From positions 62,001 to 126,000 of the forward strand of contig NZ_JAGGKD010000003.1 in assembly GCF_017873415.1 (NCBI RefSeq): DNA of 64,000 nt. Direction: 5' to 3'. Both the position numbers and the translations under genes were made by a program. This document shows, one piece after another, positions 1 through 64,000 of this stretch. How positions within the stretch are numbered: position 1 is the stretch's first letter; each line of letters begins with the position of its first letter. Source of the DNA: Methanolobus bombayensis (GTDB taxonomy: Archaea > Halobacteriota > Methanosarcinia > Methanosarcinales > Methanosarcinaceae). Under the pieces are notes generated by a model, which had not been told where the DNA came from, made no database searches, and saw only the letters and a program-made list of their open reading frames with translations.

Positions 1-188
1 ATATTGAGATAGAATCATTGATAGCAACCGGATGGGACACTCACATCTATGACACCGATCTGCAGGCTGTTGAAAAAATATTCAAGGCCAATTCACTTTG
101 CCCAATATGCAAATGTATAACTCCAAAACACTCATTTATCCAGACAACAAAAGGTAAAGCATGTCCCGAATGTAAGAAATCAATGTAA
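1..188 (+). CDS. C-terminal fragment of a zinc-ribbon protein (5' end outside window)
   Basis: An open frame enters from the left edge and stops with TAA at 186-188, leaving about 61 residues. It carries two CxxC pairs (CPIC and CPEC) 17 residues apart, a plausible zinc ribbon near the C-terminus. I do not recognise the family. It reads in the same direction as the ribbon-helix-helix gene downstream, but 222 bases with operator-like repeats separate them, so co-transcription is doubtful. Function is unknown from this fragment. Confidence 0.6.
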   Translation, partial: IEIESLIATGWDTHIYDTDLQAVEKIFKANSLCPICKCITPKHSFIQTTKGKACPECKKSM

Positions 189-348
189 TCTTACATTTAT
201 CTCATTTTTTAGATTATTTTTATAATAGATTTCCATTCACATTGAATGTAACGGCCCCCATGATCTTGTTTTTAGCCGTTACTACACTCATTTTCATACA
301 CAACAAGCAACATACATAATTTTTAAAATATAATTCCATTAATTATAT

Positions 349-379
349 ATGTATGAATTATGCATACATATGTATGATT
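349..379 (+). promoter_or_regulatory. cluster of ATGTATG half-sites upstream of the RHH gene
   Basis: Three half-sites lie close together: ATGTATG at 349-355, its inverse CATACAT at 363-369, and ATGTATG again at 370-376. The last two form the palindrome ATACATATGTAT. The cluster sits between a TATA-like AAAATATAA near 326 and the start codon at 411. Ribbon-helix-helix proteins typically bind tandem short inverted half-sites, so autoregulation by the following gene is a reasonable inference. Similar sites occur at 4174-4240. Confidence 0.4.
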
Positions 380-410
380 CCATTATTTGATCACAAAGGA
401 GAGTTTGCCC

Positions 411-2015
411 ATGAAAAGACTTACTATCAGCATGTCCGATGAACTTTTTGACAAATTGAATGCTATTGAGAACAAGAGCCTGTTCATCAGAAAGCTAGTA
501 GAAAGAGAACTTGATGCAATGGAAAGTTCAACTACTGAAGAAGCCATTCCATGGAGCGAGAGTTTCGGCATCCTCAAAAATGACGTAAATATCATTTTTG
601 GCAGACTTGAAGAAATGGAAAATAAACTGGCAAAACTAAAGGATCAGCATGAAGAACTCTCACCTATTCAGGAATCAGCCAATATGCAGCAATCCTTTGA
701 AGAAGATCATCAAGAACCTACCACACCCATAAACACAGAAAATGAACCCGTAGCAACCACAGCAGATGCTTCTGTGGAAGAAGTAAATGTTGCAGAGACA
801 AGAGAAGAAAAAACTGCTGCGATGGATGAAGCCATCGGTGCTTTGAATGATATTGGAACTGAAAACAATAACGTATTTTCAGATTCATTGATCACCCCTA
901 AAGCCAGCGTTGAAGCAAATATCCCATCGAATGAAGAAAGTGAAATAAAAACTAATCCTTCGGTTGAACCTTCAATTCAAGAACAAATTCTGTCCCCGGA
1001 AACAGCCCCCTATGCACCAGCTATTGAAAATACAGTACCAACAGGCATAGATATTCATAAACCACCCGAACAAGTTATGCCTGAAAATAAGCCGCAAATT
1101 CCTGAAAATGGACAAGAACCAGAATTGAGTGTTCCTATGCCAGAGATGGAAAAAAATTCTAATACCGAACCTCCAGAAGATCCAGCCCATGAACACAAAC
1201 TCTCAGAACTGGTCATGGAAAAGATTAACAAAACTGATGGAGAGGATCAGAATGACATTGCAGAAAACGAAATTCAACTTACTTCTTCAGAACAAACCGG
1301 ACATCTTTCACCTGAGGAGAAGAACGCACAACCGGAATTCAAGATGCCGGACCTAAAACCACCGGAAATGGAAAATGAACAAACGGGTTTCCAGATACCG
1401 GACCTAAAACCACCGGAAATGGAAAGTGAGCAAAGTGGATTCCAGATGCCGGACCTAAAACCACCGGAAATGGAAAGTGAGCAAAGTGGATTCCAGATGC
1501 CGGACCTAAAACCACCGGAAATGGAAAATGAACAAACGGGTTTCCAGATACCGGACCTAAAACCTCCGGAAATGGAAAATGGAACAGGTGGGTTTGTAAT
1601 ACCAGAATTTGAAGAAACATCCAATTCCGAAAAGAAAGCAGAAAAACCGGATTTTGCAATTCCAGATTTGAATGTACCTGATACCCCCAGCCCCAATGAA
1701 CAGGATCAAGTACCCCCATTTATGGCTTCTGGGACAGAAGCACCTGATTTACAGAATGAAACTCCTCAAATGCCATCAGCGGAAACACCAACTTCTCCGG
1801 TGCAGAATAGTGATTCAAAACCAGATAAACTTGAGACTAATATCCTTATGTACATGCCACGTGGAGCAAAGGTGAAAAAGGAAATCATCAAAAGCCTTGT
1901 ATCACGACAGTTCAGCCAGGATGATATTGAAAAGAAGATACAGGAACTTGTAGTAAGAGAAATACTTGTATTAAAGCAGGAAAATGGAGTTGAACAACTC
2001 CAAAGACTGAAATAG
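411..2015 (+). CDS. ribbon-helix-helix (CopG-like) protein with long repetitive acidic/proline linker
   Basis: A 534-residue protein in three parts. Residues 1-45 look like a ribbon-helix-helix DNA-binding domain: a short basic strand (MKRLTISM), a helix, a turn and a second helix. About residues 60-470 are low-complexity, rich in Glu, Pro, Asn and Ser, with five tandem 17-residue units (FQMPDLKPPEMESEQSG type) at about 310-394. The last 60 residues (from ETNILMYMPRGAKV) are predicted helical with alternating charge, perhaps a small winged-helix or oligomerisation domain. The ATG at 411 is chosen because AAAGGAG at 395-401 precedes it; an in-frame TTG at 387 has no such site. Role unknown: a DNA-binding protein with a long flexible tether. 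Short CopG proteins usually have about 50-150 residues, so this length is unusual. Confidence 0.75.
   Translation: MKRLTISMSDELFDKLNAIENKSLFIRKLVERELDAMESSTTEEAIPWSESFGILKNDVNIIFGRLEEMENKLAKLKDQHEELSPIQESANMQQSFEEDHQEPTTPINTENEPVATTADASVEEVNVAETREEKTAAMDEAIGALNDIGTENNNVFSDSLITPKASVEANIPSNEESEIKTNPSVEPSIQEQILSPETAPYAPAIENTVPTGIDIHKPPEQVMPENKPQIPENGQEPELSVPMPEMEKNSNTEPPEDPAHEHKLSELVMEKINKTDGEDQNDIAENEIQLTSSEQTGHLSPEEKNAQPEFKMPDLKPPEMENEQTGFQIPDLKPPEMESEQSGFQMPDLKPPEMESEQSGFQMPDLKPPEMENEQTGFQIPDLKPPEMENGTGGFVIPEFEETSNSEKKAEKPDFAIPDLNVPDTPSPNEQDQVPPFMASGTEAPDLQNETPQMPSAETPTSPVQNSDSKPDKLETNILMYMPRGAKVKKEIIKSLVSRQFSQDDIEKKIQELVVREILVLKQENGVEQLQRLK
1338..1592 (+). repeat. five tandem 51-bp repeats inside the RHH gene
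   Basis: Five consecutive in-frame 51-base units, each encoding 17 residues around PDLKPPEME. Units 2 and 3 differ at one base; unit 4 is close to unit 1; unit 5 is diverging (GTGG ending). A degenerate PEF/PDF continuation follows to about 1685. Near identity at DNA level, including third positions, points to recent slippage or unequal recombination, so copy number may vary between strains. Confidence 0.9.
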
Positions 2016-2317
2016 AACTAAAGGAAGAAAATATCAAATAAGTCCCGTCCTTTCCGAAGACATCTCCGAAAAGATTATTCCCGAAGAACATTGCTTGCAA
2101 ACATTTCTGGAATGGTCAAAACATTTATTGCAAACAAGTCTGCCGCAGAGAGCACATGTGTTCAGATTGGATACTGAACCGCATATTGCGCAAATACCCA
2201 CCCTTTCCATTAACTAATATTCATACAATCCTGTATCAAAAAACCGTCGGTCACATATAAAAAAAGAAAATACAGACCTATTCAGATCTGTTTAAAAGCT
2301 ATTTCAGAACGATCAAA
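2016..2317. other. intergenic region between RHH gene and ilvD
   Basis: About 300 bases between two convergent genes. It contains an open frame (2042-2260) without any normal start codon, with several Cys and His residues, and the ilvD terminator at its right end. No supported gene was found. Confidence 0.5.
2258..2291 (-). terminator. hairpin and T-run downstream of ilvD
   Basis: On the minus strand ACAGATC and GGTCTGT form a 7-bp stem (one G-T pair) with a 6-base loop, followed by ATTTTCTTTTTTT. It lies 27 bases beyond the ilvD stop codon. Confidence 0.55.
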
Positions 2318-3979
2318 TCACTCAATAATAGCGCCTTTGTTTGCGGAACTGACAAATTTCCGGTATCTTGCGAGATAACCGGTGACTTTCTTTTCCAAAG
2401 GAACAAATGTTTTCCTGCGCTCTTCAAGTTCTTCATCAGATACTTTTAGATCAAGTTTTCTTGCAGGAATGTCGATATCAATTATATCGCCTTCCTGCAC
2501 AAGACCTATAGGCCCTCCTTCCTGTGCTTCCGGAGAGATATGCCCTATACAGGGGCCTCTTGTACCACCGGAGAAACGGCCATCTGTAACGAGAGCAACT
2601 TTATCTATAAGTCCCATACCTGCAATTGCAGAGGTTGGAGAAAGCATCTCACGCATTCCGGGACCCCCTTTCGGACCTTCATAACGTATAACTACAACAT
2701 CACCGGCAACAATATTCTTGCCAAGGATTGCAGCCATTGCGTCTTCCTCGCTGTCAAATACTCTTGCAGGACCGCTGTGTACTAACATTTTAGGATCAAC
2801 GGCTGCCTGTTTGACGACTGAACCGTCAGGAGCAAGACTTCCTTTCAGTACTGCGATACCGCCTTCTTCATGTATTGGTGATTCCAGCGTACCCATGATT
2901 CTTGCATTGAGTTTTGGATTTACAATAATCAGATCTGTAAGATTCTCACCAACAGTCTTACCATTAACTGTTTTTTCATTAAGGTTGAGACTTGACTGAA
3001 GTCTGGACATTATAGCCTGAACACCACCTGCCCTTTCAAAGTCAAGCATATAATTCTCTCCACCGGGTTTCAGGGAAATAAGATGTGGAGTGCTTCTGCT
3101 GAGCCTGTCAAAAACATCAAGGCTGAGTTCAAGTCCGAATGCATGGGCAATTGCAGGAAGGTGAAGAGTTGTATTTGTGCTACCACCTATTGCCATGTCA
3201 ACCATTATGGCATTCTCAAATGATTTCAGAGTGACTACACTGCGTGGATTGAGACCTTCATTGACCATTGAAACAATCCTTTCACCGGATTCTTTTGCAA
3301 GCCTGATTTTCTTTGCATCAGTAGCATGAGCAGTGCCGCATCCGGGAAGACTCAGACCGAGTGCTTCAGTCATACATGCCATGGTGTTTGCAGTATACAT
3401 TCCTGCGCATGAACCGGCACCGCTACAGGAACAATCTTCAAGAAGCTTCAGTTTTTCATCAGATACCTGCTCAGACTGGCATTCACCGACACCTTCAAAG
3501 ACAGATATAAGGTCTCTTGGTTCATCATCAACATAACCGGGAATCATAGGACCACCTGTGACCACAATGGCCGGAATATCAAGACTTCCTGCTGCCATGA
3601 GATGACCAGGGGTTATCTTATCACATGCGGTTATCATTACCATACCGTCAAGCTGGTGACCCTGAAGGACAAGCTCTATGGAATCTTCAATAGCCTCTCT
3701 GCTTGGCAGGGAATATTTCATTCCTTCGTGACCCATAGCAATTCCATCACAGATACCAATTGTATGGAATTCAAATGGAACACCTCCGGCACTTCTGATA
3801 CCTGCCTTCACAGCTTCTGCAACCTTATCAAGATGAATATGACCAGGTATTAATTCGTTCCTGGAGTTCACAACTGCAATGAACGGCTTTTTCATTTCAG
3901 AATCTGTTACACCGGTTGCCTTCAAAAGAGAACGGTGAGGCGCACGTTCGAGTCCTTTCTTTGTCTTGTCACTTCTCAT
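2318..3979 (-). CDS. ilvD: dihydroxy-acid dehydratase
   Basis: Converts 2,3-dihydroxy-isovalerate and 2,3-dihydroxy-3-methylvalerate to the 2-oxoacids in cytoplasmic valine and isoleucine synthesis. The 553-residue protein has full family length. Visible motifs: N-terminal [17 protein letters not shown] and [18 protein letters not shown], which supply Fe-S cluster cysteines, and the C-terminal [19 protein letters not shown] signature. The ATG at 3979 is followed directly by MRSDKTKKG, the expected N-terminus. It stands alone, with a 650-base AT-rich spacer upstream and its own terminator downstream. No ilvB/N/C genes are nearby. Confidence 0.97.
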
Positions 3980-4630
3980 TGGAAAACCTCGTTTGCTGCA
4001 CTTACAGCATGCTTACAACTAATATAGGTAATGGAAAAAGGAATATATAAGAAATGTGTGCCATTCTGAAATTCCAGGCATTAAGACATAAAAGAACACA
4101 GAACAATAAGAAGTAAATTAAATCCAATACATAAGATCGGCAGACATAAGGTTCCAGTTCATTTACCACCTACGTATGATTCGTTATTACAAGATTATAA
4201 CATTCATAATTATATGAATCTGAGTATGATATGTATGAATTTGGGAATACACAATACATAACAACAAGAAAATATCATAAACATCCATAATCAAAATAGT
4301 AAACTGGAACATACCAAAAACGAAGATGTAAAATTAAAACTTCAATGTAATTGAAAACTACTAAATAAGCAATCTAAGATGCAATATTTGGGGCATATGT
4401 GGAAATATCCTTAAATACCTTAATCTAAAAGACATTTAACGTTTCAAGCATAAAATAAAACTATTGCAATAAATCAGGCAATAATATAAAACAGCACCAG
4501 TAGCTTACTAAAATTCAATATGCATAATCAGACAGTAATAAATGAACGATTATTATTAAAAATATACAACGAGCAATACATATCAAAATATAGATATTTT
4601 TGAGAAATGCAACTACATACACACAGAAGC
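3980..4630. other. AT-rich divergent intergenic region
   Basis: About 650 bases between the divergent ilvD and radical-SAM genes, rich in A and T, with no supported reading frame. It holds a cluster of GTATGA-type sites at 4174-4240 and an ATTCAT/ATGAAT dyad at 4202-4219. Several TATA-like stretches lie near 4400-4590 and could serve the gene at 4631. Confidence 0.5.
4174..4240. promoter_or_regulatory. second cluster of GTATGA sites
   Basis: GTATGATT at 4174-4181, an ATTCAT...ATGAAT dyad at 4202-4219, GTATGATA at 4224-4231 and ATGTATGAAT at 4231-4240. The same half-site is clustered upstream of the RHH gene (349-379), so the two regions may share a regulator. Single copies of GTATGAAT also occur elsewhere in the window, so only the clustering is informative. 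Confidence 0.3.
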
Positions 4631-6310
4631 ATGAAAGCAATAATAATTGATGGATATGTAGACGAACCAGCATGTTTCGGAGTGCCGCCATACATATCCC
4701 CATATATCAGATACATTGCAGGCGCTCTAAGAGAAAATGGTTTTCAGGAAGAGAATATACATTATTTCACCATTGATGATTTGCGTAAAGACCTAGATTA
4801 TGCGCCCAGATTAATAAGAAGAGCAGACATTACAATAGTTCTTTCAGGAATGACAGTACCGGGTAAATACCTGCGTTCTACACCCATCAATCTTGGCGAG
4901 ATACAAAGCATATTTAGTGCGACAAATGGCATTAAAGTACTCGGAGGACCAATAAGACTTGGTTTTTCTCTCGAAGGTGGTAAAGCTGCCCAAAGCAACC
5001 TAACAGATTCAACGGACGCATGCATCTGTAGCAAGGACATAGAAGCTTTTGTCGCAGACATCACAGGTAAAAACACCGAATCACCTGAAGATGTTGAACA
5101 TAGATTTAGATCTGTGGAAGAAATTAGAAGATGGAGCAACAAAGGTAGTTTTATTATCAAAAAACACCCGGATTATCCCAATGTGATGTGCGAGATCGAA
5201 ACGTACAGAGGTTGCGGCCGAAAACATCATTGTTCATTCTGCACCGAACCATCCTACGGAGAATCAGATTATAGACCGATAATGGATGTTGTATCCGAAG
5301 TATCAGAACTATACAAAAATGGCGCACGGTTCTTCAGAATCGGAAGACAACCGGATATCCTGAGTTATCAGGCAAAAGACAAAGGTGGAAACACACCAGA
5401 ACCTGATCCTGAAGCAATACTGTCCCTTTACAGAGGTATTAGAAATGTTGCCCCTGAACTAAAAGTCCTGCATATGGATAATGCAAATCCGGGAACAATT
5501 GCAAACTACCCGGAATTAAGTCGGGAAATCCTTAAAACAATAGTCAAATATCACACGCCGGGAGACATTGCCGCACTTGGGATGGAAAGTGCCGATCCGG
5601 AAGTTGTCAGAGCAAATGGATTGAAAGCATTCCAGGATGAGATTTTTGAGGCAATCAGCATAATTAATGAAATTGGCAGGAATCGCGGTGCTAACGGAAT
5701 GCCCGAATTACTCCCGGGAATCAATATTGTCCACGGGCTTATGGGAGAATCAAAAAAGACATTCCAGCTGAACTATGAATTCCTCAAAAGAGTCTTTGAT
5801 TCTGACCTGTTACTTCGCAGGATAAATATAAGGCAGGTCATGGCATTTCCGGGAACCCGCATCTATGGAAACGACGAATTGGTTAAGAAGCATAAGCAGC
5901 TTTTCCTGAAATACAAAGAAATGATTCGCAGGGACATCGACATGCCAATGCTTAAGAAAATCATTCCTTCAGGCACAATTCTAAGAGATGTGATGTGCGA
6001 ATTAAATAGTGATAAATTGTGTTTTGGAAGACAAATGGGATCATACCCTTTACTTATAGGGATTCCTGCTAATCAGAAAATAGGCGAATATATCGATGTC
6101 ACAGTAACAAGACATGGACACAGATCCATCACAGGAGTGCCATATCCTCTTAAGATTAATACCGCGCCAATATCATTAATACAGGAACTTCCAGGGATTG
6201 GAAAGAAACAGGCTACAAAGATCTATAAGAAATTACCTTTTGAAAATGAAGAAGACTTTATGAACAAGACTTCAAAGGAAGAATTACTCAAATATATTGA
6301 TTTATCTTGA
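4631..6310 (+). CDS. radical SAM protein with C-terminal helix-hairpin-helix (COG1031-like)
   Basis: A 559-residue protein. The N-terminal half (MKAIIIDGYVDEPACFGVPPY) resembles a cobalamin-binding-like Rossmann region; the radical SAM core follows near residue 190 in ETYRGCGRKHHCSFCTEP. The three cysteines are spaced CX5CX2C rather than the canonical CX3CX2C. The C-terminus carries a helix-hairpin-helix (LIQELPGIGKKQATKIYK), which suggests nucleic-acid binding. This domain pair matches the archaeal COG1031 radical SAM family as I recall it; substrate unknown. I start at ATG 4631 because MKAIIIDGY looks like the natural N-terminus; an ATG at 4607 would add eight residues. It is apparently monocistronic. 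Confidence 0.85.
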   Translation: MKAIIIDGYVDEPACFGVPPYISPYIRYIAGALRENGFQEENIHYFTIDDLRKDLDYAPRLIRRADITIVLSGMTVPGKYLRSTPINLGEIQSIFSATNGIKVLGGPIRLGFSLEGGKAAQSNLTDSTDACICSKDIEAFVADITGKNTESPEDVEHRFRSVEEIRRWSNKGSFIIKKHPDYPNVMCEIETYRGCGRKHHCSFCTEPSYGESDYRPIMDVVSEVSELYKNGARFFRIGRQPDILSYQAKDKGGNTPEPDPEAILSLYRGIRNVAPELKVLHMDNANPGTIANYPELSREILKTIVKYHTPGDIAALGMESADPEVVRANGLKAFQDEIFEAISIINEIGRNRGANGMPELLPGINIVHGLMGESKKTFQLNYEFLKRVFDSDLLLRRINIRQVMAFPGTRIYGNDELVKKHKQLFLKYKEMIRRDIDMPMLKKIIPSGTILRDVMCELNSDKLCFGRQMGSYPLLIGIPANQKIGEYIDVTVTRHGHRSITGVPYPLKINTAPISLIQELPGIGKKQATKIYKKLPFENEEDFMNKTSKEELLKYIDLS

Positions 6311-6320
6311 TTTTTTACAT

Positions 6321-7349
6321 TCACTTGAGGAAGTTCTTGATAAAATCAGTATCCTTTAAGATTTTGAAGCTGACAAAGCCACCTACAAGGATATTCATAT
6401 AGAAAGTGAAAGCCCTCCAGGCAATAACTGCAATACCAAGTACTGAAGAAGAAATAAAAAGGGAGAACACCGTCGTTCCTGCAAGTTCAGCAACTCCGCT
6501 TGCACCGGGAGTGGCAGGGATTACAAGCAGAACCATAACAATCACCTGCGAAGCATAAACAATAAGAGGATCAGGATTCTGGTTTAAGCCGAGAAGTACC
6601 ACATACAACATGGAAAAATCAACAAACCAGAATCCTATAGTGTTTAAAACACCAAATGCCAGTCCCTTTCGTCCTTCATTGAGTAAGATAGATATACTTT
6701 CATGGAAGTGATCAAGTTCATTATCAACACGAATGATTACTTTCTCCAGAGCAGCATCTGTTTTCTTCCCTGCAAGAGGTGCAATTCTATGTACTAAAAA
6801 GTAAACCACTTTTTTAGTAGAGGCAGGTTTCCATATAGCATACAATGTAAGAAAAAGTATGAATACAAGGCCAAACTCTGCAAATATGAACATTGTATCA
6901 AAAACAGAGTCATTTAGAACACCCCGGATAACATAAATAGAAACAGGAGCAAGAGACAGAATAAGTATACCATCAAGTATCCTTTCTCCGAGAACAACAG
7001 CTGTGGCCTTGCCCAATGGTATTTTTTCTTCATGAAGAAGGTGAATTCTTAAAGGTTCACCACCAAGGGAAGAAGGTGTTATTGAGGCTGCCAGGGTGCC
7101 TGAAGTAACTATTTCACAGGCTTTCAAATAACCGAGATCAAAACCCAGTGCCTTGCAAAGAGAATGAGTACGCAAGCCCCAGACTACATAACTAAGGGCA
7201 TGAACACATGCCGCTGCAACTATGTATCCCGGCCTGATTTCCAGAATAGAGGACATGGTGCTGGAATCAAAAGTAAGGACAACTACTATTAAGCCAGATA
7301 TAAGGCTTATTAACAATGATAAAAAAATCCATTTTTGAATCTTGTTCAT
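6321..7349 (-). CDS. flippase-like integral membrane protein (LPG synthase TM-region / UPF0104 family)
   Basis: A 342-residue protein with about eight hydrophobic segments from residue 8 onward. It shows the family signature near residue 95: GTLAASITPSSLGGEPLRIHLL, followed by a conserved ATAVVLGERILDG stretch. Family members act as lysylphosphatidylglycerol synthase membrane domains or as flippase-like proteins in cell-surface glycoconjugate pathways. Start ATG 7349 is preceded by AGGTTGGGGA; the upstream in-frame ATG at 7406 would add a polar 19-residue leader. It lies 83 bases downstream of the sugar-nucleotide pyrophosphorylase on the same strand, which supports a role in surface polysaccharide or N-glycan lipid metabolism. 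Confidence 0.85.
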   Translation of the reverse strand: MNKIQKWIFLSLLISLISGLIVVVLTFDSSTMSSILEIRPGYIVAAACVHALSYVVWGLRTHSLCKALGFDLGYLKACEIVTSGTLAASITPSSLGGEPLRIHLLHEEKIPLGKATAVVLGERILDGILILSLAPVSIYVIRGVLNDSVFDTMFIFAEFGLVFILFLTLYAIWKPASTKKVVYFLVHRIAPLAGKKTDAALEKVIIRVDNELDHFHESISILLNEGRKGLAFGVLNTIGFWFVDFSMLYVVLLGLNQNPDPLIVYASQVIVMVLLVIPATPGASGVAELAGTTVFSLFISSSVLGIAVIAWRAFTFYMNILVGGFVSFKILKDTDFIKNFLK

Positions 7350-7432
7350 TTCCCCAACCTGGATATGATAAGTATGAATATTATGATGACTGTCTTGCAC
7401 CAGCAATTAGCCATTAATTCATCATACATCAA

Positions 7433-8584
7433 TCAGTCATCAATTATATCATCTTTTACATTTGTTCCCGAAGGAATGGATTTCTTTGGCCATATCTTTA
7501 CATCAGAGTGAACCGTTACATCATCTTCAATTAATACTTCAGGACCGATTACTGTACCATTTTCAAGGCTACAATTATCACCGACTGTTGTACCATTATC
7601 GATGATAGAGCCGGAAACATTGGAGTTTCGGCCAATAACCACATCGTTGAACATATAAGAAGATAGTATCCTTGTATCATTATCAATTACACAATTAGAA
7701 CCAATTGCAGTATAGGGTCCAATAAGTACATTATCACCTATGGTTGTATTCTCGCCGATTACGATCGGACCTACAATCGCAGAATTTGACCCTACTGTAA
7801 CATTGTGGCCAAGGGATACAGGACCTTTGATACGCGCATCAACCGTCTTAAAATGACCTTCTATTGAGGTGCCCGGGAGTGATGCCAGCATCCAGCGCTG
7901 TGCCTGCCTGTAAGCTTGAGGACTACCCACATCCGTCCATCTTCCTGTTGCAAGAATACCATTTATTTTTCTATTCTTGGCAAGAATATCAGGAAAAAGA
8001 TCCTTTGCAAAATCATACTGTTTACCTTCAGGAATCCAGTCAAATACTTCAGGGTCACATACATATATCCCGGTACTGGCAAGATTACTGAAGATTTCAC
8101 CAGGACCTGGTTTTTCAAGGAAACGACGTATCCTGTTATTGACATCCATATCAGCAATACCAAATTCCCGAGGATCATCGATGGATAAAAGACCTATTGT
8201 TACAAGAGCATCGGTCATTTCATGGAACCTGAACATCTCCCGAAGATTTAGATTCAGTACATGATCCCCACCCAGAACTATGAAAGGACCATCATTAAGA
8301 TACTTTTCTGCATTCTTCACCCCACCAGCTGTTCCGAGTTTTTCTTTTTCATAAACATAATCAATATGGACCCCAAATATACGTCCGTCACCAAGCTCCT
8401 CTTCGATCTTTTCAGCCATATAACCCAGTGTAATAACAATATCATTAAAGCCTTCTTTAGACAGATGTTCTATCAAATGAACAACAGAAGGTTTGTTCAA
8501 AATAGGAATGTTTGGTTTTGGACGAGCAAATGTTAAAGGACGCAATCTTGTCCCTTCACCACCACACATGATACAGGCTTTCAT
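7433..8584 (-). CDS. sugar-phosphate nucleotidyltransferase with left-handed beta-helix (GMP-pyrophosphorylase-like)
   Basis: A 383-residue protein. The first 235 residues form a nucleotidyltransferase domain with the nucleotide-binding signature GGEGTRLRPLT and PKPNIPILNKP. The rest is hexapeptide repeats (VGSNSAIVGPIVIGENTTIGDN), a left-handed beta-helix. The fold activates a sugar-1-phosphate with NTP to give NDP-sugar plus pyrophosphate, in archaea often mannose- or glucose-1-phosphate. Substrate cannot be fixed from sequence. The downstream flippase-like gene suggests supply of activated sugar for a surface glycan. The ATG at 8584 begins directly with MKACIMCGG, the usual N-terminus. Confidence 0.9.
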   Translation of the reverse strand: MKACIMCGGEGTRLRPLTFARPKPNIPILNKPSVVHLIEHLSKEGFNDIVITLGYMAEKIEEELGDGRIFGVHIDYVYEKEKLGTAGGVKNAEKYLNDGPFIVLGGDHVLNLNLREMFRFHEMTDALVTIGLLSIDDPREFGIADMDVNNRIRRFLEKPGPGEIFSNLASTGIYVCDPEVFDWIPEGKQYDFAKDLFPDILAKNRKINGILATGRWTDVGSPQAYRQAQRWMLASLPGTSIEGHFKTVDARIKGPVSLGHNVTVGSNSAIVGPIVIGENTTIGDNVLIGPYTAIGSNCVIDNDTRILSSYMFNDVVIGRNSNVSGSIIDNGTTVGDNCSLENGTVIGPEVLIEDDVTVHSDVKIWPKKSIPSGTNVKDDIIDD

Positions 8585-8647
8585 ATTTTAGTATGAGGTT
8601 ATTTTTAATTTATATGTTTAGCGACTAAATATGCTACTGCAAAACTA

Positions 8648-9028
8648 TTAGATGACAGTCACATCCCTGCTGTCATCAACAACCACTTCGATTTCCCCTT
8701 CATACTCAGACACTGTTCCAATTATTACAACCCTGTCATTTACTTCTGTCATGGAATTAACTTCATTTGAGCCACTATCAGAAGGTACAAAAACTTTGAC
8801 TGCTCCGGAACCATAATCTACATCCATCAGCAAATGATTTCCAGAGTAAGTAAAGCGTTTAGAAAGGAGATCACCTTCAAGCCTGACCTCATCTCCAGGA
8901 ACAGAAGAAGAACTAAAAGGATTTAGTGGATCAGTAATATTTTCCGAATAGAAAAAAGTGTATGCAATAGCCAGAGATAAAAGGGCCATGCAAAGTAGTA
9001 TAACTACAACCTTTTCTTCTTTTTCCAT
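8648..9028 (-). CDS. membrane-anchored OB-fold protein
   Basis: A 126-residue protein: short acidic start (MEKEEK), one hydrophobic helix at residues 7-26, a Ser/Pro-rich spacer, then an OB-fold-like beta domain (GDEVRLEGDLLSKRFTY ... DRVVIIGTVSEYEGEIEVVV). It resembles small archaeal OB-fold domains of the tRNA/helicase type held outside or at the membrane. Start is uncertain: ATG 9028 gives the anchor a natural N-terminus, while ATG 9061 would overlap the FKBP gene by 20 bases. It follows the lipoprotein FKBP closely on the same strand and is probably co-transcribed. Function is not known. Confidence 0.7.
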   Translation of the reverse strand: MEKEEKVVVILLCMALLSLAIAYTFFYSENITDPLNPFSSSSVPGDEVRLEGDLLSKRFTYSGNHLLMDVDYGSGAVKVFVPSDSGSNEVNSMTEVNDRVVIIGTVSEYEGEIEVVVDDSRDVTVI

Positions 9029-9041
9029 GAGAATACCGCAA

Positions 9042-9584
9042 TCAGGCATCTTCTGATTCATCTATAGAAACAAGTTCAATCTCAAAGATGAGAGTCTTAC
9101 CGGCAAGACGATGATTGAAATCAACAGTCACATTTGTGTCATTAATATTGACGATAGTACCTTCATATCCCTGAGCATATATTGTCTCCCCCATAACAGG
9201 AGTCATGTTGATAGCTTCAAATTGTTCTATTGGATATGAAACTACAAGGTAATCCTGAAACTGATAGCCTTCTTCAGGCGGAATTTCAACAGTCTTATCC
9301 TCACCAACTTCCATACCGACTACAGCATTATCAAAACCATCGATCATCTGACCAGAACCGACAACAAAAGACAGTGGACCATAGTCTCTTGCAGAATTAT
9401 AGATTTCATTTGCTTCAGCAACATCTGCTTTTGAAGTATCAAAAACAGTGCCATCTTCTAACATACCAGTATAGTTAACCGAAACCGCATCACCAGTCTG
9501 CACTACCTGTGAAGGCTCAGACTCCGTACAGCCACTTGCCAGCAGCATACCTATTAAGATTAAAAAAAGAACTATTTTTTTCAC
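9042..9584 (-). CDS. FKBP-type peptidyl-prolyl isomerase, lipoprotein (SlyD-like)
   Basis: A 180-residue protein. Residues 1-19 are a signal peptide ending in a lipobox-like LASGC, so Cys19 is probably the lipid-anchored residue. The FKBP domain starts at GDAVSVNYTGMLEDGTVFDTS and continues with SFVVGSGQMIDGFDNAVVGMEVGE. Between these is a flap-like insertion typical of archaeal two-domain FKBPs. It would catalyse prolyl isomerisation or act as chaperone on the outer face of the membrane. Upstream gene of a two-gene unit with the OB-fold protein. Confidence 0.93.
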   Translation of the reverse strand: MKKIVLFLILIGMLLASGCTESEPSQVVQTGDAVSVNYTGMLEDGTVFDTSKADVAEANEIYNSARDYGPLSFVVGSGQMIDGFDNAVVGMEVGEDKTVEIPPEEGYQFQDYLVVSYPIEQFEAINMTPVMGETIYAQGYEGTIVNINDTNVTVDFNHRLAGKTLIFEIELVSIDESEDA

Positions 9585-9772
9585 ATAATCACCAATTAAG
9601 TTAATTAATACATTTCATAACACCAGAAGCAGAGTTATTAACCCACATCAAGAATTATTTCCACAGACATAAATGAGTAGGTTTTTGGTATATAAGGCTA
9701 CTGAAAAAGTTCAGATTTGATAATTTTGCTATTAGTTAATTTATTTAGAATTATAAATTACCAAGAAAAGAT

Positions 9773-9783
9773 TAATATATAAA
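9773..9783 (+). promoter_or_regulatory. TATA box of the archaellin gene
   Basis: TAATATATAAA lies about 80 bases before the start codon. With the usual 25-base offset, transcription would begin near 9800, giving a leader of about 55 bases. Confidence 0.5.
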
Positions 9784-9853
9784 GCAATACTATAATTATT
9801 GTGCAATTGTTACTAGTAATACACCTCATAAATCGAGTCCCATGGTGAAATTG

Positions 9854-10681
9854 ATGCAACAGAGACACATATTTAAAAAATTCATTTCATACACAAATGC
9901 TCAGATAGGAATTGGCACACTAATTATCTTTATTGCAATGGTCCTTGTTGCAGCAGTTGCTGCCTCAGTATTGATTACGACATCAGGAGTTTTACAACAG
10001 GAAGCGCAGGCAACAGGAAAGGAAGCAACCAAAGAAGTTTCATCAAATCTCATGGTTCAGAAAGTTGAAGGATTCAGGGCGAAGAACAGTAACACGGACA
10101 TGGCCAATACAGTTGACATGCTGAAAATAACTCTTGGATTAAGTGCTGCCAGCGAACCTGTAGACCTGTCAGCGGTTGTCATCAGCATAACAGACGGGTT
10201 CCAGACAAATAATCTTGTTTACGCAGGTAACAGGAACAGCCTTGCACCACGTTCAGATTTTGACGGAAGAATGTCAGGTTTCAGTACAGATACAGCAACA
10301 AACCTTTTGACGCTGTTGACAGGCAACTCGACCATAGGAAATACGGAACTAAATGTGACCTATACCAATGCAAAATACTATTTCACAGTTGACAATATAA
10401 GAGATGAAGATGACTCATTCTCACAATCATCACCAGTACTTACAACCGGAGATTTTGTAATTATATACGTCTCAACCGCATCAGACACATCAGTAAGTAC
10501 AGGATACACTACTCTTTATGCAATGAATGTTTCGTCATCACTCCAATCATCGGGCCTTAATCTTGTCCCAAGGTCATCGATTAATCTGGCATTGACACCT
10601 GAAGCTGGTGCATCCACAAGCGCAGATTTCATTCTGCCCACAACCTATGGAAGCAAAGAAGCAGTTCAACTTTATCCATAA
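9854..10681 (+). CDS. archaellin (flagellin), FlaB type
   Basis: A 275-residue major archaellum filament protein. It has a class III (type IV prepilin-like) signal with basic N-terminus ([10 protein letters not shown]), a predicted FlaK/PibD cleavage before [10 protein letters not shown], and the hydrophobic assembly helix [17 protein letters not shown] beta-rich globular domain with potential N-glycosylation sequons (NST, NVT, NVS) follows. ATG 9854 is preferred over ATG 9842 because GGTGA at 9845-9849 sits five bases before it. No other archaellum genes (flaC-J) are in the window, so this copy is unlinked from any assembly operon seen here. Confidence 0.92.
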
Positions 10682-10687
10682 GAAAAG

Positions 10688-10812
10688 TAAGGCTTGAAAG
10701 AAGAACTTGTATAAATAGAATGGTGGACTGGTCGGGAATTGAACCCGAGGCCTCTACCATGCCAAGGTAGCGATCTTCCCCTGATCTACCAGCCCGGGAA
10801 TGTCAAGCCTTA
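10688..10812 (-). repeat. 10-bp inverted repeat enclosing tRNA-Ala
   Basis: TAAGGCTTGA at 10688-10697 and its exact reverse complement TCAAGCCTTA at 10803-10812 flank the tRNA. In the minus-strand transcript the leader would pair with the trailer and close a helix around the pre-tRNA. Confidence 0.75.
10721..10795 (-). tRNA. tRNA-Ala (GGC)
   Basis: The minus strand folds into a full cloverleaf. The acceptor stem GGGCTGG/CCAGTCC contains G3-U70, the main alanine identity element. The anticodon stem CTACC/GGTAG encloses loop TTGGCAT with anticodon GGC, and the T arm is TCGGG TTCAATT CCCGA. Discriminator A and an encoded CCA (10721-10723) follow. It diverges from tRNA-Ile and lies just beyond the convergent archaellin gene. 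No intron. Confidence 0.97.
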
Positions 10813-10933
10813 GAACACATAATCTTTCATAAATCTAACGCTATAAATTGAGAAGAGACAAATTCATTCTGAAAAATATTTTGATTTTTTCGATTTCGAG
10901 CGAAATGTTAAAGTATCTGTATGCGTATTTGGA

Positions 10934-10956
10934 GTGTCGCGTGATGAAGGCGACAC
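10934..10956 (+). promoter_or_regulatory. hairpin in the tRNA-Ile 5' leader
   Basis: GTGTCGC (10934-10940) and GCGACAC (10950-10956) form a perfect 7-bp stem with a 9-base loop. It begins about 26 bases after a TATA-like TTAAAGTA (10908-10915), close to the expected transcription start, and ends 17 bases before the mature tRNA. Confidence 0.6.
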
Positions 10957-10973
10957 ACAAACACAGGCAAATT

Positions 10974-11050
10974 GGGCCCGTAGCTTAGCTAGGTGGAGCG
11001 CACGGCTGATAACCGTGAGGCCCTGAGTTCGAATCTCAGCGGGCCCACCA
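10974..11050 (+). tRNA. tRNA-Ile (GAT)
   Basis: Full cloverleaf: acceptor GGGCCCG/CGGGCCC, anticodon stem CACGG/CCGTG with loop CTGATAA (anticodon GAT at 11008-11010), T arm CTGAG TTCGAAT CTCAG. Discriminator A and an encoded CCA (11048-11050) follow. No intron. Divergent from tRNA-Ala. Confidence 0.97.
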
Positions 11051-11450
11051 TAAACCTGTTATCAGATTTTATTACTATTTTTTGCAACATTGTGATCTTA
11101 GTTTACAACTATTAATTTTGAATAGAAACAGGACATTTGACAGTTTAAGTTTCCTGATAGTCTTTCACACATCGTTTATAAAACCTATATCCTGCAGATA
11201 TTATATTCAATAATATATCATTGAAAATAGATGTTGAAGATTTACTATCTTAATATAAAAAATATTAATATATAATCACTGCTTATAATAGTGATTAGTG
11301 TTAACCATAATATTTCAGGGTTAAAACGGGAATTAAGCACACTATACCATAAGTGATTCCAAAGGAACCACTATATTCCCGTAAAAACAAAAATCCTGAT
11401 AGCACGAATCCGAACAAAACGAAATGAATTCATATAATCGGTGATTGACA
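11051..11450. other. intergenic region before the winged-helix regulator
   Basis: About 400 AT-rich bases with no supported gene. It holds a TAATCACT/AGTGATTA dyad at 11273-11297, a TTAACC/GGTTAA pair shortly after, and several TATA-like runs around 11250-11275 that could serve the regulator gene at 11451. Confidence 0.5.
11273..11297. promoter_or_regulatory. 8-bp dyad, possible operator
   Basis: TAATCACT and AGTGATTA are exact inverted copies separated by nine bases. They directly follow a TATA-like AATATTAATATATAA and lie about 155 bases before the regulator start codon, so autoregulation is possible but unproven. Confidence 0.35.
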
Positions 11451-11825
11451 ATGAGAGAGAAAAAACCAAGCGGCATGAGTGAAAAAGAGTATGAAATAGT
11501 AGAATTACTCAGGAAATTAGACATAAACAGACCTGTCGCACTGACTCTTGCCTGCCTCTCCAGTGGAGAAGAAATAACCTCCCGTGAAATTGAAAAAAAC
11601 TCCAGTCTAAGGCAACCTGAAGTAAGCATAGCAATGCGATATCTTAAAGACAACAACTGGGTAGATATTCGGGAAGAAAAGAAAACAGAAGGAAAAGGCA
11701 GACCTGTTAAACTTTACAGGCTCATCACACCACTGGAGGAGATTGTACATAGCATTGAACAAAGAATTATTCTTGAAAGCAGGTCGGTGCTCAATAACAT
11801 TGAAAAACTGAAAAGACTTGCATAA
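11451..11825 (+). CDS. winged-helix transcriptional regulator
   Basis: A 124-residue, probably dimeric DNA-binding protein. Residues 15-85 form a winged helix: helices EYEIVELLRKL and PVALTLACL, a recognition segment SSLRQPEVSIAMRYLKDNNW, then the wing DIREEKKTEGKGRPVKLYRL. A C-terminal helix (IVHSIEQRIILESRSVLNNIEKL) probably dimerises. The fold is of the ArsR/MarR-like archaeal type; no metal-binding cysteines are present. ATG 11451 is chosen because GGTGAT at 11440-11445 precedes it; TTG 11445 would overlap this site. Ligand and targets unknown. Confidence 0.85.
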   Translation: MREKKPSGMSEKEYEIVELLRKLDINRPVALTLACLSSGEEITSREIEKNSSLRQPEVSIAMRYLKDNNWVDIREEKKTEGKGRPVKLYRLITPLEEIVHSIEQRIILESRSVLNNIEKLKRLA

Positions 11826-11849
11826 TTCTTTGATCTTCTTTTATTACAA

Positions 11850-11881
11850 TTTGCTGCCATGTGCAGCAAAAACTATTTTTT
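11850..11881 (+). terminator. terminator after winged-helix regulator
   Basis: TTTGCTGC (11850-11857) and GCAGCAAA (11863-11870) form an exact 8-bp stem with a 5-base loop, followed by AACTATTTTTT, 25 bases after the stop codon. Confidence 0.65.
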
Positions 11882-11993
11882 ACAGAGAGACATATCTCCC
11901 ATTAACAATCAATCCTATCGAAGATTTTAAGTTAATAAGGTAGTGTATCATCGCTATCATACTAATTTGCAGTTATATAATGGAGTTAATCTT

Positions 11994-13235
11994 TTGAGCA
12001 CTATAAGTGAGAAAATTTTTAGCCGTGCATCCGGCAAGAAAGTAAAAGCAAACGACTTTGTGATAGCAGATGTTGATTTTGCCATGGCACACGACGGGAC
12101 TAGCGTCCTTGCAGTTAAATCTTTCAAGGAGATGGAAGAAGAAAAAGTATGGAACCCTGAAAAGATAATCATACCTTTTGACCACCTCACACCTGCAAAC
12201 ACAGACACAACTGCCGTATTACACCACGAGATCCGTGAATGGATCAAAGAGCAGAAGATCAGTAATTTCTACGACGTAGGTGAAGGAATCTGCCACCAGT
12301 TACTTCCAGAGAATGGATTTGCCCTTCCCGGAAAACTTGTTGTGGGAGCAGATTCACATTCATGTACATATGGTGCATTCGGAGCATTTGGAACAGGAGT
12401 AGGTGCCACTGACATGTCAGAGATCTTTGCATCAGGAAAACTCTGGTTCAAGGTCCCCGAAAGCATAAAAATAACAGCTGACGGTAGTTTTAAAGAAGGC
12501 GTTTATGCAAAGGATCTCATACTTAAGATAATTGGCACACTTGGAGTTGCAGGTGCCACTTACAAAGCTGCAGAATTCTATGGAAATGCCATTGATTCCA
12601 TGTCAATGTCAGGCCGTATGACACTTAGTAATATGGCTATAGAAATGGGTGGGAAAGCAGGAATAATTCCACCTGACAAAAAAACCTTCGACTTTCTGGA
12701 AGGAAGAGCATCAGAGGAATATCAGCCCGTTTATGCCGATGAAGGTGCAGTTTATTCAGATGAATACACTTTTGATGTAAATGAACTGGAGCCACAGATA
12801 GCATCCCCCCATCAGGTTGACAACGTTCAGGACATTTCTGATATCAAACCAACAAAAGTTGACCAGGCATTCATAGGGACCTGTACAAATGGCAGACTGG
12901 AAGATCTGGAAGTTGCTGCATCTATACTAAAAGGAGAGAAAGTTGCCGTGCGCACACTTATCGTGCCTGCATCCCGCAATGTACTGATAGAAGCTGTGAG
13001 AAAAGGTATAGTCGAAACTTTACTTGAAGCTGGATCTGTGATTGGTTCACCCGGATGCGGACCGTGCCTGGGAGGGCATATGGGCGTTATCGGAAAAGGT
13101 GAGACCTGCATTTCCACAGCTAACAGGAACTTCAAGGGAAGAATGGGAGTCGGCGGTTTCATATACCTGGGATCACCTGCAACGGCAGCAGCATCCGCCT
13201 TAACAGGAGAGATTACTGACCCCCGGGAAATCTGA
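11994..13235 (+). CDS. 3-isopropylmalate dehydratase / homoaconitase large subunit
   Basis: A 413-residue aconitase-superfamily large subunit. It hydrates and dehydrates isopropylmalate in leucine synthesis or homocitrate-type acids in coenzyme B/2-oxosuberate synthesis. The [4Fe-4S] ligands are visible in [11 protein letters not shown] and in [14 protein letters not shown]. The central substrate region ([22 protein letters not shown]) and the C-terminal NRNFKGRMG are intact. Start is TTG at 11994, eight bases after GGAG, giving [14 protein letters not shown]; the in-frame extension to 11943 adds non-family residues. The small subunit is not adjacent, so LeuC and HacA cannot be told apart here. 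Confidence 0.92.
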
Positions 13236-13275
13236 TATTCTATAAGCACATATAAAGGGTAAAGGAGATAGCAAA

Positions 13276-13479
13276 ATGGAACTTGACAAAGCAAAACTTG
13301 AGCATCTGATAGGACACTGGATAGAGCATAATGACAGCCACATTACCAGCTTCAATGAGTGGGCTGATAAAATACAGTCTGCAGGATATGCCGATCTGGC
13401 GGAGGACATCAGAGGAGCTGCAATGAAAATGGATGAATGTTCCAATTTGCTTGAAACTGCCAAACAGAAACTTGGATAA
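13276..13479 (+). CDS. small conserved helical protein
   Basis: A 67-residue protein with a strong AAAGGAG ribosome binding site. It is almost entirely alpha-helical, with the sequence HLIGHWIEHNDSHITSFNEWADKIQSAG and a second amphipathic helix ending LLETAKQKLG. I recognise the HWIEHN type of motif from small proteins of anaerobes and methanogens, but no function is established to me. His and Asp/Glu spacing could bind metal; this is speculation. It follows the aconitase-type gene by 40 bases and is probably in the same transcript. Confidence 0.75.
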   Translation: MELDKAKLEHLIGHWIEHNDSHITSFNEWADKIQSAGYADLAEDIRGAAMKMDECSNLLETAKQKLG

Positions 13480-13489
13480 CAGAAGAGCT

Positions 13490-14251
13490 ATGATTGGAAA
13501 GAATCTCTGGTTTTTTGCAGGCATGATAACTATATCATGCCTTATGTGCGTGACAGGAGTTGCAGGTGCAACTGCAAGTGTCAGCATACTGCCATCAGTT
13601 GAAACTGTTGCCCCGGGAGAAGAATTCACACTGGACGTATATGTAAAACCTGACACTCAGATAGCAGGTATTCAGCTTGACATTAATACTGACTGTCCGC
13701 TGGTGACAATTGAATATGTCGAAGAAGGAGAGTTATTTTCCAGCACAGGTTCACCGGTAATGTTCAATCCCGGTACCATCGAAGATAATGGCAAAAAAGT
13801 ATCCCAGGTGTATGGATCCCTTATCATGGAGGACGGAACATCAGATGAAGGTACATTCTGCACAATAAAACTGGTAGCTTCTGAAGACACAGGAAACTGC
13901 CAGCTAAGAGTAGAGAACATCATAGTTGGAGATACACAGGGCAATGAACTTGACACAGTCACATATGACGCTCTGGTAAGTATCAGTGGTGAAATAGAGA
14001 CCACTGATATAGATAGTGATAACGATGATGATACTGAGTTGATCGTCAGGCAGGATGAGACTGCAGATTCATCAGACGATGAAGAAGAAACAGCACTTCA
14101 GAGTGCACAGGATACTGTAGAATCAAACGATCCCCTAGAATCTGCACCTGCGCCAAACGCTGAAAACAGCACATCGAATATCAACATACTTGCAGTTTCA
14201 GCAATTGCATTCCTTGCCCTGGCATATGTCCTTGACAGAAAAAAGAAATAA
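13490..14251 (+). CDS. secreted, membrane-anchored cohesin-domain protein
   Basis: A 253-residue protein. It has a signal peptide at residues 1-27 (FFAGMITISCLMCVTGVAGATA). A cohesin-like beta domain covers about 30-165 (ASVSILPSVETVAPGEEFTLDVYV ... VAGIQLDINTD type strands). An Asp/Glu/Ser-rich linker follows at about 170-225, and a C-terminal membrane helix (INILAVSAIAFLALAYVL) ends in a basic RKKK stop. It is probably displayed outside the cell. In archaea such domains occur without cellulosomes and probably mediate protein-protein contacts. Start ATG 13490 lies just after the small gene; an upstream in-frame ATG at 13433 would lie within that gene and destroy the signal peptide. Confidence 0.85.
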   Translation: MIGKNLWFFAGMITISCLMCVTGVAGATASVSILPSVETVAPGEEFTLDVYVKPDTQIAGIQLDINTDCPLVTIEYVEEGELFSSTGSPVMFNPGTIEDNGKKVSQVYGSLIMEDGTSDEGTFCTIKLVASEDTGNCQLRVENIIVGDTQGNELDTVTYDALVSISGEIETTDIDSDNDDDTELIVRQDETADSSDDEEETALQSAQDTVESNDPLESAPAPNAENSTSNINILAVSAIAFLALAYVLDRKKK

Positions 14252-14264
14252 AATAAAGGGATAA

Positions 14265-14316
14265 AAAGATCTTGGAAAATTTTAAAAATAAAGGTTCAAA
14301 GCATAGCTTTGTAACC
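14265..14316 (-). terminator. terminator downstream of hmgA
   Basis: CAAAGC (14297-14302) and GCTTTG (14306-14311) form a stem with a 3-base loop, extended by GGTT/AACC around a bulged T. On the minus strand it is followed by TTTATTTTTAAAATTTT, seven bases beyond the hmgA stop. Confidence 0.5.
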
Positions 14317-14322
14317 GTATGT

Positions 14323-15567
14323 TCACCTTCCAAGTTCAGCATGAGCTTTTGCAAGATGACCTGCTGCCTGCGCACCAATAAGTGATATCTCACCTGCCAG
14401 CACAGCACAGGCAATGATCTCTGCAAGCTTTTTAGCATTAGAGCCTGGCGGAGTACCTGAGCCGTTAGCACCTAAAAGACGCAGACATTCATGCTGAGGT
14501 CCAAGATTGGTACCGCCTCCAACTGTTCCAAGAGGCATTGAAGGAATGGTCACAGAACAATAGATATCACCATATTTTGTCAATTCCATGGTTGTAATGG
14601 TACTGCTGCCTTCAACCACATGAGCAGGGTCCTGCCCACATGCGATATACATTGCAGCTATGATGTTTGCAGCGTGTGCGTTGTAACCAAGGGAGCCGGC
14701 GCGTGCAGAACCAAGAAGATTCTTACGGTAATTGACCTCAAACATAGTCTCAGGCTTACATTTCAGACGTGTTTCCACAAGTTCTGCAGGTATTGTCACA
14801 TCTGCAACAACGGTCTTTCCTCTTCCAAGAATGTTGTTTATTATAGCAGGCTTCTTATCAGTACACATATTACCTGAAAGTGAGACAGGAATTGCACCGA
14901 ACTCATCTTTTATCAGGCTAAGTACTGAATCTGTGGCAATTGTCACCATATTCATTCCCATGGCATCCTTTGTATCATATGAAAAACGCACATATACAGA
15001 ATTACCAGTCACAAATGACTTCACATCCAGCAACTCACCAAAGCGGGTTGTTTCAGATGCCTTTGCCTTCATTCGAGACAGGACACCAGGATCCTCCAAC
15101 CAGTCTGCAAACTCCTTAGCTTTTATAACATCTCCCAATCTGAACACAGGAGCTCTTGTCATAACATCCTGGAATATCCTGACATTTGCACCACCGGATT
15201 TGGTAATAACAGAACAGCCCCTATTCACACTGGCAACAAGTGCACCTTCTGTGGTTGCAAGTGGAAGGCGGAATTCATCATTTGCATATTCACCATTCAC
15301 CTTAAGAGGACCTGCCACGCCAAGAGGCACCTGAATCACACCTATCATGTTCTCAACATTTTTCTTAGTTGCATTCTCAACATCAATTGAAAAATTCTGT
15401 ATGTGATCGAAAGTAAAATCTGAAACTTCCTCTAAAGAAAGTCTCCTGATCATGACAGCTGTCTCTTTATCTGTGAGACTGTCCAGTTTGTGATAAGATA
15501 TTTCCCCTGAAATTACTCCTTCGAGTAACTCTTTTTTTTCCCTGTTCAAATCAGTTCTTAATGTCAT
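14323..15567 (-). CDS. hmgA: 3-hydroxy-3-methylglutaryl-CoA reductase (class I)
   Basis: NADPH-dependent reduction of HMG-CoA to mevalonate, the committed step toward archaeal isoprenoid ether lipids. The 414-residue protein has full length for the soluble archaeal enzyme. Catalytic elements visible: Glu107 in TTEGALVASVNRG, DAMGMNMV at 201-208, the lysine pair 238-239 in CTDKKP, Asp313 in GQDPAH, GTVGGGTNLGPQ at 347-358, and the C-terminal His409 in HLAKAH. It is cytosolic with no membrane segments. The ATG at 15567 starts MTLRTDLNRE. Monocistronic; divergent from the KaiC-like gene. Confidence 0.97.
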   Translation of the reverse strand: MTLRTDLNREKKELLEGVISGEISYHKLDSLTDKETAVMIRRLSLEEVSDFTFDHIQNFSIDVENATKKNVENMIGVIQVPLGVAGPLKVNGEYANDEFRLPLATTEGALVASVNRGCSVITKSGGANVRIFQDVMTRAPVFRLGDVIKAKEFADWLEDPGVLSRMKAKASETTRFGELLDVKSFVTGNSVYVRFSYDTKDAMGMNMVTIATDSVLSLIKDEFGAIPVSLSGNMCTDKKPAIINNILGRGKTVVADVTIPAELVETRLKCKPETMFEVNYRKNLLGSARAGSLGYNAHAANIIAAMYIACGQDPAHVVEGSSTITTMELTKYGDIYCSVTIPSMPLGTVGGGTNLGPQHECLRLLGANGSGTPPGSNAKKLAEIIACAVLAGEISLIGAQAAGHLAKAHAELGR

Positions 15568-15774
15568 ATATAAACTCCAGTGAATTAAACAAACAGCATC
15601 CCATATCGTTTTTTATAAATATGGACTTGGCATCAATAATACAAAAAGTTCACGCCTAATGGATTTCAGATGTTGCAGGTAATTCTGCCCCTGTGAATAA
15701 AATTAAATACGTGATTTTTTATATTAGAATAACATAATAAACATTATTCGAAAAAGTACTGATGATAATCATTA

Positions 15775-15795
15775 TGTCCTTTCACTGAAAGGACA
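15775..15795 (+). promoter_or_regulatory. 21-bp perfect palindrome before the KaiC-like gene
   Basis: TGTCCTTTCA (15775-15784) and TGAAAGGACA (15786-15795) are exact inverted copies around a single C. One base later comes a TATA-like ACATTTAAG (15797-15805). The position just upstream of the TATA box is where archaeal activators or BRE-blocking repressors bind. Confidence 0.6.
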
Positions 15796-15865
15796 CACAT
15801 TTAAGCAACGAAGTTTGGGACAAAATATTCAGAAATTGATCAGAGAGATATAAAGAGTGGTAAAC

Positions 15866-16594
15866 ATGACAGATGCCGATCCATCAGAAAGAGTGAGTTC
15901 CGGTATTTCCGGACTTGATGAAATGCTGCGCGGAGGATTCTTCGAAGGGACTGCAAATGTCGTATCAGGCGATTCTGGTACAGGTAAAACGATATTTGGA
16001 ACACAGTTCATTGTTGAGGGAGCGAAAAATGGTGAAAAGGTAATGTGTATCATTACTTCAGAAGAATCAAAATCCATCGTAAGAGAAATGAAAACATCTT
16101 TTGGATGGAATCTTGAAGAATACGTGGAACAGGGGTTGTTAACCTTTGTGGATATCACGGATCCAAGCCTGCGCCTGCAGAAGAGCGTGGAAATTGCGCC
16201 ATCAGAACTCATCAAAAGCTTCAAAAAACTTGTAGAAAGCAAGATTGAGGACATACAGCCAACACGTATATTCATTGACTCGGTTGAGGCTCTTTTCCTT
16301 GCAATCGAATCAAACTACAAACTCAGAACCCTTATTGATGACGTATTCAGCATATTCCGCAAACATAACGTAACTTCTGTAATAACAGTAGGTTCAATGT
16401 TCGGACTTGATGAGATGGTTGAATACGGTGCAGATTCAGTCATAAAACTTGGCCGTATCATGGCTGGAAATAACCTTCAGCGTTCAATATATGTCATGAA
16501 GATGAGAGGATCAGGAACCATCAACGAAGTACGGGTTCTCAGCATCTCAGATAGCGGTATGGCAGTGCTGGCACAATCACCATACTTAGAATAA
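15866..16594 (+). CDS. KaiC-like RecA-superfamily ATPase (single domain)
   Basis: A 242-residue RecA-fold ATPase. Walker A is GDSGTGKT at 35-42. The N-terminus SSGISGLDEMLRGGFFEG is the KaiC/RadA-like lead-in, and RIFIDSVEALFLAI is the Walker B region. A C-terminal stretch (LQRSIYVMKMRGSG) matches family members. Archaeal genomes hold many such proteins, thought to act in signalling or chemotaxis/archaellum control (FlaH relatives); this one's partner is unknown. ATG 15866 follows AGTGGT; a GTG at 15857 would add three residues. Its promoter has a striking palindrome. Confidence 0.88.
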   Translation: MTDADPSERVSSGISGLDEMLRGGFFEGTANVVSGDSGTGKTIFGTQFIVEGAKNGEKVMCIITSEESKSIVREMKTSFGWNLEEYVEQGLLTFVDITDPSLRLQKSVEIAPSELIKSFKKLVESKIEDIQPTRIFIDSVEALFLAIESNYKLRTLIDDVFSIFRKHNVTSVITVGSMFGLDEMVEYGADSVIKLGRIMAGNNLQRSIYVMKMRGSGTINEVRVLSISDSGMAVLAQSPYLE

Positions 16595-16627
16595 GTGGCA
16601 TCTTTGCCACATTTTATCTATTTTTTC
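16595..16627 (+). terminator. terminator of KaiC-like gene
   Basis: GTGGCA (16595-16600) and TGCCAC (16605-16610) form an exact 6-bp stem with a TCTT loop, followed by ATTTTATCTATTTTTT, immediately after the stop codon. Confidence 0.65.
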
Positions 16628-16663
16628 TGTTTCAACTCAATTCTGATATTATTTTTTAAAAAA

Positions 16664-17389
16664 TCAGATTATATACCAGTCATTATCATTTATGCCGGAA
16701 TTTTCTTCATCATCTTCAGTAATTGCCTCATGTCCTGAGTAATCTGACCTTAAGCAATTCTGAGAAGAATCTGAATCTCCAACATGCTCTTTGAGAGAAT
16801 CTGAAAAATCCTGAAGATAACTTTTCTGATTTAAGCTTCCATAGATAAATTTCTTATCAGGCTGAATATGAGAGTTAATTGTTTCCTGTTTCGGAACGAT
16901 CGTCACTTCCACATCAGATATCTCAACGGCAAGTTCCATTGCCTTTCTGAAATCACCTATGCAATAAGCAATCCTGTGTTTATAACTGCCCCGGGTTTTT
17001 TCGAGATACTCAGCCAGTCTTTTACTTTCCATTTTAATGAAATCCCTTTTGATCTTAGCCACATTACATTTTCCCAGCATGAATTGGTAATCCATGAAAG
17101 GATATTCCGTATCAAGTTCCCGCGGAGTAATTCCACAGGTCCCGAAAACCACAATATGTACTTTTTCCGGATCAAGAATATCAAATATAACCTTATCAAA
17201 TATCTTATGAGAAGGACTTTCATGATATGGCTTTTTTTTAGCGCAGGGAACAAATATACAAAAATCCTTAACAGGCGCTTCATACTCATTTAGTATCCAC
17301 TCATTTGCCCGTATCATATCAGGATGATATATTATCTCATCAGTATCCAGAGGAAGACTGGAACGCTCATCTTCAGGTATTATTGTCAA
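16664..17389 (-). CDS. stand-alone ArcS-type (DUF5591) domain protein
   Basis: A 241-residue protein with PCAKKKPYHESPSH near residue 50. This matches the PC-x3-KPY-x2-S-x2-H signature of archaeosine synthase ArcS, which amidinates or conjugates preQ0 at tRNA position 15. The following VFGTCGITPREL and PFMDYQFMLGKC also fit that domain. The TGT-like and PUA parts of full-length ArcS are absent, and residues 195-241 are an acidic tail. It could be a split ArcS module or a paralogue with another role. The start is TTG at 17389; the shared TATA run at 17410-17420 would make this transcript almost leaderless, so the start is uncertain. Confidence 0.8.
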   Translation of the reverse strand: MTIIPEDERSSLPLDTDEIIYHPDMIRANEWILNEYEAPVKDFCIFVPCAKKKPYHESPSHKIFDKVIFDILDPEKVHIVVFGTCGITPRELDTEYPFMDYQFMLGKCNVAKIKRDFIKMESKRLAEYLEKTRGSYKHRIAYCIGDFRKAMELAVEISDVEVTIVPKQETINSHIQPDKKFIYGSLNQKSYLQDFSDSLKEHVGDSDSSQNCLRSDYSGHEAITEDDEENSGINDNDWYII

Positions 17390-17462
17390 GCAGATGAGAA
17401 TCTGGCAAACTATATATATAATTGACGCAATCTCTATTCGGTTTTGTGTAAACTGTACAACA

Positions 17463-17478
17463 GTACCACGAATGGTAC
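17463..17478 (+). promoter_or_regulatory. palindrome between TATA box and start of TrmB-like gene
   Basis: GTACCA and TGGTAC are exact inverted copies around CGAA. TGTAC (17454-17458) and GTACA (17479-17483) flank them. The site lies downstream of the TATATATATA run at 17411-17420 and 35 bases before the start codon, a classic place for repression. Confidence 0.5.
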
Positions 17479-17512
17479 GTACAAAACTATTTGTAACACA
17501 AAGAGGAAAAAC

Positions 17513-17884
17513 ATGGCAAGTTCTATACCTGAAATGCTGAGAGCGGAATGCAAATGCGAGGATATGGCAAAGTGTGTTCTCGGATTGAAAGAACTTGACA
17601 TCAGTACTTACAAAGCACTTCTTGAAAATGGACCAATGACAGCAGAGAAGCTGGGAGAACTTCTGGGCCGTGAACGCAGTACAGCATACAGATCATTACA
17701 AAACCTCATCTCGGCCGGTCTTGTTTACAGGGAAACGAAATCCATCTCCATAGGTGGTTATTACTATGAATACGTAGGTATCGAACCTGTTGTTGTAAAG
17801 GAAATGATCCGCAAGAACATAGACCAATGGTACAGGAAAATGAATGATCTTATTGAAAATTTCGATAAGGAATTACTTTCCTGA
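17513..17884 (+). CDS. TrmB-like winged-helix regulator
   Basis: A 123-residue protein. The N-terminus has three cysteines (AECKCEDMAKCVLGL). A winged helix covers about 25-85, with LDISTYKALLENGPMTAEKLGELLGRERSTAYRSLQNLISAGLVYRE arranged as helix, turn and recognition helix, the typical TrmB/MarR layout. It ends in a helix (MIRKNIDQWYRKMNDLIENF) suited to dimerisation. The cysteines could sense redox state or bind a metal (inference). Start ATG 17513 follows AGAGGA; upstream in-frame codons from 17444 lie within the operator region. Divergent from the ArcS-domain gene. Confidence 0.85.
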   Translation: MASSIPEMLRAECKCEDMAKCVLGLKELDISTYKALLENGPMTAEKLGELLGRERSTAYRSLQNLISAGLVYRETKSISIGGYYYEYVGIEPVVVKEMIRKNIDQWYRKMNDLIENFDKELLS

Positions 17885-18052
17885 CCCTGACCTTTATTTT
17901 GGCTTAAAATGGATAACAGACTTCTGAGTAAACACTATATTTATAGAGTTAATAATTATATAATATTAGCTCATATGTAACTGTTACACATTGTATCAGT
18001 ATTTCCGGCATTAAAACAAATCCACAAATATTATCTCTTGAGCTGTAGAATT

Positions 18053-19759
18053 ATGAGGGATGAGGATAAAACCAGAGAGCAGCTGATTCAGGAGCTGCAG
18101 GAACTCAGGAATAAACATGAAAAGAATCATGTTGATCAGAATTCTTTTTGTCCTATTATAAATGACAATATCAAAAAGGATCTGGAAGAAAGTGAAGAAA
18201 AATATCGTCAGGTAGTTTCATCAATATCCAGTATAATCTGGAAAGCAGATATGAATAAAGGGGAAATGACAAACATATACATTTCCCCGGTTGCAGACAC
18301 TATACTTGGACTTGAAAACGGAACAATTAACAACAAATGGGAAACTTTTCTTTCCTATATCAACCCGGAAGATGCCGCCATTATGCAGAAAAGGATCAAA
18401 AAAGGCATAATTAGGAATCTCTCAAACACTGATTTTGAATTCAGAGTTACAAAACCAGATGGGACTAAGCTATGGTTCTATTGCACCTGCACAATAAGGA
18501 AAAATAACGATAAAATCCAGATCTTCGGAAACAGTATTGACATAAGCGAACGAAAAAAAGTCGAAGCAGAATTGGAGAACAAAAGTAATGAGCTCAGTCA
18601 GGTGGTTAACAGTTGTCCGGTTCCAATGTTTGTCATCAATAAAGACCATGAGATCATCTATTGGAATAAAGCATGCGAAAAAGCCACCAATATATCAGCA
18701 GAAAGAATTATCGAAACAAAAGAACCATGGCTTGCATTTTATCCTAAAAAGAGAAAATTAATGGCTGACCTTATAGTTGATAACGATATTGAAAGCATTA
18801 AACAATTATACAATAATAAAAGTCTTGAGAACTCTTTTATTGAAGAGGGATATGAAGCTGAAGATTTTTTCCCTCTCTTAAACAAGTGGCTCCATTTCAC
18901 TGCTGCTCCTCTTAAGGATATTGAAGGTAATATAATAGGAGCGATCGAAACATTACAGGACAAAACAATTGAAAAGCAGGCAAAAGACGCGCTTGTATCA
19001 GCTAAGATGCTGGCAGAAAATGCCTCGCGTACAAAAAGTGAATTTCTGTCCAATGTAAGTCATGAACTTAGAACCCCGCTTAGTCTTATTTTAGGATATT
19101 CTGACCTGTTAATTGAAGAAAGTGAATCAATGAATGTACAACATGCAAAATTTGCAGGGATAATCAAATCAGGTGGCTCAAGACTTCTGGAAATGATCAA
19201 TGCCCTGATATACATCGCAGATATAGAAGATGGGAAGATGGAGCTTGAGATCAGCGATTTCTCACTACCTGATATGGTATATGATATACAGAAAGTTACC
19301 AGGTCAATAGCTATTAAGAAAAACATCAAACTGGAATTCACACTTAACCCTGATGTGAGAACGATCTACGCTGACAAATCCAAATTAAAAATCATATTCC
19401 ATCATTTGATAACAAATGCAATAAAATTCACACCTGAACAGGGGAAGATATGGGTGGACATAAGACACGATCATGGAAACACCCTGTATATAGATGTGAA
19501 AGATAACGGAATTGGAATATCTGAAGACGATAAGGCAAAACTTTTTGACACTTTTGTTCAGCTTGATGGTTCACCAACCCGCAGATACGCAGGGAGTGGA
19601 CTGGGTCTAGCCCTTGTTAAAAAACTGGTGGAAATCCACAAAGGAAGTATCTGGCTTGAAAGCGAACCTAAGAAGGGGAGCACTTTCCACATAATAATAC
19701 CTGCACAGAATGAGATCATAAGGCATGCTAATGAGTTACTACATCCAGCGGTAATCTGA
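18053..19759 (+). CDS. PAS-domain sensor histidine kinase (soluble)
   Basis: A 568-residue kinase with no membrane segments. It starts with a short coiled coil (1-25), then PAS at about 50-165 (PAS_3 type ending NSIDISERKK) and PAS at 185-300. HisKA at 320-390 has the phospho-acceptor His337 in SNVSHELRTPLS. The HATPase at 405-550 has N box HHLITNAIKFTP, DNGIGI and GSGLGLALVKKL. The ATG at 18053 gives MRDEDKTREQLIQEL, a common start among Methanosarcinales kinases; TTG 18038 is possible. No receiver gene is adjacent, so it is an orphan kinase. Its last 32 bases overlap the convergent kinase gene. Confidence 0.93.
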   Translation: MRDEDKTREQLIQELQELRNKHEKNHVDQNSFCPIINDNIKKDLEESEEKYRQVVSSISSIIWKADMNKGEMTNIYISPVADTILGLENGTINNKWETFLSYINPEDAAIMQKRIKKGIIRNLSNTDFEFRVTKPDGTKLWFYCTCTIRKNNDKIQIFGNSIDISERKKVEAELENKSNELSQVVNSCPVPMFVINKDHEIIYWNKACEKATNISAERIIETKEPWLAFYPKKRKLMADLIVDNDIESIKQLYNNKSLENSFIEEGYEAEDFFPLLNKWLHFTAAPLKDIEGNIIGAIETLQDKTIEKQAKDALVSAKMLAENASRTKSEFLSNVSHELRTPLSLILGYSDLLIEESESMNVQHAKFAGIIKSGGSRLLEMINALIYIADIEDGKMELEISDFSLPDMVYDIQKVTRSIAIKKNIKLEFTLNPDVRTIYADKSKLKIIFHHLITNAIKFTPEQGKIWVDIRHDHGNTLYIDVKDNGIGISEDDKAKLFDTFVQLDGSPTRRYAGSGLGLALVKKLVEIHKGSIWLESEPKKGSTFHIIIPAQNEIIRHANELLHPAVI

Positions 19760-21632
19760 AAGTGAATGTACTTCCTTTTCCAGGTTCACTTTCAACAAAA
19801 ACATCACCGCCATGCATTTCAACAAATCTTTTTACAAGTGAAAGTCCAAGACCTGTACCTTCGTATTTTCTTGATATTGTAGAATCTATCTGATGGAAAG
19901 GCATGAAAAGTTTCTCCATATCATCAGGTGAGATACCTATACCTGTGTCAATTATCTGAAATTCAGCCATCCCATCTTTCATGCATGCTTTCAAGGTCAC
20001 ATGTCCGCCATCAGGAGTGAACTTTACTGCATTACTTGCAAGGTTGAAAAGTATTTGTTTAAAGCGGACCTTGTCAGCAGTCAGCATCAGGTTTTCCGGA
20101 TCAATGGAAATTTCAAGCTCAATATCCTTTTTTCTTGCAAGAGGAGAAACTATGTTAAGAACTTTTTTAAATTTGTCCATAACAGAGAATTTCTCATAAT
20201 GCAATTCCATTTTTCCCGATTCTATCTTTGAAATATCGAGAATATCATTGATGAGTTTTAAAAGATGCTTTCCACTATTGGATATATGTCCCAGGGATTT
20301 TCTTTGCTGGTCATTGAGATCACCAAATGATTCATCGAGCAAAATATCAGAATAACCAATAACAGCATTAAGCGGAGTACGGAGTTCATGACTCATTGTT
20401 GCAAGGAACTCACTCTTTGTCCTGTTAGCCTCTTCAGCCATGATCTTAGAATTTATTATGGCTTCTTCGGCAGATTTACGCTCGGATATATCCTGGAAAT
20501 TCTCAAGTATATACTGATTACCTTCAATGAATATCCTTTTGGAATTTTTGAGAATTGGTGTCTTGCTCCCATCTTTACATTTGATTGCAGTGTCCATTCC
20601 CTGAAAACCATCAAGGCCATCTACCCATATAGGACATTTTTTAGATAATGAACCTTTGGGACATACGATATCACATAATTGTCCTATCAGCTCTTCTTTT
20701 TTGTATCCGGTAATCTCGCAGGTCCTCTGGTTTACCTCCTCAATTATGTAGTCCTTTCCTATGATAAGAGTGCCACCAGGTATATTTTCATACAGTTTCT
20801 GGAAACGTTCCTCAGTCTCCTTAAGAGTGATTTCTGCTTTTTTACGTTCACTAATGTCATCAAGATACAGGATAACTTTGTTTCCGGTTTCCAGCGGAAC
20901 ATAAGCCGTAGATACAAAAAAATCCCTTCTTGTGACAGTATCGTCATCCTGAAGAATATCCATATTTCCTTCAACATGGTGATAATCCGAACCAGTACTG
21001 AAAGTATCCATCACAATGTTACGTATAGAACAATTTGCGCATTCAGGGGTATTGCCACATCCGTTGCCACGAACAGAATTTATACACGAGAAAATATCGC
21101 CACCAAGCATACCTAAAACAGATTCAGGATCACGTCCTATAAGCTCTGCACCTACCAAGTTGATCTTTTCAATTCGGAGATCCTGACCGATAACCAGCAT
21201 TAAATTAGGAGCATAATCAAAAACTGCATTTCTAACCTTTTTGATATCCAGAATATCAGGCGTTTCAGCAGATGAACAATAGCAACCTGCCATTTGTATA
21301 ACAAGATCAATTTCCTCTTTTCCAAAAGGTTTTTTGATATACCTGGAATTGGGTATATTTTCTATAATTCTCAAAAGATCCCTGTCAACTTCATCTACTA
21401 CAAAAGTCAAACAAACATTTTCAGGGAGATTTTCGAAAAAAACATATAAAGAATCTATTTCACCTGCATCGAAGGAATGGAACAGCAGATAAGTCTCTTT
21501 AGCTGAAAAGTCATAAGCGATATTGCTGTGGTCAAGCTTCAAAGGGCAGACAGAATATCCAAGTTGTCCCATATGAAACCGGAGATCAGAATCTTTTTCT
21601 TTTTCAGATGTCAGCAACAATAATTTTTTCAT
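19728..21632 (-). CDS. hybrid-like sensor kinase: pseudo-receiver, two Cys-containing PAS domains, histidine kinase
   Basis: A 634-residue soluble protein. Residues 1-118 resemble a receiver domain (KLLLLTSE ... YIKKPFGKEEIDLVIQ) that keeps the Lys/Pro switch but lacks the acidic pair and a clear phospho-acceptor Asp. The PAS at 135-265 holds four cysteines (Cys183, 192, 198, 201; FSC...GCGNTPECANC). The second PAS at 275-390 holds Cys320, 324 and 333 (CDIVCPKGSLSKKC). HisKA at 395-470 has His415; HATPase at 485-632 has NLASNAVKFTP, DTGIGI and GTGLGL. The cysteine patterns suggest a metal, Fe-S or redox-sensing role (inference). It overlaps the convergent kinase by 32 bases. Confidence 0.92.
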   Translation of the reverse strand: MKKLLLLTSEKEKDSDLRFHMGQLGYSVCPLKLDHSNIAYDFSAKETYLLFHSFDAGEIDSLYVFFENLPENVCLTFVVDEVDRDLLRIIENIPNSRYIKKPFGKEEIDLVIQMAGCYCSSAETPDILDIKKVRNAVFDYAPNLMLVIGQDLRIEKINLVGAELIGRDPESVLGMLGGDIFSCINSVRGNGCGNTPECANCSIRNIVMDTFSTGSDYHHVEGNMDILQDDDTVTRRDFFVSTAYVPLETGNKVILYLDDISERKKAEITLKETEERFQKLYENIPGGTLIIGKDYIIEEVNQRTCEITGYKKEELIGQLCDIVCPKGSLSKKCPIWVDGLDGFQGMDTAIKCKDGSKTPILKNSKRIFIEGNQYILENFQDISERKSAEEAIINSKIMAEEANRTKSEFLATMSHELRTPLNAVIGYSDILLDESFGDLNDQQRKSLGHISNSGKHLLKLINDILDISKIESGKMELHYEKFSVMDKFKKVLNIVSPLARKKDIELEISIDPENLMLTADKVRFKQILFNLASNAVKFTPDGGHVTLKACMKDGMAEFQIIDTGIGISPDDMEKLFMPFHQIDSTISRKYEGTGLGLSLVKRFVEMHGGDVFVESEPGKGSTFTFRLPLDVVTH

Positions 21633-22085
21633 TCATTCCCTTCCAAGCAACTGGCAAAGATCAATAACCAGCTTAAAGCTAAATGTCATAAATAATATCA
21701 ATCGAAGCAAATGTGACATAAATACATTAATATAATATTATATATAGGGCATATATAATGCTTATGCACATATGCAAATTATTTTAACATTCATTATATA
21801 ACAGTTTATCTGGAAAGTACAAAAACAAAGGGCTTTTTGTATTTTCAGAATTTACTTAACAGAGTTGTTTTTTAAAAACATTTCCATTTAATCCAGGAAT
21901 ATCAACCACAAATTAGCAACTACAACACAAAAGAAAATTAAGCTGTATTAAGAGTGCCAGTGTGATAATAATATAAAAATAAAAGATCAGGAATTGAACA
22001 AATAATATATGTAAATATAATATTTATATTAATTGTATAACAACCTTTGGTTTACAAAGCCAATTCATGAGAATTCATTGAATGA
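21633..22085. other. AT-rich intergenic region
   Basis: About 450 bases between the kinase start (minus) and the ABC permease stop (minus). No supported gene. A 9-bp dyad ATTATATAT/ATATATAAT at 21737-21759 lies about 105-127 bases before the kinase start and may be its promoter region. Confidence 0.5.
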
Positions 22086-22835
22086 TCAGATACTTATCTT
22101 CCTGAAAAGATGAGAACCAATGATAATCATCAGAATTGTAAAACCTGATAAAACTCCTAAACTAACAACAGGATCAACCTGAGAAGTTCCAAGTAAACCA
22201 TATCTGATGCCTTCTACACCATATGTCAGTGGATCCAGTAATGTAAGTGATCTTATCCATACAGGCAAGCTGTCTATAGGAAAGAGAGCTCCTGAAAGAC
22301 CGAATATAGGGAAGATCACAAAGTTCATTATAAGCTGGAAGCCATGCATATCCTCCATTCTTGAAGCAATGGCGATGCCGAATGCTGTGAATGAAAGTCC
22401 TATAAGAGTCATGAAAATTATAGCAATGACAAAACCCGGTATGTTGTTGATCTGAAGTCCCATGAATAATGAAAGAACAAGAATGATAAGTCCCTGGATC
22501 ACTGCGGTTGTAGCTCCCCCTACAGTCTGGCCAAACATAATCTCAACCCTTGATACCGGAGCTACCAATGTTTCTTTCAGGAAGCCGAACTGCTTATCCC
22601 AGATGATCTGAATACCTGCGAAAACAGATGTGAATAAAACACTCATTGAAATGATCCCAGGCATAATGAAACCAATATATCCCTGCTCCATTCCCGGCAT
22701 AACAACCACTGAATTGAGACCGAAACCAAGAACTGCAAAAAGAAATAAAGGCATGCCAAGACTGCCTACCAGCCTGCTTTTGGAACGAAGGTAACGCTTT
22801 ACACTCCTGAGCCATATGGTGTAAACTATATCCAT
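22086..22835 (-). CDS. ABC-2 type transporter permease
   Basis: A 249-residue membrane protein with six predicted helices, including FLFAVLGFGLNSVVV, AVIQGLIILVLSLFMG and the conserved IFPIFGLSGALFPIDSLPVWI loop. This is the permease of a daunorubicin/CcmA-type exporter. The start ATG follows GGAGGAGATAAA, part of which overlaps the stop of the ATPase gene, so translation is coupled. It would pair with the ATPase encoded immediately upstream. The exported substrate is unknown; a TetR regulator in the same operon suggests a drug, lipid or metabolite. Confidence 0.93.
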   Translation of the reverse strand: MDIVYTIWLRSVKRYLRSKSRLVGSLGMPLFLFAVLGFGLNSVVVMPGMEQGYIGFIMPGIISMSVLFTSVFAGIQIIWDKQFGFLKETLVAPVSRVEIMFGQTVGGATTAVIQGLIILVLSLFMGLQINNIPGFVIAIIFMTLIGLSFTAFGIAIASRMEDMHGFQLIMNFVIFPIFGLSGALFPIDSLPVWIRSLTLLDPLTYGVEGIRYGLLGTSQVDPVVSLGVLSGFTILMIIIGSHLFRKISI

Positions 22836-22836
22836 T

Positions 22837-23823
22837 TTATCTCCTCCTTACTTTTCGCATCATTCTCATCTTATCCTTGGCACTTGCTTCCTCTTCCCTG
22901 ATAGTTCTACCTGTGAAATGCAGGAACACATCTTCAAGGGTTGGTTTATGTATTGAGAGAGATTTAATCCCAATATTATTTTCAGACGCAATGTTGACTA
23001 TGCGTGCAACATGTTGTTCAGCATTCTGGATACTGATGGTTATCAAAGAATCATGAAGTTCGACACTCTTAATTTCCGGCAGAGTTTTTAGTGCAGAATA
23101 GAAAACATCCCTTTGGGAAGAATCTATAGTTATCACATCTCCCCCAATGTCATTCTTTAGATTCTCTGAGCTGTCCATAGCTATAATTTTACCTTTATCG
23201 ATTATGGCGATACGATGACATAGCTTGTCAGCTTCTTCCATATAATGAGTTGTCAGGATTATGGTGATACCTTTTTCCTTGTTCAGTTTTTCTATGTAAT
23301 CCCACAAGTGGTTTCTTGTCTGTGGATCAAGACCAAGAGTAGGTTCATCCAGGAAAAGTATCTGAGGTTCATGAAGAAGACCTCTTGCGATCTCAAGACG
23401 GCGACGCATTCCACCGGAATATGTTTTCACCTGATTATCTTTTTTATCATATAATTCCACAAGTTTCAACAGGTGGGCAATCTTCTTTTGTCTGGTACTT
23501 TTTGGAATACGATAAAGTCGTCCATGAAAATCCATATTCTCATAAGCTGTCAATTCTTCGTCAAGACTTTGATCCTGAAAAACTATACCTATGGATTTTC
23601 TGACATTATCCTGATCCTTTGAAATGTCAAAACCATTAACAAAAGCCTTTCCGGAAGTGGAAGGGAGCATGGTTGAAAGCATGGAGATCGTAGTTGTCTT
23701 GCCTGCACCATTCGGACCAAGAAGGCCGAATACTTCACCTTTTTTAATACGGAAGGTCAGATCATTTACAGCAGTAAAATCACCGAACTTCCGTACCAGA
23801 TTCTCAACTTCAATTGCATACAT
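22837..23823 (-). CDS. ABC exporter ATP-binding protein (DrrA/CcmA-like)
   Basis: A 328-residue cytoplasmic ATPase. Walker A is GPNGAGKTTT near residue 37; the Q-loop is in GIVFQDQSLDEEL; the signature is TYSGGMRRRLEIARGLL; Walker B is ILFLDEPTLGLD. The C-terminal 90-residue extension is typical of DrrA-type exporters. Start ATG 23823 is preferred because GGTGT precedes it; GTG 23838 would add five residues. It is translationally coupled to the TetR gene, whose stop codon lies five to seven bases upstream, and to the permease downstream. Confidence 0.94.
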   Translation of the reverse strand: MYAIEVENLVRKFGDFTAVNDLTFRIKKGEVFGLLGPNGAGKTTTISMLSTMLPSTSGKAFVNGFDISKDQDNVRKSIGIVFQDQSLDEELTAYENMDFHGRLYRIPKSTRQKKIAHLLKLVELYDKKDNQVKTYSGGMRRRLEIARGLLHEPQILFLDEPTLGLDPQTRNHLWDYIEKLNKEKGITIILTTHYMEEADKLCHRIAIIDKGKIIAMDSSENLKNDIGGDVITIDSSQRDVFYSALKTLPEIKSVELHDSLITISIQNAEQHVARIVNIASENNIGIKSLSIHKPTLEDVFLHFTGRTIREEEASAKDKMRMMRKVRRR

Positions 23824-23827
23824 TTTT

Positions 23828-24439
23828 TCATACACCAATGCCTTCGAATATAATCGCGATTTTTGCTGACATGTCCTTTGAAAATGAATAATCCTTTTCT
23901 GAATGTAACCAGATCATAAGAGAATGGAAATAAACTGCATAGAGTATTTCTGCTACTACTTTCGAGTCGGCATCTGATCTGATCTCTCCTTTGTGCATAC
24001 CTTCTCTGACAAAATCAGCCAGCATGTTTATAAAGAATTCATGTTTCTTTCTTTTGTCCGAATGGCAGGATTTTTCATGTCCTGTGGTCAGCAGGAGCTT
24101 TTTTTGTTCAAAAAATAAAAGTCTCAGAAGTTCCCTTTCCTTTTCATAATGTTCAGCCACCTGAACCAGGAAGTTTTCTATCTTTTGCCTTGAAGAAATA
24201 CCAAGGGAAATTTGGTCATTCATGATAGTTCTAATGAACTCTTCTTTCTGCTCTCTGAAATAATATAAAAGTGATTCCTTGGTTGGAAAATAATTGAAAA
24301 ACGTACCTTTGGCAATTCCAGCTTCCTTTGTAATCTCATCCACCGTTGTGTTCTCGAATCCTTTTTCCCTGAACATACGACTTGATATTTCAAAGATCCT
24401 GCATCTGGTTTCTTTTTTCTTTTGTTCACGCAGAGACAT
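23828..24439 (-). CDS. TetR/AcrR-family repressor
   Basis: A 203-residue regulator. Residues 10-55 form the TetR helix-turn-helix (RCRIFEISSRMFREKGFENTTVDEITKEAGIAKGTFFNYFPTKESLL). The rest is a helical ligand-binding domain. First gene of a TetR-ATPase-permease operon and divergent from the AhpD-like gene. A 28-base dyad 29-56 bases upstream is the likely operator. The start ATG follows GAGGT. Family members release DNA when a small hydrophobic ligand, often the exporter's substrate, binds. Confidence 0.94.
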   Translation of the reverse strand: MSLREQKKKETRCRIFEISSRMFREKGFENTTVDEITKEAGIAKGTFFNYFPTKESLLYYFREQKEEFIRTIMNDQISLGISSRQKIENFLVQVAEHYEKERELLRLLFFEQKKLLLTTGHEKSCHSDKRKKHEFFINMLADFVREGMHKGEIRSDADSKVVAEILYAVYFHSLMIWLHSEKDYSFSKDMSAKIAIIFEGIGV

Positions 24440-24467
24440 ATTACCTCAGATAGATAGCTGATAAAAC

Positions 24468-24495
24468 TGACCAGGGTCATAAATGACCACAGTCA
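24468..24495. promoter_or_regulatory. 28-bp dyad, likely TetR operator
   Basis: Inner arms GGTCAT (24475-24480) and ATGACC (24483-24488) surround AA. Outer arms TGAC (24468-24471) and GTCA (24492-24495) share the same centre at 24481.5. It lies in the 130-base divergent region between tetR and the AhpD-like gene and could control both. Confidence 0.65.
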
Positions 24496-24571
24496 TATTT
24501 AAGTATTTTGAGTCCCGGATACCAGCATATTTAAGAAAAACTTCTGCTGAAATAATAGTGGAGTGACAAAG

Positions 24572-24871
24572 ATGGAAGAACACCCATTGAAAACAATACA
24601 GGACAAAGACAACGAATTATTCAATATAATCGAATCAAACCTTGAGAATGCACTTTCAGAAGGAAGCATACCTCTAAAATACAAATTCCTTATTGCACTG
24701 GCACTTGATGCTGACCATGGTGCCGAGAATGGAGTAAAGATGCTTGCAATGCAGGCAATAAATGCAGGTGCGACAAAAGAAGAAATAATGGAAGCAGTCC
24801 GGATTGCAAACTATATAGGCGGAATCGGAAGTGTTTACACAGCAGCCAATGCTTTGCGTGACATACTTTAA
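24572..24871 (+). CDS. carboxymuconolactone decarboxylase/AhpD-like protein
   Basis: A 99-residue all-helical protein with the CMD fold: KYKFLIALALDADHGAENGVKMLAMQAINAGATKEEIMEAVRIANYIGG. The CxxC pair used by AhpD as a thiol reductase is absent, with DADHGAEN at that position, so peroxidase-coupled activity is unlikely. Its substrate is unknown. ATG 24572 follows GGAGTGA at 24560-24566. Divergent from the tetR-exporter operon and probably under the same operator. Confidence 0.85.
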   Translation: MEEHPLKTIQDKDNELFNIIESNLENALSEGSIPLKYKFLIALALDADHGAENGVKMLAMQAINAGATKEEIMEAVRIANYIGGIGSVYTAANALRDIL

Positions 24872-24921
24872 ATCTAAAAATATTCAGTCACCCATATGAA
24901 ATCTTTATCCATTGATGCCAC

Positions 24922-25452
24922 TTAAGGATTCAGAATCATGATTGCATAGTTCAGATAAGCTGCAAAGGATACCCACAGAATATAAGGTACTAATAATATA
25001 CCTGCTGGTTTTGATAAACTATAGAATTGAACTATGTTTACCAGGATCAACAACCAGAGCACAGTGATACCTGCAAGTCCTAATTCAGGGAACTGAAGGC
25101 CGAAGAATAAGAATGACCAAAGAAAATTGAAGAACAACTGAACAGCAAAAATTGATATTGCAGTCTTTACCTTTGGAACATCCCAACCTTTTTTCCAGAC
25201 AAGATATAACGAAAAACCCATTAGTAGATAAAGAATAGTCCACACAATTGAAAAACTCCAGTTGGGAGGGACAAGTTCAGGTTTTTGCAGATATGCATAC
25301 CATGTGGGAATTGAGCTCACTGTAAAATAGGCCCCCATTATTCCTGGTAACTGACAGACAATTAAAGAAATTACAAATTTTTTCCAATCAATATCTGTGA
25401 TATTTATTTTTTCACTCCAGCATACAAATAATATTGGATAATATTTATGCAT
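24922..25452 (-). CDS. tspO: TspO/MBR-family membrane protein
   Basis: A 176-residue membrane protein with five transmembrane segments. Family motifs are visible: QLPGIMGAYFT near the first helix, WYAYLQKPELVPPNWSFSIVWTILYLLMG in the loop and second helix, and aromatic-rich QLFFNFLWSFLFFGLQFPELGL. TspO proteins bind porphyrins and other hydrophobic ligands and modulate stress responses; the archaeal role is not established. It has an N-terminal extension of about 25 residues before the first helix. Convergent with the AhpD-like gene. Confidence 0.92.
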   Translation of the reverse strand: MHKYYPILFVCWSEKINITDIDWKKFVISLIVCQLPGIMGAYFTVSSIPTWYAYLQKPELVPPNWSFSIVWTILYLLMGFSLYLVWKKGWDVPKVKTAISIFAVQLFFNFLWSFLFFGLQFPELGLAGITVLWLLILVNIVQFYSLSKPAGILLVPYILWVSFAAYLNYAIMILNP

Positions 25453-25553
25453 GGTATTACATAAGCATATGATGTACCTATCAAAGATGAGTATGAGATA
25501 TCATAAAGTTCATACATTATGCGCCTGCTTACAAAATCTTACACTATGATTCA

Positions 25554-26441
25554 CTATGTCTTGGATTCAGAATTAGCATACACACCTGTAAATTCGATCA
25601 TAAAAGTTACAATTATGGCAGACATGTATATCCACAGAAAAATAACAAGTATTGAACCAATTGTGCCATAAACTGTTGTTATGCTGCTATAGGAAAGGTA
25701 TATACCGATTACGTATTTTCCCAGCGTTAGCAACAATACGGTAAGAAATGAACCTGAAAAAACATATTTCAAACCAAGTGTTGCATCAGGAAGTACTCGG
25801 TAAAGATACATGAAAAGAATTATCAGGGTCAGAAAATTTATTCCAGAGCTTGCATATTGAACAGCATCAACAGATATTGAAAATACGGCCTGCACAGCAT
25901 CGGAAACCACAAAGAAGATCAGTTCGAAAAGAGTGCTCATTGCTACAAGCATTCCAAATGTAAGAGCCGCAACCAGAGCAGAGATCCTGGAGTGGACATA
26001 TCGGTGTAACCAATGCCTGTTCGATGGAGACAGACCCCACATCCTGTTGGTCATTTTCTGTATTTGATGAAAAATATTTCCTGCACTCCAGAGATATATC
26101 AGTAAACTGATAACTATACCGAAATTGCTCGGGTCACTAACAGACAGCTGAGTAAAAAGAGTGTTTAAAGCACTTATTGCAGTATCATTTGCAAACAATG
26201 AAACATCCGTGATAATGGCAGCTTCCAGCAATTGTTGTTTCAGAAAGATACTTCCAAGGAAGAGAGTGAAAAGGAGCAATGAAGGCAAGCCTATTATTGC
26301 GTGAAAAGAAAGAGCTGCACTACTTGTAATACCATCATCTTTTTGCCACTCATCAAAAGTTGTTTTTAGTATATCTGAAAACTGAGATAACATCTGTAAG
26401 AATATATATTCTATATCATATATTAGATTATCAGAGGACAT
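25554..26441 (-). CDS. YihY/BrkB-family membrane protein
   Basis: A 295-residue protein with six membrane helices. Motifs: FDEWQKDDGITSSAALSFHAIIGLPSLLLF at the first helix, QKMTNRMWGLSPSNRHW in the middle, and the C-terminal YGTIGSILVIFLWIYMSA typical of the family. Often labelled ribonuclease BN in old annotations, but this family is an integral membrane protein of unknown, perhaps transport, function. Start uncertain: ATG 26441 is chosen because a TATA-like TATTTAAGA lies about 15 bases upstream; ATG 26393 and the longer frame to 26510 are alternatives, the latter overlapping the divergent gene. Confidence 0.85.
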   Translation of the reverse strand: MSSDNLIYDIEYIFLQMLSQFSDILKTTFDEWQKDDGITSSAALSFHAIIGLPSLLLFTLFLGSIFLKQQLLEAAIITDVSLFANDTAISALNTLFTQLSVSDPSNFGIVISLLIYLWSAGNIFHQIQKMTNRMWGLSPSNRHWLHRYVHSRISALVAALTFGMLVAMSTLFELIFFVVSDAVQAVFSISVDAVQYASSGINFLTLIILFMYLYRVLPDATLGLKYVFSGSFLTVLLLTLGKYVIGIYLSYSSITTVYGTIGSILVIFLWIYMSAIIVTFMIEFTGVYANSESKT

Positions 26442-26485
26442 CCGGATAATAGTCTTAAATACCAGGAAAAAGAATGTGAGAAGTA

Positions 26486-27529
26486 ATGAACAATTCCAGT
26501 AAGATGCCACAGGCGCTTCTGATACTTACTATACTGGCAGCAGCTCTTGCATACGCCCTTTATCCTTATATTAATGCATTTTTTGGAGCCTTCATCCTAT
26601 ATGTTGTTTTCAAACCTCTGTATAAATATCTGGTGAGGAAGCGATTAAATAAAAGTGTAGCTGCTTTTACGATAATTATTCTCACCATTATACTGGTTCT
26701 GATACCTCTTTATTTACTTATGACCATAATCATAATCCAGATACAAAGTGTGCTTTTTAGTACAGATACGTTGCTGGCACAAATGACAAACATCAATACA
26801 TATATAGATCAGCTTAATTTAGTCAGCCTGCCATTTGAGATTAATCTCCAGGAAAAGGTTACAGAAGTTGTGACAGCAGCAGCAAATTATTTCAGTGTGT
26901 TATTGATCAATGCGGTTCAAAGCATTGGGCAAAGAATGATAGAATTTGTGATTATGTATTTCCTGCTTTATTATCTCCTGCTTTCAACTGGTACAAAGTA
27001 TTCCGATAAACTTACAAATGCAATTCCTTTCAGCAGGAGAAATACAAAAATACTCCTGGATGAATTTTCAAGAATTGTTAATTCAACCCTCATCAGTTCA
27101 GGAATTATCGCAATAATTCAGGGTGGTCTGCTTACAATCACATTCCTTCTGCTTGGAGTTGAAGGAGCATTTCTCTGGGGATTCATAGCCATCATACTTT
27201 CCTTCCTCCCGGTGGTTGGAGCAACGCTGATCTGGATCCCAGCTGTCATAATTCAGATAGTACAACAGGATTACTTTACAGCAGCAGGAATACTTATCGG
27301 AGGAATTATCCTCAGCTCCATTGATAATGTGCTAAGACCAATTATACAGAATAAGGTTGGAAGGATCCATCCACTCGAATCACTCATAGGAGTAATTATT
27401 GGTCTGAATCTTTTTGGCCTTCTGGGAATTATTATCGGACCTTTGCTGATATCCTATGTGGTCCTTATGGCGAAGATGTTCAATGACGAGTACCTGTCCG
27501 AAAATGAAACTAAATATGACAGATTATAA
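26486..27529 (+). CDS. AI-2E/PerM-family permease
   Basis: A 347-residue membrane protein with about eight helices: two near the N-terminus (ALLILTILAAALAYALYPYINAFFGAFILYVVF), a central soluble segment, then a helical bundle. The family signature is LLGVEGAFLWGFIAIILSFLPVVGATLIWIPA, followed by a conserved ILSSIDNVLRPIIQNK and GLLGIIIGPLL. The family includes sodium/proton antiporters and putative AI-2 exporters; substrate not predictable. Divergent from the BrkB-like gene with less than 50 bases between the start codons. Confidence 0.92.
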   Translation: MNNSSKMPQALLILTILAAALAYALYPYINAFFGAFILYVVFKPLYKYLVRKRLNKSVAAFTIIILTIILVLIPLYLLMTIIIIQIQSVLFSTDTLLAQMTNINTYIDQLNLVSLPFEINLQEKVTEVVTAAANYFSVLLINAVQSIGQRMIEFVIMYFLLYYLLLSTGTKYSDKLTNAIPFSRRNTKILLDEFSRIVNSTLISSGIIAIIQGGLLTITFLLLGVEGAFLWGFIAIILSFLPVVGATLIWIPAVIIQIVQQDYFTAAGILIGGIILSSIDNVLRPIIQNKVGRIHPLESLIGVIIGLNLFGLLGIIIGPLLISYVVLMAKMFNDEYLSENETKYDRL

Positions 27530-27620
27530 TATTTATAAGCTCAGGTTGAAGAATCTAAAAAACTACTCTTTGAATTTAAGAAACAGATATATTAAAAAGA
27601 GTTTTAAAGAGCCGAAGAAC

Positions 27621-27697
27621 CAGAACGCAGGCAAAAAGAAAGCATTTTTTGGGAGAGATGATGTTAGGGAATGTAGAGGGGATCTGCCTGCGTTCTG
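27621..27697. repeat. 13-bp perfect inverted repeat with 51-base spacer
   Basis: CAGAACGCAGGCA (27621-27633) and TGCCTGCGTTCTG (27685-27697) are exact inverted copies. T-rich sequence (TTTATTTTAATTCG) follows. It could be an RNA hairpin closing a long loop, a terminator, or ends of a tiny non-autonomous element. Confidence 0.7.
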
Positions 27698-27853
27698 TTT
27701 ATTTTAATTCGTTTTTGTACGTTTTTCTCTTCAGCGTTTTTCCGATGAACACATCGTACCACCTATGGTCAGCAAATCCCTGGTCAATTAGGTTTTGTGA
27801 CCGCACACCCAAATATCTAATAATAATATATAAATATTTCTACATTATAATAT

Positions 27854-27870
27854 ATAATGAGACTCATTAT
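27854..27870. promoter_or_regulatory. 17-bp palindrome beside TATA-like sequence
   Basis: ATAATGAG and CTCATTAT are exact inverted copies around one A, preceded by TAATAATATATAAATA. It looks like an operator/promoter, but only short or antisense frames follow. Confidence 0.35.
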
Positions 27871-27997
27871 TATGAGATTCGAGATTTAGGGAGAAAATGA
27901 ATTGAAGTAAGCAAAAAATGAAAGTTCCAATAAGAGTATCCCTTGTAAAGAACGTCACATTCAAAAAAGAAATTTTTAATTTAAAAGAGAATGACTT

Positions 27998-28384
27998 TCA
28001 GAAAGCCTCATCAAAAACAGGCACATATGGTTTTATATCAATTACTGGTGTATTATCAATAGCATCAAGACCCTTTACTTCTAACTCTCTTCCTCTTTTT
28101 TCAATTAATTCTACTATAGTGACACCAATAGGATTAGGTCTCCCAGGTGTTCTTGAAGCAAATACTCCTTTTAAACCTCCAACCCTTCTCTCTGCTATCA
28201 GTTCATAACCTTTTGATTTGTCAAAGTAGAAAAGCACCTGAAGATGGGTACTATCTTCTATTTTATAGAGTCCTCCTTCAAATTCTTCATTAACAACAAT
28301 AACACTGTTTGCTTTACGCATCTCTTCGGGTATAGCAGGCTCACTGAATGAGCTTTTTACCATTCCTATACTTTTAAATTCCAT
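27998..28384 (-). CDS. TrmO/TsaA-like (UPF0066) SAM-binding protein
   Basis: A 128-residue beta-rich protein. Family motifs are visible: FKSIGMVKSSF at the N-terminus, THLQVLFYFDKS, the signature GVFASRTPGRPNPIGVTIVEL, and GLDAIDNTPVIDIKPYVP. Members such as TrmO use S-adenosylmethionine to N6-methylate t6A37 in tRNA. Full length for the single-domain archaeal type. It lies about 20 bases after the ATPase gene of an import operon on the same strand, so it may be co-transcribed and could have a role linked to the imported compound rather than tRNA. Confidence 0.88.
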   Translation of the reverse strand: MEFKSIGMVKSSFSEPAIPEEMRKANSVIVVNEEFEGGLYKIEDSTHLQVLFYFDKSKGYELIAERRVGGLKGVFASRTPGRPNPIGVTIVELIEKRGRELEVKGLDAIDNTPVIDIKPYVPVFDEAF

Positions 28385-28403
28385 TATTATTCACCTTTTG
28401 ATA

Positions 28404-29171
28404 TCATTTACAAGCAATTTTTTTTGGCATTATCCATATCTGGTCAGAATCACGTTTAACGTCGACACTAACCCCATAAACAGGTTCAATATTTTCTGGC
28501 GTCAGAATATCAGTCCCACCTCCATGGAATATTTCCCCGTCTTTCATCATAAGTATCTTATCGCTATATCTTGCTGCAAGGTTAAGATCATGTACTGACA
28601 TCACAACAGTAACATCATTGTTAGCCTGCTCCCTTGTAATTTCAAGAACTTCCAGCTGATGTTTAAGATCAAGACTACTGGTAGGTTCATCAAGCAATAG
28701 TATCCTTGGCTGTTGAGCAAGTGCCCTTGCAATTATTACTTTCTGCCTCTGTCCTCCACTTAGTTCATTTATGTTCTTCATTGAGAAACTGCTCAGGTCC
28801 ATCATGTCTATGACATCTGACACTATTTCCAGATCCTTTGAACTGGGAATCCATTTCATATGAGGTTTCCTTCCCATTAAGACGGTATCAAAAACAGATG
28901 TTGGAAATGCTCCTCTTTCAGCCTGGGGAATGTACCCAACAAGTTTTGCAATATCTTCTCTGTGTAGTTTATTCAGGTCATATTTATCGATAAGAATTGA
29001 TCCTTGCTTAGGGGTCAATATTTTATTCATACATTTGAGAAATGTAGTCTTTCCCGAACCATTTGGTCCTATTATTGAAAGAAACTCCCCTTTGCCAACC
29101 TTTAGATTCATGTTCTTCAATGTCGGTTTTCCATTGTAACTGAATTCAAGTCCTTCTATGTTTATTTTCAC
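28404..29171 (-). CDS. ABC import ATPase (FecE/BtuD-like)
   Basis: A 255-residue cytoplasmic ATPase. Walker A is GPNGSGKTTFLKCMN near residue 34; the Q-loop is in GYIPQAERG; the signature is LSGGQRQKVIIARAL; Walker B is ILLLDEPTSSLD; the switch His is in MSVHDLNLAARYSD. These fit the iron-chelate/cobalamin importer family. Start is GTG at 29171, overlapping the permease stop codon (GTGA), so translation is coupled. It is closely similar to the ATPase at 37413-38165. Confidence 0.95.
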   Translation of the reverse strand: MKINIEGLEFSYNGKPTLKNMNLKVGKGEFLSIIGPNGSGKTTFLKCMNKILTPKQGSILIDKYDLNKLHREDIAKLVGYIPQAERGAFPTSVFDTVLMGRKPHMKWIPSSKDLEIVSDVIDMMDLSSFSMKNINELSGGQRQKVIIARALAQQPRILLLDEPTSSLDLKHQLEVLEITREQANNDVTVVMSVHDLNLAARYSDKILMMKDGEIFHGGGTDILTPENIEPVYGVSVDVKRDSDQIWIMPKKIACK

Positions 29172-30229
29172 CAGTATTCCCTCCCCTTGATAATCAAGTA
29201 TATGAACAGCGGAGCACCCAGGAAAGATGTTATTATACCAACCGGCAACACCTGTGGAGAAATAATATTCCTTGCTACGGTATCTGATGCAAGCAAAAGT
29301 AAACTACCCATAAGGCATGAGACCGGAAGCAAAAGCATTTCATTTCCACCTATCATCTTACGAACCATATGTGGCACAACAAGTCCCACAAATCCTATTA
29401 TCCCTACTAAAGAAACTATCAGAGCAGACACAAAAGATGCTCCTATCATGGCTCTGATCCTTAGTTTATCAACATCCACTCCAAGACTTTTAGCTGTATC
29501 ATCTCCAGAATTTAAAGCATTATAGTTCCAGCTGTTATATGCGAACCATATGGAAACTGGAATCACAAATAACGATATGATTCCGAGTTCGTTCCATGTG
29601 GTCTTACTTACATCTCCGAACTGCCAGAAGATAACAGAAGCAATTTGAGTATCTTCGGCAAAATACTGTATTGCACTGGTGCCGGCAGTGAATAGTGAAC
29701 CAAGTGCAATTCCCGCAAGTATCATAATCTCGGGTGTTGCTTTCTTGAGTTTTGCAAGTGCCAGGATAACAGCTGTGGAGAATAGTGAACAGGTAAAGGC
29801 TGAAAGACTGGTGATATAAGGATTATCAAGAACAACGGCTCCGGTACTGTATGTGGTTCCGGTTCCCAGTAAAACAATAGAACAGGATGCACCGAAGGCA
29901 GCTGCATGTGATATTCCTAATGTGAAAGGTGATGCAAGTGGGTTTTTAAGTACACTCTGCATCGCAGCTCCGGATATAGCAAGACCTGCACCTGCAACAA
30001 CAGCAGTAAGTACCTGTGGAAGCCTGATATTCCATATTATATTGTAGGCAGTACCACTTACTATCTGACCTGTGAATACAGAGTACATCTCTGTATAGGT
30101 CAGTTTTACAGGTCCGTTCAATATGGCATAAATTGTAAGGAGAGTCAACAATGTTACCGCTGACAATCCGAACAACAATTTCTGTCCTATATCTTTCCTG
30201 TATTCATCCAGAACCTGATTTTGGAACAT
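29168..30229 (-). CDS. FecCD/BtuC-family permease
   Basis: A 353-residue integral membrane subunit with about ten helices. Signatures: RLPQVLTAVVAGAGLAISGAAMQSVLKNPLASPFTLGISHAAAFGA and the C-terminal GIIGFVGLVVPHMVRKMIGG, followed by LPVGIITSFLGAPLFIYLI. This is the translocation channel of an iron-chelate, haem or corrinoid importer. ATG 30229 follows GAGGG by six bases; TTG 30235 would add two residues. Middle gene of a binding protein-permease-ATPase operon, and paralogous to 36346-37416. Confidence 0.95.
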   Translation of the reverse strand: MFQNQVLDEYRKDIGQKLLFGLSAVTLLTLLTIYAILNGPVKLTYTEMYSVFTGQIVSGTAYNIIWNIRLPQVLTAVVAGAGLAISGAAMQSVLKNPLASPFTLGISHAAAFGASCSIVLLGTGTTYSTGAVVLDNPYITSLSAFTCSLFSTAVILALAKLKKATPEIMILAGIALGSLFTAGTSAIQYFAEDTQIASVIFWQFGDVSKTTWNELGIISLFVIPVSIWFAYNSWNYNALNSGDDTAKSLGVDVDKLRIRAMIGASFVSALIVSLVGIIGFVGLVVPHMVRKMIGGNEMLLLPVSCLMGSLLLLASDTVARNIISPQVLPVGIITSFLGAPLFIYLIIKGREYW

Positions 30230-30238
30230 TTTCAACCC

Positions 30239-31384
30239 TCAGAATGAAAGTTGTCTGGCGCCGCCTCCTAATTCTTCTTTTACTTTATCATATACCGGAA
30301 CTCCGAAGAACATTTCATATATCTCATCTGCCTTTTCATCTATATCCACATCCTCAAACTGTTCAGGGTAAAGTACAGTCCCCATGTAGTATGAGTTTAT
30401 GAGTACGCTTCCATAATTGCGCATGTATGCTGAAACAGGCAGGAATCCGTGAACATTTTCATCTTCAAAAGCCTTAATCTCTTTGTATGAAGGGTTTCTT
30501 TCCACATCAGAATTGACAAGATCAAGGTTTGAAAGGTCAACAAATATTACATCAGGATTCCATGAGAAAAGATTTTCCTGACTAACTGAGAATGCATGCG
30601 AAGTAATGGCATCCTCTTCAACTCCCCCCTCATCAAGTGCATGTCTGGCATTTATGAAATCAAAGGATGCAAATGGATATTGAGTAGACAGAATTCCATG
30701 CCCTCCCCTATGGGAAAGACCACCAGGGAAGGCAATTGGTTTCTCTTCTTCAGATATATTTTCTGTTCTTGCGTTCAAATCTGCTATCAATTGTTCAGTA
30801 TATTCCTGCAATTCATTTGCTCTATCTGTTTTTCCCAAGACTTTTCCATATATCTGCCAGGTCTCATACAGGACCTCCCTGTCCCCATCAGCTAAGTCCC
30901 CTCCATCCATGTATATTACAGGGATACCTGTTTTAGTTTGATAATCCTCTGCATCAGAAACATCGCCGCCACTATTTCCAAAAAAGATAACATCCGGCTC
31001 TGCACCAGCGATCAGTTCAGGGTCACCTCCATGACCAGGACCTACTTCCGACAGATCAGACATTTCATCGAAGTAAACCAATCTGTATACTGCAGTGATA
31101 GTAGCGCTATCGTCTTTTTCACTTGATTCCACCCCAACTACCATATCCATTGCATCCAGATATGCTATCTGTCTGAGTGTACCAGCACCAACAGCAACAA
31201 TTCTTTCCACGTTTGCAGGAACTTCAACTGTCCTTCCAGCCATATCTGTGATTTGCACAGTTTCCACTTCTTCTTCATATGTTTGAAGGCTTTGTGAGGT
31301 AGAAGAACTATCCGTGCAGCCCGATACAAAGGCTGAAATAGCGACTAAAGCTAAAACAAAAATTATTGTTGTATTCTTTTTCAT
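30239..31384 (-). CDS. substrate-binding lipoprotein (BtuF/FecB-like)
   Basis: A 381-residue extracytoplasmic binding protein. Signal peptide with lipobox-like FVSGC, Cys23 as probable anchor, then a Ser/Thr/Glu-rich tether. The PF01497-type fold begins at VQITDMAGRTVEVPANVERIVAVGAG. The cleft probably binds a metal chelate or corrinoid; ligand unknown. ATG 31384 is chosen because GGAGA lies six bases before it, whereas it abuts ATG 31390. First gene of the operon. The N-terminal half is clearly paralogous to 35147-36319 (both contain TSQS-QT after the lipobox). Confidence 0.94.
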   Translation of the reverse strand: MKKNTTIIFVLALVAISAFVSGCTDSSSTSQSLQTYEEEVETVQITDMAGRTVEVPANVERIVAVGAGTLRQIAYLDAMDMVVGVESSEKDDSATITAVYRLVYFDEMSDLSEVGPGHGGDPELIAGAEPDVIFFGNSGGDVSDAEDYQTKTGIPVIYMDGGDLADGDREVLYETWQIYGKVLGKTDRANELQEYTEQLIADLNARTENISEEEKPIAFPGGLSHRGGHGILSTQYPFASFDFINARHALDEGGVEEDAITSHAFSVSQENLFSWNPDVIFVDLSNLDLVNSDVERNPSYKEIKAFEDENVHGFLPVSAYMRNYGSVLINSYYMGTVLYPEQFEDVDIDEKADEIYEMFFGVPVYDKVKEELGGGARQLSF

Positions 31385-31420
31385 TATCATTCTCCAAAAT
31401 TATAACTAATACCCATTATG

Positions 31421-31447
31421 AAATAGAATATATATGTGTTTCTATTT
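31421..31447. promoter_or_regulatory. 8-bp dyad upstream of import operon 1
   Basis: AAATAGAA (31421-31428) and TTCTATTT (31440-31447) are exact inverted copies separated by an AT-rich 11-base spacer containing ATATATAT. It overlaps the likely TATA region of the minus-strand operon. A second dyad, ATAAAAC/GTTTTAT, lies at 31502-31523. Confidence 0.35.
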
Positions 31448-31624
31448 ACTAATATCTAATTTTTTAATAGCAATTGATATATACTAGAATGCTAAGCTTA
31501 AATAAAACAATTAGATGTTTTATCTTTTTGTATAACATTATTTCAAAAATAAATCCAGGTTTGTATTTACATTTACAGTGCGATTAATATTGCAAAGAAC
31601 GACCGTTATTTAAAAAGAGGTATT

Positions 31625-32611
31625 ATGAAAGCTATTGAAGTTAACAATTTAAGCAAATTATACCCTCCAAATATCAGAGCTGTGGATGATATCACATTCT
31701 CTATTGATCTGGGTGAAATATTTGGCCTTCTTGGACCTAATGGAGCAGGCAAAACCACAACATTAAAAGCCATCACAACTCTGGGAAAACCAAGCTCAGG
31801 CACAATTAAAGCTTTTGATATAGATATCATTGAGTCACCACAGAAAGCCCGACAGATGTTCGGATACGTACCCCAGGCAGTTTCTGCTGATGGGGATCTT
31901 ACAGGTTATGAGAACCTTCTCATATTTGCCAAATTATTCTACGTGAACAAGAATGAACGTGAAAAAAGGATTAACAATGCCCTTAAGTATATGGGTCTTT
32001 CAGACAGAAGTCAGGACCTTGTAAAACATTATTCCGGCGGTATGATGAGACGGCTTGAGATCGCACAGGCCCTGGTAAACAGACCTAAAGTGCTTTTTCT
32101 TGATGAGCCAAGCATAGGACTGGATCCTTCTTCCAAAAGGCAGGTCTGGGAATACATTAAAAAACTGAATGAAGAATTTGGAATGACTATAGTCATTACA
32201 ACCCATGATATGCTCGAAGCTGATGAGCTCTGCCACAGAATAGCTATAATGAATTCAGGGAAGATTGCAGTGATAGACACTCCCCACCTATTAAAAAAAT
32301 CCATTGGGGGAGATATTGTATCTCTTAGCTTACAGGAAAGTGGTTTGAAATTATCAATTCCAGATGAACTGGGTTTGCTAATCGGCAATGATGATGACCG
32401 TGTATTAATCTCTACAGACAATGCTGAAATTGCAATTCCCCAGATAATAAGGCATTTTGAAAATAATGGAAGTGTAGTCCGATCTGTAACCGTTAACAAA
32501 CTTACATTGGATGATGTTTTTATGAAATATGCAAGATCAAGCCTCCAGTCTCAAGGTACCATAAAGGATAATCGCTCCGTACGCAGGAGCTTTGCGAGGC
32601 GCGGAAGATGA
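31625..32611 (+). CDS. ABC exporter ATP-binding protein (DrrA-like)
   Basis: A 328-residue ATPase. Walker A is GPNGAGKTTT near residue 39; the Q-loop is in GYVPQAVSADGDL; the signature is HYSGGMMRRLEIAQAL; Walker B is VLFLDEPSIGLD. A C-terminal domain of the DrrA type (ITRHFENNG-like to SVRRSFARRGR) follows. The start ATG follows GAGGT. It overlaps the permease start by ATGA, a translationally coupled pair. It lies between two import operons and may export a compound, for example a chelator, that those systems retrieve (inference). Confidence 0.94.
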   Translation: MKAIEVNNLSKLYPPNIRAVDDITFSIDLGEIFGLLGPNGAGKTTTLKAITTLGKPSSGTIKAFDIDIIESPQKARQMFGYVPQAVSADGDLTGYENLLIFAKLFYVNKNEREKRINNALKYMGLSDRSQDLVKHYSGGMMRRLEIAQALVNRPKVLFLDEPSIGLDPSSKRQVWEYIKKLNEEFGMTIVITTHDMLEADELCHRIAIMNSGKIAVIDTPHLLKKSIGGDIVSLSLQESGLKLSIPDELGLLIGNDDDRVLISTDNAEIAIPQIIRHFENNGSVVRSVTVNKLTLDDVFMKYARSSLQSQGTIKDNRSVRRSFARRGR

Positions 32612-33390
32612 GTAGAATTAACGAGTTCTATAACTTTGGATATAGTGCTCTGTCAATAGTTGAAATGGAAGTAAGGAAGATTCGCCACGATTCAACTGAG
32701 CTCTGGACAAGAGGTGTACAACCTGCATTATGGCTCCTTCTTTTTGGTGAGGTTTTTAACAGGGTTCGTGACCTTTCAATTCCGGGTTATGATTATATCC
32801 AGTTCCTTACTCCGGGTGTGCTTGCACAATCAGTTCTCTTCATTGCAATATTCTATGGAATAACCCTAGTATGGGAAAGGGATGTGGGTTTATTGACAAA
32901 ATTGCTTTCTACACCATCACCCCGTTCTTCAATAGTAGTCGGAAAAGCACTGGCTGCAGGTGTAAGGGGAGTGTTCCAGTCATTAATGGTCTTTACGCTG
33001 GCAGTTTTCATGGGAGTTAATTTGCGTCACAACCTGTTGAATGTAGCAGGTGTTTTTGTAGTGATAATCCTGCTTGCAATGTGTTTCTCAAGTTTCTCAA
33101 TGTGTCTTGCATCAATGTTGAAAACCAGGGAAAAGATGATGGGGATCGGTCAGATGATAACTATGCCCCTGTTCTTTGGTAGTAACGCCATCTATCCTAT
33201 AACTCTGATGCCTCCATGGCTTCAATCTTTATCAAAATTAAATCCTTTGACATATGTTGTTGATGCACTCAGAGCCTTGCTGCTTACAGGAGATTACTCC
33301 ACTATTCCAGAAGATATAGCATTTCTGTCTTTGATTACTTTAGTTCTCGTAATCCTTGCTTCGTTTTCTATTAGCAGGTTGCTTGAATAG
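32608..33390 (+). CDS. ABC-2 type exporter permease (DrrB-like)
   Basis: A 260-residue membrane protein with six helices. Family motifs: ELWTRGVQPALWLLLFGEVFNRV at the first helix, the LTPGVLAQSVLFIAIFYGITLVWERDVGLLTKLLSTPSPR stretch in the core, and PLFFGSNAIYPITLMPPWLQSLSKLNPLTYVVDALR near the C-terminus. The start codon overlaps the ATPase stop. Acts with the ATPase upstream; substrate unknown. Confidence 0.94.
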   Translation: MSRINEFYNFGYSALSIVEMEVRKIRHDSTELWTRGVQPALWLLLFGEVFNRVRDLSIPGYDYIQFLTPGVLAQSVLFIAIFYGITLVWERDVGLLTKLLSTPSPRSSIVVGKALAAGVRGVFQSLMVFTLAVFMGVNLRHNLLNVAGVFVVIILLAMCFSSFSMCLASMLKTREKMMGIGQMITMPLFFGSNAIYPITLMPPWLQSLSKLNPLTYVVDALRALLLTGDYSTIPEDIAFLSLITLVLVILASFSISRLLE

Positions 33391-33449
33391 TTACAAGTTT
33401 CATCTTTTTATTATATTAAAAAATCAAAAAACAAAAAAGAATGTAAAAA

Positions 33450-33474
33450 CAGGTTAGAAATTATACCTAACCTG
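33450..33474. terminator. bidirectional terminator
   Basis: CAGGTTAG (33450-33457) and CTAACCTG (33467-33474) form an exact 8-bp stem. T-rich tracts follow on both strands (CAATTTCTATTTCTTTTTT on plus; the complement of the A-run at 33420-33449 on minus). It separates the convergent exporter and surface-protein genes. Confidence 0.7.
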
Positions 33475-33491
33475 CAATTTCTATTTCTTTT

Positions 33492-34802
33492 TTACTGACG
33501 TTTGAACAGAAGCAAAGCGCCGACCAACCCGAAAATTCCCATAGTCATTTCAAATCCTGGTGTACTGACTGAACTTTCAACTTCAGGAACATCTTCTTCC
33601 ATATCAACCTCAACATTTTCTTTATCCTCAGTACTTGCTGCTGATTCTGACTCCACTGCTACCTCTTCCTCAACTTCTTCTCCACCCATATCAACTACAA
33701 CAACTTCTTCTTCAGCAGACTCTGTTTTTGAAGTTGTACCTTTACTTTTCACAGTACAAGTCTTCCTGAGTGTCATTTTAAGACATGGTGCATCAGTATC
33801 TTCAGTTTTAAGGTAAAGTCCACCATGAAGATCTATTTGTTTATCCCCGCTCAAAGTTACAGCCTTGTTACTGGAAAGAACAACTGCATCATCACCTGTA
33901 TGGAGAACAGTACCTCCTTTACTACCAGCATAATCAATTCCATTCATAAGAGCCGGTACTTCAAAGCTTTCAACATCGAAAATGCCATATGTTGCATCAC
34001 TTTCAATGGTGGTAATGTCACCACGGAGGAACGCATATTTGAATACCGCAAAGTCAGAGTCAGTACCTCTGAAAATTGATTCTACACTGCAATAGAATAC
34101 TGGATTATCATCACTGTCTTTATAGAGATAAGTCCTTTCCATATTGGTCATATTTGCAGATGAACTGATAACTCCGCTATCAATTTCCTCACCATTCTTC
34201 TTCAGGTGTACCCAGACCTTTTCACCTTCAACATCTATCTGGTCAACAACAAGTGTCCATCCACCCGCAAGTTCCCATTCTTCTCCAGAGAACATCTGTT
34301 TCTTGTCGTCACTGTCGAACTGCAACATGATCTTGGCAATTTTGTCAGGCTTACAGCCCTGAGAAGGAGCTGAATTATCTTCAGGCATGACTAAATAACC
34401 TGGTCCAAAGAAACCCATTTGATAAATGAATTCGAGATCAACGTCATCAACAATAAAAGTGCCACCGTCATCTGAGCTTGCTATCTTTGACTTTTTCTTC
34501 TGTGGTTTGCATACATAGTAGAGGTCGCCTTCTTCAATTGTGTCACCAAGCTGAATTCTCTCAGAAGAGTTTACACTATTGTGAAGATAAAGAAGTTCAC
34601 TTGAAAGACCAGGTTTTATTGGATACCAGAAGCCTGAAAAGGTATTTGCATCCCAATAAAAGTCACCTGCTGCTATTGAAGAATCTGAACTGTCATATAC
34701 AGTGCTTCGAATCGTGTAAGTCGGATCATCAGCGCTAACTGGCACAATGAGCATTGCTACTAGAACTGATAATATACCCATGATTTTTACAATTTTTTTC
34801 AC
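33492..34802 (-). CDS. surface-layer-type protein (DUF1608 domain) with PGF-CTERM anchor
   Basis: A 436-residue exported protein with signal peptide 1-24 (IMGILSVLVAMLIVPVSA). A single S-layer duplication-type domain of Methanosarcinales runs from about 28 to 340 (TIRSTVYD ... GDFYWDANTFSGFWYPI ... LYYVCKP ... GFFGPGYLVMPED). A Ser/Glu/Val-rich linker of about 60 residues follows. The C-terminus STPGFEMTMGIFGLVGALLLFKRQ has a PGF motif, a membrane helix and a basic end, a target for archaeosortase processing. Main S-layer proteins of the family carry two such domains, so this is a shorter relative. Its position between import operons suggests a surface binding role (inference). Confidence 0.88.
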   Translation of the reverse strand: MKKIVKIMGILSVLVAMLIVPVSADDPTYTIRSTVYDSSDSSIAAGDFYWDANTFSGFWYPIKPGLSSELLYLHNSVNSSERIQLGDTIEEGDLYYVCKPQKKKSKIASSDDGGTFIVDDVDLEFIYQMGFFGPGYLVMPEDNSAPSQGCKPDKIAKIMLQFDSDDKKQMFSGEEWELAGGWTLVVDQIDVEGEKVWVHLKKNGEEIDSGVISSSANMTNMERTYLYKDSDDNPVFYCSVESIFRGTDSDFAVFKYAFLRGDITTIESDATYGIFDVESFEVPALMNGIDYAGSKGGTVLHTGDDAVVLSSNKAVTLSGDKQIDLHGGLYLKTEDTDAPCLKMTLRKTCTVKSKGTTSKTESAEEEVVVVDMGGEEVEEEVAVESESAASTEDKENVEVDMEEDVPEVESSVSTPGFEMTMGIFGLVGALLLFKRQ

Positions 34803-35146
34803 ATCAATATCTCCGAAAAGAAAATCATAGACAGAACCCCATCCTATTTTGAATATGATTACAGGTAACCTGAAATAAAACTGATATTAGGTTTATTTCA
34901 GTGAGCCAACTGTTTTCTGATTTTCTTATTTTCAATAAAATAAGAGACAATTCTTGAAAACCAACATTTTTATCATTAAATGTTATGTTTGTTACTTTTT
35001 AAATCTCTTAAGTTACAATAAGCTTATCATCTGTTAGTATTATGGCATAAATAAATTTTGTTTTTATTTTTTTATATTCAGAAAAGCAAAACATTTATAG
35101 TTCCTTTGCATACCACATTTGACGTTCATTATTTCGGAGAACCAAA
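34803..35146. other. divergent promoter region between surface protein and import operon 2
   Basis: About 340 AT-rich bases without a gene. It holds a compound dyad at 34862-34900 near the surface-protein end, and a TATA-like ACATTTATAG near 35090, about 55 bases before the binding-protein start. Confidence 0.5.
34862..34900. promoter_or_regulatory. compound dyad, possible operator
   Basis: CAGGTAACCTG (34862-34872) is a perfect palindrome. It overlaps TGAAATAAA (34871-34879), whose exact inverse TTTATTTCA lies at 34892-34900. The pair sits 60-100 bases upstream of the surface-protein gene and could control either divergent unit. Confidence 0.4.
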
Positions 35147-36319
35147 ATGAAAGGAAAAAAGAGTCAATTTATGATTTTTTTGTTTGTGTTATCAGTGCTC
35201 TCGGTTCTGATATCAGGATGTACTGACACATCTACATCGCAAAGTATACAGACACAAGAAGAAGTGACAACCGTTACCATTACAGATGCTCTTGGCAGAG
35301 AAGTAGAAATTTCTGAAAACACAGAGCATGTTATCTGTTCAGGAGCCGGTGCACTCAGGCTTCTTACCTACCTTGAGGCACAGGACATGATAGTGGGCAT
35401 TGAAAGAGGGGAAACAAAGAGTACAGCCTCAAATGCAAAACCATATTCACTTGCAAACCCACAGTTTGCCACTGATTATGAAGTGTTCGGTGAAACCAGG
35501 GGACAGGATGACCCTGAAAAAATACTCGCACTTGACCCACTCCCAGATGTAATAATCAAGACAAACTCCGCAGTTGGCTATGACCCTGCAGAACTTCAGG
35601 AAAAGACAGGAATTCCTGTTGTTGTAATCAACACAGGAGATCTTGCTGAAAACAGAGAAGATCTTGACGCAAGTTTCAGAATAATTGGACAGGTCGTTGG
35701 CAAGGAAGAGCGTGCTGAAGAAGTAATTTCATTCTTTGATGAAGCACTGGACGATCTGAACTCACGCACAGAAGATATTGCTGAGGAAGATAAGCCAACA
35801 TGTTACGTCGGTGGAATCGGACGTGCCGGAGGACCACAAGGTTTCCAGTCAACTGAACCAACATACCCACCGTTCCTGTTCACAAATGCACTCAATGTTG
35901 CTTATGGTGACATGGACATAAATGTTGCAGATGTTTCCAAGGAAAAGATAATCGAGTGGGATCCTGACTACCTGTTCCTTGACCTGAATACAATCGAATG
36001 TGGCGATGATAGAAGTGGACTTAGCCTGCTTCAGAATGATGATTCATATGCCCTGCTTTCAGCAGTACAGAATGGAAATGTGTATGGAGTACTGCCATTC
36101 AACAAGTATGCAACCAACTTTGGTTCAGTTCTGGCAGACTCATATTTCGCAGGCCAGACACTTTATCCTGACAGGTTTGAGGATGTTGATCTTGAAAGCA
36201 AGACAATAGAAATATACACATTCCTTGTTTGCCAGGGTGACGAAGAGCGGGGAAGAGAGTTATATGAGTCCATGATCGGTACCTACGGCGTTCCTGCATT
36301 CACCAAACTGGACATATAA
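35147..36319 (+). CDS. substrate-binding lipoprotein (BtuF/FecB-like), paralogue
   Basis: A 390-residue extracytoplasmic binding protein. Signal peptide with lipobox-like LISGC (Cys25), a Ser/Thr/Gln tether, then VTITDALGREVEISENTEHVICSGAGALRLLTYLEA, matching the companion at 30239-31384. A distinctive GGIGRAGGPQGFQSTEPTYPPFLFTNALN stretch lies in the second lobe. The start ATG follows CGGAGAACCAAA. First gene of a plus-strand operon with permease, ATPase and methyltransferase. Ligand unknown: iron chelate, corrinoid or another metal complex. Confidence 0.94.
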   Translation: MKGKKSQFMIFLFVLSVLSVLISGCTDTSTSQSIQTQEEVTTVTITDALGREVEISENTEHVICSGAGALRLLTYLEAQDMIVGIERGETKSTASNAKPYSLANPQFATDYEVFGETRGQDDPEKILALDPLPDVIIKTNSAVGYDPAELQEKTGIPVVVINTGDLAENREDLDASFRIIGQVVGKEERAEEVISFFDEALDDLNSRTEDIAEEDKPTCYVGGIGRAGGPQGFQSTEPTYPPFLFTNALNVAYGDMDINVADVSKEKIIEWDPDYLFLDLNTIECGDDRSGLSLLQNDDSYALLSAVQNGNVYGVLPFNKYATNFGSVLADSYFAGQTLYPDRFEDVDLESKTIEIYTFLVCQGDEERGRELYESMIGTYGVPAFTKLDI

Positions 36320-36345
36320 AACAGAATAAAAAACCGGTGAAAGGA

Positions 36346-37416
36346 ATGGACACTATACAGGGTGACATTGCCCGTCGTTACAAAGAGCACACCTGCAGGA
36401 AAATTACCTATATCCTGTCCGGAGTTGCTTTCTTATTTTTAGTGCTTATAATGTCGATCTCATTGGGTCCAGTGGACATCCCCCCTCTTGAAGTCATACG
36501 GACACTTGCAGGAGAGAGTATTTCAATACGCTGGGACAGCATCATCTGGGATATACGTCTTCCCCAGGTGCTAACCGCCATTGTAGCGGGTGCCGGACTA
36601 TCCGTAGCCGGCGTTGTGATGCAGTCTATTCTCAGAAATCCATTGGGATCACCTTTCACACTCGGGATATCAAATGCTGCAGCCTTTGGTGCAGCTGTTT
36701 CGGTTATGGTGCTTGGAACAGGTGCAACACACACTAATGTTGGCAGCGCTGTAACCATTAGCAACCCTTACATCACTACAATTGTAGCATTTGCATTTTC
36801 CCTTTTAGTGACTGTGATTATCCTTGCGTTTTCCCGGTTTAGAGGAGTTACACCTGAAGTTATGATATTAGTAGGTGTTGCAATGGGCTCACTTTTCACA
36901 GCAGGAACCATGATGTTGCAGTATTTTGCTGATGATACACAGCTTGCATCAATAGTATTCTGGACATTTGGTGATGTTTCAAGAGCAAGTTGGAGTGAGT
37001 TGGCCCTAATAACCGCAGTTGTAGTTTTATCAATAATCTATTTCACCATCAATCGATGGAAATACAATGCTATAGATGCTGGAGATGAAACTGCTAAGGG
37101 ACTTGGTGTTAATGTTGAACAGGTAAGAATGAGGGGAATGACGTGTGCTTCCCTTGTAACTGCCATAATTGTTGCTTTCCTTGGTGTCATTGGTTTTGTG
37201 GGTCTTATATGTCCGCATATGGCCCGCAGGATAGTAGGAGATGATCATCGTTTTCTGATAGTAGGAAGTGTTGTGATAGGTTCATTGCTCCTGCTCAGCG
37301 CTGATACTGCTGCAAGGATGATGATTGAGCCTTACCAGTTACCAGTTGCGGTGCTGACTTCCTTTTTTGGTGCACCTACGTTTATATACCTTATTTTAGG
37401 AGCGAGAAGAATATGA
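36346..37416 (+). CDS. FecCD/BtuC-family permease, paralogue
   Basis: A 356-residue permease with about ten helices. Signatures: RLPQVLTAIVAGAGLSVAGVVMQSILRNPLGSPFTLGISNAAAFGA and GVIGFVGLICPHMARRIVGDDHRF, then LPVAVLTSFFGAPTFIYLIL. ATG 36346 is preferred, with GGTGA at 36336-36340; the in-frame GTG at 36337 lies inside this site. Its stop overlaps the ATPase start by ATGA. Closely similar to 29168-30229. Confidence 0.95.
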   Translation: MDTIQGDIARRYKEHTCRKITYILSGVAFLFLVLIMSISLGPVDIPPLEVIRTLAGESISIRWDSIIWDIRLPQVLTAIVAGAGLSVAGVVMQSILRNPLGSPFTLGISNAAAFGAAVSVMVLGTGATHTNVGSAVTISNPYITTIVAFAFSLLVTVIILAFSRFRGVTPEVMILVGVAMGSLFTAGTMMLQYFADDTQLASIVFWTFGDVSRASWSELALITAVVVLSIIYFTINRWKYNAIDAGDETAKGLGVNVEQVRMRGMTCASLVTAIIVAFLGVIGFVGLICPHMARRIVGDDHRFLIVGSVVIGSLLLLSADTAARMMIEPYQLPVAVLTSFFGAPTFIYLILGARRI

Positions 37417-38165
37417 TACTTGAAGTGGACGGAGTGGAATTCCAATATAAGAGTAAGGAAGTATTGAAAGAGATTAAATTCGAGCTGAAAAGGAATGAGA
37501 TTCTCTCAATACTCGGACCAAATGGTGTGGGAAAGACCACACTTCTCAAATGCATGAACGCAATTCTCAAACCAAAAAGAGGAACTGTACTCATAGAAGA
37601 TGAAGACGTTCTCAAACTTGAACAGATCGAGATTGCAAGAAGACTTGGTTATGTACCACAACGCTGTGAGCCTGCAAGACTTACAGCCTTTGACGCTATC
37701 CTGCTTGGAAGAATGCCACACATCAAATGGAACATTACAACCGAGGATGTAATGATAGTTGAAGATACAATCAAGAAACTAAACCTTGATGAAATGGCAT
37801 TAAGATACATAGATGAACTTAGCGGAGGCGAACTCCAGAAAGTTGGAATTGCCAGGGCAATAGCACAAAATCCTAAACTGCTACTTCTTGACGAACCTAC
37901 AAGCAGCCTTGACCTGAAGAACCAGCTTGAGATTCTTGATACTGTAAAAGAAGTTGTCAAAAAAGAGAATGTTTCTGCCATCATGACAATGCATGACCTG
38001 AACCTTGCTTTCAGGTATTCTGATAAGTTCCTGTTCCTGAAGAACGGAACAATATTTGCAGCAGGAAGGATAGAAGATGTAACATCCGACACCATCAGGG
38101 AAGTATACGGAGTACCTGTGACAATACAGAATTATCAGGAAGTTTCAGTCGTTATACCGGTATAA
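37413..38165 (+). CDS. ABC import ATPase (FecE/BtuD-like), paralogue
   Basis: A 250-residue ATPase. Walker A is GPNGVGKTTLLKCMN near residue 34; the signature is LSGGELQKVGIARAI; Walker B is LLLLDEPTSSLD; the switch His is in MTMHDLNLAFRYSD. The C-terminal EVYGVPVTIQNYQEVSVVIP matches EPVYGVSVDVKRDSD of its paralogue. Translationally coupled to the permease. Completes a BtuFCD-like importer with the two genes before it. Confidence 0.95.
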   Translation: MILEVDGVEFQYKSKEVLKEIKFELKRNEILSILGPNGVGKTTLLKCMNAILKPKRGTVLIEDEDVLKLEQIEIARRLGYVPQRCEPARLTAFDAILLGRMPHIKWNITTEDVMIVEDTIKKLNLDEMALRYIDELSGGELQKVGIARAIAQNPKLLLLDEPTSSLDLKNQLEILDTVKEVVKKENVSAIMTMHDLNLAFRYSDKFLFLKNGTIFAAGRIEDVTSDTIREVYGVPVTIQNYQEVSVVIPV

Positions 38166-38186
38166 AACATGTGGAGGAGGATAATT

Positions 38187-39038
38187 ATGGATTTGAACTA
38201 TCGGAATATAGACTGGGGAAGTGTATGGACTGACCAAATGAACAAGCATCTGGATAGTGGTAACAAGAAAGAATGTGCTTCCGTTTGGGAAGAAAAGGAA
38301 AGTGCAAAACGTTTCTGGGAGATGTCGCTCAGAGATGAACAGAAAAGAGCACGTGACGTCATCAGTAAATTATACATAAGTCCTGAATCCAGAGTGCTTG
38401 ATATTGGTGCAGGTCCGGGTTCCCTTGCCATACCAATTTCTGAGAAGGTAAAACACGTAACTGCTGTTGAACCTTCTAAGGGTATGATAGAGGTCTTTGA
38501 GGATAACATTGCTGAATATAAATGTGACAACATTTCCCTTATCAAGAAAAGATGGGAGGATATTGATGTTGAAAAGGATCTCGATGGAAATTATGATGTT
38601 GTTATAGCATCCTTTTCTCTGGGAATGCCAGACATCCGTAAAGCAATAGAGGACATGCTGGCAGTAGCTTCAGGAAGAATCTACCTCTACTGGTTTGCAG
38701 GAATAAATTCCCGGGATGAACATTTTATGGAGCTCTGGCCACGTCTACATGGAACTGAATCTTATTCCAAACCTCATTCTGATATACTGTATAGTGTACT
38801 CTACCAAATGGGAATTCATCCGAATATGGAGGTATTTACATTTGAGAGAAGCGAAATCTACGAGAGTTTAGAGGAAGCGGTCGATAAGCTTTCAGATAAT
38901 TTTTCACTGGAAAATGATCATCAAAGAACTATTCTGGAAGAATATCTGGAAGAGAATCTTAAAAAAGAGAACGGTAGTTATATTTATGACGCTTCTACCA
39001 GACGTGTAAGAATCTGGTGGGATACACAGAATAACTGA
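38187..39038 (+). CDS. class I SAM-dependent methyltransferase
   Basis: A 283-residue cytoplasmic enzyme. The SAM motif I is VLDIGAGPGSLAIPI near residue 72; motif II acid is in VTAVEPSKGMIEVF; YDVVIASFSLGMPDIRKAIEDM corresponds to motif IV. The N-terminal 60 residues (NYRNIDWGSVWTDQMNKHL) are specific to a group I associate with methanogen metal-transport loci, without certain function. ATG 38187 follows GGAGGA; ATG 38169 is unlikely. It lies 21 bases after the importer ATPase and is almost surely in its operon, so the substrate may be the imported molecule (inference). Confidence 0.9.
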   Translation: MDLNYRNIDWGSVWTDQMNKHLDSGNKKECASVWEEKESAKRFWEMSLRDEQKRARDVISKLYISPESRVLDIGAGPGSLAIPISEKVKHVTAVEPSKGMIEVFEDNIAEYKCDNISLIKKRWEDIDVEKDLDGNYDVVIASFSLGMPDIRKAIEDMLAVASGRIYLYWFAGINSRDEHFMELWPRLHGTESYSKPHSDILYSVLYQMGIHPNMEVFTFERSEIYESLEEAVDKLSDNFSLENDHQRTILEEYLEENLKKENGSYIYDASTRRVRIWWDTQNN

Positions 39039-39042
39039 TTAT

Positions 39043-39075
39043 AAGGAGCAGGTATTCAATTACTTGTTCCTTTAT
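39043..39075 (+). terminator. terminator of import operon 2
   Basis: AAGGAGCAGGT (39043-39053) and ACTTGTTCCTT (39062-39072) form an 11-bp stem including two G-T pairs, followed by TATTAT. A second GGGAGGA/TCCTCCC hairpin follows at about 39078-39113. Confidence 0.5.
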
Positions 39076-39324
39076 TATGGGAGGAGAGTCGATTATCCCC
39101 CTCTTTCCTCCCTGTTACCATTCAGATAGTTCAAAGATAATGTAGTACAATCTTCGTCCTGAATTCACAATTTTTATTTTCGCTGCCATCAAGAATAAAT
39201 TCACAATTCATTTTTATTTTGGTAAAGTTTAAGTATCACAATTCAACTCAGATCGTTGTGATGCATCTGGATGTTATTAGAAAACCAGAATCATGCTACC
39301 GAAAAATCAAAAATAGCCTTGCTT

Positions 39325-40500
39325 TCACAACCCATCCACAAAAGCCCCGATCCTCTCCAGAGCCTCTTCAATTTCCTCTCTGGAAGTTGCGTAGGAGCAT
39401 CGCAGGAAACCTGTGCCGGCTTCACCGAACACACTGCCCGGGATTGTAACGACCTTCTGCTCGTTCATGAGGCGTTCTGCGAAATCCTCGGAACTAAGGC
39501 CTGTGTTCACAACTGATGGGAAAGCGTAGAATGCACCTTTTGGTTCGAAGCAATTGAGTCCGATCTTGTTCAGACCATTTACGATAAGATGGCGGCGTCT
39601 GTCGTAGTCACGGACCATGCGCTGCATTTCCTGTTTGCCATTCTTGAGGGCTTCGATGGCACCGATCTGTGCCGTAATCGGAGCGCAGAGCATTGAATAC
39701 TGATGTATCAGCATCATTGCACTGATTATCTTTGGTGATGCCATTGCGTATGCCAGCCTGAAACCAGTCATTGCATATGCTTTTGAAAAACCGTTAAGAA
39801 GAATTGTTCTCTCCCTCATGCCTTCAAGGGATGCAAAACATGTGTGTCCACCGTTGTAGGTCAGACAATCATAGACCTCATCGGAGATTACCATGATATC
39901 GTGCTCGCAGACCACATCTGCAATAGCTTCAAGGTCTTCCCTGCCCATGGTTGCACCGGTTGGGTTATTGGGGAAATTAATGATAATTGCTTTTGTTTTT
40001 GCCGTGATTGCTGCTTCCAGTTCCTCGGCTGTGAGTTTAAAATGATTCTCAAGCTTTGTTGAGATAATAACAGGTACTCCGCCTGCAAACATTACCGAAG
40101 GCACGTATGCAACATATGATGGCTGGACAACAATTATCTCATCACCAGGATTGGTGATGGCTCTGATAGCTACATCAAGGGCTTCACTGACTCCTGATGT
40201 AACAAGGATCTCAGAATCCGGATTATAATTAATCCCATATTTTTCAGAGTAGTGGTTTGCCAGCTCTTCACGTAGTTCGATAAGGCCATAATTAGAAGTA
40301 TATGAAGTTTCACCACATTCAAGCGAGTGAATGCACGCTTCCCTTATGTGCCATGGGGTCACATAATCCGGTTCACCTACGCCAAGGGAGATGACATCTT
40401 CCAGCCCGGACGCAAGATCGAAGTAGCGACGTATGCCTGAAGGAGGCACCTCGTTTATTACATCAGCTACGAATTTCGAAGGGGTGCATGCTTTTCTCAT
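39325..40500 (-). CDS. class I aminotransferase (aspartate/aromatic type)
   Basis: A 391-residue PLP enzyme of fold type I. Visible: GLEDVISLGVGEPDYVTPWHIREA at the N-terminus, NFPNNPTGATMGREDLEAIADV, DEVYDCLTYNGGH, and the Schiff-base lysine in NGFSKAYAMTGFRLAYA. A C-terminal Arg in GFLRCSYATSREEIEEAL binds the carboxylate. Transfers amino groups between an amino acid and 2-oxoglutarate; aspartate, alanine or aromatic substrates are possible. It lies 25 bases downstream of an Lrp-type regulator on the same strand, an arrangement common in euryarchaea. Confidence 0.95.
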   Translation of the reverse strand: MRKACTPSKFVADVINEVPPSGIRRYFDLASGLEDVISLGVGEPDYVTPWHIREACIHSLECGETSYTSNYGLIELREELANHYSEKYGINYNPDSEILVTSGVSEALDVAIRAITNPGDEIIVVQPSYVAYVPSVMFAGGVPVIISTKLENHFKLTAEELEAAITAKTKAIIINFPNNPTGATMGREDLEAIADVVCEHDIMVISDEVYDCLTYNGGHTCFASLEGMRERTILLNGFSKAYAMTGFRLAYAMASPKIISAMMLIHQYSMLCAPITAQIGAIEALKNGKQEMQRMVRDYDRRRHLIVNGLNKIGLNCFEPKGAFYAFPSVVNTGLSSEDFAERLMNEQKVVTIPGSVFGEAGTGFLRCSYATSREEIEEALERIGAFVDGL

Positions 40501-40525
40501 ACATTATACATCCTGTAATGTGACT

Positions 40526-41017
40526 TTAAGGAGTCACCGGTAAACGTGAAACATGGTCCTGCTCATGGAGGATAACACCATCCTCTTTGTAAGTTTTCAG
40601 GACAAAGTGAGTTGTTGTGTGCTGTACCTGTTCAAGAGTAGAGATCTTCTCAGCAACAAAGAACGCAACTTCTTTCATTGTTTTTCCAGAAACAGTAAGT
40701 GAGAGATCGTATTGGCCGGAGAGAAGTCTGACAGAACGAACTTCCGGGAATTTATACAGTCGCTCAACAAGAGGCTGATAGCCTATTGTTCTTTCAAGGC
40801 TCACCTTAAGCTCAATAATCGCATAGACATTCTCATCACCTGCAAGATCCCAGTCAATAACTGTCTTATACTTGCGGATAATTCCTCTTTTTTCAAGATC
40901 AGTTACCTTCTTGCTGACCTCGTCAAGAGTAAGCCCTGTGAGGGTTGCAATCTTTTCATGACTCATTCTTGCATCCTCTTCAAGACATTCCAGAACATGA
41001 CGTGTTTTATCATCCAT
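40526..41017 (-). CDS. Lrp/AsnC-family regulator
   Basis: A 163-residue protein. Residues 1-55 form the HTH (MDDKTRHVLECLEEDARMSHEKIATLTGLTLDEVSKKVTDLEKRGIIRKYK); 65-145 form the RAM ligand-binding/oligomerisation domain (VYAIIELKVS ... VRSVRLLSGQYDLSLTVSG). Start ATG 41017 gives the usual MDDKTR N-terminus; ATG 41032 and TTG 41044 are alternatives. It precedes the aminotransferase by 25 bases and probably controls it in response to amino acids. Confidence 0.93.
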   Translation of the reverse strand: MDDKTRHVLECLEEDARMSHEKIATLTGLTLDEVSKKVTDLEKRGIIRKYKTVIDWDLAGDENVYAIIELKVSLERTIGYQPLVERLYKFPEVRSVRLLSGQYDLSLTVSGKTMKEVAFFVAEKISTLEQVQHTTTHFVLKTYKEDGVILHEQDHVSRLPVTP

Positions 41018-41074
41018 ATGTAGCAACCCCATAACACCAGACAATCAAATTAAAAAGAAAAAAGAATTGCCCGA

Positions 41075-41449
41075 TTATTCGAGCAGTTTCGCGTTCACAA
41101 CACCATCCTGACCCGGACGGCTTGTGACCTTTGCATTACCAAGAGGAGTCTTGATAACAGAACCCTTTGTAAGGATATTACGCCTGACATAGTGTTCATT
41201 TGCAGCATTTCCAACCACATTCTCAATGCTGGTTGTCTGGGTTTTACCCTGTGCATCGGTTACGTTTGCAACATTGCACTGCAGAAGCCTGACTTTCCTG
41301 TTTCCGCCTCTTGTTGTAACGTTCTTCCTCTTTGTTTCGTGAATATGAGTATCAGCTGGTCCACTACCAAGCTCGTATTTCCTCTTTCCGCGAGCTTTCT
41401 TGATCTTAGCACCAGTGTATGTTCTTCTAGATCTACCTTGCCATTTCAT
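41075..41449 (-). CDS. rps8e: ribosomal protein S8e
   Basis: A 124-residue basic small-subunit protein. The N-terminus [28 protein letters not shown] is characteristic, followed by [18 protein letters not shown] and the C-terminal beta part [22 protein letters not shown]. Archaeal length. The gene lies about 60 bases upstream of the Lrp regulator on the same strand; read-through is possible. Confidence 0.98.
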
Positions 41450-41680
41450 GATATATCCTCTTATGATTGTTAATGTAAGTATGAATGAATTACCTTTTGT
41501 AACTCTGATTAAATCTGGTATGATTTATGGACGTTCCTTTAATAATAAGATTATATATGAACTTTTCGAGTGATAGTAAACACGAACCCACCATATTGCA
41601 TTACGATTTTGAAGAAAGGAACTGAACTGCTTAGGGCAACATAGATAATTCATAAATAAGTCAAGCACTTATATTAATAT

Positions 41681-42601
41681 ATGCTTCGAGTGACATTTCT
41701 TGGAACCGGGGGGTCACTCCCAACTCCGGAACGAAATCCATCAGCCATCATGATTAACCGTGAAGGCGAGCTTATGCTTTTTGATTGCGGAGAAGGGACG
41801 CAGCAACAAATGATGCGGGCAAAGACAGGAATGAAAGCATTGTCATCAATATTCATAACACATTTTCATGCAGATCACATACTTGGAATTCCCGGGCTTA
41901 TACAAACAATGTCATTCCATGGAAGAACAGAACCATTGAAAATCTATGGCCCGCATCATGTCCACGAATTTGCAAGGATACTCAGTTCCCTGGGTTATTA
42001 TAAACTGAAGTTTGAAATAGATGCCATTGATCTGTCACCCGGAGACGTAATTAAAAGAGATGAATATTCAATAGTAGCACTCAAAACAGAACACAGTATA
42101 CCAAGTATTGGATATGCACTTGTTGAAAACATGCGTTCAGGGAGATTTGACCGACAAAAAGCCATTGAACTTGGAGTACCCCCGGGACCTCTTTTCTCAA
42201 AACTCCATAAAGGAGAGTCAGTAGAAGTTGATGGAAATATAATATGTTCCGAAGATGTTGTAGGGGATGCAAGACCCGGCAGAAAAATCGTATACACAGG
42301 AGATACACGGCCCTGCAAGGCAGTACTTGAAGCCAGTAAAAATGCTGACCTTCTTATCCATGACTCAACACTTGCAAATGAGCAGCAGGAATGGGCCATC
42401 GAATCCATGCATTCCACCGCAGAAGAAGCTTCCATTCTGGCAAAAGAAGCAAACGTCCTGAAACTGGTACTTACCCATATAAGTTCCAGATATTCAGATA
42501 ATCCCACAAAATTACTAGAAGAAGCTAAAAAGATATTTGATAATGTTATTGTAGCCGAAGACCTGATGGAACTTGATATACCATACAGGGATAAGATCTG
42601 A
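41681..42601 (+). CDS. rnz: ribonuclease Z
   Basis: A 306-residue metallo-beta-lactamase-fold enzyme that cuts the 3' trailer of tRNA precursors. The zinc motif is HFHADH at 61-66, with GTGGSLPTPERNP at the N-terminus, TEHSIPSIGYAL, YTGDTRPC and LTHISSRY supplying other ligands. Full length for the short form. A TATA-like CTTATATTAA lies just upstream of the ATG, suggesting a nearly leaderless transcript. Confidence 0.97.
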   Translation: MLRVTFLGTGGSLPTPERNPSAIMINREGELMLFDCGEGTQQQMMRAKTGMKALSSIFITHFHADHILGIPGLIQTMSFHGRTEPLKIYGPHHVHEFARILSSLGYYKLKFEIDAIDLSPGDVIKRDEYSIVALKTEHSIPSIGYALVENMRSGRFDRQKAIELGVPPGPLFSKLHKGESVEVDGNIICSEDVVGDARPGRKIVYTGDTRPCKAVLEASKNADLLIHDSTLANEQQEWAIESMHSTAEEASILAKEANVLKLVLTHISSRYSDNPTKLLEEAKKIFDNVIVAEDLMELDIPYRDKI

Positions 42602-42639
42602 ACAAAGAAAGAAAAGAAAAGTTGGAAAGAAAAACAGAC

Positions 42640-42912
42640 CTAAAGGAAGGTCCAATCCAGTCTGTTGCCCTCACCATCGTAAAGTGATACTTCCATCTCC
42701 ATTTCAATATCTTCAAGCTCATATGGAAGACGTTTCATTCCTATGTAGAGTGTATCACCAGGGACGTAATCAAAGCCCTCTGGTTTTACTTTGCCGAAAT
42801 AGACACGGCCGCCGGATTCAACTTCTTCAACAGTGACTCCTTTCCACATGAGTGTGTCAATTACATTTATTATGACACATTCAAAACGGTCAGATTCATT
42901 TACCTCAGACAT
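42640..42912 (-). CDS. conserved hypothetical protein
   Basis: A 90-residue acidic protein, beta-rich by eye: FECVIINVIDTLMWKGVTVEEVESGGRVYFGKVKPEGFDYVPGDTLYIGMKRLPYEL. No signal peptide, membrane segment or cysteine pair. The single gene lies between convergent rnz and the AAA ATPase upstream on the same strand. I do not recognise a family with certainty; it looks like a small archaeal-specific protein. Confidence 0.7.
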   Translation of the reverse strand: MSEVNESDRFECVIINVIDTLMWKGVTVEEVESGGRVYFGKVKPEGFDYVPGDTLYIGMKRLPYELEDIEMEMEVSLYDGEGNRLDWTFL

Positions 42913-42978
42913 AGCTCTCCGATATATTTTCAGATATTAAAAAGATAATCCTAATATCCGGGTAACTTTCACAAAATC

Positions 42979-44106
42979 TCAGATGTACATCCTGTCAGCA
43001 TTTCCAGATACCGGAATATTTTTGAGCTTTTTAAGAGAGGAACAAAGGTCATCCTGAGTAACATGTTCCCTCTCATCAATAATTACATTATGAAGAGCGG
43101 TCTTGAGTACCTTCGCTACAAGATCCCTTCCTGAAAGTCCCTCTGTCATCTTTGCAAGAGCAGGGAGATCAAGATCTTTCACAGGAATCGGAAAAGTCCT
43201 CACATTAGATCTAAGTATTGCAAGTCGTTCTTTCTCATCGGGAAGGGTAAACTCGATCTCTTCCTCGAACCTGCTCCTTACAGCAGGGTCAATGGCATCT
43301 GTGCGATTGGTGGCACCTATGGTACAAACACCCGGGCGTTCCACAATGCCATCCATTTCCGTCAGAAGAGAATTGACTATCTCTGCTACATCACCACGCA
43401 GTTCCTGATGCCTGCGATCAAGTGCGATTGCATCTAGTTCATCTATGAAAACAATACATGGAGCCATTTCCTGCGCCCTGTCGTACAGTTGATGTATCTG
43501 TCTGGAACCCTCACCGACAAACTCCCCTATAAGTTCGGTTGCCTTAACCGGAATAATGGGAACATGTGTCTTATTTGCAAGTGCTTTTGCAAGCATTGTT
43601 TTTCCGGTACCCGACGGACCGAAAAAGAGTACATTTCGTGGTGCCCATTTACCAAATTTCTCTGGAGCTTCAAGAAAACGTTCAATGAGTTTACATTTCT
43701 TACGTGCGCTCTGCTGCCCGACCACGTCATCAAAAGTGACATCACTTCTGAATTCAACAACAGGAGTAGTGGTAACAAGTACCTCACTCACAATAATGTG
43801 TGTATTCTGGCCGATGACCGATTCAGGTGGTTCCACATCAGTAACTTTGTATGCAAAATCAGGAAACATCCTGCGGTCAAAAAGATAATCCCCTTTGCGC
43901 GCTGTAAAACCTCTCCACTGCTCACGTGCATAGTGCTCGAAAACTCCGGGGTCCGTAATTTCCGGATATTCATCCAGCATACTGGCCATGGGATAACCTG
44001 CAGGCTCCAGAACCAGAAAATCAGCAGTACACTCTCCAGGATCAGAACTTGGTTTCCTCTTTGATTTCGCAGTGGTTTTCTGGGCAGTCCTCACTATATA
44101 CATCAT
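42979..44106 (-). CDS. AAA family ATPase (archaeal, PAN/FtsH-like module)
   Basis: A 375-residue protein. An N-terminal domain of about 120 residues (ECTADFLVLEPAGYPMASML...) precedes one AAA module. Walker A is GPSGTGKT at 163-170; Walker B is CIVFIDELDAIALD; the second region of homology has RRHQELRGDVAEIVNSLLTEMDG and GATNRTDAIDPAVRSRFEEEIEF with arginine finger. The C-terminal helical domain is LAKMTEGLSGRDLVAKVLKTAL. It probably forms a hexamer that unfolds or remodels proteins. The N-domain differs from PAN and Lon, so the partner is unknown. Start is ATG 44106 or 44103. Confidence 0.92.
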   Translation of the reverse strand: MMYIVRTAQKTTAKSKRKPSSDPGECTADFLVLEPAGYPMASMLDEYPEITDPGVFEHYAREQWRGFTARKGDYLFDRRMFPDFAYKVTDVEPPESVIGQNTHIIVSEVLVTTTPVVEFRSDVTFDDVVGQQSARKKCKLIERFLEAPEKFGKWAPRNVLFFGPSGTGKTMLAKALANKTHVPIIPVKATELIGEFVGEGSRQIHQLYDRAQEMAPCIVFIDELDAIALDRRHQELRGDVAEIVNSLLTEMDGIVERPGVCTIGATNRTDAIDPAVRSRFEEEIEFTLPDEKERLAILRSNVRTFPIPVKDLDLPALAKMTEGLSGRDLVAKVLKTALHNVIIDEREHVTQDDLCSSLKKLKNIPVSGNADRMYI

Positions 44107-44321
44107 CTCTTTTTCTTACTAATACTAATTGATTTAAGCAAATTATTAAAGCTAACCCCCAGGTTGATTTTGCATGTATAAAGTACATTGTAACATCAAA
44201 TAATGCAAATTATCTTTGTACCATAATATCGAGAACACTGGAGAAAAGAACTTCATCAAAATTTAACACAATAAAACAAACGAATAATAAATATAGTAAT
44301 TAATACTATAATAATAGATTA

Positions 44322-46661
44322 ATGATAGATGACCACACACTGAAAAACGTAAAAATCACCAGTGTCGTAAATACAGTACTTATACTGATAGTCATTATAT
44401 TCGGATTTGTATTGGTTGTACCATTTGTAATTGCAAAAGATGCAAATTCCATCATAATCAGCTTAGCTTTGATATTGTCCACATTAACAATTATACTCTA
44501 TGCAAGCAAGCAAATAGAGAAAAAGAATACGGAACTGGAACTTAAAATAAGCGAACTGGACGGAAAACACAGAGAGCTGAATGAGAAACATAAGGGACTG
44601 GAACACCTTGTTGCCCGCAATACAAGAATAGAGAATATGATCACGTCCCTGATCTCCATGTTCATTGAGCCTGGGAACATTGACGGAACCCTGAATGAAA
44701 TATTAAAGAAAACCGCTTCTTTTTGCAATGCAGAGTACTGCTATCTTTTTTTATTCAAGGGTAACAGCGACCCATATCTGTCACATGGATGGAAAAGTTT
44801 TGGCTTAAGTGAGAAAAAGAGTGTTTTTGAAAATATATCCTACTCCAAATTTCCATGGATATCAAAAAAACTAGTTCAAAAACAAATGGTCCATATCTCG
44901 AAAGAAGAAAAACTTCTGGAAATTGCTGACAGAGAGAGAAACATCATATTATCCAGTGGTGTAAAGTCATTAATGATAGTCCCGGTTGAGTCAGAATCTG
45001 AATGTATTGGATTTATCAGCATCGAAAACATATCAAATAAAACCGACTGCAATCTTGATAACATACAGACATTGAAAGTATTATCAGAGATTGTAAGTAT
45101 GGCTCTAAATCACAGGTCATTCCTGAAAGATCTGGGGCTTTTTAAAAACCTGATTGACAGGTCCAACGATTTTATTTTCACTATTGATATGGAAAAACAT
45201 CTCATCATTGATGCAAATGAAACTGCCTGTAAAGAGCTTGGATACTCACTAGAAGAACTTATCAGTATGCAGGAAAAAGAACTAAGTTTGCTTTTTGACG
45301 ACACATTCTGGAAAAATGATCTTAGCGACCTTGTAGGTGACAGATACCTGCTACCAAGTCAGACACTTACAAGAAAAAATGGTGACAAAATACCGGTGGA
45401 GATGAATATTACCTTTGCTACCCATGACAACCACAATTATGCCCTGGCGGTTGTGCGCGATATTGCAGCACGTATTGATATGGAAAGCAGACTTGCAAAA
45501 ACCAAACAGGTTATGGAGCTTGCCATGGAAGGCGCTGACCTTGGAATGTGGGACTGGAATCTCAGGACAAATGAGGTAATGTACAATGAGCGCTGGGCAG
45601 AGATGATCGGATATGATGTTGATGATATTGAAAAGAATATTGAAAGCTGGAAAAAACTGATACATCCTGATGATATAAAAACTGTAGATGCTACTGTTAA
45701 TGAGCATATTGACGGTGAAACACCATTCTTTGAATCTGAATTCCGTATGAAGAACAGCAAAGATAAATGGCAATGGATACTGGCCAGGGGAAAGATCACC
45801 GAGTGGGATAAGAATGAAGAACCATTCAGGTTCACAGGAACTACTATGGATCTTGACGAAAGGAAGAAGGTTGAAGAAGAACTTCGCCACTCCAATGAAC
45901 TGAAAGATCTGTTTACCGATATAATGCGCCACGACCTGCTGAATCCTGCAGGAAATATCAAGGGTTTTTCAGAAGTATTGTACGAAAAAGAGGATGACCC
46001 TGGTAAATCCAGAATTATCAGCAGTGTGCAAAGAAATACTGACAGGCTCATAGACATGATAGAAACAGCTGCCAAATTTGCTAAACTGGAAGCAACAGAT
46101 GAACTGGAACTGAAGGAAGTTGACATTATGGCAAGCCTTCACAATGTTATAGAACAATTCGAGCACCAGCTTCACGAAAAGAATATGAAACTTGATCTTC
46201 GTGCAGAAGGAAAATATCCTGCCGTACTTAATCCTATTGTTGAGGAGATTTTTGCCAATTATATCTCCAATGCCATCAAGTATAGTCCAGAGAACACAAA
46301 AATCATCGTTGATATTGCAAATATGAATTATGAATGGATGGTAACTGTAACTGACTGCGGAGAAGGTATCCCTGATGATGCAAAACCACTGGTATTTGAC
46401 CGTTTTAAGAGAGTGAATAAAAGTGGTGTGAAGGGAACAGGACTTGGACTTGCCATTGTTAAGAAGATAGCCGAACTTCTTGGAGGACGAGTTGGCGTTG
46501 ACGATAATCCGGAAGGTAATGGCAGTATGTTCTGGGTAAGGCTCAAAAAGCATCATGAAGTGCTCAATGACGAAGCTGAGCCCACAATCCCCATAGAGAA
46601 TAAGATCGGAACAGAGATGATTCAGGATATGAAAGCAGAAATTCAAACAGCATCCCATTAG
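44322..46661 (+). CDS. membrane sensor histidine kinase with GAF and PAS domains
   Basis: A 779-residue kinase. Two membrane helices (about 15-37 and 42-61) are joined by a very short loop, so there is almost no outside domain. A coiled coil (64-95), GAF (about 100-265), PAS (275-385), PAS_3 (390-515) follow. The HisKA-like region has His537 in DIMRHDLLNPAGNIKGFSEVL, the HWE-unlike, DHLLNPA variant frequent in methanogens. HATPase: EEIFANYISNAIKYSP, DCGEGIPD and GTGLGLAIVKK. Signal is probably sensed inside the cell or within the membrane. No response regulator gene nearby. Confidence 0.93.
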   Translation: MIDDHTLKNVKITSVVNTVLILIVIIFGFVLVVPFVIAKDANSIIISLALILSTLTIILYASKQIEKKNTELELKISELDGKHRELNEKHKGLEHLVARNTRIENMITSLISMFIEPGNIDGTLNEILKKTASFCNAEYCYLFLFKGNSDPYLSHGWKSFGLSEKKSVFENISYSKFPWISKKLVQKQMVHISKEEKLLEIADRERNIILSSGVKSLMIVPVESESECIGFISIENISNKTDCNLDNIQTLKVLSEIVSMALNHRSFLKDLGLFKNLIDRSNDFIFTIDMEKHLIIDANETACKELGYSLEELISMQEKELSLLFDDTFWKNDLSDLVGDRYLLPSQTLTRKNGDKIPVEMNITFATHDNHNYALAVVRDIAARIDMESRLAKTKQVMELAMEGADLGMWDWNLRTNEVMYNERWAEMIGYDVDDIEKNIESWKKLIHPDDIKTVDATVNEHIDGETPFFESEFRMKNSKDKWQWILARGKITEWDKNEEPFRFTGTTMDLDERKKVEEELRHSNELKDLFTDIMRHDLLNPAGNIKGFSEVLYEKEDDPGKSRIISSVQRNTDRLIDMIETAAKFAKLEATDELELKEVDIMASLHNVIEQFEHQLHEKNMKLDLRAEGKYPAVLNPIVEEIFANYISNAIKYSPENTKIIVDIANMNYEWMVTVTDCGEGIPDDAKPLVFDRFKRVNKSGVKGTGLGLAIVKKIAELLGGRVGVDDNPEGNGSMFWVRLKKHHEVLNDEAEPTIPIENKIGTEMIQDMKAEIQTASH

Positions 46662-46721
46662 ATTTAAGGAATATAATACCAATCAGAAGCCTTTGTTATT
46701 AAATGATCACGAGGAAATAAG

Positions 46722-47501
46722 ATGGAACTTGATGAGCTTACTATTACAAGGGCTATAGTTGATGAATTTTCTAAGGTTTTTCTTGACTACACAGAGGTAG
46801 ATGTGGCGCTTGTTGGAGGAGGACCTGCAAACCTGGTAGCTGCCAGATATCTGGCAGAGGCAGGCCTTAAAACCGTGCTTTTTGAGAAGAAGCTCTCAAT
46901 AGGCGGAGGAATGTGGGGAGGAGGAATGATGTTCCCACGCATAGTGGTCCAGGAAGATGCGAAACATATACTTGATAATTTCGATATTGATTATCATGAG
47001 TATGAGAAGGGATATTATGTTGCAAGTTCGGTGCAGTCTGTTGCCAAACTTATTTGTGGTGCAACAGATGCCGGTGCAGAGATCTTCAACCTGATAGATG
47101 TTGAGGACGTAATGATCCGTGAGAATGATACCGTATGCGGACTTGTTATTAACTGGGGACCTGTGTCCATGACCGGACTGCATGTTGACCCACTTGCGAT
47201 CAAAGCAAAGCTTGTTATTGACGGAACCGGACATGATGCAGGAATATGCAATACTGTCCTCAGGAAGATACCTGGTGCAGAGATAGGTTCCGGAATCCCC
47301 GGTGAAAAGCCAATGTGGGCCGATGTTGGGGAGCGTATTTTGATGGATACCACAAAAGAAGTCTATCCCGGACTGATAGTTACAGGAATGGCAGCAAACG
47401 CTGTTGCAGGAGCTCCAAGAATGGGACCTGTCTTTGGTGGAATGATGCTGTCCGGCAAGAAGGCTGCAGAGATTGCAATTGAAAAGCTGAGAAGTGAATA
47501 A
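46722..47501 (+). CDS. thi4: Thi4-type ADP-thiazole synthase, sulfide-using (His) form
   Basis: A 259-residue FAD/NAD-fold enzyme that makes ADP-thiazole for thiamine from NAD and glycine. Visible: dinucleotide motif VALVGGGPANLVAARYLAEAGL, FEKKLSIGGGMWGGGMMFPRIVV, and C-terminal GAPRMGPVFGGMMLSGKKAAEIA. The position that is a sulfur-donating Cys in yeast Thi4 is His154 here (TGLHVDPLAI), the form known in methanogens to use free sulfide catalytically instead of suiciding. ATG follows GAGGAAATAAG. A thiD gene lies 3 kb away but not in the same operon. Confidence 0.95.
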   Translation: MELDELTITRAIVDEFSKVFLDYTEVDVALVGGGPANLVAARYLAEAGLKTVLFEKKLSIGGGMWGGGMMFPRIVVQEDAKHILDNFDIDYHEYEKGYYVASSVQSVAKLICGATDAGAEIFNLIDVEDVMIRENDTVCGLVINWGPVSMTGLHVDPLAIKAKLVIDGTGHDAGICNTVLRKIPGAEIGSGIPGEKPMWADVGERILMDTTKEVYPGLIVTGMAANAVAGAPRMGPVFGGMMLSGKKAAEIAIEKLRSE

Positions 47502-47585
47502 TAATTATATAACTGAACAAGCCTGAGGACACTGTTTAATAGCTTTCCAAAGGAAAAGATTTATGTAAGAAACGGACATCTATAG

Positions 47586-47606
47586 GGTGCTTTCAAGTAA
47601 AGCACC
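47586..47606 (+). promoter_or_regulatory. hairpin in the tRNA-His 5' leader
   Basis: GGTGCTTT (47586-47593) and AAAGCACC (47599-47606) form an exact 8-bp stem with loop CAAGT. It starts about 26 bases after a TATA-like TTTATGTA (47560-47567), near the expected transcription start, and ends eight bases before the mature tRNA. Confidence 0.65.
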
Positions 47607-47614
47607 TGCTTCGA

Positions 47615-47689
47615 GCCGGGGTAGGGTAGCGGTTATCCTGTAGCCCTGTGGAGGCTACGATTCGAGTTCGATTCTCGATCCCGGCCCCA
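47615..47689 (+). tRNA. tRNA-His (GTG)
   Basis: Acceptor GCCGGGG/TCCCGGC (one G-T pair at 7-66), anticodon stem TAGCC/GGCTA with loop CTGTGGA, anticodon GTG at 47648-47650, T arm TCGAG TTCGATT CTCGA. Discriminator C73 is typical of histidine tRNAs, and CCA is encoded at 47687-47689. The base before position 1 is A, so the histidine identity nucleotide G-1 is not encoded in this alignment and would have to be added after transcription. Confidence 0.95.
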
Positions 47690-48082
47690 TTTCCTAATTC
47701 CGTTCTAATGATTGATCTGGATACTATATACCCCGATTCAGCAACCATTGTTTAAAAAATAATTACGTTTTTGATATACAACAAATCGTTGCATTACACC
47801 ACCCGCCATACAATTGTATGAAAGTTAGCCCCATCCCGCTACAAGGGGTGGTACATCCTTGTAGAATCTGAAAAACAGACTTATTCTTATGTTATGTTCT
47901 GATACTATATAACAGTATACATTTCATTAGATAGTTCTATAATATTTACATTATAATACATATCAAAAAATATACATCATGTGTTATTTTATTTTACCTG
48001 TGCTGTCATTCTTGAAAAGATTACCAAAGATTAAAAGAGAAAATCAAAAACGAAAACCAGTAGAAAATTATGAATACAAAAG
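47690..48082. other. intergenic region between tRNA-His and purF
   Basis: About 390 AT-rich bases with no supported gene. Most of it is unremarkable, but 47797-47864 is GC-richer and strongly structured, as described separately. Confidence 0.5.
47797..47864 (+). ncRNA. candidate structured RNA or mobile-element end
   Basis: A compact nest of inverted repeats in otherwise plain AT-rich DNA. ACCACCC (47798-47804) pairs with GGGTGGT (47846-47852). CATACAATTGTATG (47807-47820) is a perfect palindrome. CCATCCC (47831-47837) pairs with GGGGTGG (47845-47851). CTACAAGG (47839-47846) pairs with CCTTGTAG (47857-47864). Three of these pairings exclude each other. The GAAAGTTAGCCCCATCCC...GGGGTGG part resembles the right-end hairpin of IS200/IS605-type elements. 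Neither strand nor transcription is established. Confidence 0.3.
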
Positions 48083-49498
48083 TTAAAACTCATTCAACTT
48101 TAACTGTCTTCTCTGACACATATCTTCACCAGGGATTTCCACTGGATAAGCGCCTGTAAGACAACCAAGACAGAGATCATCCCTATCTATCCCTATTGAT
48201 TCCACTAGGCCGTCAACACTGAGATAACCCAAAGAATCCGCATCAATAACAGCCTCAACACCCTTGATAGTCTTGTGTGCTGCAATCAGTTCCTCCCTGG
48301 AAGCCATGTCAATACCCAGATAACATGGAGCAATGATAGGAGGACTGCCAATACGTGCATGTACTTCTGTTGCACCCGCATTGCGCACCATATCAATAAT
48401 ACGACGCGAAGTTGTACCTCTTACTACACTGTCATCAATAAGAACCACTTTTTTTCCTTTTATATTCTGATCTATGGTATTCATTTTCAGGCGAACAGCA
48501 GTTTCGCGCATTGCCTGGCCCGGAAGAATGAAAGTTCGGCCAATATAACGGTTCTTCATAAGACTTTCTTCATAATCGATCTTAGACTCTTTTGCATAAC
48601 CAATAGCTGAAGTTATACCCGAGTCAGGAACAGGAGATACCATATCTGCATCAACAGGATGCTCAAGAGAAAGCCTTTCACCTATTCTTTCACGGACTTT
48701 ATAGACAAGCTCTCCGTCTATGATCGAATCAGGACGTGCAAAATAAACATATTCAAAAACACAGTGAGCACAATATTTCTCTTCAAATAACTGATATGAT
48801 TCAACTTCACCATCGCGGAAAATAAGGAGTTCTCCGGGTTGCACATCCCTGAGAAGTTTACCGTTCAGTGTATCAATAGCCACACTTTCAGAAGCAACAA
48901 CATAACCGGAATCAATAGTACCAAAGCATAACGGTTTGAATCCAAGAGGATCCCTTACAGCCATGAGCATATCATCTATCATTATGGTCAGTGAATATGA
49001 TCCGTTGAGTTGCTTCATTACATTGCGCATAGCTTCAACAGGATTATGCTTCAAAAGTTCCTTTACCAGAAGATGAGCTATTACTTCTGTGTCAGAATTT
49101 GCAACAAATATATGACCTTCCGTCTCAAGTTGTTCACGCAGGTCATAACCATTGACAAGATTACCATTGTGTGCAAGAGCAACATTACCGCTCTTATACT
49201 TTACAATAAAAGGCTGACAATTCTCTAAGCGTGAGTCACCGGAAGTAGAATAGCGAACATGTCCGATTCCCACATTGCCCTTCAGAGAAACAAGGTCATC
49301 CTTGTCAAAAACCTCGGGCACAAGACCCATACCTTTTAAAGTATGAGGTTCCCTGCCATCATGTACAGTCACCCCTGCGGATTCCTGACCACGATGCTGC
49401 AGAGCATATAATGCGTAATATATACGAAGCGCGGAAGGGACTGGATGTGTTTCTTCATCGAACTGTACAACCCCTACAACACCGCATTCTTCGCGCAT
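48083..49498 (-). CDS. purF: amidophosphoribosyltransferase
   Basis: First step of purine synthesis: PRPP plus glutamine gives phosphoribosylamine. The 471-residue protein starts MREECGVVG; Cys5 would become the N-terminal glutaminase nucleophile after removal of a short propeptide. Glutaminase signatures are LQHRGQESAGV and GIGHVRYSTSG. The PRPP loop is VVLIDDSVVRGTTSRR. CAHC, the downstream APCYLG and the C-terminal CLGCLTG provide cysteines like those binding the [4Fe-4S] cluster in the Bacillus-type enzyme. It lies 24 bases downstream of rpl37e and is probably in an operon with it. Confidence 0.97.
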   Translation of the reverse strand: MREECGVVGVVQFDEETHPVPSALRIYYALYALQHRGQESAGVTVHDGREPHTLKGMGLVPEVFDKDDLVSLKGNVGIGHVRYSTSGDSRLENCQPFIVKYKSGNVALAHNGNLVNGYDLREQLETEGHIFVANSDTEVIAHLLVKELLKHNPVEAMRNVMKQLNGSYSLTIMIDDMLMAVRDPLGFKPLCFGTIDSGYVVASESVAIDTLNGKLLRDVQPGELLIFRDGEVESYQLFEEKYCAHCVFEYVYFARPDSIIDGELVYKVRERIGERLSLEHPVDADMVSPVPDSGITSAIGYAKESKIDYEESLMKNRYIGRTFILPGQAMRETAVRLKMNTIDQNIKGKKVVLIDDSVVRGTTSRRIIDMVRNAGATEVHARIGSPPIIAPCYLGIDMASREELIAAHKTIKGVEAVIDADSLGYLSVDGLVESIGIDRDDLCLGCLTGAYPVEIPGEDMCQRRQLKLNEF

Positions 49499-49522
49499 TT
49501 ATATCCCTAGTCTAAAAAAGAC

Positions 49523-49693
49523 CTAATATTTGCACTTTGCCTGCCACTTGTAGCTTCTCATGCGTGAGCTCTTGCCAAAGCCGCATGATGTGCACTGTTT
49601 TGTGTGAATGTTGAGTGAAACACTACCGCAGCGCCTGCATTTTACATGTGTACGCTTCTGCCTTTTACCCATTGAAGGAGTACCTTTTGACAT
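49523..49693 (-). CDS. rpl37e: ribosomal protein L37e
   Basis: A 56-residue zinc-ribbon ribosomal protein: [20 protein letters not shown], then CRRCG and CTSCGFG (the CxxC...CxxC zinc site), ending with [15 protein letters not shown]. This length and motif are diagnostic. It lies between lsm and purF on the minus strand, the usual euryarchaeal order. A TATA-like TTTATAG (complement of about 49750) may give it an additional promoter. Confidence 0.97.
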
Positions 49694-49811
49694 ATTATAA
49701 TCACCTTTAGTATGAATTCCTTGATTAATTGTTATAATAAGTAAAGCCTATAAATTACAGCCTGGAGGTTACCCATGATATTGCTAGTAGTTCTTATAGG
49801 TTACGTTCATT

Positions 49812-50111
<300 letters not shown>

Positions 50112-50310
50112 TTACTTATACATATTGCGATGCTCCAATGTTGCATATGCTGTATATAAAACTATCGTGATAAGCGATTTTTGAACATCCCGAAAGATGC
50201 AGAGATATGAAACGGTTCACAAAGATATATAGACCTGACTGACCAACTAATATATAAGCAACAAGGCATCTATGTGCTTTTTCACGAGCCAAACGAATAG
50301 AGAGGATTAT

Positions 50311-51129
50311 ATGAGCAGAATACCAGTCATACTCACCATTGCAGGATCTGACTCCGGCGGAGGAGCAGGAATAGAAGCAGATATAAAGACAATAGCTTCA
50401 CTAGGGCTTCATCCTGCATGTGCAATTACATCAGTTACCGCCCAGAACACACAGGGAGTTAGAAGTGCTTATGATATACCCGTTGAGGCAATAACAGCCC
50501 AGATAGATGCGGTTTGTGAGGACATGGATATCACATGGGCAAAATCCGGTATGCTCTCTTCGTCCGAAATCACATCCAATGTTGCTTTTATGGTGAAAAA
50601 GCATAAGCTGAAAATAATTGTTGATCCGGTCATGGCTGCAGAGGCAGGCGGTGATCTGCTCCGCAAAGAAGCCGTAATAACCCTAAAAGAAGAACTGTTA
50701 CCAGTATCGGAAGTTGTAACTCCTAATATCAATGAAGCCAGCATACTTGCAGGAATAGAGATACAGAATGTAAATGATGCAGAGAGTGCTGCAAAGATCA
50801 TCAGTAAAACAGGAGTCAAATACGTCATTGTTACCGGAGGACATCTAGATGGCTCAGATATAATATATGATTCCCATAACGACAGTTACACAACAATATC
50901 AGGTACTTTTGTCAAAGGCGGAACACATGGATCGGGTTGTACGTATTCTTCAGCACTGACATCATTCCTTGCTCAGGGATATAGCATAGATGAAGCCGCC
51001 AGAAAAGCAAAGATTTTTGTTGTGGAAGCCATCAAAGGAAGTGTGCCGATAGGGAAAGGTGTTGGACCAGTTAACCAGCTTGCATGGCTCCTTAATAGAC
51101 CGGAACGCTGTACAAGGAGAGACTTATAA
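50311..51129 (+). CDS. thiD: hydroxymethylpyrimidine/phosphomethylpyrimidine kinase
   Basis: A 272-residue ribokinase-fold enzyme that phosphorylates HMP and HMP-P in thiamine synthesis. Visible: LTIAGSDSGGGAGIEADIKTIASLG at the N-terminus, VDPVMAAEAGGDLL, and the anion hole GTFVKGGTHGSGCTYSSALTSFLA. Start ATG 50311 follows AGAGGAT; the frame extends upstream to 50272 but without a binding site. A short C-terminus without a ThiN domain makes it monofunctional. No TPP riboswitch was seen upstream. Confidence 0.95.
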   Translation: MSRIPVILTIAGSDSGGGAGIEADIKTIASLGLHPACAITSVTAQNTQGVRSAYDIPVEAITAQIDAVCEDMDITWAKSGMLSSSEITSNVAFMVKKHKLKIIVDPVMAAEAGGDLLRKEAVITLKEELLPVSEVVTPNINEASILAGIEIQNVNDAESAAKIISKTGVKYVIVTGGHLDGSDIIYDSHNDSYTTISGTFVKGGTHGSGCTYSSALTSFLAQGYSIDEAARKAKIFVVEAIKGSVPIGKGVGPVNQLAWLLNRPERCTRRDL

Positions 51130-51207
51130 GAAGCATATACAAGCCTAATTATAAGTAAAGAATAAAATTGACCGATTTAGTAAGTTATACACCAAGAGTG
51201 AATATAA

Positions 51208-52503
51208 ATGCAAACAGAATTTGTCAAAGACCTTTTTCTGTCAAAAGAGATCAGAAAAAGTATTCGAGATATGGGATTCAGGGAAGCAACAGAAATTCAG
51301 AAAATGTGCATTCCAGTCATAATGGATGGAAAAGATGTAATTGGTCATGCACAGACAGGAACCGGAAAAACTGTGGCATTCGGGATTCCGTTAATGGAAC
51401 TACTTGAGCCGGATTACAGAAAAACACAGGCACTTGTAATTTGTCCCACCAGGGAACTTGCAATACAGGTTACAGAGGAACTGGAGAAAATTGCAAAGTA
51501 CATCCCCGAACTCAAAATATTACCAGTTTATGGTGGAACTTCAATGGGATCACAGGCAGAGGGTCTGAAAAATGGTGCGCATGTTGTTGTGGGAACTCCC
51601 GGAAGAATAATAGACCACATGGAAAGAGGAAATTTGCGGACAGGTGAAATCGGAATAGTAGTGCTTGATGAAGCTGATGAAATGCTGAACATGGGATTCA
51701 GGGACGACATCGAAAAAATACTGGAAAGCACACTATCTTCAAGACAGACACTTCTTTTTTCAGCAACGATGCCCGAAGAAATACTCAGACTGACAGAAAA
51801 ATACCAGAAAGATCCCATACACATAACGATAGTACAGGAAAAACTCACGGTTCCTCAGGTAAAACAATATTACTTTGAAGTGAAAGATAATGCAAAGCCC
51901 GAAGCACTCAAGCGCCTAATAGAAGTTGAAAATATCAAATCTGCTCTTGTGTTCTGTAATACCAGGAAAGAAGTTGACAGGCTTGTAATCAAGCTGCGCT
52001 CAAAAGGTTATCCGGTAGATGCACTCCACGGAGATATCAAGCAGAAAAAAAGAGAGCGCCGCATGGATAGATTCAGGGACGAGGATATTGACATTCTTAT
52101 TGCCACTGATGTTGCAGCAAGAGGCATAGATATTGACAATATTGAAGTTGTTTTTAATTATGACTTGCCACAGGATCCGGAAATCTACGTACACAGGATC
52201 GGAAGGACTGCACGAGCAGGCAGACCGGGGATTGCATATACTTTTGTTTCCGGCAAGGAAAAAATAAAACTTGAAGATATTAAAAAGATAACCGGAACTG
52301 CAATCAACAAGAGAGAACTTCCAAGAAATCGAGATGTAGAAAAGATTAAGGAAAACAGAATTGCAGATGATGTAAGGATGCTTATCAGGCGTGGTAAACT
52401 TGATAAATATGACGAGTTCGTTTCGGATATTGCAAATGATGATATGGATTATCGCCAGATTGCTGCAGCCCTTGCAAAAATACTGCTAAAAGGTGACAAC
52501 TGA
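51208..52503 (+). CDS. DEAD-box RNA helicase
   Basis: A 431-residue ATP-dependent RNA helicase with both RecA domains: Q motif GFREATEIQ, motif I AQTGTGKT (48-55), PTRELAIQ, motif II VLDEADEML, motif III FSATMP, motif V ATDVAARGIDID and motif VI HRIGRTARAG. The C-terminal 80 residues (KREEL to LLKGDN) have a basic, helical tail. Methanogen members of this group are often cold-induced and aid ribosome assembly or mRNA decay. The upstream GAGTGA serves as binding site. Confidence 0.96.
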   Translation: MQTEFVKDLFLSKEIRKSIRDMGFREATEIQKMCIPVIMDGKDVIGHAQTGTGKTVAFGIPLMELLEPDYRKTQALVICPTRELAIQVTEELEKIAKYIPELKILPVYGGTSMGSQAEGLKNGAHVVVGTPGRIIDHMERGNLRTGEIGIVVLDEADEMLNMGFRDDIEKILESTLSSRQTLLFSATMPEEILRLTEKYQKDPIHITIVQEKLTVPQVKQYYFEVKDNAKPEALKRLIEVENIKSALVFCNTRKEVDRLVIKLRSKGYPVDALHGDIKQKKRERRMDRFRDEDIDILIATDVAARGIDIDNIEVVFNYDLPQDPEIYVHRIGRTARAGRPGIAYTFVSGKEKIKLEDIKKITGTAINKRELPRNRDVEKIKENRIADDVRMLIRRGKLDKYDEFVSDIANDDMDYRQIAAALAKILLKGDN

Positions 52504-52561
52504 TTGCTACTGAAAAACGGAAATTCAAACAATTAATTAATATAGTAACTGAGGAAATTCA

Positions 52562-53158
52562 ATGAAAGATTTTGTGATAATAGGGCATAAAGCACTTACA
52601 AGCGGAGATTTTTCCTTAAATGACCTTCCTGGCTCTGCCGGAAGAATGGATATACTCTGCAGGTGTGTCAATTCAGCTCTTTTCCTTTCACACGGAATGA
52701 GGCGTGACGTGAATGTACACCTTGTACTTCTGGGTGAGCCTGATCCTGGGAAAGTAGTCAGGTTCAATGGAGAGAAGCTGAAATACCTTAACCCGGATGA
52801 GAGAAGCAGTGGTTCACTTATTAAAAAAGCACTTCAGAAAGATGCCATAGAGTACGAAACACAGTCCACTCCTGGAGTATACATACGTCGCACAGGATTG
52901 GAAGAACTGCTCAAAGAGTTCAGCGAGGCTGGCAGGGATATCTACTACCTGAGGGAAGATGGTGTGGACATGCGCGAGTACGGTGAGCTCAATAGTGATG
53001 CTGTATTTGTTCTCGGGGACCATATGGGAGTTACTGAAAAGGAAGAAGAGATGATCGAGAAGGTTGCGAAAAGCACCCTTAATATCGGACCTGTTTCCCT
53101 GCACTCAGATCACTGCATGATAATTATCCACAACGAACTTGATCGAAAAGAAGCATAG
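52562..53158 (+). CDS. trmY: tRNA (pseudouridine54-N1)-methyltransferase
   Basis: A 198-residue SPOUT-fold enzyme that makes N1-methylpseudouridine at tRNA position 54. Sequence hallmarks: FVIIGHKALTSGDFSLNDLPGSAGRMDILCRCVNSALFLSHGMRRD at the N-terminus, LLGEPDPGKVVRFNGEKLKYLNPDERS, and the SAM knot region LGDHMGVTEKEEEMI with GPVSLHSDHCMIIIHNELD. Start follows GAGG. Next gene encodes Pus10, which supplies the pseudouridine at the same position; the two form a functional pair. Confidence 0.96.
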   Translation: MKDFVIIGHKALTSGDFSLNDLPGSAGRMDILCRCVNSALFLSHGMRRDVNVHLVLLGEPDPGKVVRFNGEKLKYLNPDERSSGSLIKKALQKDAIEYETQSTPGVYIRRTGLEELLKEFSEAGRDIYYLREDGVDMREYGELNSDAVFVLGDHMGVTEKEEEMIEKVAKSTLNIGPVSLHSDHCMIIIHNELDRKEA

Positions 53159-53252
53159 TCAAAAAAGGTTATATTATATAGTACCTATTTCATGCAAATC
53201 CGAATTATCCATGGAATAAAACCGTAATTATACTACAAACAAGAGTGATCCA

Positions 53253-54545
53253 ATGAGCATACTCGAAACCGCTAAGAAAATAATAGAAGAAGGCCCCATC
53301 TGCGACCATTGCATGGGCAGACAATTTGCCAAATTATCAACTGGTCTTACTAATGTTGAAAGAGGGCAGGCTGTAAAATTGTCACTGGCAATGGAAGGAG
53401 ACGCCATTTTCAAAGAGACAGGAGACGAGTCCCTGCTGGAAGAACTGGCAAAGAGCAGTCACTACGCCAGAAAGACCCTGAGAATTGAGGACGAGGATGA
53501 AAAATGCTGGGTGTGTCTTGGTATTTTTGAAAAACTTGATCTCTGGGCTGACAGGGCAGTAGAAAGCATTGGTGAAAGAGAGTACTCCACATTCCTTGTA
53601 GGAACAAAGGTAAGCGGGCTCATTGGAGAAAATGAGGAAATACTCTGGAGCGAGTGTGGGATTACGCAGGCAGAGCAATTCAAGACCGAAATGAATCGCG
53701 AGGTAGGAAAACTCATCTCTGCACGTACCGGTAAAGAAGTTGAATTTGAAAGACCTGATATTGTAGTTACTCTTGATATTGCCGAGGAAAAAACAAGCGT
53801 TCAGGTAAGATCATTATATGTACAGGGCAGGTACAGAAAACTTGTTAGAGGCATACCACAGACAAGGTGGCCTTGCAGGAGTTGCGGCGGCAGGGGTTGT
53901 CAGGAATGCAACAACACCGGAAAACAGTATCCTGAATCAGTGGATGAACTTATAGGCAAGGAATTTGTTGAAATGGCAGAAGCAAAGGATTCCAAGTTCC
54001 ATGGTGCCGGAAGGGAAGATATCGATGCTCTCATGTTAGGCACCGGCAGACCATTTGTAATAGAAGCTCTGGATCCACAGATACGCAGCATAGATGTATG
54101 GGAGCTTGAAAAGAAGATCAACGAGTTCGCTGCAGGCAAAGTTGAGGTTGAAGGGCTTAAAATCGTTGAGAAGGCTATAATTGAGACTCTGAAGTCTTCA
54201 AAGGCGGATAAAGTTTATAACCTTAAAGTTACATTCAAAGACCCTGTTTCCACGGATAAACTTGAAGATGCTATAAGCTCACTTATAGGAATGCAGATTC
54301 ATCAGAGGACGCCACAAAGGGTGGCCCATAGAAGAGCGGATCTTGTCCGGAAGCGATATGTCCACAACATGCAGCTTATTGAGAAAACAGAGGAATATGC
54401 CATCATAGAAGTTCATTGTGATGGAGGGCTGTATGTCAAGGAACTGACATCAGGCGACGATGGAAGAACTGAGCCAAGCCTTACAGGGCTTTTAGGCATT
54501 CAGGCAAAAGTCGAGGAACTTAATGTCATCAAAGTAGACATATAA
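53253..54545 (+). CDS. pus10: tRNA pseudouridine synthase Pus10
   Basis: Makes pseudouridine at tRNA positions 54 and 55 in archaea. The 430-residue protein has a THUMP-like N-terminal part and a C-terminal catalytic domain. Zinc cysteines: CDHCMGRQFA near residue 14 and CWVCLG near 82. The catalytic stretch is FHGAGREDIDALMLGTGRPFVIEA, with the Asp in REDID. CRSCGGRGCQECNNTG forms an additional zinc knuckle at about 207-222. Start ATG follows GAGTGATCCA. Directly downstream of trmY. Confidence 0.96.
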   Translation: MSILETAKKIIEEGPICDHCMGRQFAKLSTGLTNVERGQAVKLSLAMEGDAIFKETGDESLLEELAKSSHYARKTLRIEDEDEKCWVCLGIFEKLDLWADRAVESIGEREYSTFLVGTKVSGLIGENEEILWSECGITQAEQFKTEMNREVGKLISARTGKEVEFERPDIVVTLDIAEEKTSVQVRSLYVQGRYRKLVRGIPQTRWPCRSCGGRGCQECNNTGKQYPESVDELIGKEFVEMAEAKDSKFHGAGREDIDALMLGTGRPFVIEALDPQIRSIDVWELEKKINEFAAGKVEVEGLKIVEKAIIETLKSSKADKVYNLKVTFKDPVSTDKLEDAISSLIGMQIHQRTPQRVAHRRADLVRKRYVHNMQLIEKTEEYAIIEVHCDGGLYVKELTSGDDGRTEPSLTGLLGIQAKVEELNVIKVDI

Positions 54546-54614
54546 TATCATCCTTTAGGATACACATCAAAATCATAATACATCAAAATCATTTGATCAT
54601 GGAGGAAATTAATA

Positions 54615-54908
54615 ATGGCAACATCACACGGAGAAAAACACTGTACAAGATATAAGTTGAAAAAGACCTCAAGAGAAAGAGGGCTTTCACCAGTAAGCAA
54701 GGCAATCCAGGAATTCGACTGCGGACAGATGGTCCACATCGACATTGACCCAAGTATACAGAAGGGAATGCCAAACGCAAGGTTCCAGGGAAGAACCGGA
54801 AAGATCACTGGTCAGCGCGGCCGAGCTTATCTACTGCAGGTAAGGGACGGGGACGCAATGAAAGAGATCATATCCCTTCCACAGCACCTTAAACCACAGA
54901 AATACTAA
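54615..54908 (+). CDS. rpl21e: ribosomal protein L21e
   Basis: A 97-residue large-subunit protein. [34 protein letters not shown] and [40 protein letters not shown] are diagnostic. A strong TGGAGGAAAT binding site precedes it. First gene of the conserved L21e-rpoF-DUF655-ksgA-hemK2 cluster. Confidence 0.98.
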
Positions 54909-54921
54909 AATCAAGTCAAAA

Positions 54922-54958
54922 GTAATCCGGAATTCAAATCTGGATTACCTTTATTTAT
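54922..54958 (+). terminator. hairpin after rpl21e
   Basis: GTAATCCGGA (54922-54931) and TCTGGATTAC (54939-54948) form a 10-bp stem with one G-T pair and a 7-base loop, followed by CTTTATTTA. It may attenuate transcription into the following genes. Confidence 0.55.
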
Positions 54959-55097
54959 CGTTACATATATCTTTACTGTATATATTTAGCGATACAAATT
55001 AATTTCCGGGTATAAGAGTTTACATTTATACCCACCTTTGTAATCAATCGCCATTCTCAAGTGACCTAAATCTAATTAACGCATAGAGTGTATATCA

Positions 55098-55451
55098 ATG
55101 ATAGTAAAAGAAGTTCTGAGTGAAGAGTTATTGACCCTGCCTGAAGTTAAGGGTATGCTGCACGAACTGATGGAAGAGCGTCTCAAGGATGAGGAAGAGC
55201 TGGGTTATGAACTGCGCAAAGCTATCAACCATGCGGAAATGTTCTCTAAGACAACACCGGAAAAAGCAAGAGACCTTGTAAACAAGCTTCTTGAGCTGGA
55301 AAAAATGAAACCTGAGATCGCCATCAGAGTGGCTGATATCATGCCACAGTCAAGGGATGAGCTCAGATCTCTTTACGCAAAAGAAAGATTCACACTTACC
55401 GATGAAGAACTCGATGAAATGCTAAACCTTGTAGAAGAAGCAATGGATTAG
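55098..55451 (+). CDS. rpoF: RNA polymerase subunit Rpb4/RpoF
   Basis: A 117-residue subunit that pairs with Rpb7/RpoE in the polymerase stalk. IVKEVLSEELLTLPEVKGMLHEL and the HRDC-like C-terminus IAIRVADIMPQSRDELRSLYAKERFTLTDEELDEMLNLV are the family signatures. Position between L21e and DUF655 is conserved among euryarchaea. It has its own 190-base leader region upstream, including a terminator-like hairpin. Confidence 0.95.
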   Translation: MIVKEVLSEELLTLPEVKGMLHELMEERLKDEEELGYELRKAINHAEMFSKTTPEKARDLVNKLLELEKMKPEIAIRVADIMPQSRDELRSLYAKERFTLTDEELDEMLNLVEEAMD

Positions 55452-55537
55452 ATTTATATTCGATACACCCCTTTTTTTACATCGAGAGAAGTTGCAGCAG
55501 TAGCAACAGGTATGCCACAGGAGGGAATGAATTAATT

Positions 55538-56134
55538 ATGAAAACAAGGGGAAAACCACCTGAGAAAGAAGAGTATGCATGGATTTTAGATTATCTTCCA
55601 TATGGAAGCACTGATGACAAACGCCCTTCATATCAAAAGAAACCTCTTGTCCAGGCAGTAGGAGAAAAGCGTTTTGTATTGATGGAGCTTGTACCGAAAG
55701 AAGGAAAAGTACCTGATATACAGTCAAGAGTTTACATTGGTGATGGTGACAGGGACATTATTGACCACGTAAAGCACCGTATCACATACAATGACCTCAG
55801 CCACGGAGCACAGCTTGAACTGCCTTTCATCCTGGAAACAACCGTTAAACACCATGAAGAAAGATTTGTACAGTTCTTTAATGATGCACACCCCATAACA
55901 AACCGGCTTCATATGCTGGAGCTGCTTCCGGGTATTGGAAAAAAACTTATGTGGGCAATCATTGATGAAAGAAAGAAAGGACCTTTCACAAGTCTTGCAG
56001 AATTACACAAAAGGGTCGGTGGAGTACATTCACCGGAAAAGATACTCGTCAACAGGATCATAGAAGAGCTTAAAGATGAAAATATCAAATACAGGCTTTT
56101 CACAACTCCATCACGCCGCCCACGTAACCATTAA
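55538..56134 (+). CDS. DUF655 nucleic-acid-binding protein
   Basis: A 198-residue protein. The N-terminal beta part (YAWILDYLPYGSTDDKRPSYQKKPLVQAVGEKRFVLMELVPKEG) resembles an OB-like fold, followed by a helix-hairpin-helix pair (LELLPGIGKKLMWAIIDERKKGPFTSLAEL). The family is archaeal and always near rpoF and ksgA, suggesting a role in RNA metabolism or ribosome assembly; activity unknown. Spacing of 15 bases to ksgA supports co-transcription. Confidence 0.93.
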   Translation: MKTRGKPPEKEEYAWILDYLPYGSTDDKRPSYQKKPLVQAVGEKRFVLMELVPKEGKVPDIQSRVYIGDGDRDIIDHVKHRITYNDLSHGAQLELPFILETTVKHHEERFVQFFNDAHPITNRLHMLELLPGIGKKLMWAIIDERKKGPFTSLAELHKRVGGVHSPEKILVNRIIEELKDENIKYRLFTTPSRRPRNH

Positions 56135-56148
56135 AAGGTGTTCATTTT

Positions 56149-56958
56149 TTGGTATATGAGATACTTAGAAAATATGGTATCCGTGGTGGATACCATGACC
56201 AACATTTTTTGATAGATGAAAGGGTCCTTGACAGGATTGTTGATTCAGCGGATATAAAATCTCATGAGACCATACTTGAAATTGGGGCAGGAATCGGAAA
56301 TCTCACAGAAAGACTCATGGCAAAAGCCGGCCACGTTATTGCAGTAGAAAGAGATCCTGAGCTTATTTATGTATTGAAGGATCGTTTTGGAGAATCTGAC
56401 AAGCTAACTCTCATACATGGAGATGTGCTGGATGTTGAATTCCCGGCTTTTGACAAAGTTGTTGCCAATCTGCCTTATTCCATTTCATCTGAAATTACAT
56501 TCAAATTATTCAGATACAATTTCAAACTGGCAATACTGATGTACCAGTACGAGTTTGCCCAGAGACTTGTTGCGCATGCAAATTCCAAAGATTATAGCCG
56601 TTTGTCCGTAAATGCACACTATTTTGCAGATACTTCTATGATTATGAAAATACCCAGGGGTGCATTCTCACCTCCACCGGAAGTCCTCTCTGCAGTCGTT
56701 GAGCTAAAACCAAGACCTTCATATTTTGAAGTTCTGGACGAGAAATATTTCCTTGATTTTGTCACTGCGGTTTTCGGACAGAGACGAAAGAAGATGAGAA
56801 ATTCCATTCTTAAAAACAAGCAACTTCTGGGCATTGATGACATGAAAGAATTCATACATGAATTACCGCAGGAATTGCTTGATAAAAGACCTGAGAATCT
56901 TGAACCTGAAGAATTCGCAGAACTTGCGAATATGATGTTCAGGCATAAACAGAAATAA
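56149..56958 (+). CDS. rsmA: 16S rRNA dimethyladenosine transferase (KsgA/RsmA)
   Basis: A 269-residue SAM enzyme that dimethylates two adjacent adenines near the 3' end of 16S rRNA. Motif I: ILEIGAGIGNLTERL; motif II: VIAVERDPELI; motif IV: VVANLPYSISSEITFKL; C-terminal helical domain FSPPPEVLSAVVELKPRP and FGQRRKKMRNSI. Start is TTG at 56149, eight bases after AGGTG; no ATG fits the expected N-terminus. Fourth gene of the rpl21e cluster. Confidence 0.96.
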   Translation: MVYEILRKYGIRGGYHDQHFLIDERVLDRIVDSADIKSHETILEIGAGIGNLTERLMAKAGHVIAVERDPELIYVLKDRFGESDKLTLIHGDVLDVEFPAFDKVVANLPYSISSEITFKLFRYNFKLAILMYQYEFAQRLVAHANSKDYSRLSVNAHYFADTSMIMKIPRGAFSPPPEVLSAVVELKPRPSYFEVLDEKYFLDFVTAVFGQRRKKMRNSILKNKQLLGIDDMKEFIHELPQELLDKRPENLEPEEFAELANMMFRHKQK

Positions 56959-56965
56959 AACTATC

Positions 56966-57559
56966 ATGGTTACAATTGAATATAGCAAAGCACACGTAAA
57001 TCTTGCAGATCAGGTTTATGAGCCTGCTGAGGATTCTTACCTGCTTGCCGATACAGCCCTTGAATTTGTAAAGGATGGAATGGATGTTCTGGAAATCGGG
57101 ACAGGTAGTGGTTTTGTTTCTGCCGTTATTAAAGCCAACAGAAAAGTCAAACTACTGGCAACAGAGATCAGTCCGTTAGCAGCAATTTGTGCAAGATCCA
57201 ATGGCATTGATGTGATAAGAACAGACATGTTTGCAGGACTTAAAGGGAAAGAACAGTTTGATATTATCATATTTAATCCACCATATCTTCCAACATCCGA
57301 TGATGAAAAAATTCCAGGGTGGCTTAACTACGCTTTTGACGGAGGAATTGATGGCCGCAAGGACGTTGTTCCTTTCCTGCAAAAAGCTGGCAATTACCTG
57401 AAATCAGACGGGATCATTTTGTTATTGATCTCATCCCTTACAGGTGTAGATGAGGTCGTGATGGAAATAGAAAAAGCCAGATTCAGACCGGAAATCGTTT
57501 CCAGCACTAAATGCTCATTTGAAAGACTTGTTGTCATTAAAGGTGCTAACATTGATTAA
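56966..57559 (+). CDS. HemK2/Mtq2-like protein methyltransferase
   Basis: A 197-residue SAM-dependent N5-glutamine methyltransferase that modifies the GGQ motif of aRF1 with Trm112. VYEPAEDSYLLADTALEF at the N-terminus, motif I VLEIGTGSGFVSAVI, and the catalytic NPPYLP are visible; DGGIDGRKDVVPFL is typical of the group. It lies seven bases after ksgA. A Trm112 homologue is not in the window. Confidence 0.93.
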   Translation: MVTIEYSKAHVNLADQVYEPAEDSYLLADTALEFVKDGMDVLEIGTGSGFVSAVIKANRKVKLLATEISPLAAICARSNGIDVIRTDMFAGLKGKEQFDIIIFNPPYLPTSDDEKIPGWLNYAFDGGIDGRKDVVPFLQKAGNYLKSDGIILLLISSLTGVDEVVMEIEKARFRPEIVSSTKCSFERLVVIKGANID

Positions 57560-57685
57560 AACTGGTTTAATATATGTATTCACTATTTTTTGTACACTTT
57601 GATACAATCTACGTGTTTTAAATATAAAGAATAATATATAACAGTCGGCTTTTGGACTCAAAACCAATAAAAAAACGGTAAATCC

Positions 57686-60343
57686 ATGACTGAAATAGTT
57701 ATCCTTGACTATAACGAAGAAGAATCCTTTAAGCTTAAAAACGAACTTGAGAAGAGTTACAGTAAAGTTTCTGTTTATAATCCTGAAAGGGAAGATAATG
57801 ATTATTCACAAAGTACAGAAAATTCTATCATATTTTTCTGTAAACTTGATTCGCCCAGCTCAAGCATTTTAGATGATGCAATAAAAATAGCCTCTTCAGA
57901 GAGTGATCAAATAGTTTTTATTGTACCTGAAGCTGATGATGTATTCCTTGACCGAATATCCAGATCAGATACTATCCATTATCTGAAAGAACCTTATACC
58001 CGCAATGAACTTAGCTACATGATAAAAAAAGCTTCAAATAACCAACATACGAGCATGGAAGACTTGCATCTGCTTTCCGAAAGTGTATATGATATTGCTT
58101 TTACAATGACTGCCACCGGAGACATAATTTATGTAAGCCCTTCGGTGAAAAGGATAACAGGTTTCAGCCAGAAAGAAGTTTTGAATAAAGGTCTGAAGGA
58201 ACTGGTACCTGAAGATTCATTTAATTTTATTGGTGGTATGATAGGTACTTTTTTTGCCAAACTGGAAAAAGGAGAAAAAGTCAGATCACCTGTTTTTGAA
58301 CTTGAAATTTTATGTAAGGACGAATCCACATTATGGATGGAATTGACTATAAATTGTATTTTTGATTCTGAAAGAAATTTCAGATATTTTGCAGGAGTGA
58401 TGCACAATATCAATAATCGCAAAGAGGCAGAAGAACGTTTCAAAGCTGCAGTGGAATGTTCGGGTGATCTTATTTACGAATGGGATATGAAGACTGATAA
58501 CTTAGAATGGTTTGGTAATATCGAACAGATGCTTGGTTACGAATATGACGAACTCCCGGGAACTATCAATGAATGGTCTAAAATAATACATCCCGATGAT
58601 CTGCCTATTGTCAAGGAACTGATAGATAACTATCGTAGAACAGGTGACATCTTTGAGCTTGAATATCGTGTTTTTTCCAAAGATGGAGAATTGTACCACC
58701 TGAAAGAACATGGTACACCAATATTCGATAAAATTACAAAACAATTCATAAAGACTATTGGAGTATGTACCAACATCACTGATAAGGTAGAAGCCGAAAA
58801 AGCACTGGAAGAAAAAGAAGAACTATTCCGTTTAATTGCCGAGAATGCCAATGACGTTATCTGGGTCCTCGATGCAAAGGGAGATTTCCTCTATGTCAGT
58901 CCATCTGTTGAAAAACTCAGAGGCTATACTCCTGAAGAATTGATGGCTTTACCAATAGAAGAAAGATTGACTCCTGAATCCTCAAAGGTTGTTATGGACA
59001 CATGGACACAATTCTTCCAGAGATTCAAAAAAGGAATTATACCTGATACTCCACGAATAATAGAAGTTGAACAGCCCTGCAAAGATGGGTCAACTGTGTG
59101 GACAGAGCTACACATAAATCCTGTGCTTGACGATGATGGTAATTTCAAATTCTTCCTTGGTATCAGCAGGGATATCAGTACACACAGAAAGCAGGCCAGA
59201 ATGCTTGATAGCATTTTTAATCTTACACCCATACCCATGATATTGCTGGATGGAAATGGTATTGTTGAAAAGATAAACAAGGAATGTACAGTAATACCGG
59301 GTGTCAACAAAAAAACTGCAATTGGCAAGAAGGCAGGAGAGATATTTTCCTGTGCATATTCATTCAAGGAAGAAGGATGCGGGACCAATGAAGAATGTAA
59401 CTCGTGTACGTTCAGTAACCTTGAACAGGAGACATTCAGAACACACAGGAATTTCAATAAAGTAGAGGGTATAAGCACTACACGAATGCCTGATGGTTCT
59501 GATGCAAATCTGAATCTGGAAGTTTCTACTGCCTATATTGACCTTTATGATGATGCAAAAGTAATAATGTGTTTTGAAGATGTCACTGAAAGGAAAAAAA
59601 CAGAAGAAGAGATAATCGAATCAAAACTTGAAGCAGAAGAAGCAAATCGTACAAAGAGTGAATTCCTTGCAACCATAAGCCATGAACTCCGAACACCACT
59701 CAATGCCATCATTGGCTATTCACAAATGTTGCAGGATGATAATTTTGGTGACCTTAACCCCAAACAGGAAAAGTTTGCAAATCATATTCATACAAGTGGA
59801 AAACACCTCCTTGAACTTATAAACGACATCCTTGACCTTTCAAAGATAGAAGCTGGAAAAATGGATCTTCATCTGGAGACTTTCGAAGTCAATAAAGTGC
59901 TCAAGAATGTTTACAACATAATTAGTCCACTTGCTGAAAAGAAAAATATAGAGCTAGATTTTGCAATTAACCAGGATATATCAATATATGCTGACAAAGT
60001 AAGATATAAGCAGATACTCTATAACCTTCTGAGCAATGCAGTAAAGTTCACACCCGATGGTGGAAACGTCACAGTGAAAATAAGTGTTAATGATGATATA
60101 TTAACAACATCCATAATTGACGATGGAATAGGTATTGCTCCAGAAGAACAGAAAAAACTATTTACACCATTCTATCAGGCAGATTCATCCAATGCAAGAA
60201 AATATCAGGGTACAGGGCTTGGATTATCAATTGTCAAAAAAATGGTGGAACTCCATGGCGGAACGATAAAAGTGGAAAGTGAACCTGTAAAAGGAAGCAC
60301 ATTCACTTTCACATCACCTGTTAAAACCGAAAGATCAGATTAG
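57686..60343 (+). CDS. multi-PAS sensor kinase with degenerate receiver domain
   Basis: An 885-residue soluble kinase. Residues 1-120 are receiver-like (IVILDYNEEES ... HYLKEPYTRNELSYMI) with the switch Lys kept but the acidic pocket reduced. PAS domains follow at about 130-245, 250-365, 378-500 and 505-635. The last PAS has cysteines 556, 565, 571 and 574 (FSC...GCGTNEECNSC). HisKA at 645-720 has His666 in ATISHELRTPLN; the HATPase at 735-882 has NLLSNAVKFTP, DDGIGI and GTGLGL. Same architecture as the kinase at 19728-21632 plus three extra PAS domains. Its stop overlaps the convergent korB stop by four bases. Confidence 0.92.
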   Translation: MTEIVILDYNEEESFKLKNELEKSYSKVSVYNPEREDNDYSQSTENSIIFFCKLDSPSSSILDDAIKIASSESDQIVFIVPEADDVFLDRISRSDTIHYLKEPYTRNELSYMIKKASNNQHTSMEDLHLLSESVYDIAFTMTATGDIIYVSPSVKRITGFSQKEVLNKGLKELVPEDSFNFIGGMIGTFFAKLEKGEKVRSPVFELEILCKDESTLWMELTINCIFDSERNFRYFAGVMHNINNRKEAEERFKAAVECSGDLIYEWDMKTDNLEWFGNIEQMLGYEYDELPGTINEWSKIIHPDDLPIVKELIDNYRRTGDIFELEYRVFSKDGELYHLKEHGTPIFDKITKQFIKTIGVCTNITDKVEAEKALEEKEELFRLIAENANDVIWVLDAKGDFLYVSPSVEKLRGYTPEELMALPIEERLTPESSKVVMDTWTQFFQRFKKGIIPDTPRIIEVEQPCKDGSTVWTELHINPVLDDDGNFKFFLGISRDISTHRKQARMLDSIFNLTPIPMILLDGNGIVEKINKECTVIPGVNKKTAIGKKAGEIFSCAYSFKEEGCGTNEECNSCTFSNLEQETFRTHRNFNKVEGISTTRMPDGSDANLNLEVSTAYIDLYDDAKVIMCFEDVTERKKTEEEIIESKLEAEEANRTKSEFLATISHELRTPLNAIIGYSQMLQDDNFGDLNPKQEKFANHIHTSGKHLLELINDILDLSKIEAGKMDLHLETFEVNKVLKNVYNIISPLAEKKNIELDFAINQDISIYADKVRYKQILYNLLSNAVKFTPDGGNVTVKISVNDDILTTSIIDDGIGIAPEEQKKLFTPFYQADSSNARKYQGTGLGLSIVKKMVELHGGTIKVESEPVKGSTFTFTSPVKTERSD

Positions 60344-61194
60344 ACAAAGCCATCTATAAGCTCATCCACTTTTTCAGTTGAAGGCGATTTTTTGTAAAGG
60401 GGACCTGATGCAAGAACATCAAGATTATCCTCAAAAGTTGGTTTTTCATTAACATAGAAAACACCCAGAGGAATCTTTTCACCCCATTCCATGGACTTGT
60501 CGAATGCTTTCACACAATCATTCAACTCATAGCCAGGGTCATCCATTTCATACACTCTTTCAGAGTACCACTTGAAAGTATTCAGTTTATTGAAAGATAC
60601 ACAGGGTTGCAATACATCTACCAGTGAGAGACCTTTGTGCTGAATAGCCTTTTCTATAAGGGATGTCAGGTGTGAAACTTTGCCGGCATAACCACGGGCC
60701 ACAAATGAGCAATCAAGAGAAATTGCCATTGACAACGGATTAAGTGGCATGTTAAACACTCCATGAGTCTGCACCTTGGTTTTCATCCCGATCTCACTTG
60801 TAGGTGATGCCTGTCCCTTTGTAAGTCCGTATATCTGGTTGTCGTGCACTATCATGGTAATATCAGGATTTCTCCTTACAGTGTGGAGGAAATGATTACC
60901 TCCTTCACCATAACAGTCTCCATCACCTGTAACCGCAATGACGGTCAGCTCATGGTTTGCGACTTTTGCACCGGTTGCAGGAGGTAATGACCTTCCATGG
61001 AGTCCGTTGAAACCATTGCATTTGAGATAATGAGGGGTTTTACTTGACTGTCCGATACCTGATGCCACAAACACCTGATGAGGTGAACGTCCAAGATTTA
61101 CCAGTGCCTGTTTTATGGATTTCAATATTCCGAAATTGCCACAACCCGGACACCATGCTGTTTCAAAATCACCGTAATCTTCTATGTTGACCAT
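60340..61194 (-). CDS. 2-oxoacid:ferredoxin oxidoreductase beta subunit
   Basis: A 284-residue TPP-binding subunit. CPGCGNFG with Cys15 and Cys18 begins the Fe-S region; the TPP motif is GDGDCYGEGGNHFLHTVRRNPDITMIVHDNQIYGLT. It acts with the alpha subunit encoded immediately upstream, oxidatively decarboxylating 2-oxoacids to acyl-CoA with ferredoxin. Substrate (pyruvate, 2-oxoglutarate or other) cannot be fixed by eye. This two-subunit type differs from the four-gene Por of methanogens. Adjacent on the minus strand with no gap. Confidence 0.94.
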   Translation of the reverse strand: MVNIEDYGDFETAWCPGCGNFGILKSIKQALVNLGRSPHQVFVASGIGQSSKTPHYLKCNGFNGLHGRSLPPATGAKVANHELTVIAVTGDGDCYGEGGNHFLHTVRRNPDITMIVHDNQIYGLTKGQASPTSEIGMKTKVQTHGVFNMPLNPLSMAISLDCSFVARGYAGKVSHLTSLIEKAIQHKGLSLVDVLQPCVSFNKLNTFKWYSERVYEMDDPGYELNDCVKAFDKSMEWGEKIPLGVFYVNEKPTFEDNLDVLASGPLYKKSPSTEKVDELIDGFV

Positions 61195-62922
61195 TCAGAT
61201 CACCTCCTTTTCCTTAAGGGCAGCAATTATGAACTCTGGACTGAACGGCTTCCCATCATACCTGAGAACTGTGTCCGTAATGCTTAAATCTGCATCCAGT
61301 TTCAGATGCCTTGCAAACTGTCCCGTGGAATTATTCTCCACACATACTGTCTTTTTGGTTTTTGAGAATAATTTTTTGGTTGCTTCAACCGGAAGTGGAT
61401 GGATATGAGTGAAATGGACCATATTGACCGACTTTCCTTCACCCTTCAATATGTCAACTACCTCGGCCAGTGGTCCATAAGTTGAACCCCATCCTATAAG
61501 CGACACATTGGCATCGGGTTTTCCATAAACTTTAGCCACAGGCATTTCTTCACGAAGAACTTCCAGTTTCTTCATACGCTTGTCATTCATCTTTATGCGG
61601 TTTATCGCATCTTCGCAGATATGACCGTATTCATCGTGTTCATCACTGTCAGCAAGAACAAGCACACCTTCCTGACCGGGCAGGGCACGCGGAGAGATTC
61701 CCATAGGAGTGAGTTTATAGCGCTTATACTCTTCCTTCTTAGTTCTTAGATCCTGATCTGAAAGCAGATGTCTTTCAATTGTTATTTTAGAGGAATCAAA
61801 TCTTGGAAGCGTGAACAATGAGTCTGCAAGATACTGGTCACTCATTACAAAAACAGGTATCTGGTATTTATCGGCAATATTGAACGCTTCTGCAGTCATA
61901 TAGAAGCATTCCTCCGGAGTTCCTGGTGCAAGTATGCATCTTGGGAACTCACCCTGTGCAGCTGTCAGGACAAACTGAAGGTCACCCTGTTCTGTCATTG
62001 TTGGAAGACCTGTTGCCGGACCTGGACGCTGGCAGAGGAATATAACAGCAGGAGTTTCCGTAATTCCTGCAAGTCCGAGAGCTTCGGTCATAAGTGCAAA
62101 TCCACCTCCAGAAGTGGTGACCATGGAGCGTACACCTGTAAACGAAGCACCGAGAACCATGTTCAATGCGGCAATTTCATCTTCTGCCTGTTCCACAACA
62201 GTATTGAATTTGTCCGCATTTGCTGCAACATATGTCATCACACCTGTTGAAGGTGTCATAGGATAGGCTGCAAGGAACTGAAGACCTCCGGCAAGAGCAC
62301 CGAGACCCACAGCCTGATTACCATTTATTAGCATCAGGTTTTCCTTTTTCCCGGGGTCATCCACAGCAAACTTACAACCCCCGGGATAATTCTCTTTCAC
62401 ATAATCATATCCTGCCTTCGCAGCCTTGATATTTTTCTGTATGATCTCTTCACCTTTCTTTTTAAAAGATAGTTTCAAGATTTCTTCAAGGTCAGAAATA
62501 TCAAGACACAGAAGACCAATGACAGCTCCCATGGAAACTGAGTTCGAATAAATCTTATCTCCGCAAACATCTTTTGCGATCTTTAGCATAGGAACATGAA
62601 ATATTGATTCCGATGAATTATTGACCTTTATAGCATCTGCATCAACTAACACAACACCATCATTTATCTCATCAAGGTGCTGATCAATAGTCGCTTCGTC
62701 CAGAGCCAGAAGCAGGTCAACATCTTCTGTCATTGCCGACACAGGAATATCGCTTATGCGTATATTGAATGTATTATGTCCGCCACGGACCCTTGAAAGA
62801 TAGTACTGTGTTGCAAAAACATGGAATCCACTTTTCTTTAACGTCTTGGCAAGGGCCATGCCGGTGGTCTGAAGACCCTGTCCGGCTGCACCCCCTATTT
62901 TGATATTTAGATCTAAATTCAT
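61195..62922 (-). CDS. 2-oxoacid:ferredoxin oxidoreductase, fused gamma-alpha subunit
   Basis: A 575-residue protein. Residues 1-185 are the gamma domain (IKIGGAAGQGLQTTGMALAKTLKKSGFHVFATQYYLSRVRGGHNTFNIRIS). Residues 195-575 are the alpha domain (LINGNQAVGLGALAGGLQFLAAYPMTPSTGVM ... VEQAEDEIAALNMVLGASFTGVRSMVTTSGGGFALM). This gamma-alpha fusion is the KorA type found in archaea and some bacteria. With the beta subunit it forms an oxygen-sensitive complex. The start ATG gives MNLDLNIKIGGAAGQG. First gene of the pair. Confidence 0.95.
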   Translation of the reverse strand: MNLDLNIKIGGAAGQGLQTTGMALAKTLKKSGFHVFATQYYLSRVRGGHNTFNIRISDIPVSAMTEDVDLLLALDEATIDQHLDEINDGVVLVDADAIKVNNSSESIFHVPMLKIAKDVCGDKIYSNSVSMGAVIGLLCLDISDLEEILKLSFKKKGEEIIQKNIKAAKAGYDYVKENYPGGCKFAVDDPGKKENLMLINGNQAVGLGALAGGLQFLAAYPMTPSTGVMTYVAANADKFNTVVEQAEDEIAALNMVLGASFTGVRSMVTTSGGGFALMTEALGLAGITETPAVIFLCQRPGPATGLPTMTEQGDLQFVLTAAQGEFPRCILAPGTPEECFYMTAEAFNIADKYQIPVFVMSDQYLADSLFTLPRFDSSKITIERHLLSDQDLRTKKEEYKRYKLTPMGISPRALPGQEGVLVLADSDEHDEYGHICEDAINRIKMNDKRMKKLEVLREEMPVAKVYGKPDANVSLIGWGSTYGPLAEVVDILKGEGKSVNMVHFTHIHPLPVEATKKLFSKTKKTVCVENNSTGQFARHLKLDADLSITDTVLRYDGKPFSPEFIIAALKEKEVI

Positions 62923-63302
62923 GATTATCTTATTCCCCTTGTGTAATTCACATCTAATTCGGACTCAATGTCACCAATAATCCCTCTTAAGACAAGGAAG
63001 GTGTTACTTGAAGCCGAAATACATTATAACCACTAATTGGAAAACTGCTGTTAAGAACAGTTTATTATATCCAATCCCACTTTAATTTTTGAGGTTAATA
63101 TATAAAAACATTCGCAAATACTGTATATTGCCATCACAACATAAGACCGGAGATATCAAAGTTACACAAATAATCAGAAGCTTGCGGATTTGTTACTATA
63201 ATAAACATGCAGCACAATTCAAGAATATGTTTATATAATATATTATCCTTAATAATATATAATTCATAGAATTTGATCATTATACATTTGGCGTGATACA
63301 AA
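62923..63302. other. divergent intergenic region
   Basis: About 380 AT-rich bases between korA and the KaiC-like gene, with no supported gene. Nested dyads AAACTG/CAGTTT and CTGTT/AACAG lie at 63042-63063. TATA-like runs near 63100 and 63250 face the KaiC-like gene. Confidence 0.5.
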
Positions 63303-64000
63303 ATGGAAAGAATGCCCACGGGAATAGCAAATCTTGACAAAAAAATTAGTGGCGGTTATCCGGAAGGTAAAGGGATACTTATCACAGGAGTCCCAGGTGC
63401 CGGAAAAACTATATTCGGACTACATTTTCTACACAAATCATGCATGGATGGTAAGAAGTGCATAATGATTGCAACCGAAGAAACTCCCGAAGATGTTATG
63501 GAACAGGCAGCAATGTTGGGCCTTGGCCTTGATTCCTTTATTGAGAACGGTCAACTTCAGATAAAACAGGTTATTGAGTTCAGAACAAGGTCTGTTGCCA
63601 GAGAAGCTTATCTGGTTGATGATTTCAGCGATACTGAAATAGAGATCATAGAAGAGACACATCTTGACAGAAATCTAAGAGCAGACCAGGAAGGTTTCAA
63701 CATCGAGGAGATAGATCTCATCGACCTTGTAAGACTTATACCGGAAGAAAGCGATGTAGCTGTAATTGATAATATTGGCGTTCTGGCATTTGGTCTGAAA
63801 CCAAAAGAATTCAGAGACAAGTTTGACACCATCAATCGCTTGCTTGCAAAACAAAAAACAACGGCTCTCTATATAATGGATGAAGCTGCATATGAGATGA
63901 CACATAAGATCGCAGATTATTCTACTTATGGTTCTGTCAAACTTATGGTAAAAGAGAATCCATATACCGGCAAGAATGAGCGTTTCCTGAGCATACCAAA
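63303..64000 (+). CDS. KaiC-like ATPase, 3' end outside window
   Basis: An ATG at 63303 opens a frame of at least 232 codons to the window edge. MPTGIANLDKKISGGYPEGKGILITG leads into Walker A GVPGAGKT at residues 29-36. Walker B-like DVAVIDNIGVLAF lies near residue 153. An acidic insertion (FSDTEIEIIEETHLDRNLRADQEGF) separates them. It belongs to the archaeal KaiC/FlaH-like group, as does the gene at 15866-16594, with which it shares the overall layout but not close identity. GGCGTGAT upstream may serve as the binding site. Confidence 0.85.
   Translation, partial: MERMPTGIANLDKKISGGYPEGKGILITGVPGAGKTIFGLHFLHKSCMDGKKCIMIATEETPEDVMEQAAMLGLGLDSFIENGQLQIKQVIEFRTRSVAREAYLVDDFSDTEIEIIEETHLDRNLRADQEGFNIEEIDLIDLVRLIPEESDVAVIDNIGVLAFGLKPKEFRDKFDTINRLLAKQKTTALYIMDEAAYEMTHKIADYSTYGSVKLMVKENPYTGKNERFLSIP

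Follow-up and report, generated by a model that had tools for sequence, protein, structure and literature searches.

TrmO and class I methyltransferases replace one another in probable metal-importer operons: a paired BtuFCD-type locus of Methanolobus bombayensis and its relatives

In the staphylopine/Cnt locus, ordered CntKLM-ABCDF-E, CntL is a nicotianamine-synthase-like enzyme that performs the aminocarboxypropyl transfer of staphylopine synthesis. Anaerobes combine heme uptake with SAM-dependent breakdown of the heme by the radical SAM enzymes ChuW/HutW, and NiuBDE belongs to the binding-protein/FecBCD-like class of importers. In Helicobacter pylori, NiuBDE is an ABC importer proven for nickel, and also for cobalt and bismuth, that was horizontally transferred (PMC5140060). 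The bacterial members of the TrmO (YaeB) family methylate tRNA, and in Escherichia coli this requires a C-terminal DPRxxY domain, thought to bind tRNA, which archaeal YaeB lacks (PMC4132733, Kimura et al. 2014). Some archaea carry several TrmO copies, no archaeal tRNA has been found to contain m6t6A, and the substrate of archaeal YaeB/TrmO was stated in 2014 to be unknown, with the remark that these proteins may not be tRNA m6t6A enzymes (PMC4132733).

The locus described here lies in a Methanolobus genome of 3.12 Mb, within what we call the window, the whole stretch of 64,000 nucleotides that was analysed. All 11 open reading frames that a sequence-only reading had placed between positions 27998 and 39038 were confirmed, and Pfam and NCBIfam profiles gave the following domain assignments:

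27998..28384, minus strand: TrmO1, single-domain TrmO_N protein, class VIII SAM methyltransferase-like, ends operon 1 (PF01980, 4.8e-30)
28404..29171, minus strand: ATP1, BtuD/FecE-type ATPase of operon 1 (PF00005)
29168..30235, minus strand: PERM1, BtuC/FecCD permease of operon 1 (PF01032, 1e-89)
30239..31390, minus strand: SBP1, Peripla_BP_2 lipoprotein of operon 1 (PF01497, 3.4e-18)
31625..32611, plus strand: ABC2A, DrrA-like exporter ATPase (PF00005 and DrrA1-3_C)
32608..33390, plus strand: ABC2M, DrrB-like ABC-2 permease (PF01061, 4.8e-38)
33492..34802, minus strand: surface protein with an S-layer domain, anchored by PGF-CTERM and transcribed divergently from operon 2 (PF07752, 2.9e-41; PF18204)
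35147..36319, plus strand: SBP2, Peripla_BP_2 lipoprotein of operon 2 (PF01497, 2.3e-21)
36337..37416, plus strand: PERM2, BtuC/FecCD permease of operon 2 (PF01032, 1.6e-89)
37413..38165, plus strand: ATP2, BtuD/FecE-type ATPase of operon 2 (PF00005, 1.3e-31)
38169..39038, plus strand: MT2, class I SAM methyltransferase, ends operon 2 (Methyltransf_25, 2.8e-12)

Operon 1 reads SBP1, PERM1, ATP1, TrmO1 on the minus strand and operon 2 reads SBP2, PERM2, ATP2, MT2 on the plus strand, with overlapping or closely spaced genes in both. Each encodes a full BtuFCD/FecBCD type II set of Peripla_BP_2 protein, FecCD permease and ABC ATPase. The permeases share 52% identity, the ATPases 48% and the lipoproteins about 37%, while the operon-terminal genes TrmO1 and MT2 have no mutual homology. 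Together, the Pfam assignments and these identities bear out the earlier description of paralogous, paired import operons with different terminal SAM enzymes. Every score of the importer genes against NCBIfam equivalog models fell below the cut-off; the closest permease models were BtuC, and the top models for ATP1 were heme, corrinoid and F420-0 ATPases. The nearest solved relative of the binding proteins is 2etv (2.3e-66 for SBP1, 9.6e-67 for SBP2), itself merely annotated as putative iron(III)-binding. The exporter ATPase ABC2A scored 304.9 bits against TIGR01188, whose cut-off is 312.45.

TrmO1 is a protein of 128 amino acids made of a single class VIII SAM-binding barrel, and its TIGR00104 score lies above the cut-off. 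It retains three of four AdoMet residues, both critical ones among them: R82, D111 and K122 (AF0241 numbering; R92, D125 and K136 in E. coli) are present in 7 of 7 importer-linked TrmO proteins, TrmO1 included, and the fourth contact, Q22 of AF0241 (Q25 in E. coli), is not Gln in TrmO1. Pfam and the sequence itself showed no C-terminal DPRxxY domain in this 128-residue protein. The TrmO-like protein of the first description is not a full TrmO but just the one beta-barrel domain. Since three AdoMet residues are kept and the C-terminal domain is absent, TrmO1 fits the account of archaeal YaeB given by Kimura et al. (2014), and the label of tRNA methyltransferase is not appropriate for it despite the TIGR00104 match.

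The host genome contains four full-length FecCD loci, and 4/4 carry a methyltransferase in the operon. A fifth, weak FecCD match is an ABC-3 permease. The third locus is a copy of operon 2 on another contig (C1, L040), with MT2 at 72%, and the fourth (C4, L054) encodes a relative of MT2, denoted MT4, together with a CooC-like ATPase, a 201-aa PGF-CTERM-like protein, a binding protein, a permease and an ATPase. After this cluster follows a NikA-MTase-NikB-NikC-NikDE operon, whose methyltransferase (MTnik) represents a third class I family. In other genera, relatives of MT4 adjoin an acetate permease.

We read the neighbourhoods of 68 BtuC-type permeases from the 27 Methanolobus genomes searched and two genomes of another genus; for 49 of them, the operon on the same strand includes a SAM methyltransferase. 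The operon-1/2-type set, defined by at least 50% identity to PERM1 or PERM2, comprised 32 permeases, one of them cut by a contig end, leaving 31 assessable. MT2 was the terminal gene in 20 of these, TrmO in 6 and both in 1, a total of 27/31; two loci that automatic scoring had called 'none' (L131 and L136) were counted with MT2 after neighbourhood reading. The remaining four consist of two additional copies that precede a complete operon, and of two permeases without a SAM enzyme in a single genome (G063), an operon-2 copy among them. Genus-wide, and with identical flanks, one of these methyltransferases lay within 1.5 kb of 17/27 FecCD loci versus 0/29 ABC-3 (Znu-type) permease loci. Operon conservation and the ABC-3 control led us to reject fully random neighbours as an explanation. 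The link between importer and SAM enzyme is real, and the check proposed with the sequence-only reading, whether SAM enzymes are kept beside the importers in relatives, showed that they are, across genera.

In the permease tree, PERM1 clades with the operon-1 permeases of three other genomes (G061, G071 and G073), and the TrmO-bearing operon 1 forms a clade of its own, together with two genomes of another genus. Sister operons hold radical SAM or nitrogenase-like enzymes. An Rfam search for riboswitch control matched tRNAs alone, and simple dyad and 8-mer counts detected no shared regulatory dyad upstream of the operon 1, operon 2, MT4 and NikA genes.

The strongest result, which goes beyond what the earlier reading could see, is that TrmO and class I methyltransferases take each other's place in operons of probable metal importers. 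Operon 2 often occupies one chromosomal site, marked downstream by a shikimate kinase-like gene and then DUF711, at which most relatives carry MT2 after the ATPase. At this site one genome (G049) has MT2 followed by TrmO (79% to TrmO1), and two others (G046 and G043) have TrmO instead of MT2 (80% and 79%), next to the shikimate kinase-like gene. The permeases of all three fall inside the operon-2 clade, where they group together with weak support. The syntenic series thus comprises the original state (MT2), both enzymes, and the replaced state (TrmO); these three arrangements at one site indicate that one fold supplants the other, unrelated one without a change of position.

The swap recurs in a second importer family. 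A class I methyltransferase lies between NikA and NikB in Methanolobus/Methanococcoides (L054, L163, L164, L229), and TrmO lies between NikA and NikB in Methanothrix (L200, L205, L217, L223, L227). Several of the Methanothrix loci are near CooC, a flavin reductase-like gene, MT4 and a heavy-metal P-type ATPase, the last two named by reading their sequences. A scan of TrmO neighbourhoods in 393 genomes of the phylum detected NikA-TrmO-NikB again in the genomes of one group (f6) and NikA-CooC-TrmO in a further genus. In one family (f9), TrmO occurs with a binding protein and FecCD, and in one genome (G290) a TrmO-FmdE fusion is followed by both; a 2010 paper already listed this domain fusion among Pfam architectures (PMC2954224). 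BtuFCD-linked and Nik-linked TrmO form separate clades, indicating that TrmO was recruited at least twice. In a phylum-wide sample, importer-type neighbours were present at 8/20 TrmO regions versus 1/20 shifted control regions. TrmO is therefore not always an importer partner, and with just 8/20 linked we rejected the notion that all archaeal TrmO proteins are.

Two unrelated folds in the same slot of two unrelated importer types make action on the imported ligand the simplest explanation. The swap strengthens the earlier suggestion that the SAM enzymes modify the ligand; the chemistry we still infer. A different account would have the methyltransferases target tRNA, the importer or a regulator, the importers being merely co-expressed in a metal-responsive manner. 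It agrees with the tRNA methylation by bacterial TrmO members (PMC4132733), with the presence of MT2 without an importer in three places (G060, G062 and one G042 site) and with the acetate permease beside MT4 relatives elsewhere. However, archaeal TrmO lacks the presumed tRNA-binding C-terminal domain, m6t6A has not been found in archaeal tRNA, and in each of two importer families both folds alternate at a single operon position; we regard this account as improbable.

MT2 is a class I methyltransferase of 289 aa with an intact SAM motif (VLDIGAGPG), and its family is conserved across Methanosarcinales, ANME and Desulfobacteraceae. A Foldseek search with its AlphaFold model (pLDDT 90.7) returned generic small-molecule methyltransferases, namely YcgJ, histamine methyltransferase, trans-aconitate methyltransferase and TmtA/GtmA, at TM scores of about 0.5-0.6. 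Because these matches are generic class I folds, a substrate derived from the structure was rejected and we assign none. MT2 did not match the CntL/NAS family, and the closest NCBIfam methyltransferase model was CpaM (corrinoid protein-associated, NF043040), at 52.2 bits versus a cut-off of 180.

The imported metal is probably nickel, as judged from paralogous systems and from TrmO elsewhere. The CooC homologue of the host MT4-BtuFCD module matches the solved CooC 3kje at 1.9e-19 and has the CxC motif, and MT4-CooC-surface protein-BtuFCD modules recur in systems paralogous to the window operons. A NikR-like gene, assigned by reading its sequence, adjoins FmdE-TrmO, the FmdE having a histidine-rich N-terminus; a solved FmdE structure has a mixed Zn/Ni site, in a protein that was purified on nickel resin (PMC2954224). 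NiuBDE demonstrates nickel transport by an importer of the same broad class (PMC5140060). It is CooC, the Nik importers, the NikR-like gene beside FmdE and the FmdE Zn/Ni site that make nickel probable. The links to CooC, NikR and Nik importers belong to MT4, MTnik and TrmO systems of relatives and to other parts of the host genome; the window itself has no CooC, NikR or Nik gene. In Methanosarcina barkeri, sulfide or pyrite gave higher levels of iron(III)-dicitrate-type and nickel-type binding proteins than Fe(II)/cysteine did (PMC10846266), a pattern that would fit metal scarcity under sulfide, in genes not tied to those of the window.

These neighbours also bear on the reading that cobamides or tetrapyrroles related to them are what the operons take up, and that the methyltransferase acts on a corrinoid or a corrinoid protein. 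Methylotrophic methanogens need much corrinoid, the nearest permease and methyltransferase models are BtuC and CpaM, all below cut-off, and the radical SAM or nitrogenase-like enzymes of the sister operons would suit such a function. On the other hand, beside the methyltransferases we saw neither CbiZ nor a corrinoid protein nor any gene for B12 processing, TrmO has no known corrinoid link, and CooC, Nik and NikR neighbours indicate nickel; we consider corrinoid import quite unlikely.

The exporter is not retained at this locus in relatives and is missing from most of the conserved operons, including the host's own Nik operon. Close orthologues of ABC2M are scarce, being found in G059 (90%), G062 (broken), G061 (a fragment) and G054 (one partial copy). 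The sole close exporter orthologues away from this locus (82-90%) end NikA-MTnik-NikB-NikC-NikDE operons, intact in G059 and with a broken permease in G062. In the nearest relative, G061, an exporter remnant lies beside operon 1, where a deletion fuses SBP1 from residue 148 onward to ABC2M from residue 150 onward, indicating that SBP1 and the exporter already adjoined in the ancestor as they do in the window. In Methanothrix, ABC-2 pairs lie upstream of SBP-MTase-BtuFCD (L205, L235). The exporter thus belongs to the neighbourhood of such systems, yet is not a constant part of them. About 14 relatives have an S-layer/PGF-CTERM gene diverging from SBP2 and other relatives lack it, and the MT4 modules encode a small PGF-CTERM protein instead of, or besides, an S-layer-domain protein. 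We rejected a fixed 11-gene system, since neither gene order nor gene content is constant and the exporter is missing more often than not. The earlier proposal of a single system of exporter, surface protein, importers and SAM enzymes holds in part: for the SAM link, for the surface gene in about 14 relatives, and for the exporter only through the Nik-MTase operons of two relatives and the G061 remnant; the data support a connected uptake system, not one fixed unit.

If the SAM enzyme helped to build a small chelator, for example by transferring a methyl or, like CntL, an aminocarboxypropyl group, the DrrAB-like exporter could secrete it and the importers retrieve it once loaded. The exporters in the same operons as NikA-MTase importers (G059, G062), the Methanothrix ABC-2 pairs before SBP-MTase-BtuFCD, and a match of the NikA-like protein to the CntA model, far below cut-off, are in line with chelator production. 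Against it are the absence of the exporter from most conserved operons and the lack of a CntL/NAS match for MT2. Furthermore, no chelator biosynthesis genes were recognised: racemase, opine dehydrogenase, NRPS and NIS genes were not recognised in the neighbourhoods examined, and neither a CntL-type protein nor an opine dehydrogenase was recognised in the window block or among the proteins scanned around its paralogues. We hold chelator production to be unlikely.

Tentatively, and at somewhat less than an even chance, we favour metal-chelate uptake with a ligand-methylating cytosolic enzyme, the metal being most likely nickel. Operons 1 and 2 would import a chelated metal or a metal-tetrapyrrole-like complex, most likely carrying nickel for CODH/ACS and other nickel enzymes. 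The PGF-CTERM surface protein and the binding lipoprotein would capture the complex, the BtuC/BtuD pair would carry it inward, and a cytosolic SAM-dependent methyltransferase would methylate the imported ligand, such that methylation of a donor atom may release or trap the metal. MT2 (class I) and TrmO1 (class VIII beta-barrel) would perform the same task, either one displacing the other, and the DrrAB-like exporter might dispose of the ligand or recycle it. Several observations count against this reading: 2etv carries an iron(III) annotation, the nickel-linked genes lie outside the window, 8/20 TrmO regions and not all of them have importer-type neighbours, MT2 also occurs where its importer is missing, one operon-2 copy in G063 lacks a SAM enzyme, the searches for a riboswitch and a shared regulatory dyad gave nothing, and the structural matches of MT2 are generic. 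The swap suggests that metal uptake includes a chemical change to the imported molecule, which probably carries nickel. Occurring at one operon slot in two importer families, it offers a concrete, testable substrate class for single-domain archaeal TrmO; if this is true, importer-linked archaeal TrmO would work in metal uptake rather than on tRNA. The more specific claim, that archaea methylate an imported nickel chelate by a class I methyltransferase or TrmO to release the metal, with importer-linked TrmO as a metal-uptake enzyme, is doubtful.

Literature searches found no account in which BtuFCD or Nik importers are paired with TrmO or MT2. The staphylopine/Cnt system is alike in bringing together a Nik/Opp-type importer, a SAM-using enzyme and an exporter in one locus; the window differs in having BtuFCD-type importers, an ABC-2 exporter, and MT2/TrmO rather than CntL, with no histidine racemase or opine dehydrogenase. 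NiuBDE is alike in its binding protein and ABC importer, and no methyltransferase, surface protein or exporter is reported for it. The homologue of CooC, the nickel ATPase of CODH maturation (3kje), keeps the CxC motif in the MT4 module, where it is encoded with an importer and a methyltransferase and not with CODH; the window has none. ChuW/HutW heme breakdown offers an analogy, a cytosolic SAM-dependent change of an imported metal complex that frees the metal, although these enzymes are not homologous to those of the window and there is no evidence for heme here. With TrmO/YaeB, the class VIII enzyme of tRNA m6t6A37, TrmO1 shares the N-terminal beta-barrel SAM domain and R82, D111 and K122; it differs in lacking the C-terminal DPRxxY domain, in its changed Q22 and in being the product of an importer-operon gene.

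Close relatives keep a conserved element 5' of operon 2, the BtuFCD-type importer operon that ends in the class I methyltransferase MT2:
window ~34990-35060, TTACAATAA-N(10-12)-TGTTAGYATTA, upstream of the lipoprotein gene SBP2; equivalent place in neighbourhoods L035 and L128.
The element is possibly a regulator site, and inspection by eye of the regions upstream of other operons did not find it.

The exporter has left a remnant in genome G061, and the window has a second exporter pair:
L035:17288-18313, truncated SBP1 (residues 148-383) fused by a deletion to truncated exporter permease (150-260);
window 22086-24439, second ABC-2 pair (ATPase 22837-23838, permease 22086-22835).
PERM1, ATP1 and TrmO1 of operon 1 are intact in G061. 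The second pair shares ~30% identity with the studied exporter and lies alongside a TetR-like regulator.

TrmO-like proteins also occur in other arrangements, some with FmdE:
L272:5394-6569, TrmO-FmdE fusion, whose gene is followed immediately by those for a Peripla_BP_2 lipoprotein and an FecCD permease;
L278:5309-5989, FmdE protein with histidine-rich N-terminus (MHDHDHHHDSKGDHDHGHHHH), then TrmO and a convergent NikR-like gene;
L128:18016-18519 (G063), third TrmO subfamily member with His-rich C-terminus (HHQHHTH).
The gene for the last comes after the S-layer gene, in divergent orientation to a copy of operon 2 without MT2.

Further BtuFCD operons of Methanolobus carry additional enzymes. 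One, in L117, L119 and L144-L146 (G061, G042, G060, G059, G044), terminates in a nitrogenase-like NifH-NifD-like fusion (739 aa, PF00142 and PF00148) and further genes; this might serve reductive processing of an imported complex. Another, ordered SBP-SBP-Methyltransf_11 (205 aa)-radical SAM (590 aa)-permease-ATPase (L127, L130, L133-L135, L137, L140), is one more importer with a SAM enzyme.

An AceP-like acetate permease (PF01184) adjoins methyltransferases of the MT2-related MT4 family in genomes of genera g5 and g13, the latter probably Methanosarcina (L170, L178-L180), and this adjacency may reflect a link to aceticlastic growth and Ni-CODH.

BtuFCD genes adjoin MT2-family genes in Desulfoluna and Desulfobacteraceae MAGs (L228, L232), in L228 in the order FecCD-ATPase-MTase-SBP; the MT2/BtuFCD association thus extends to Bacteria.
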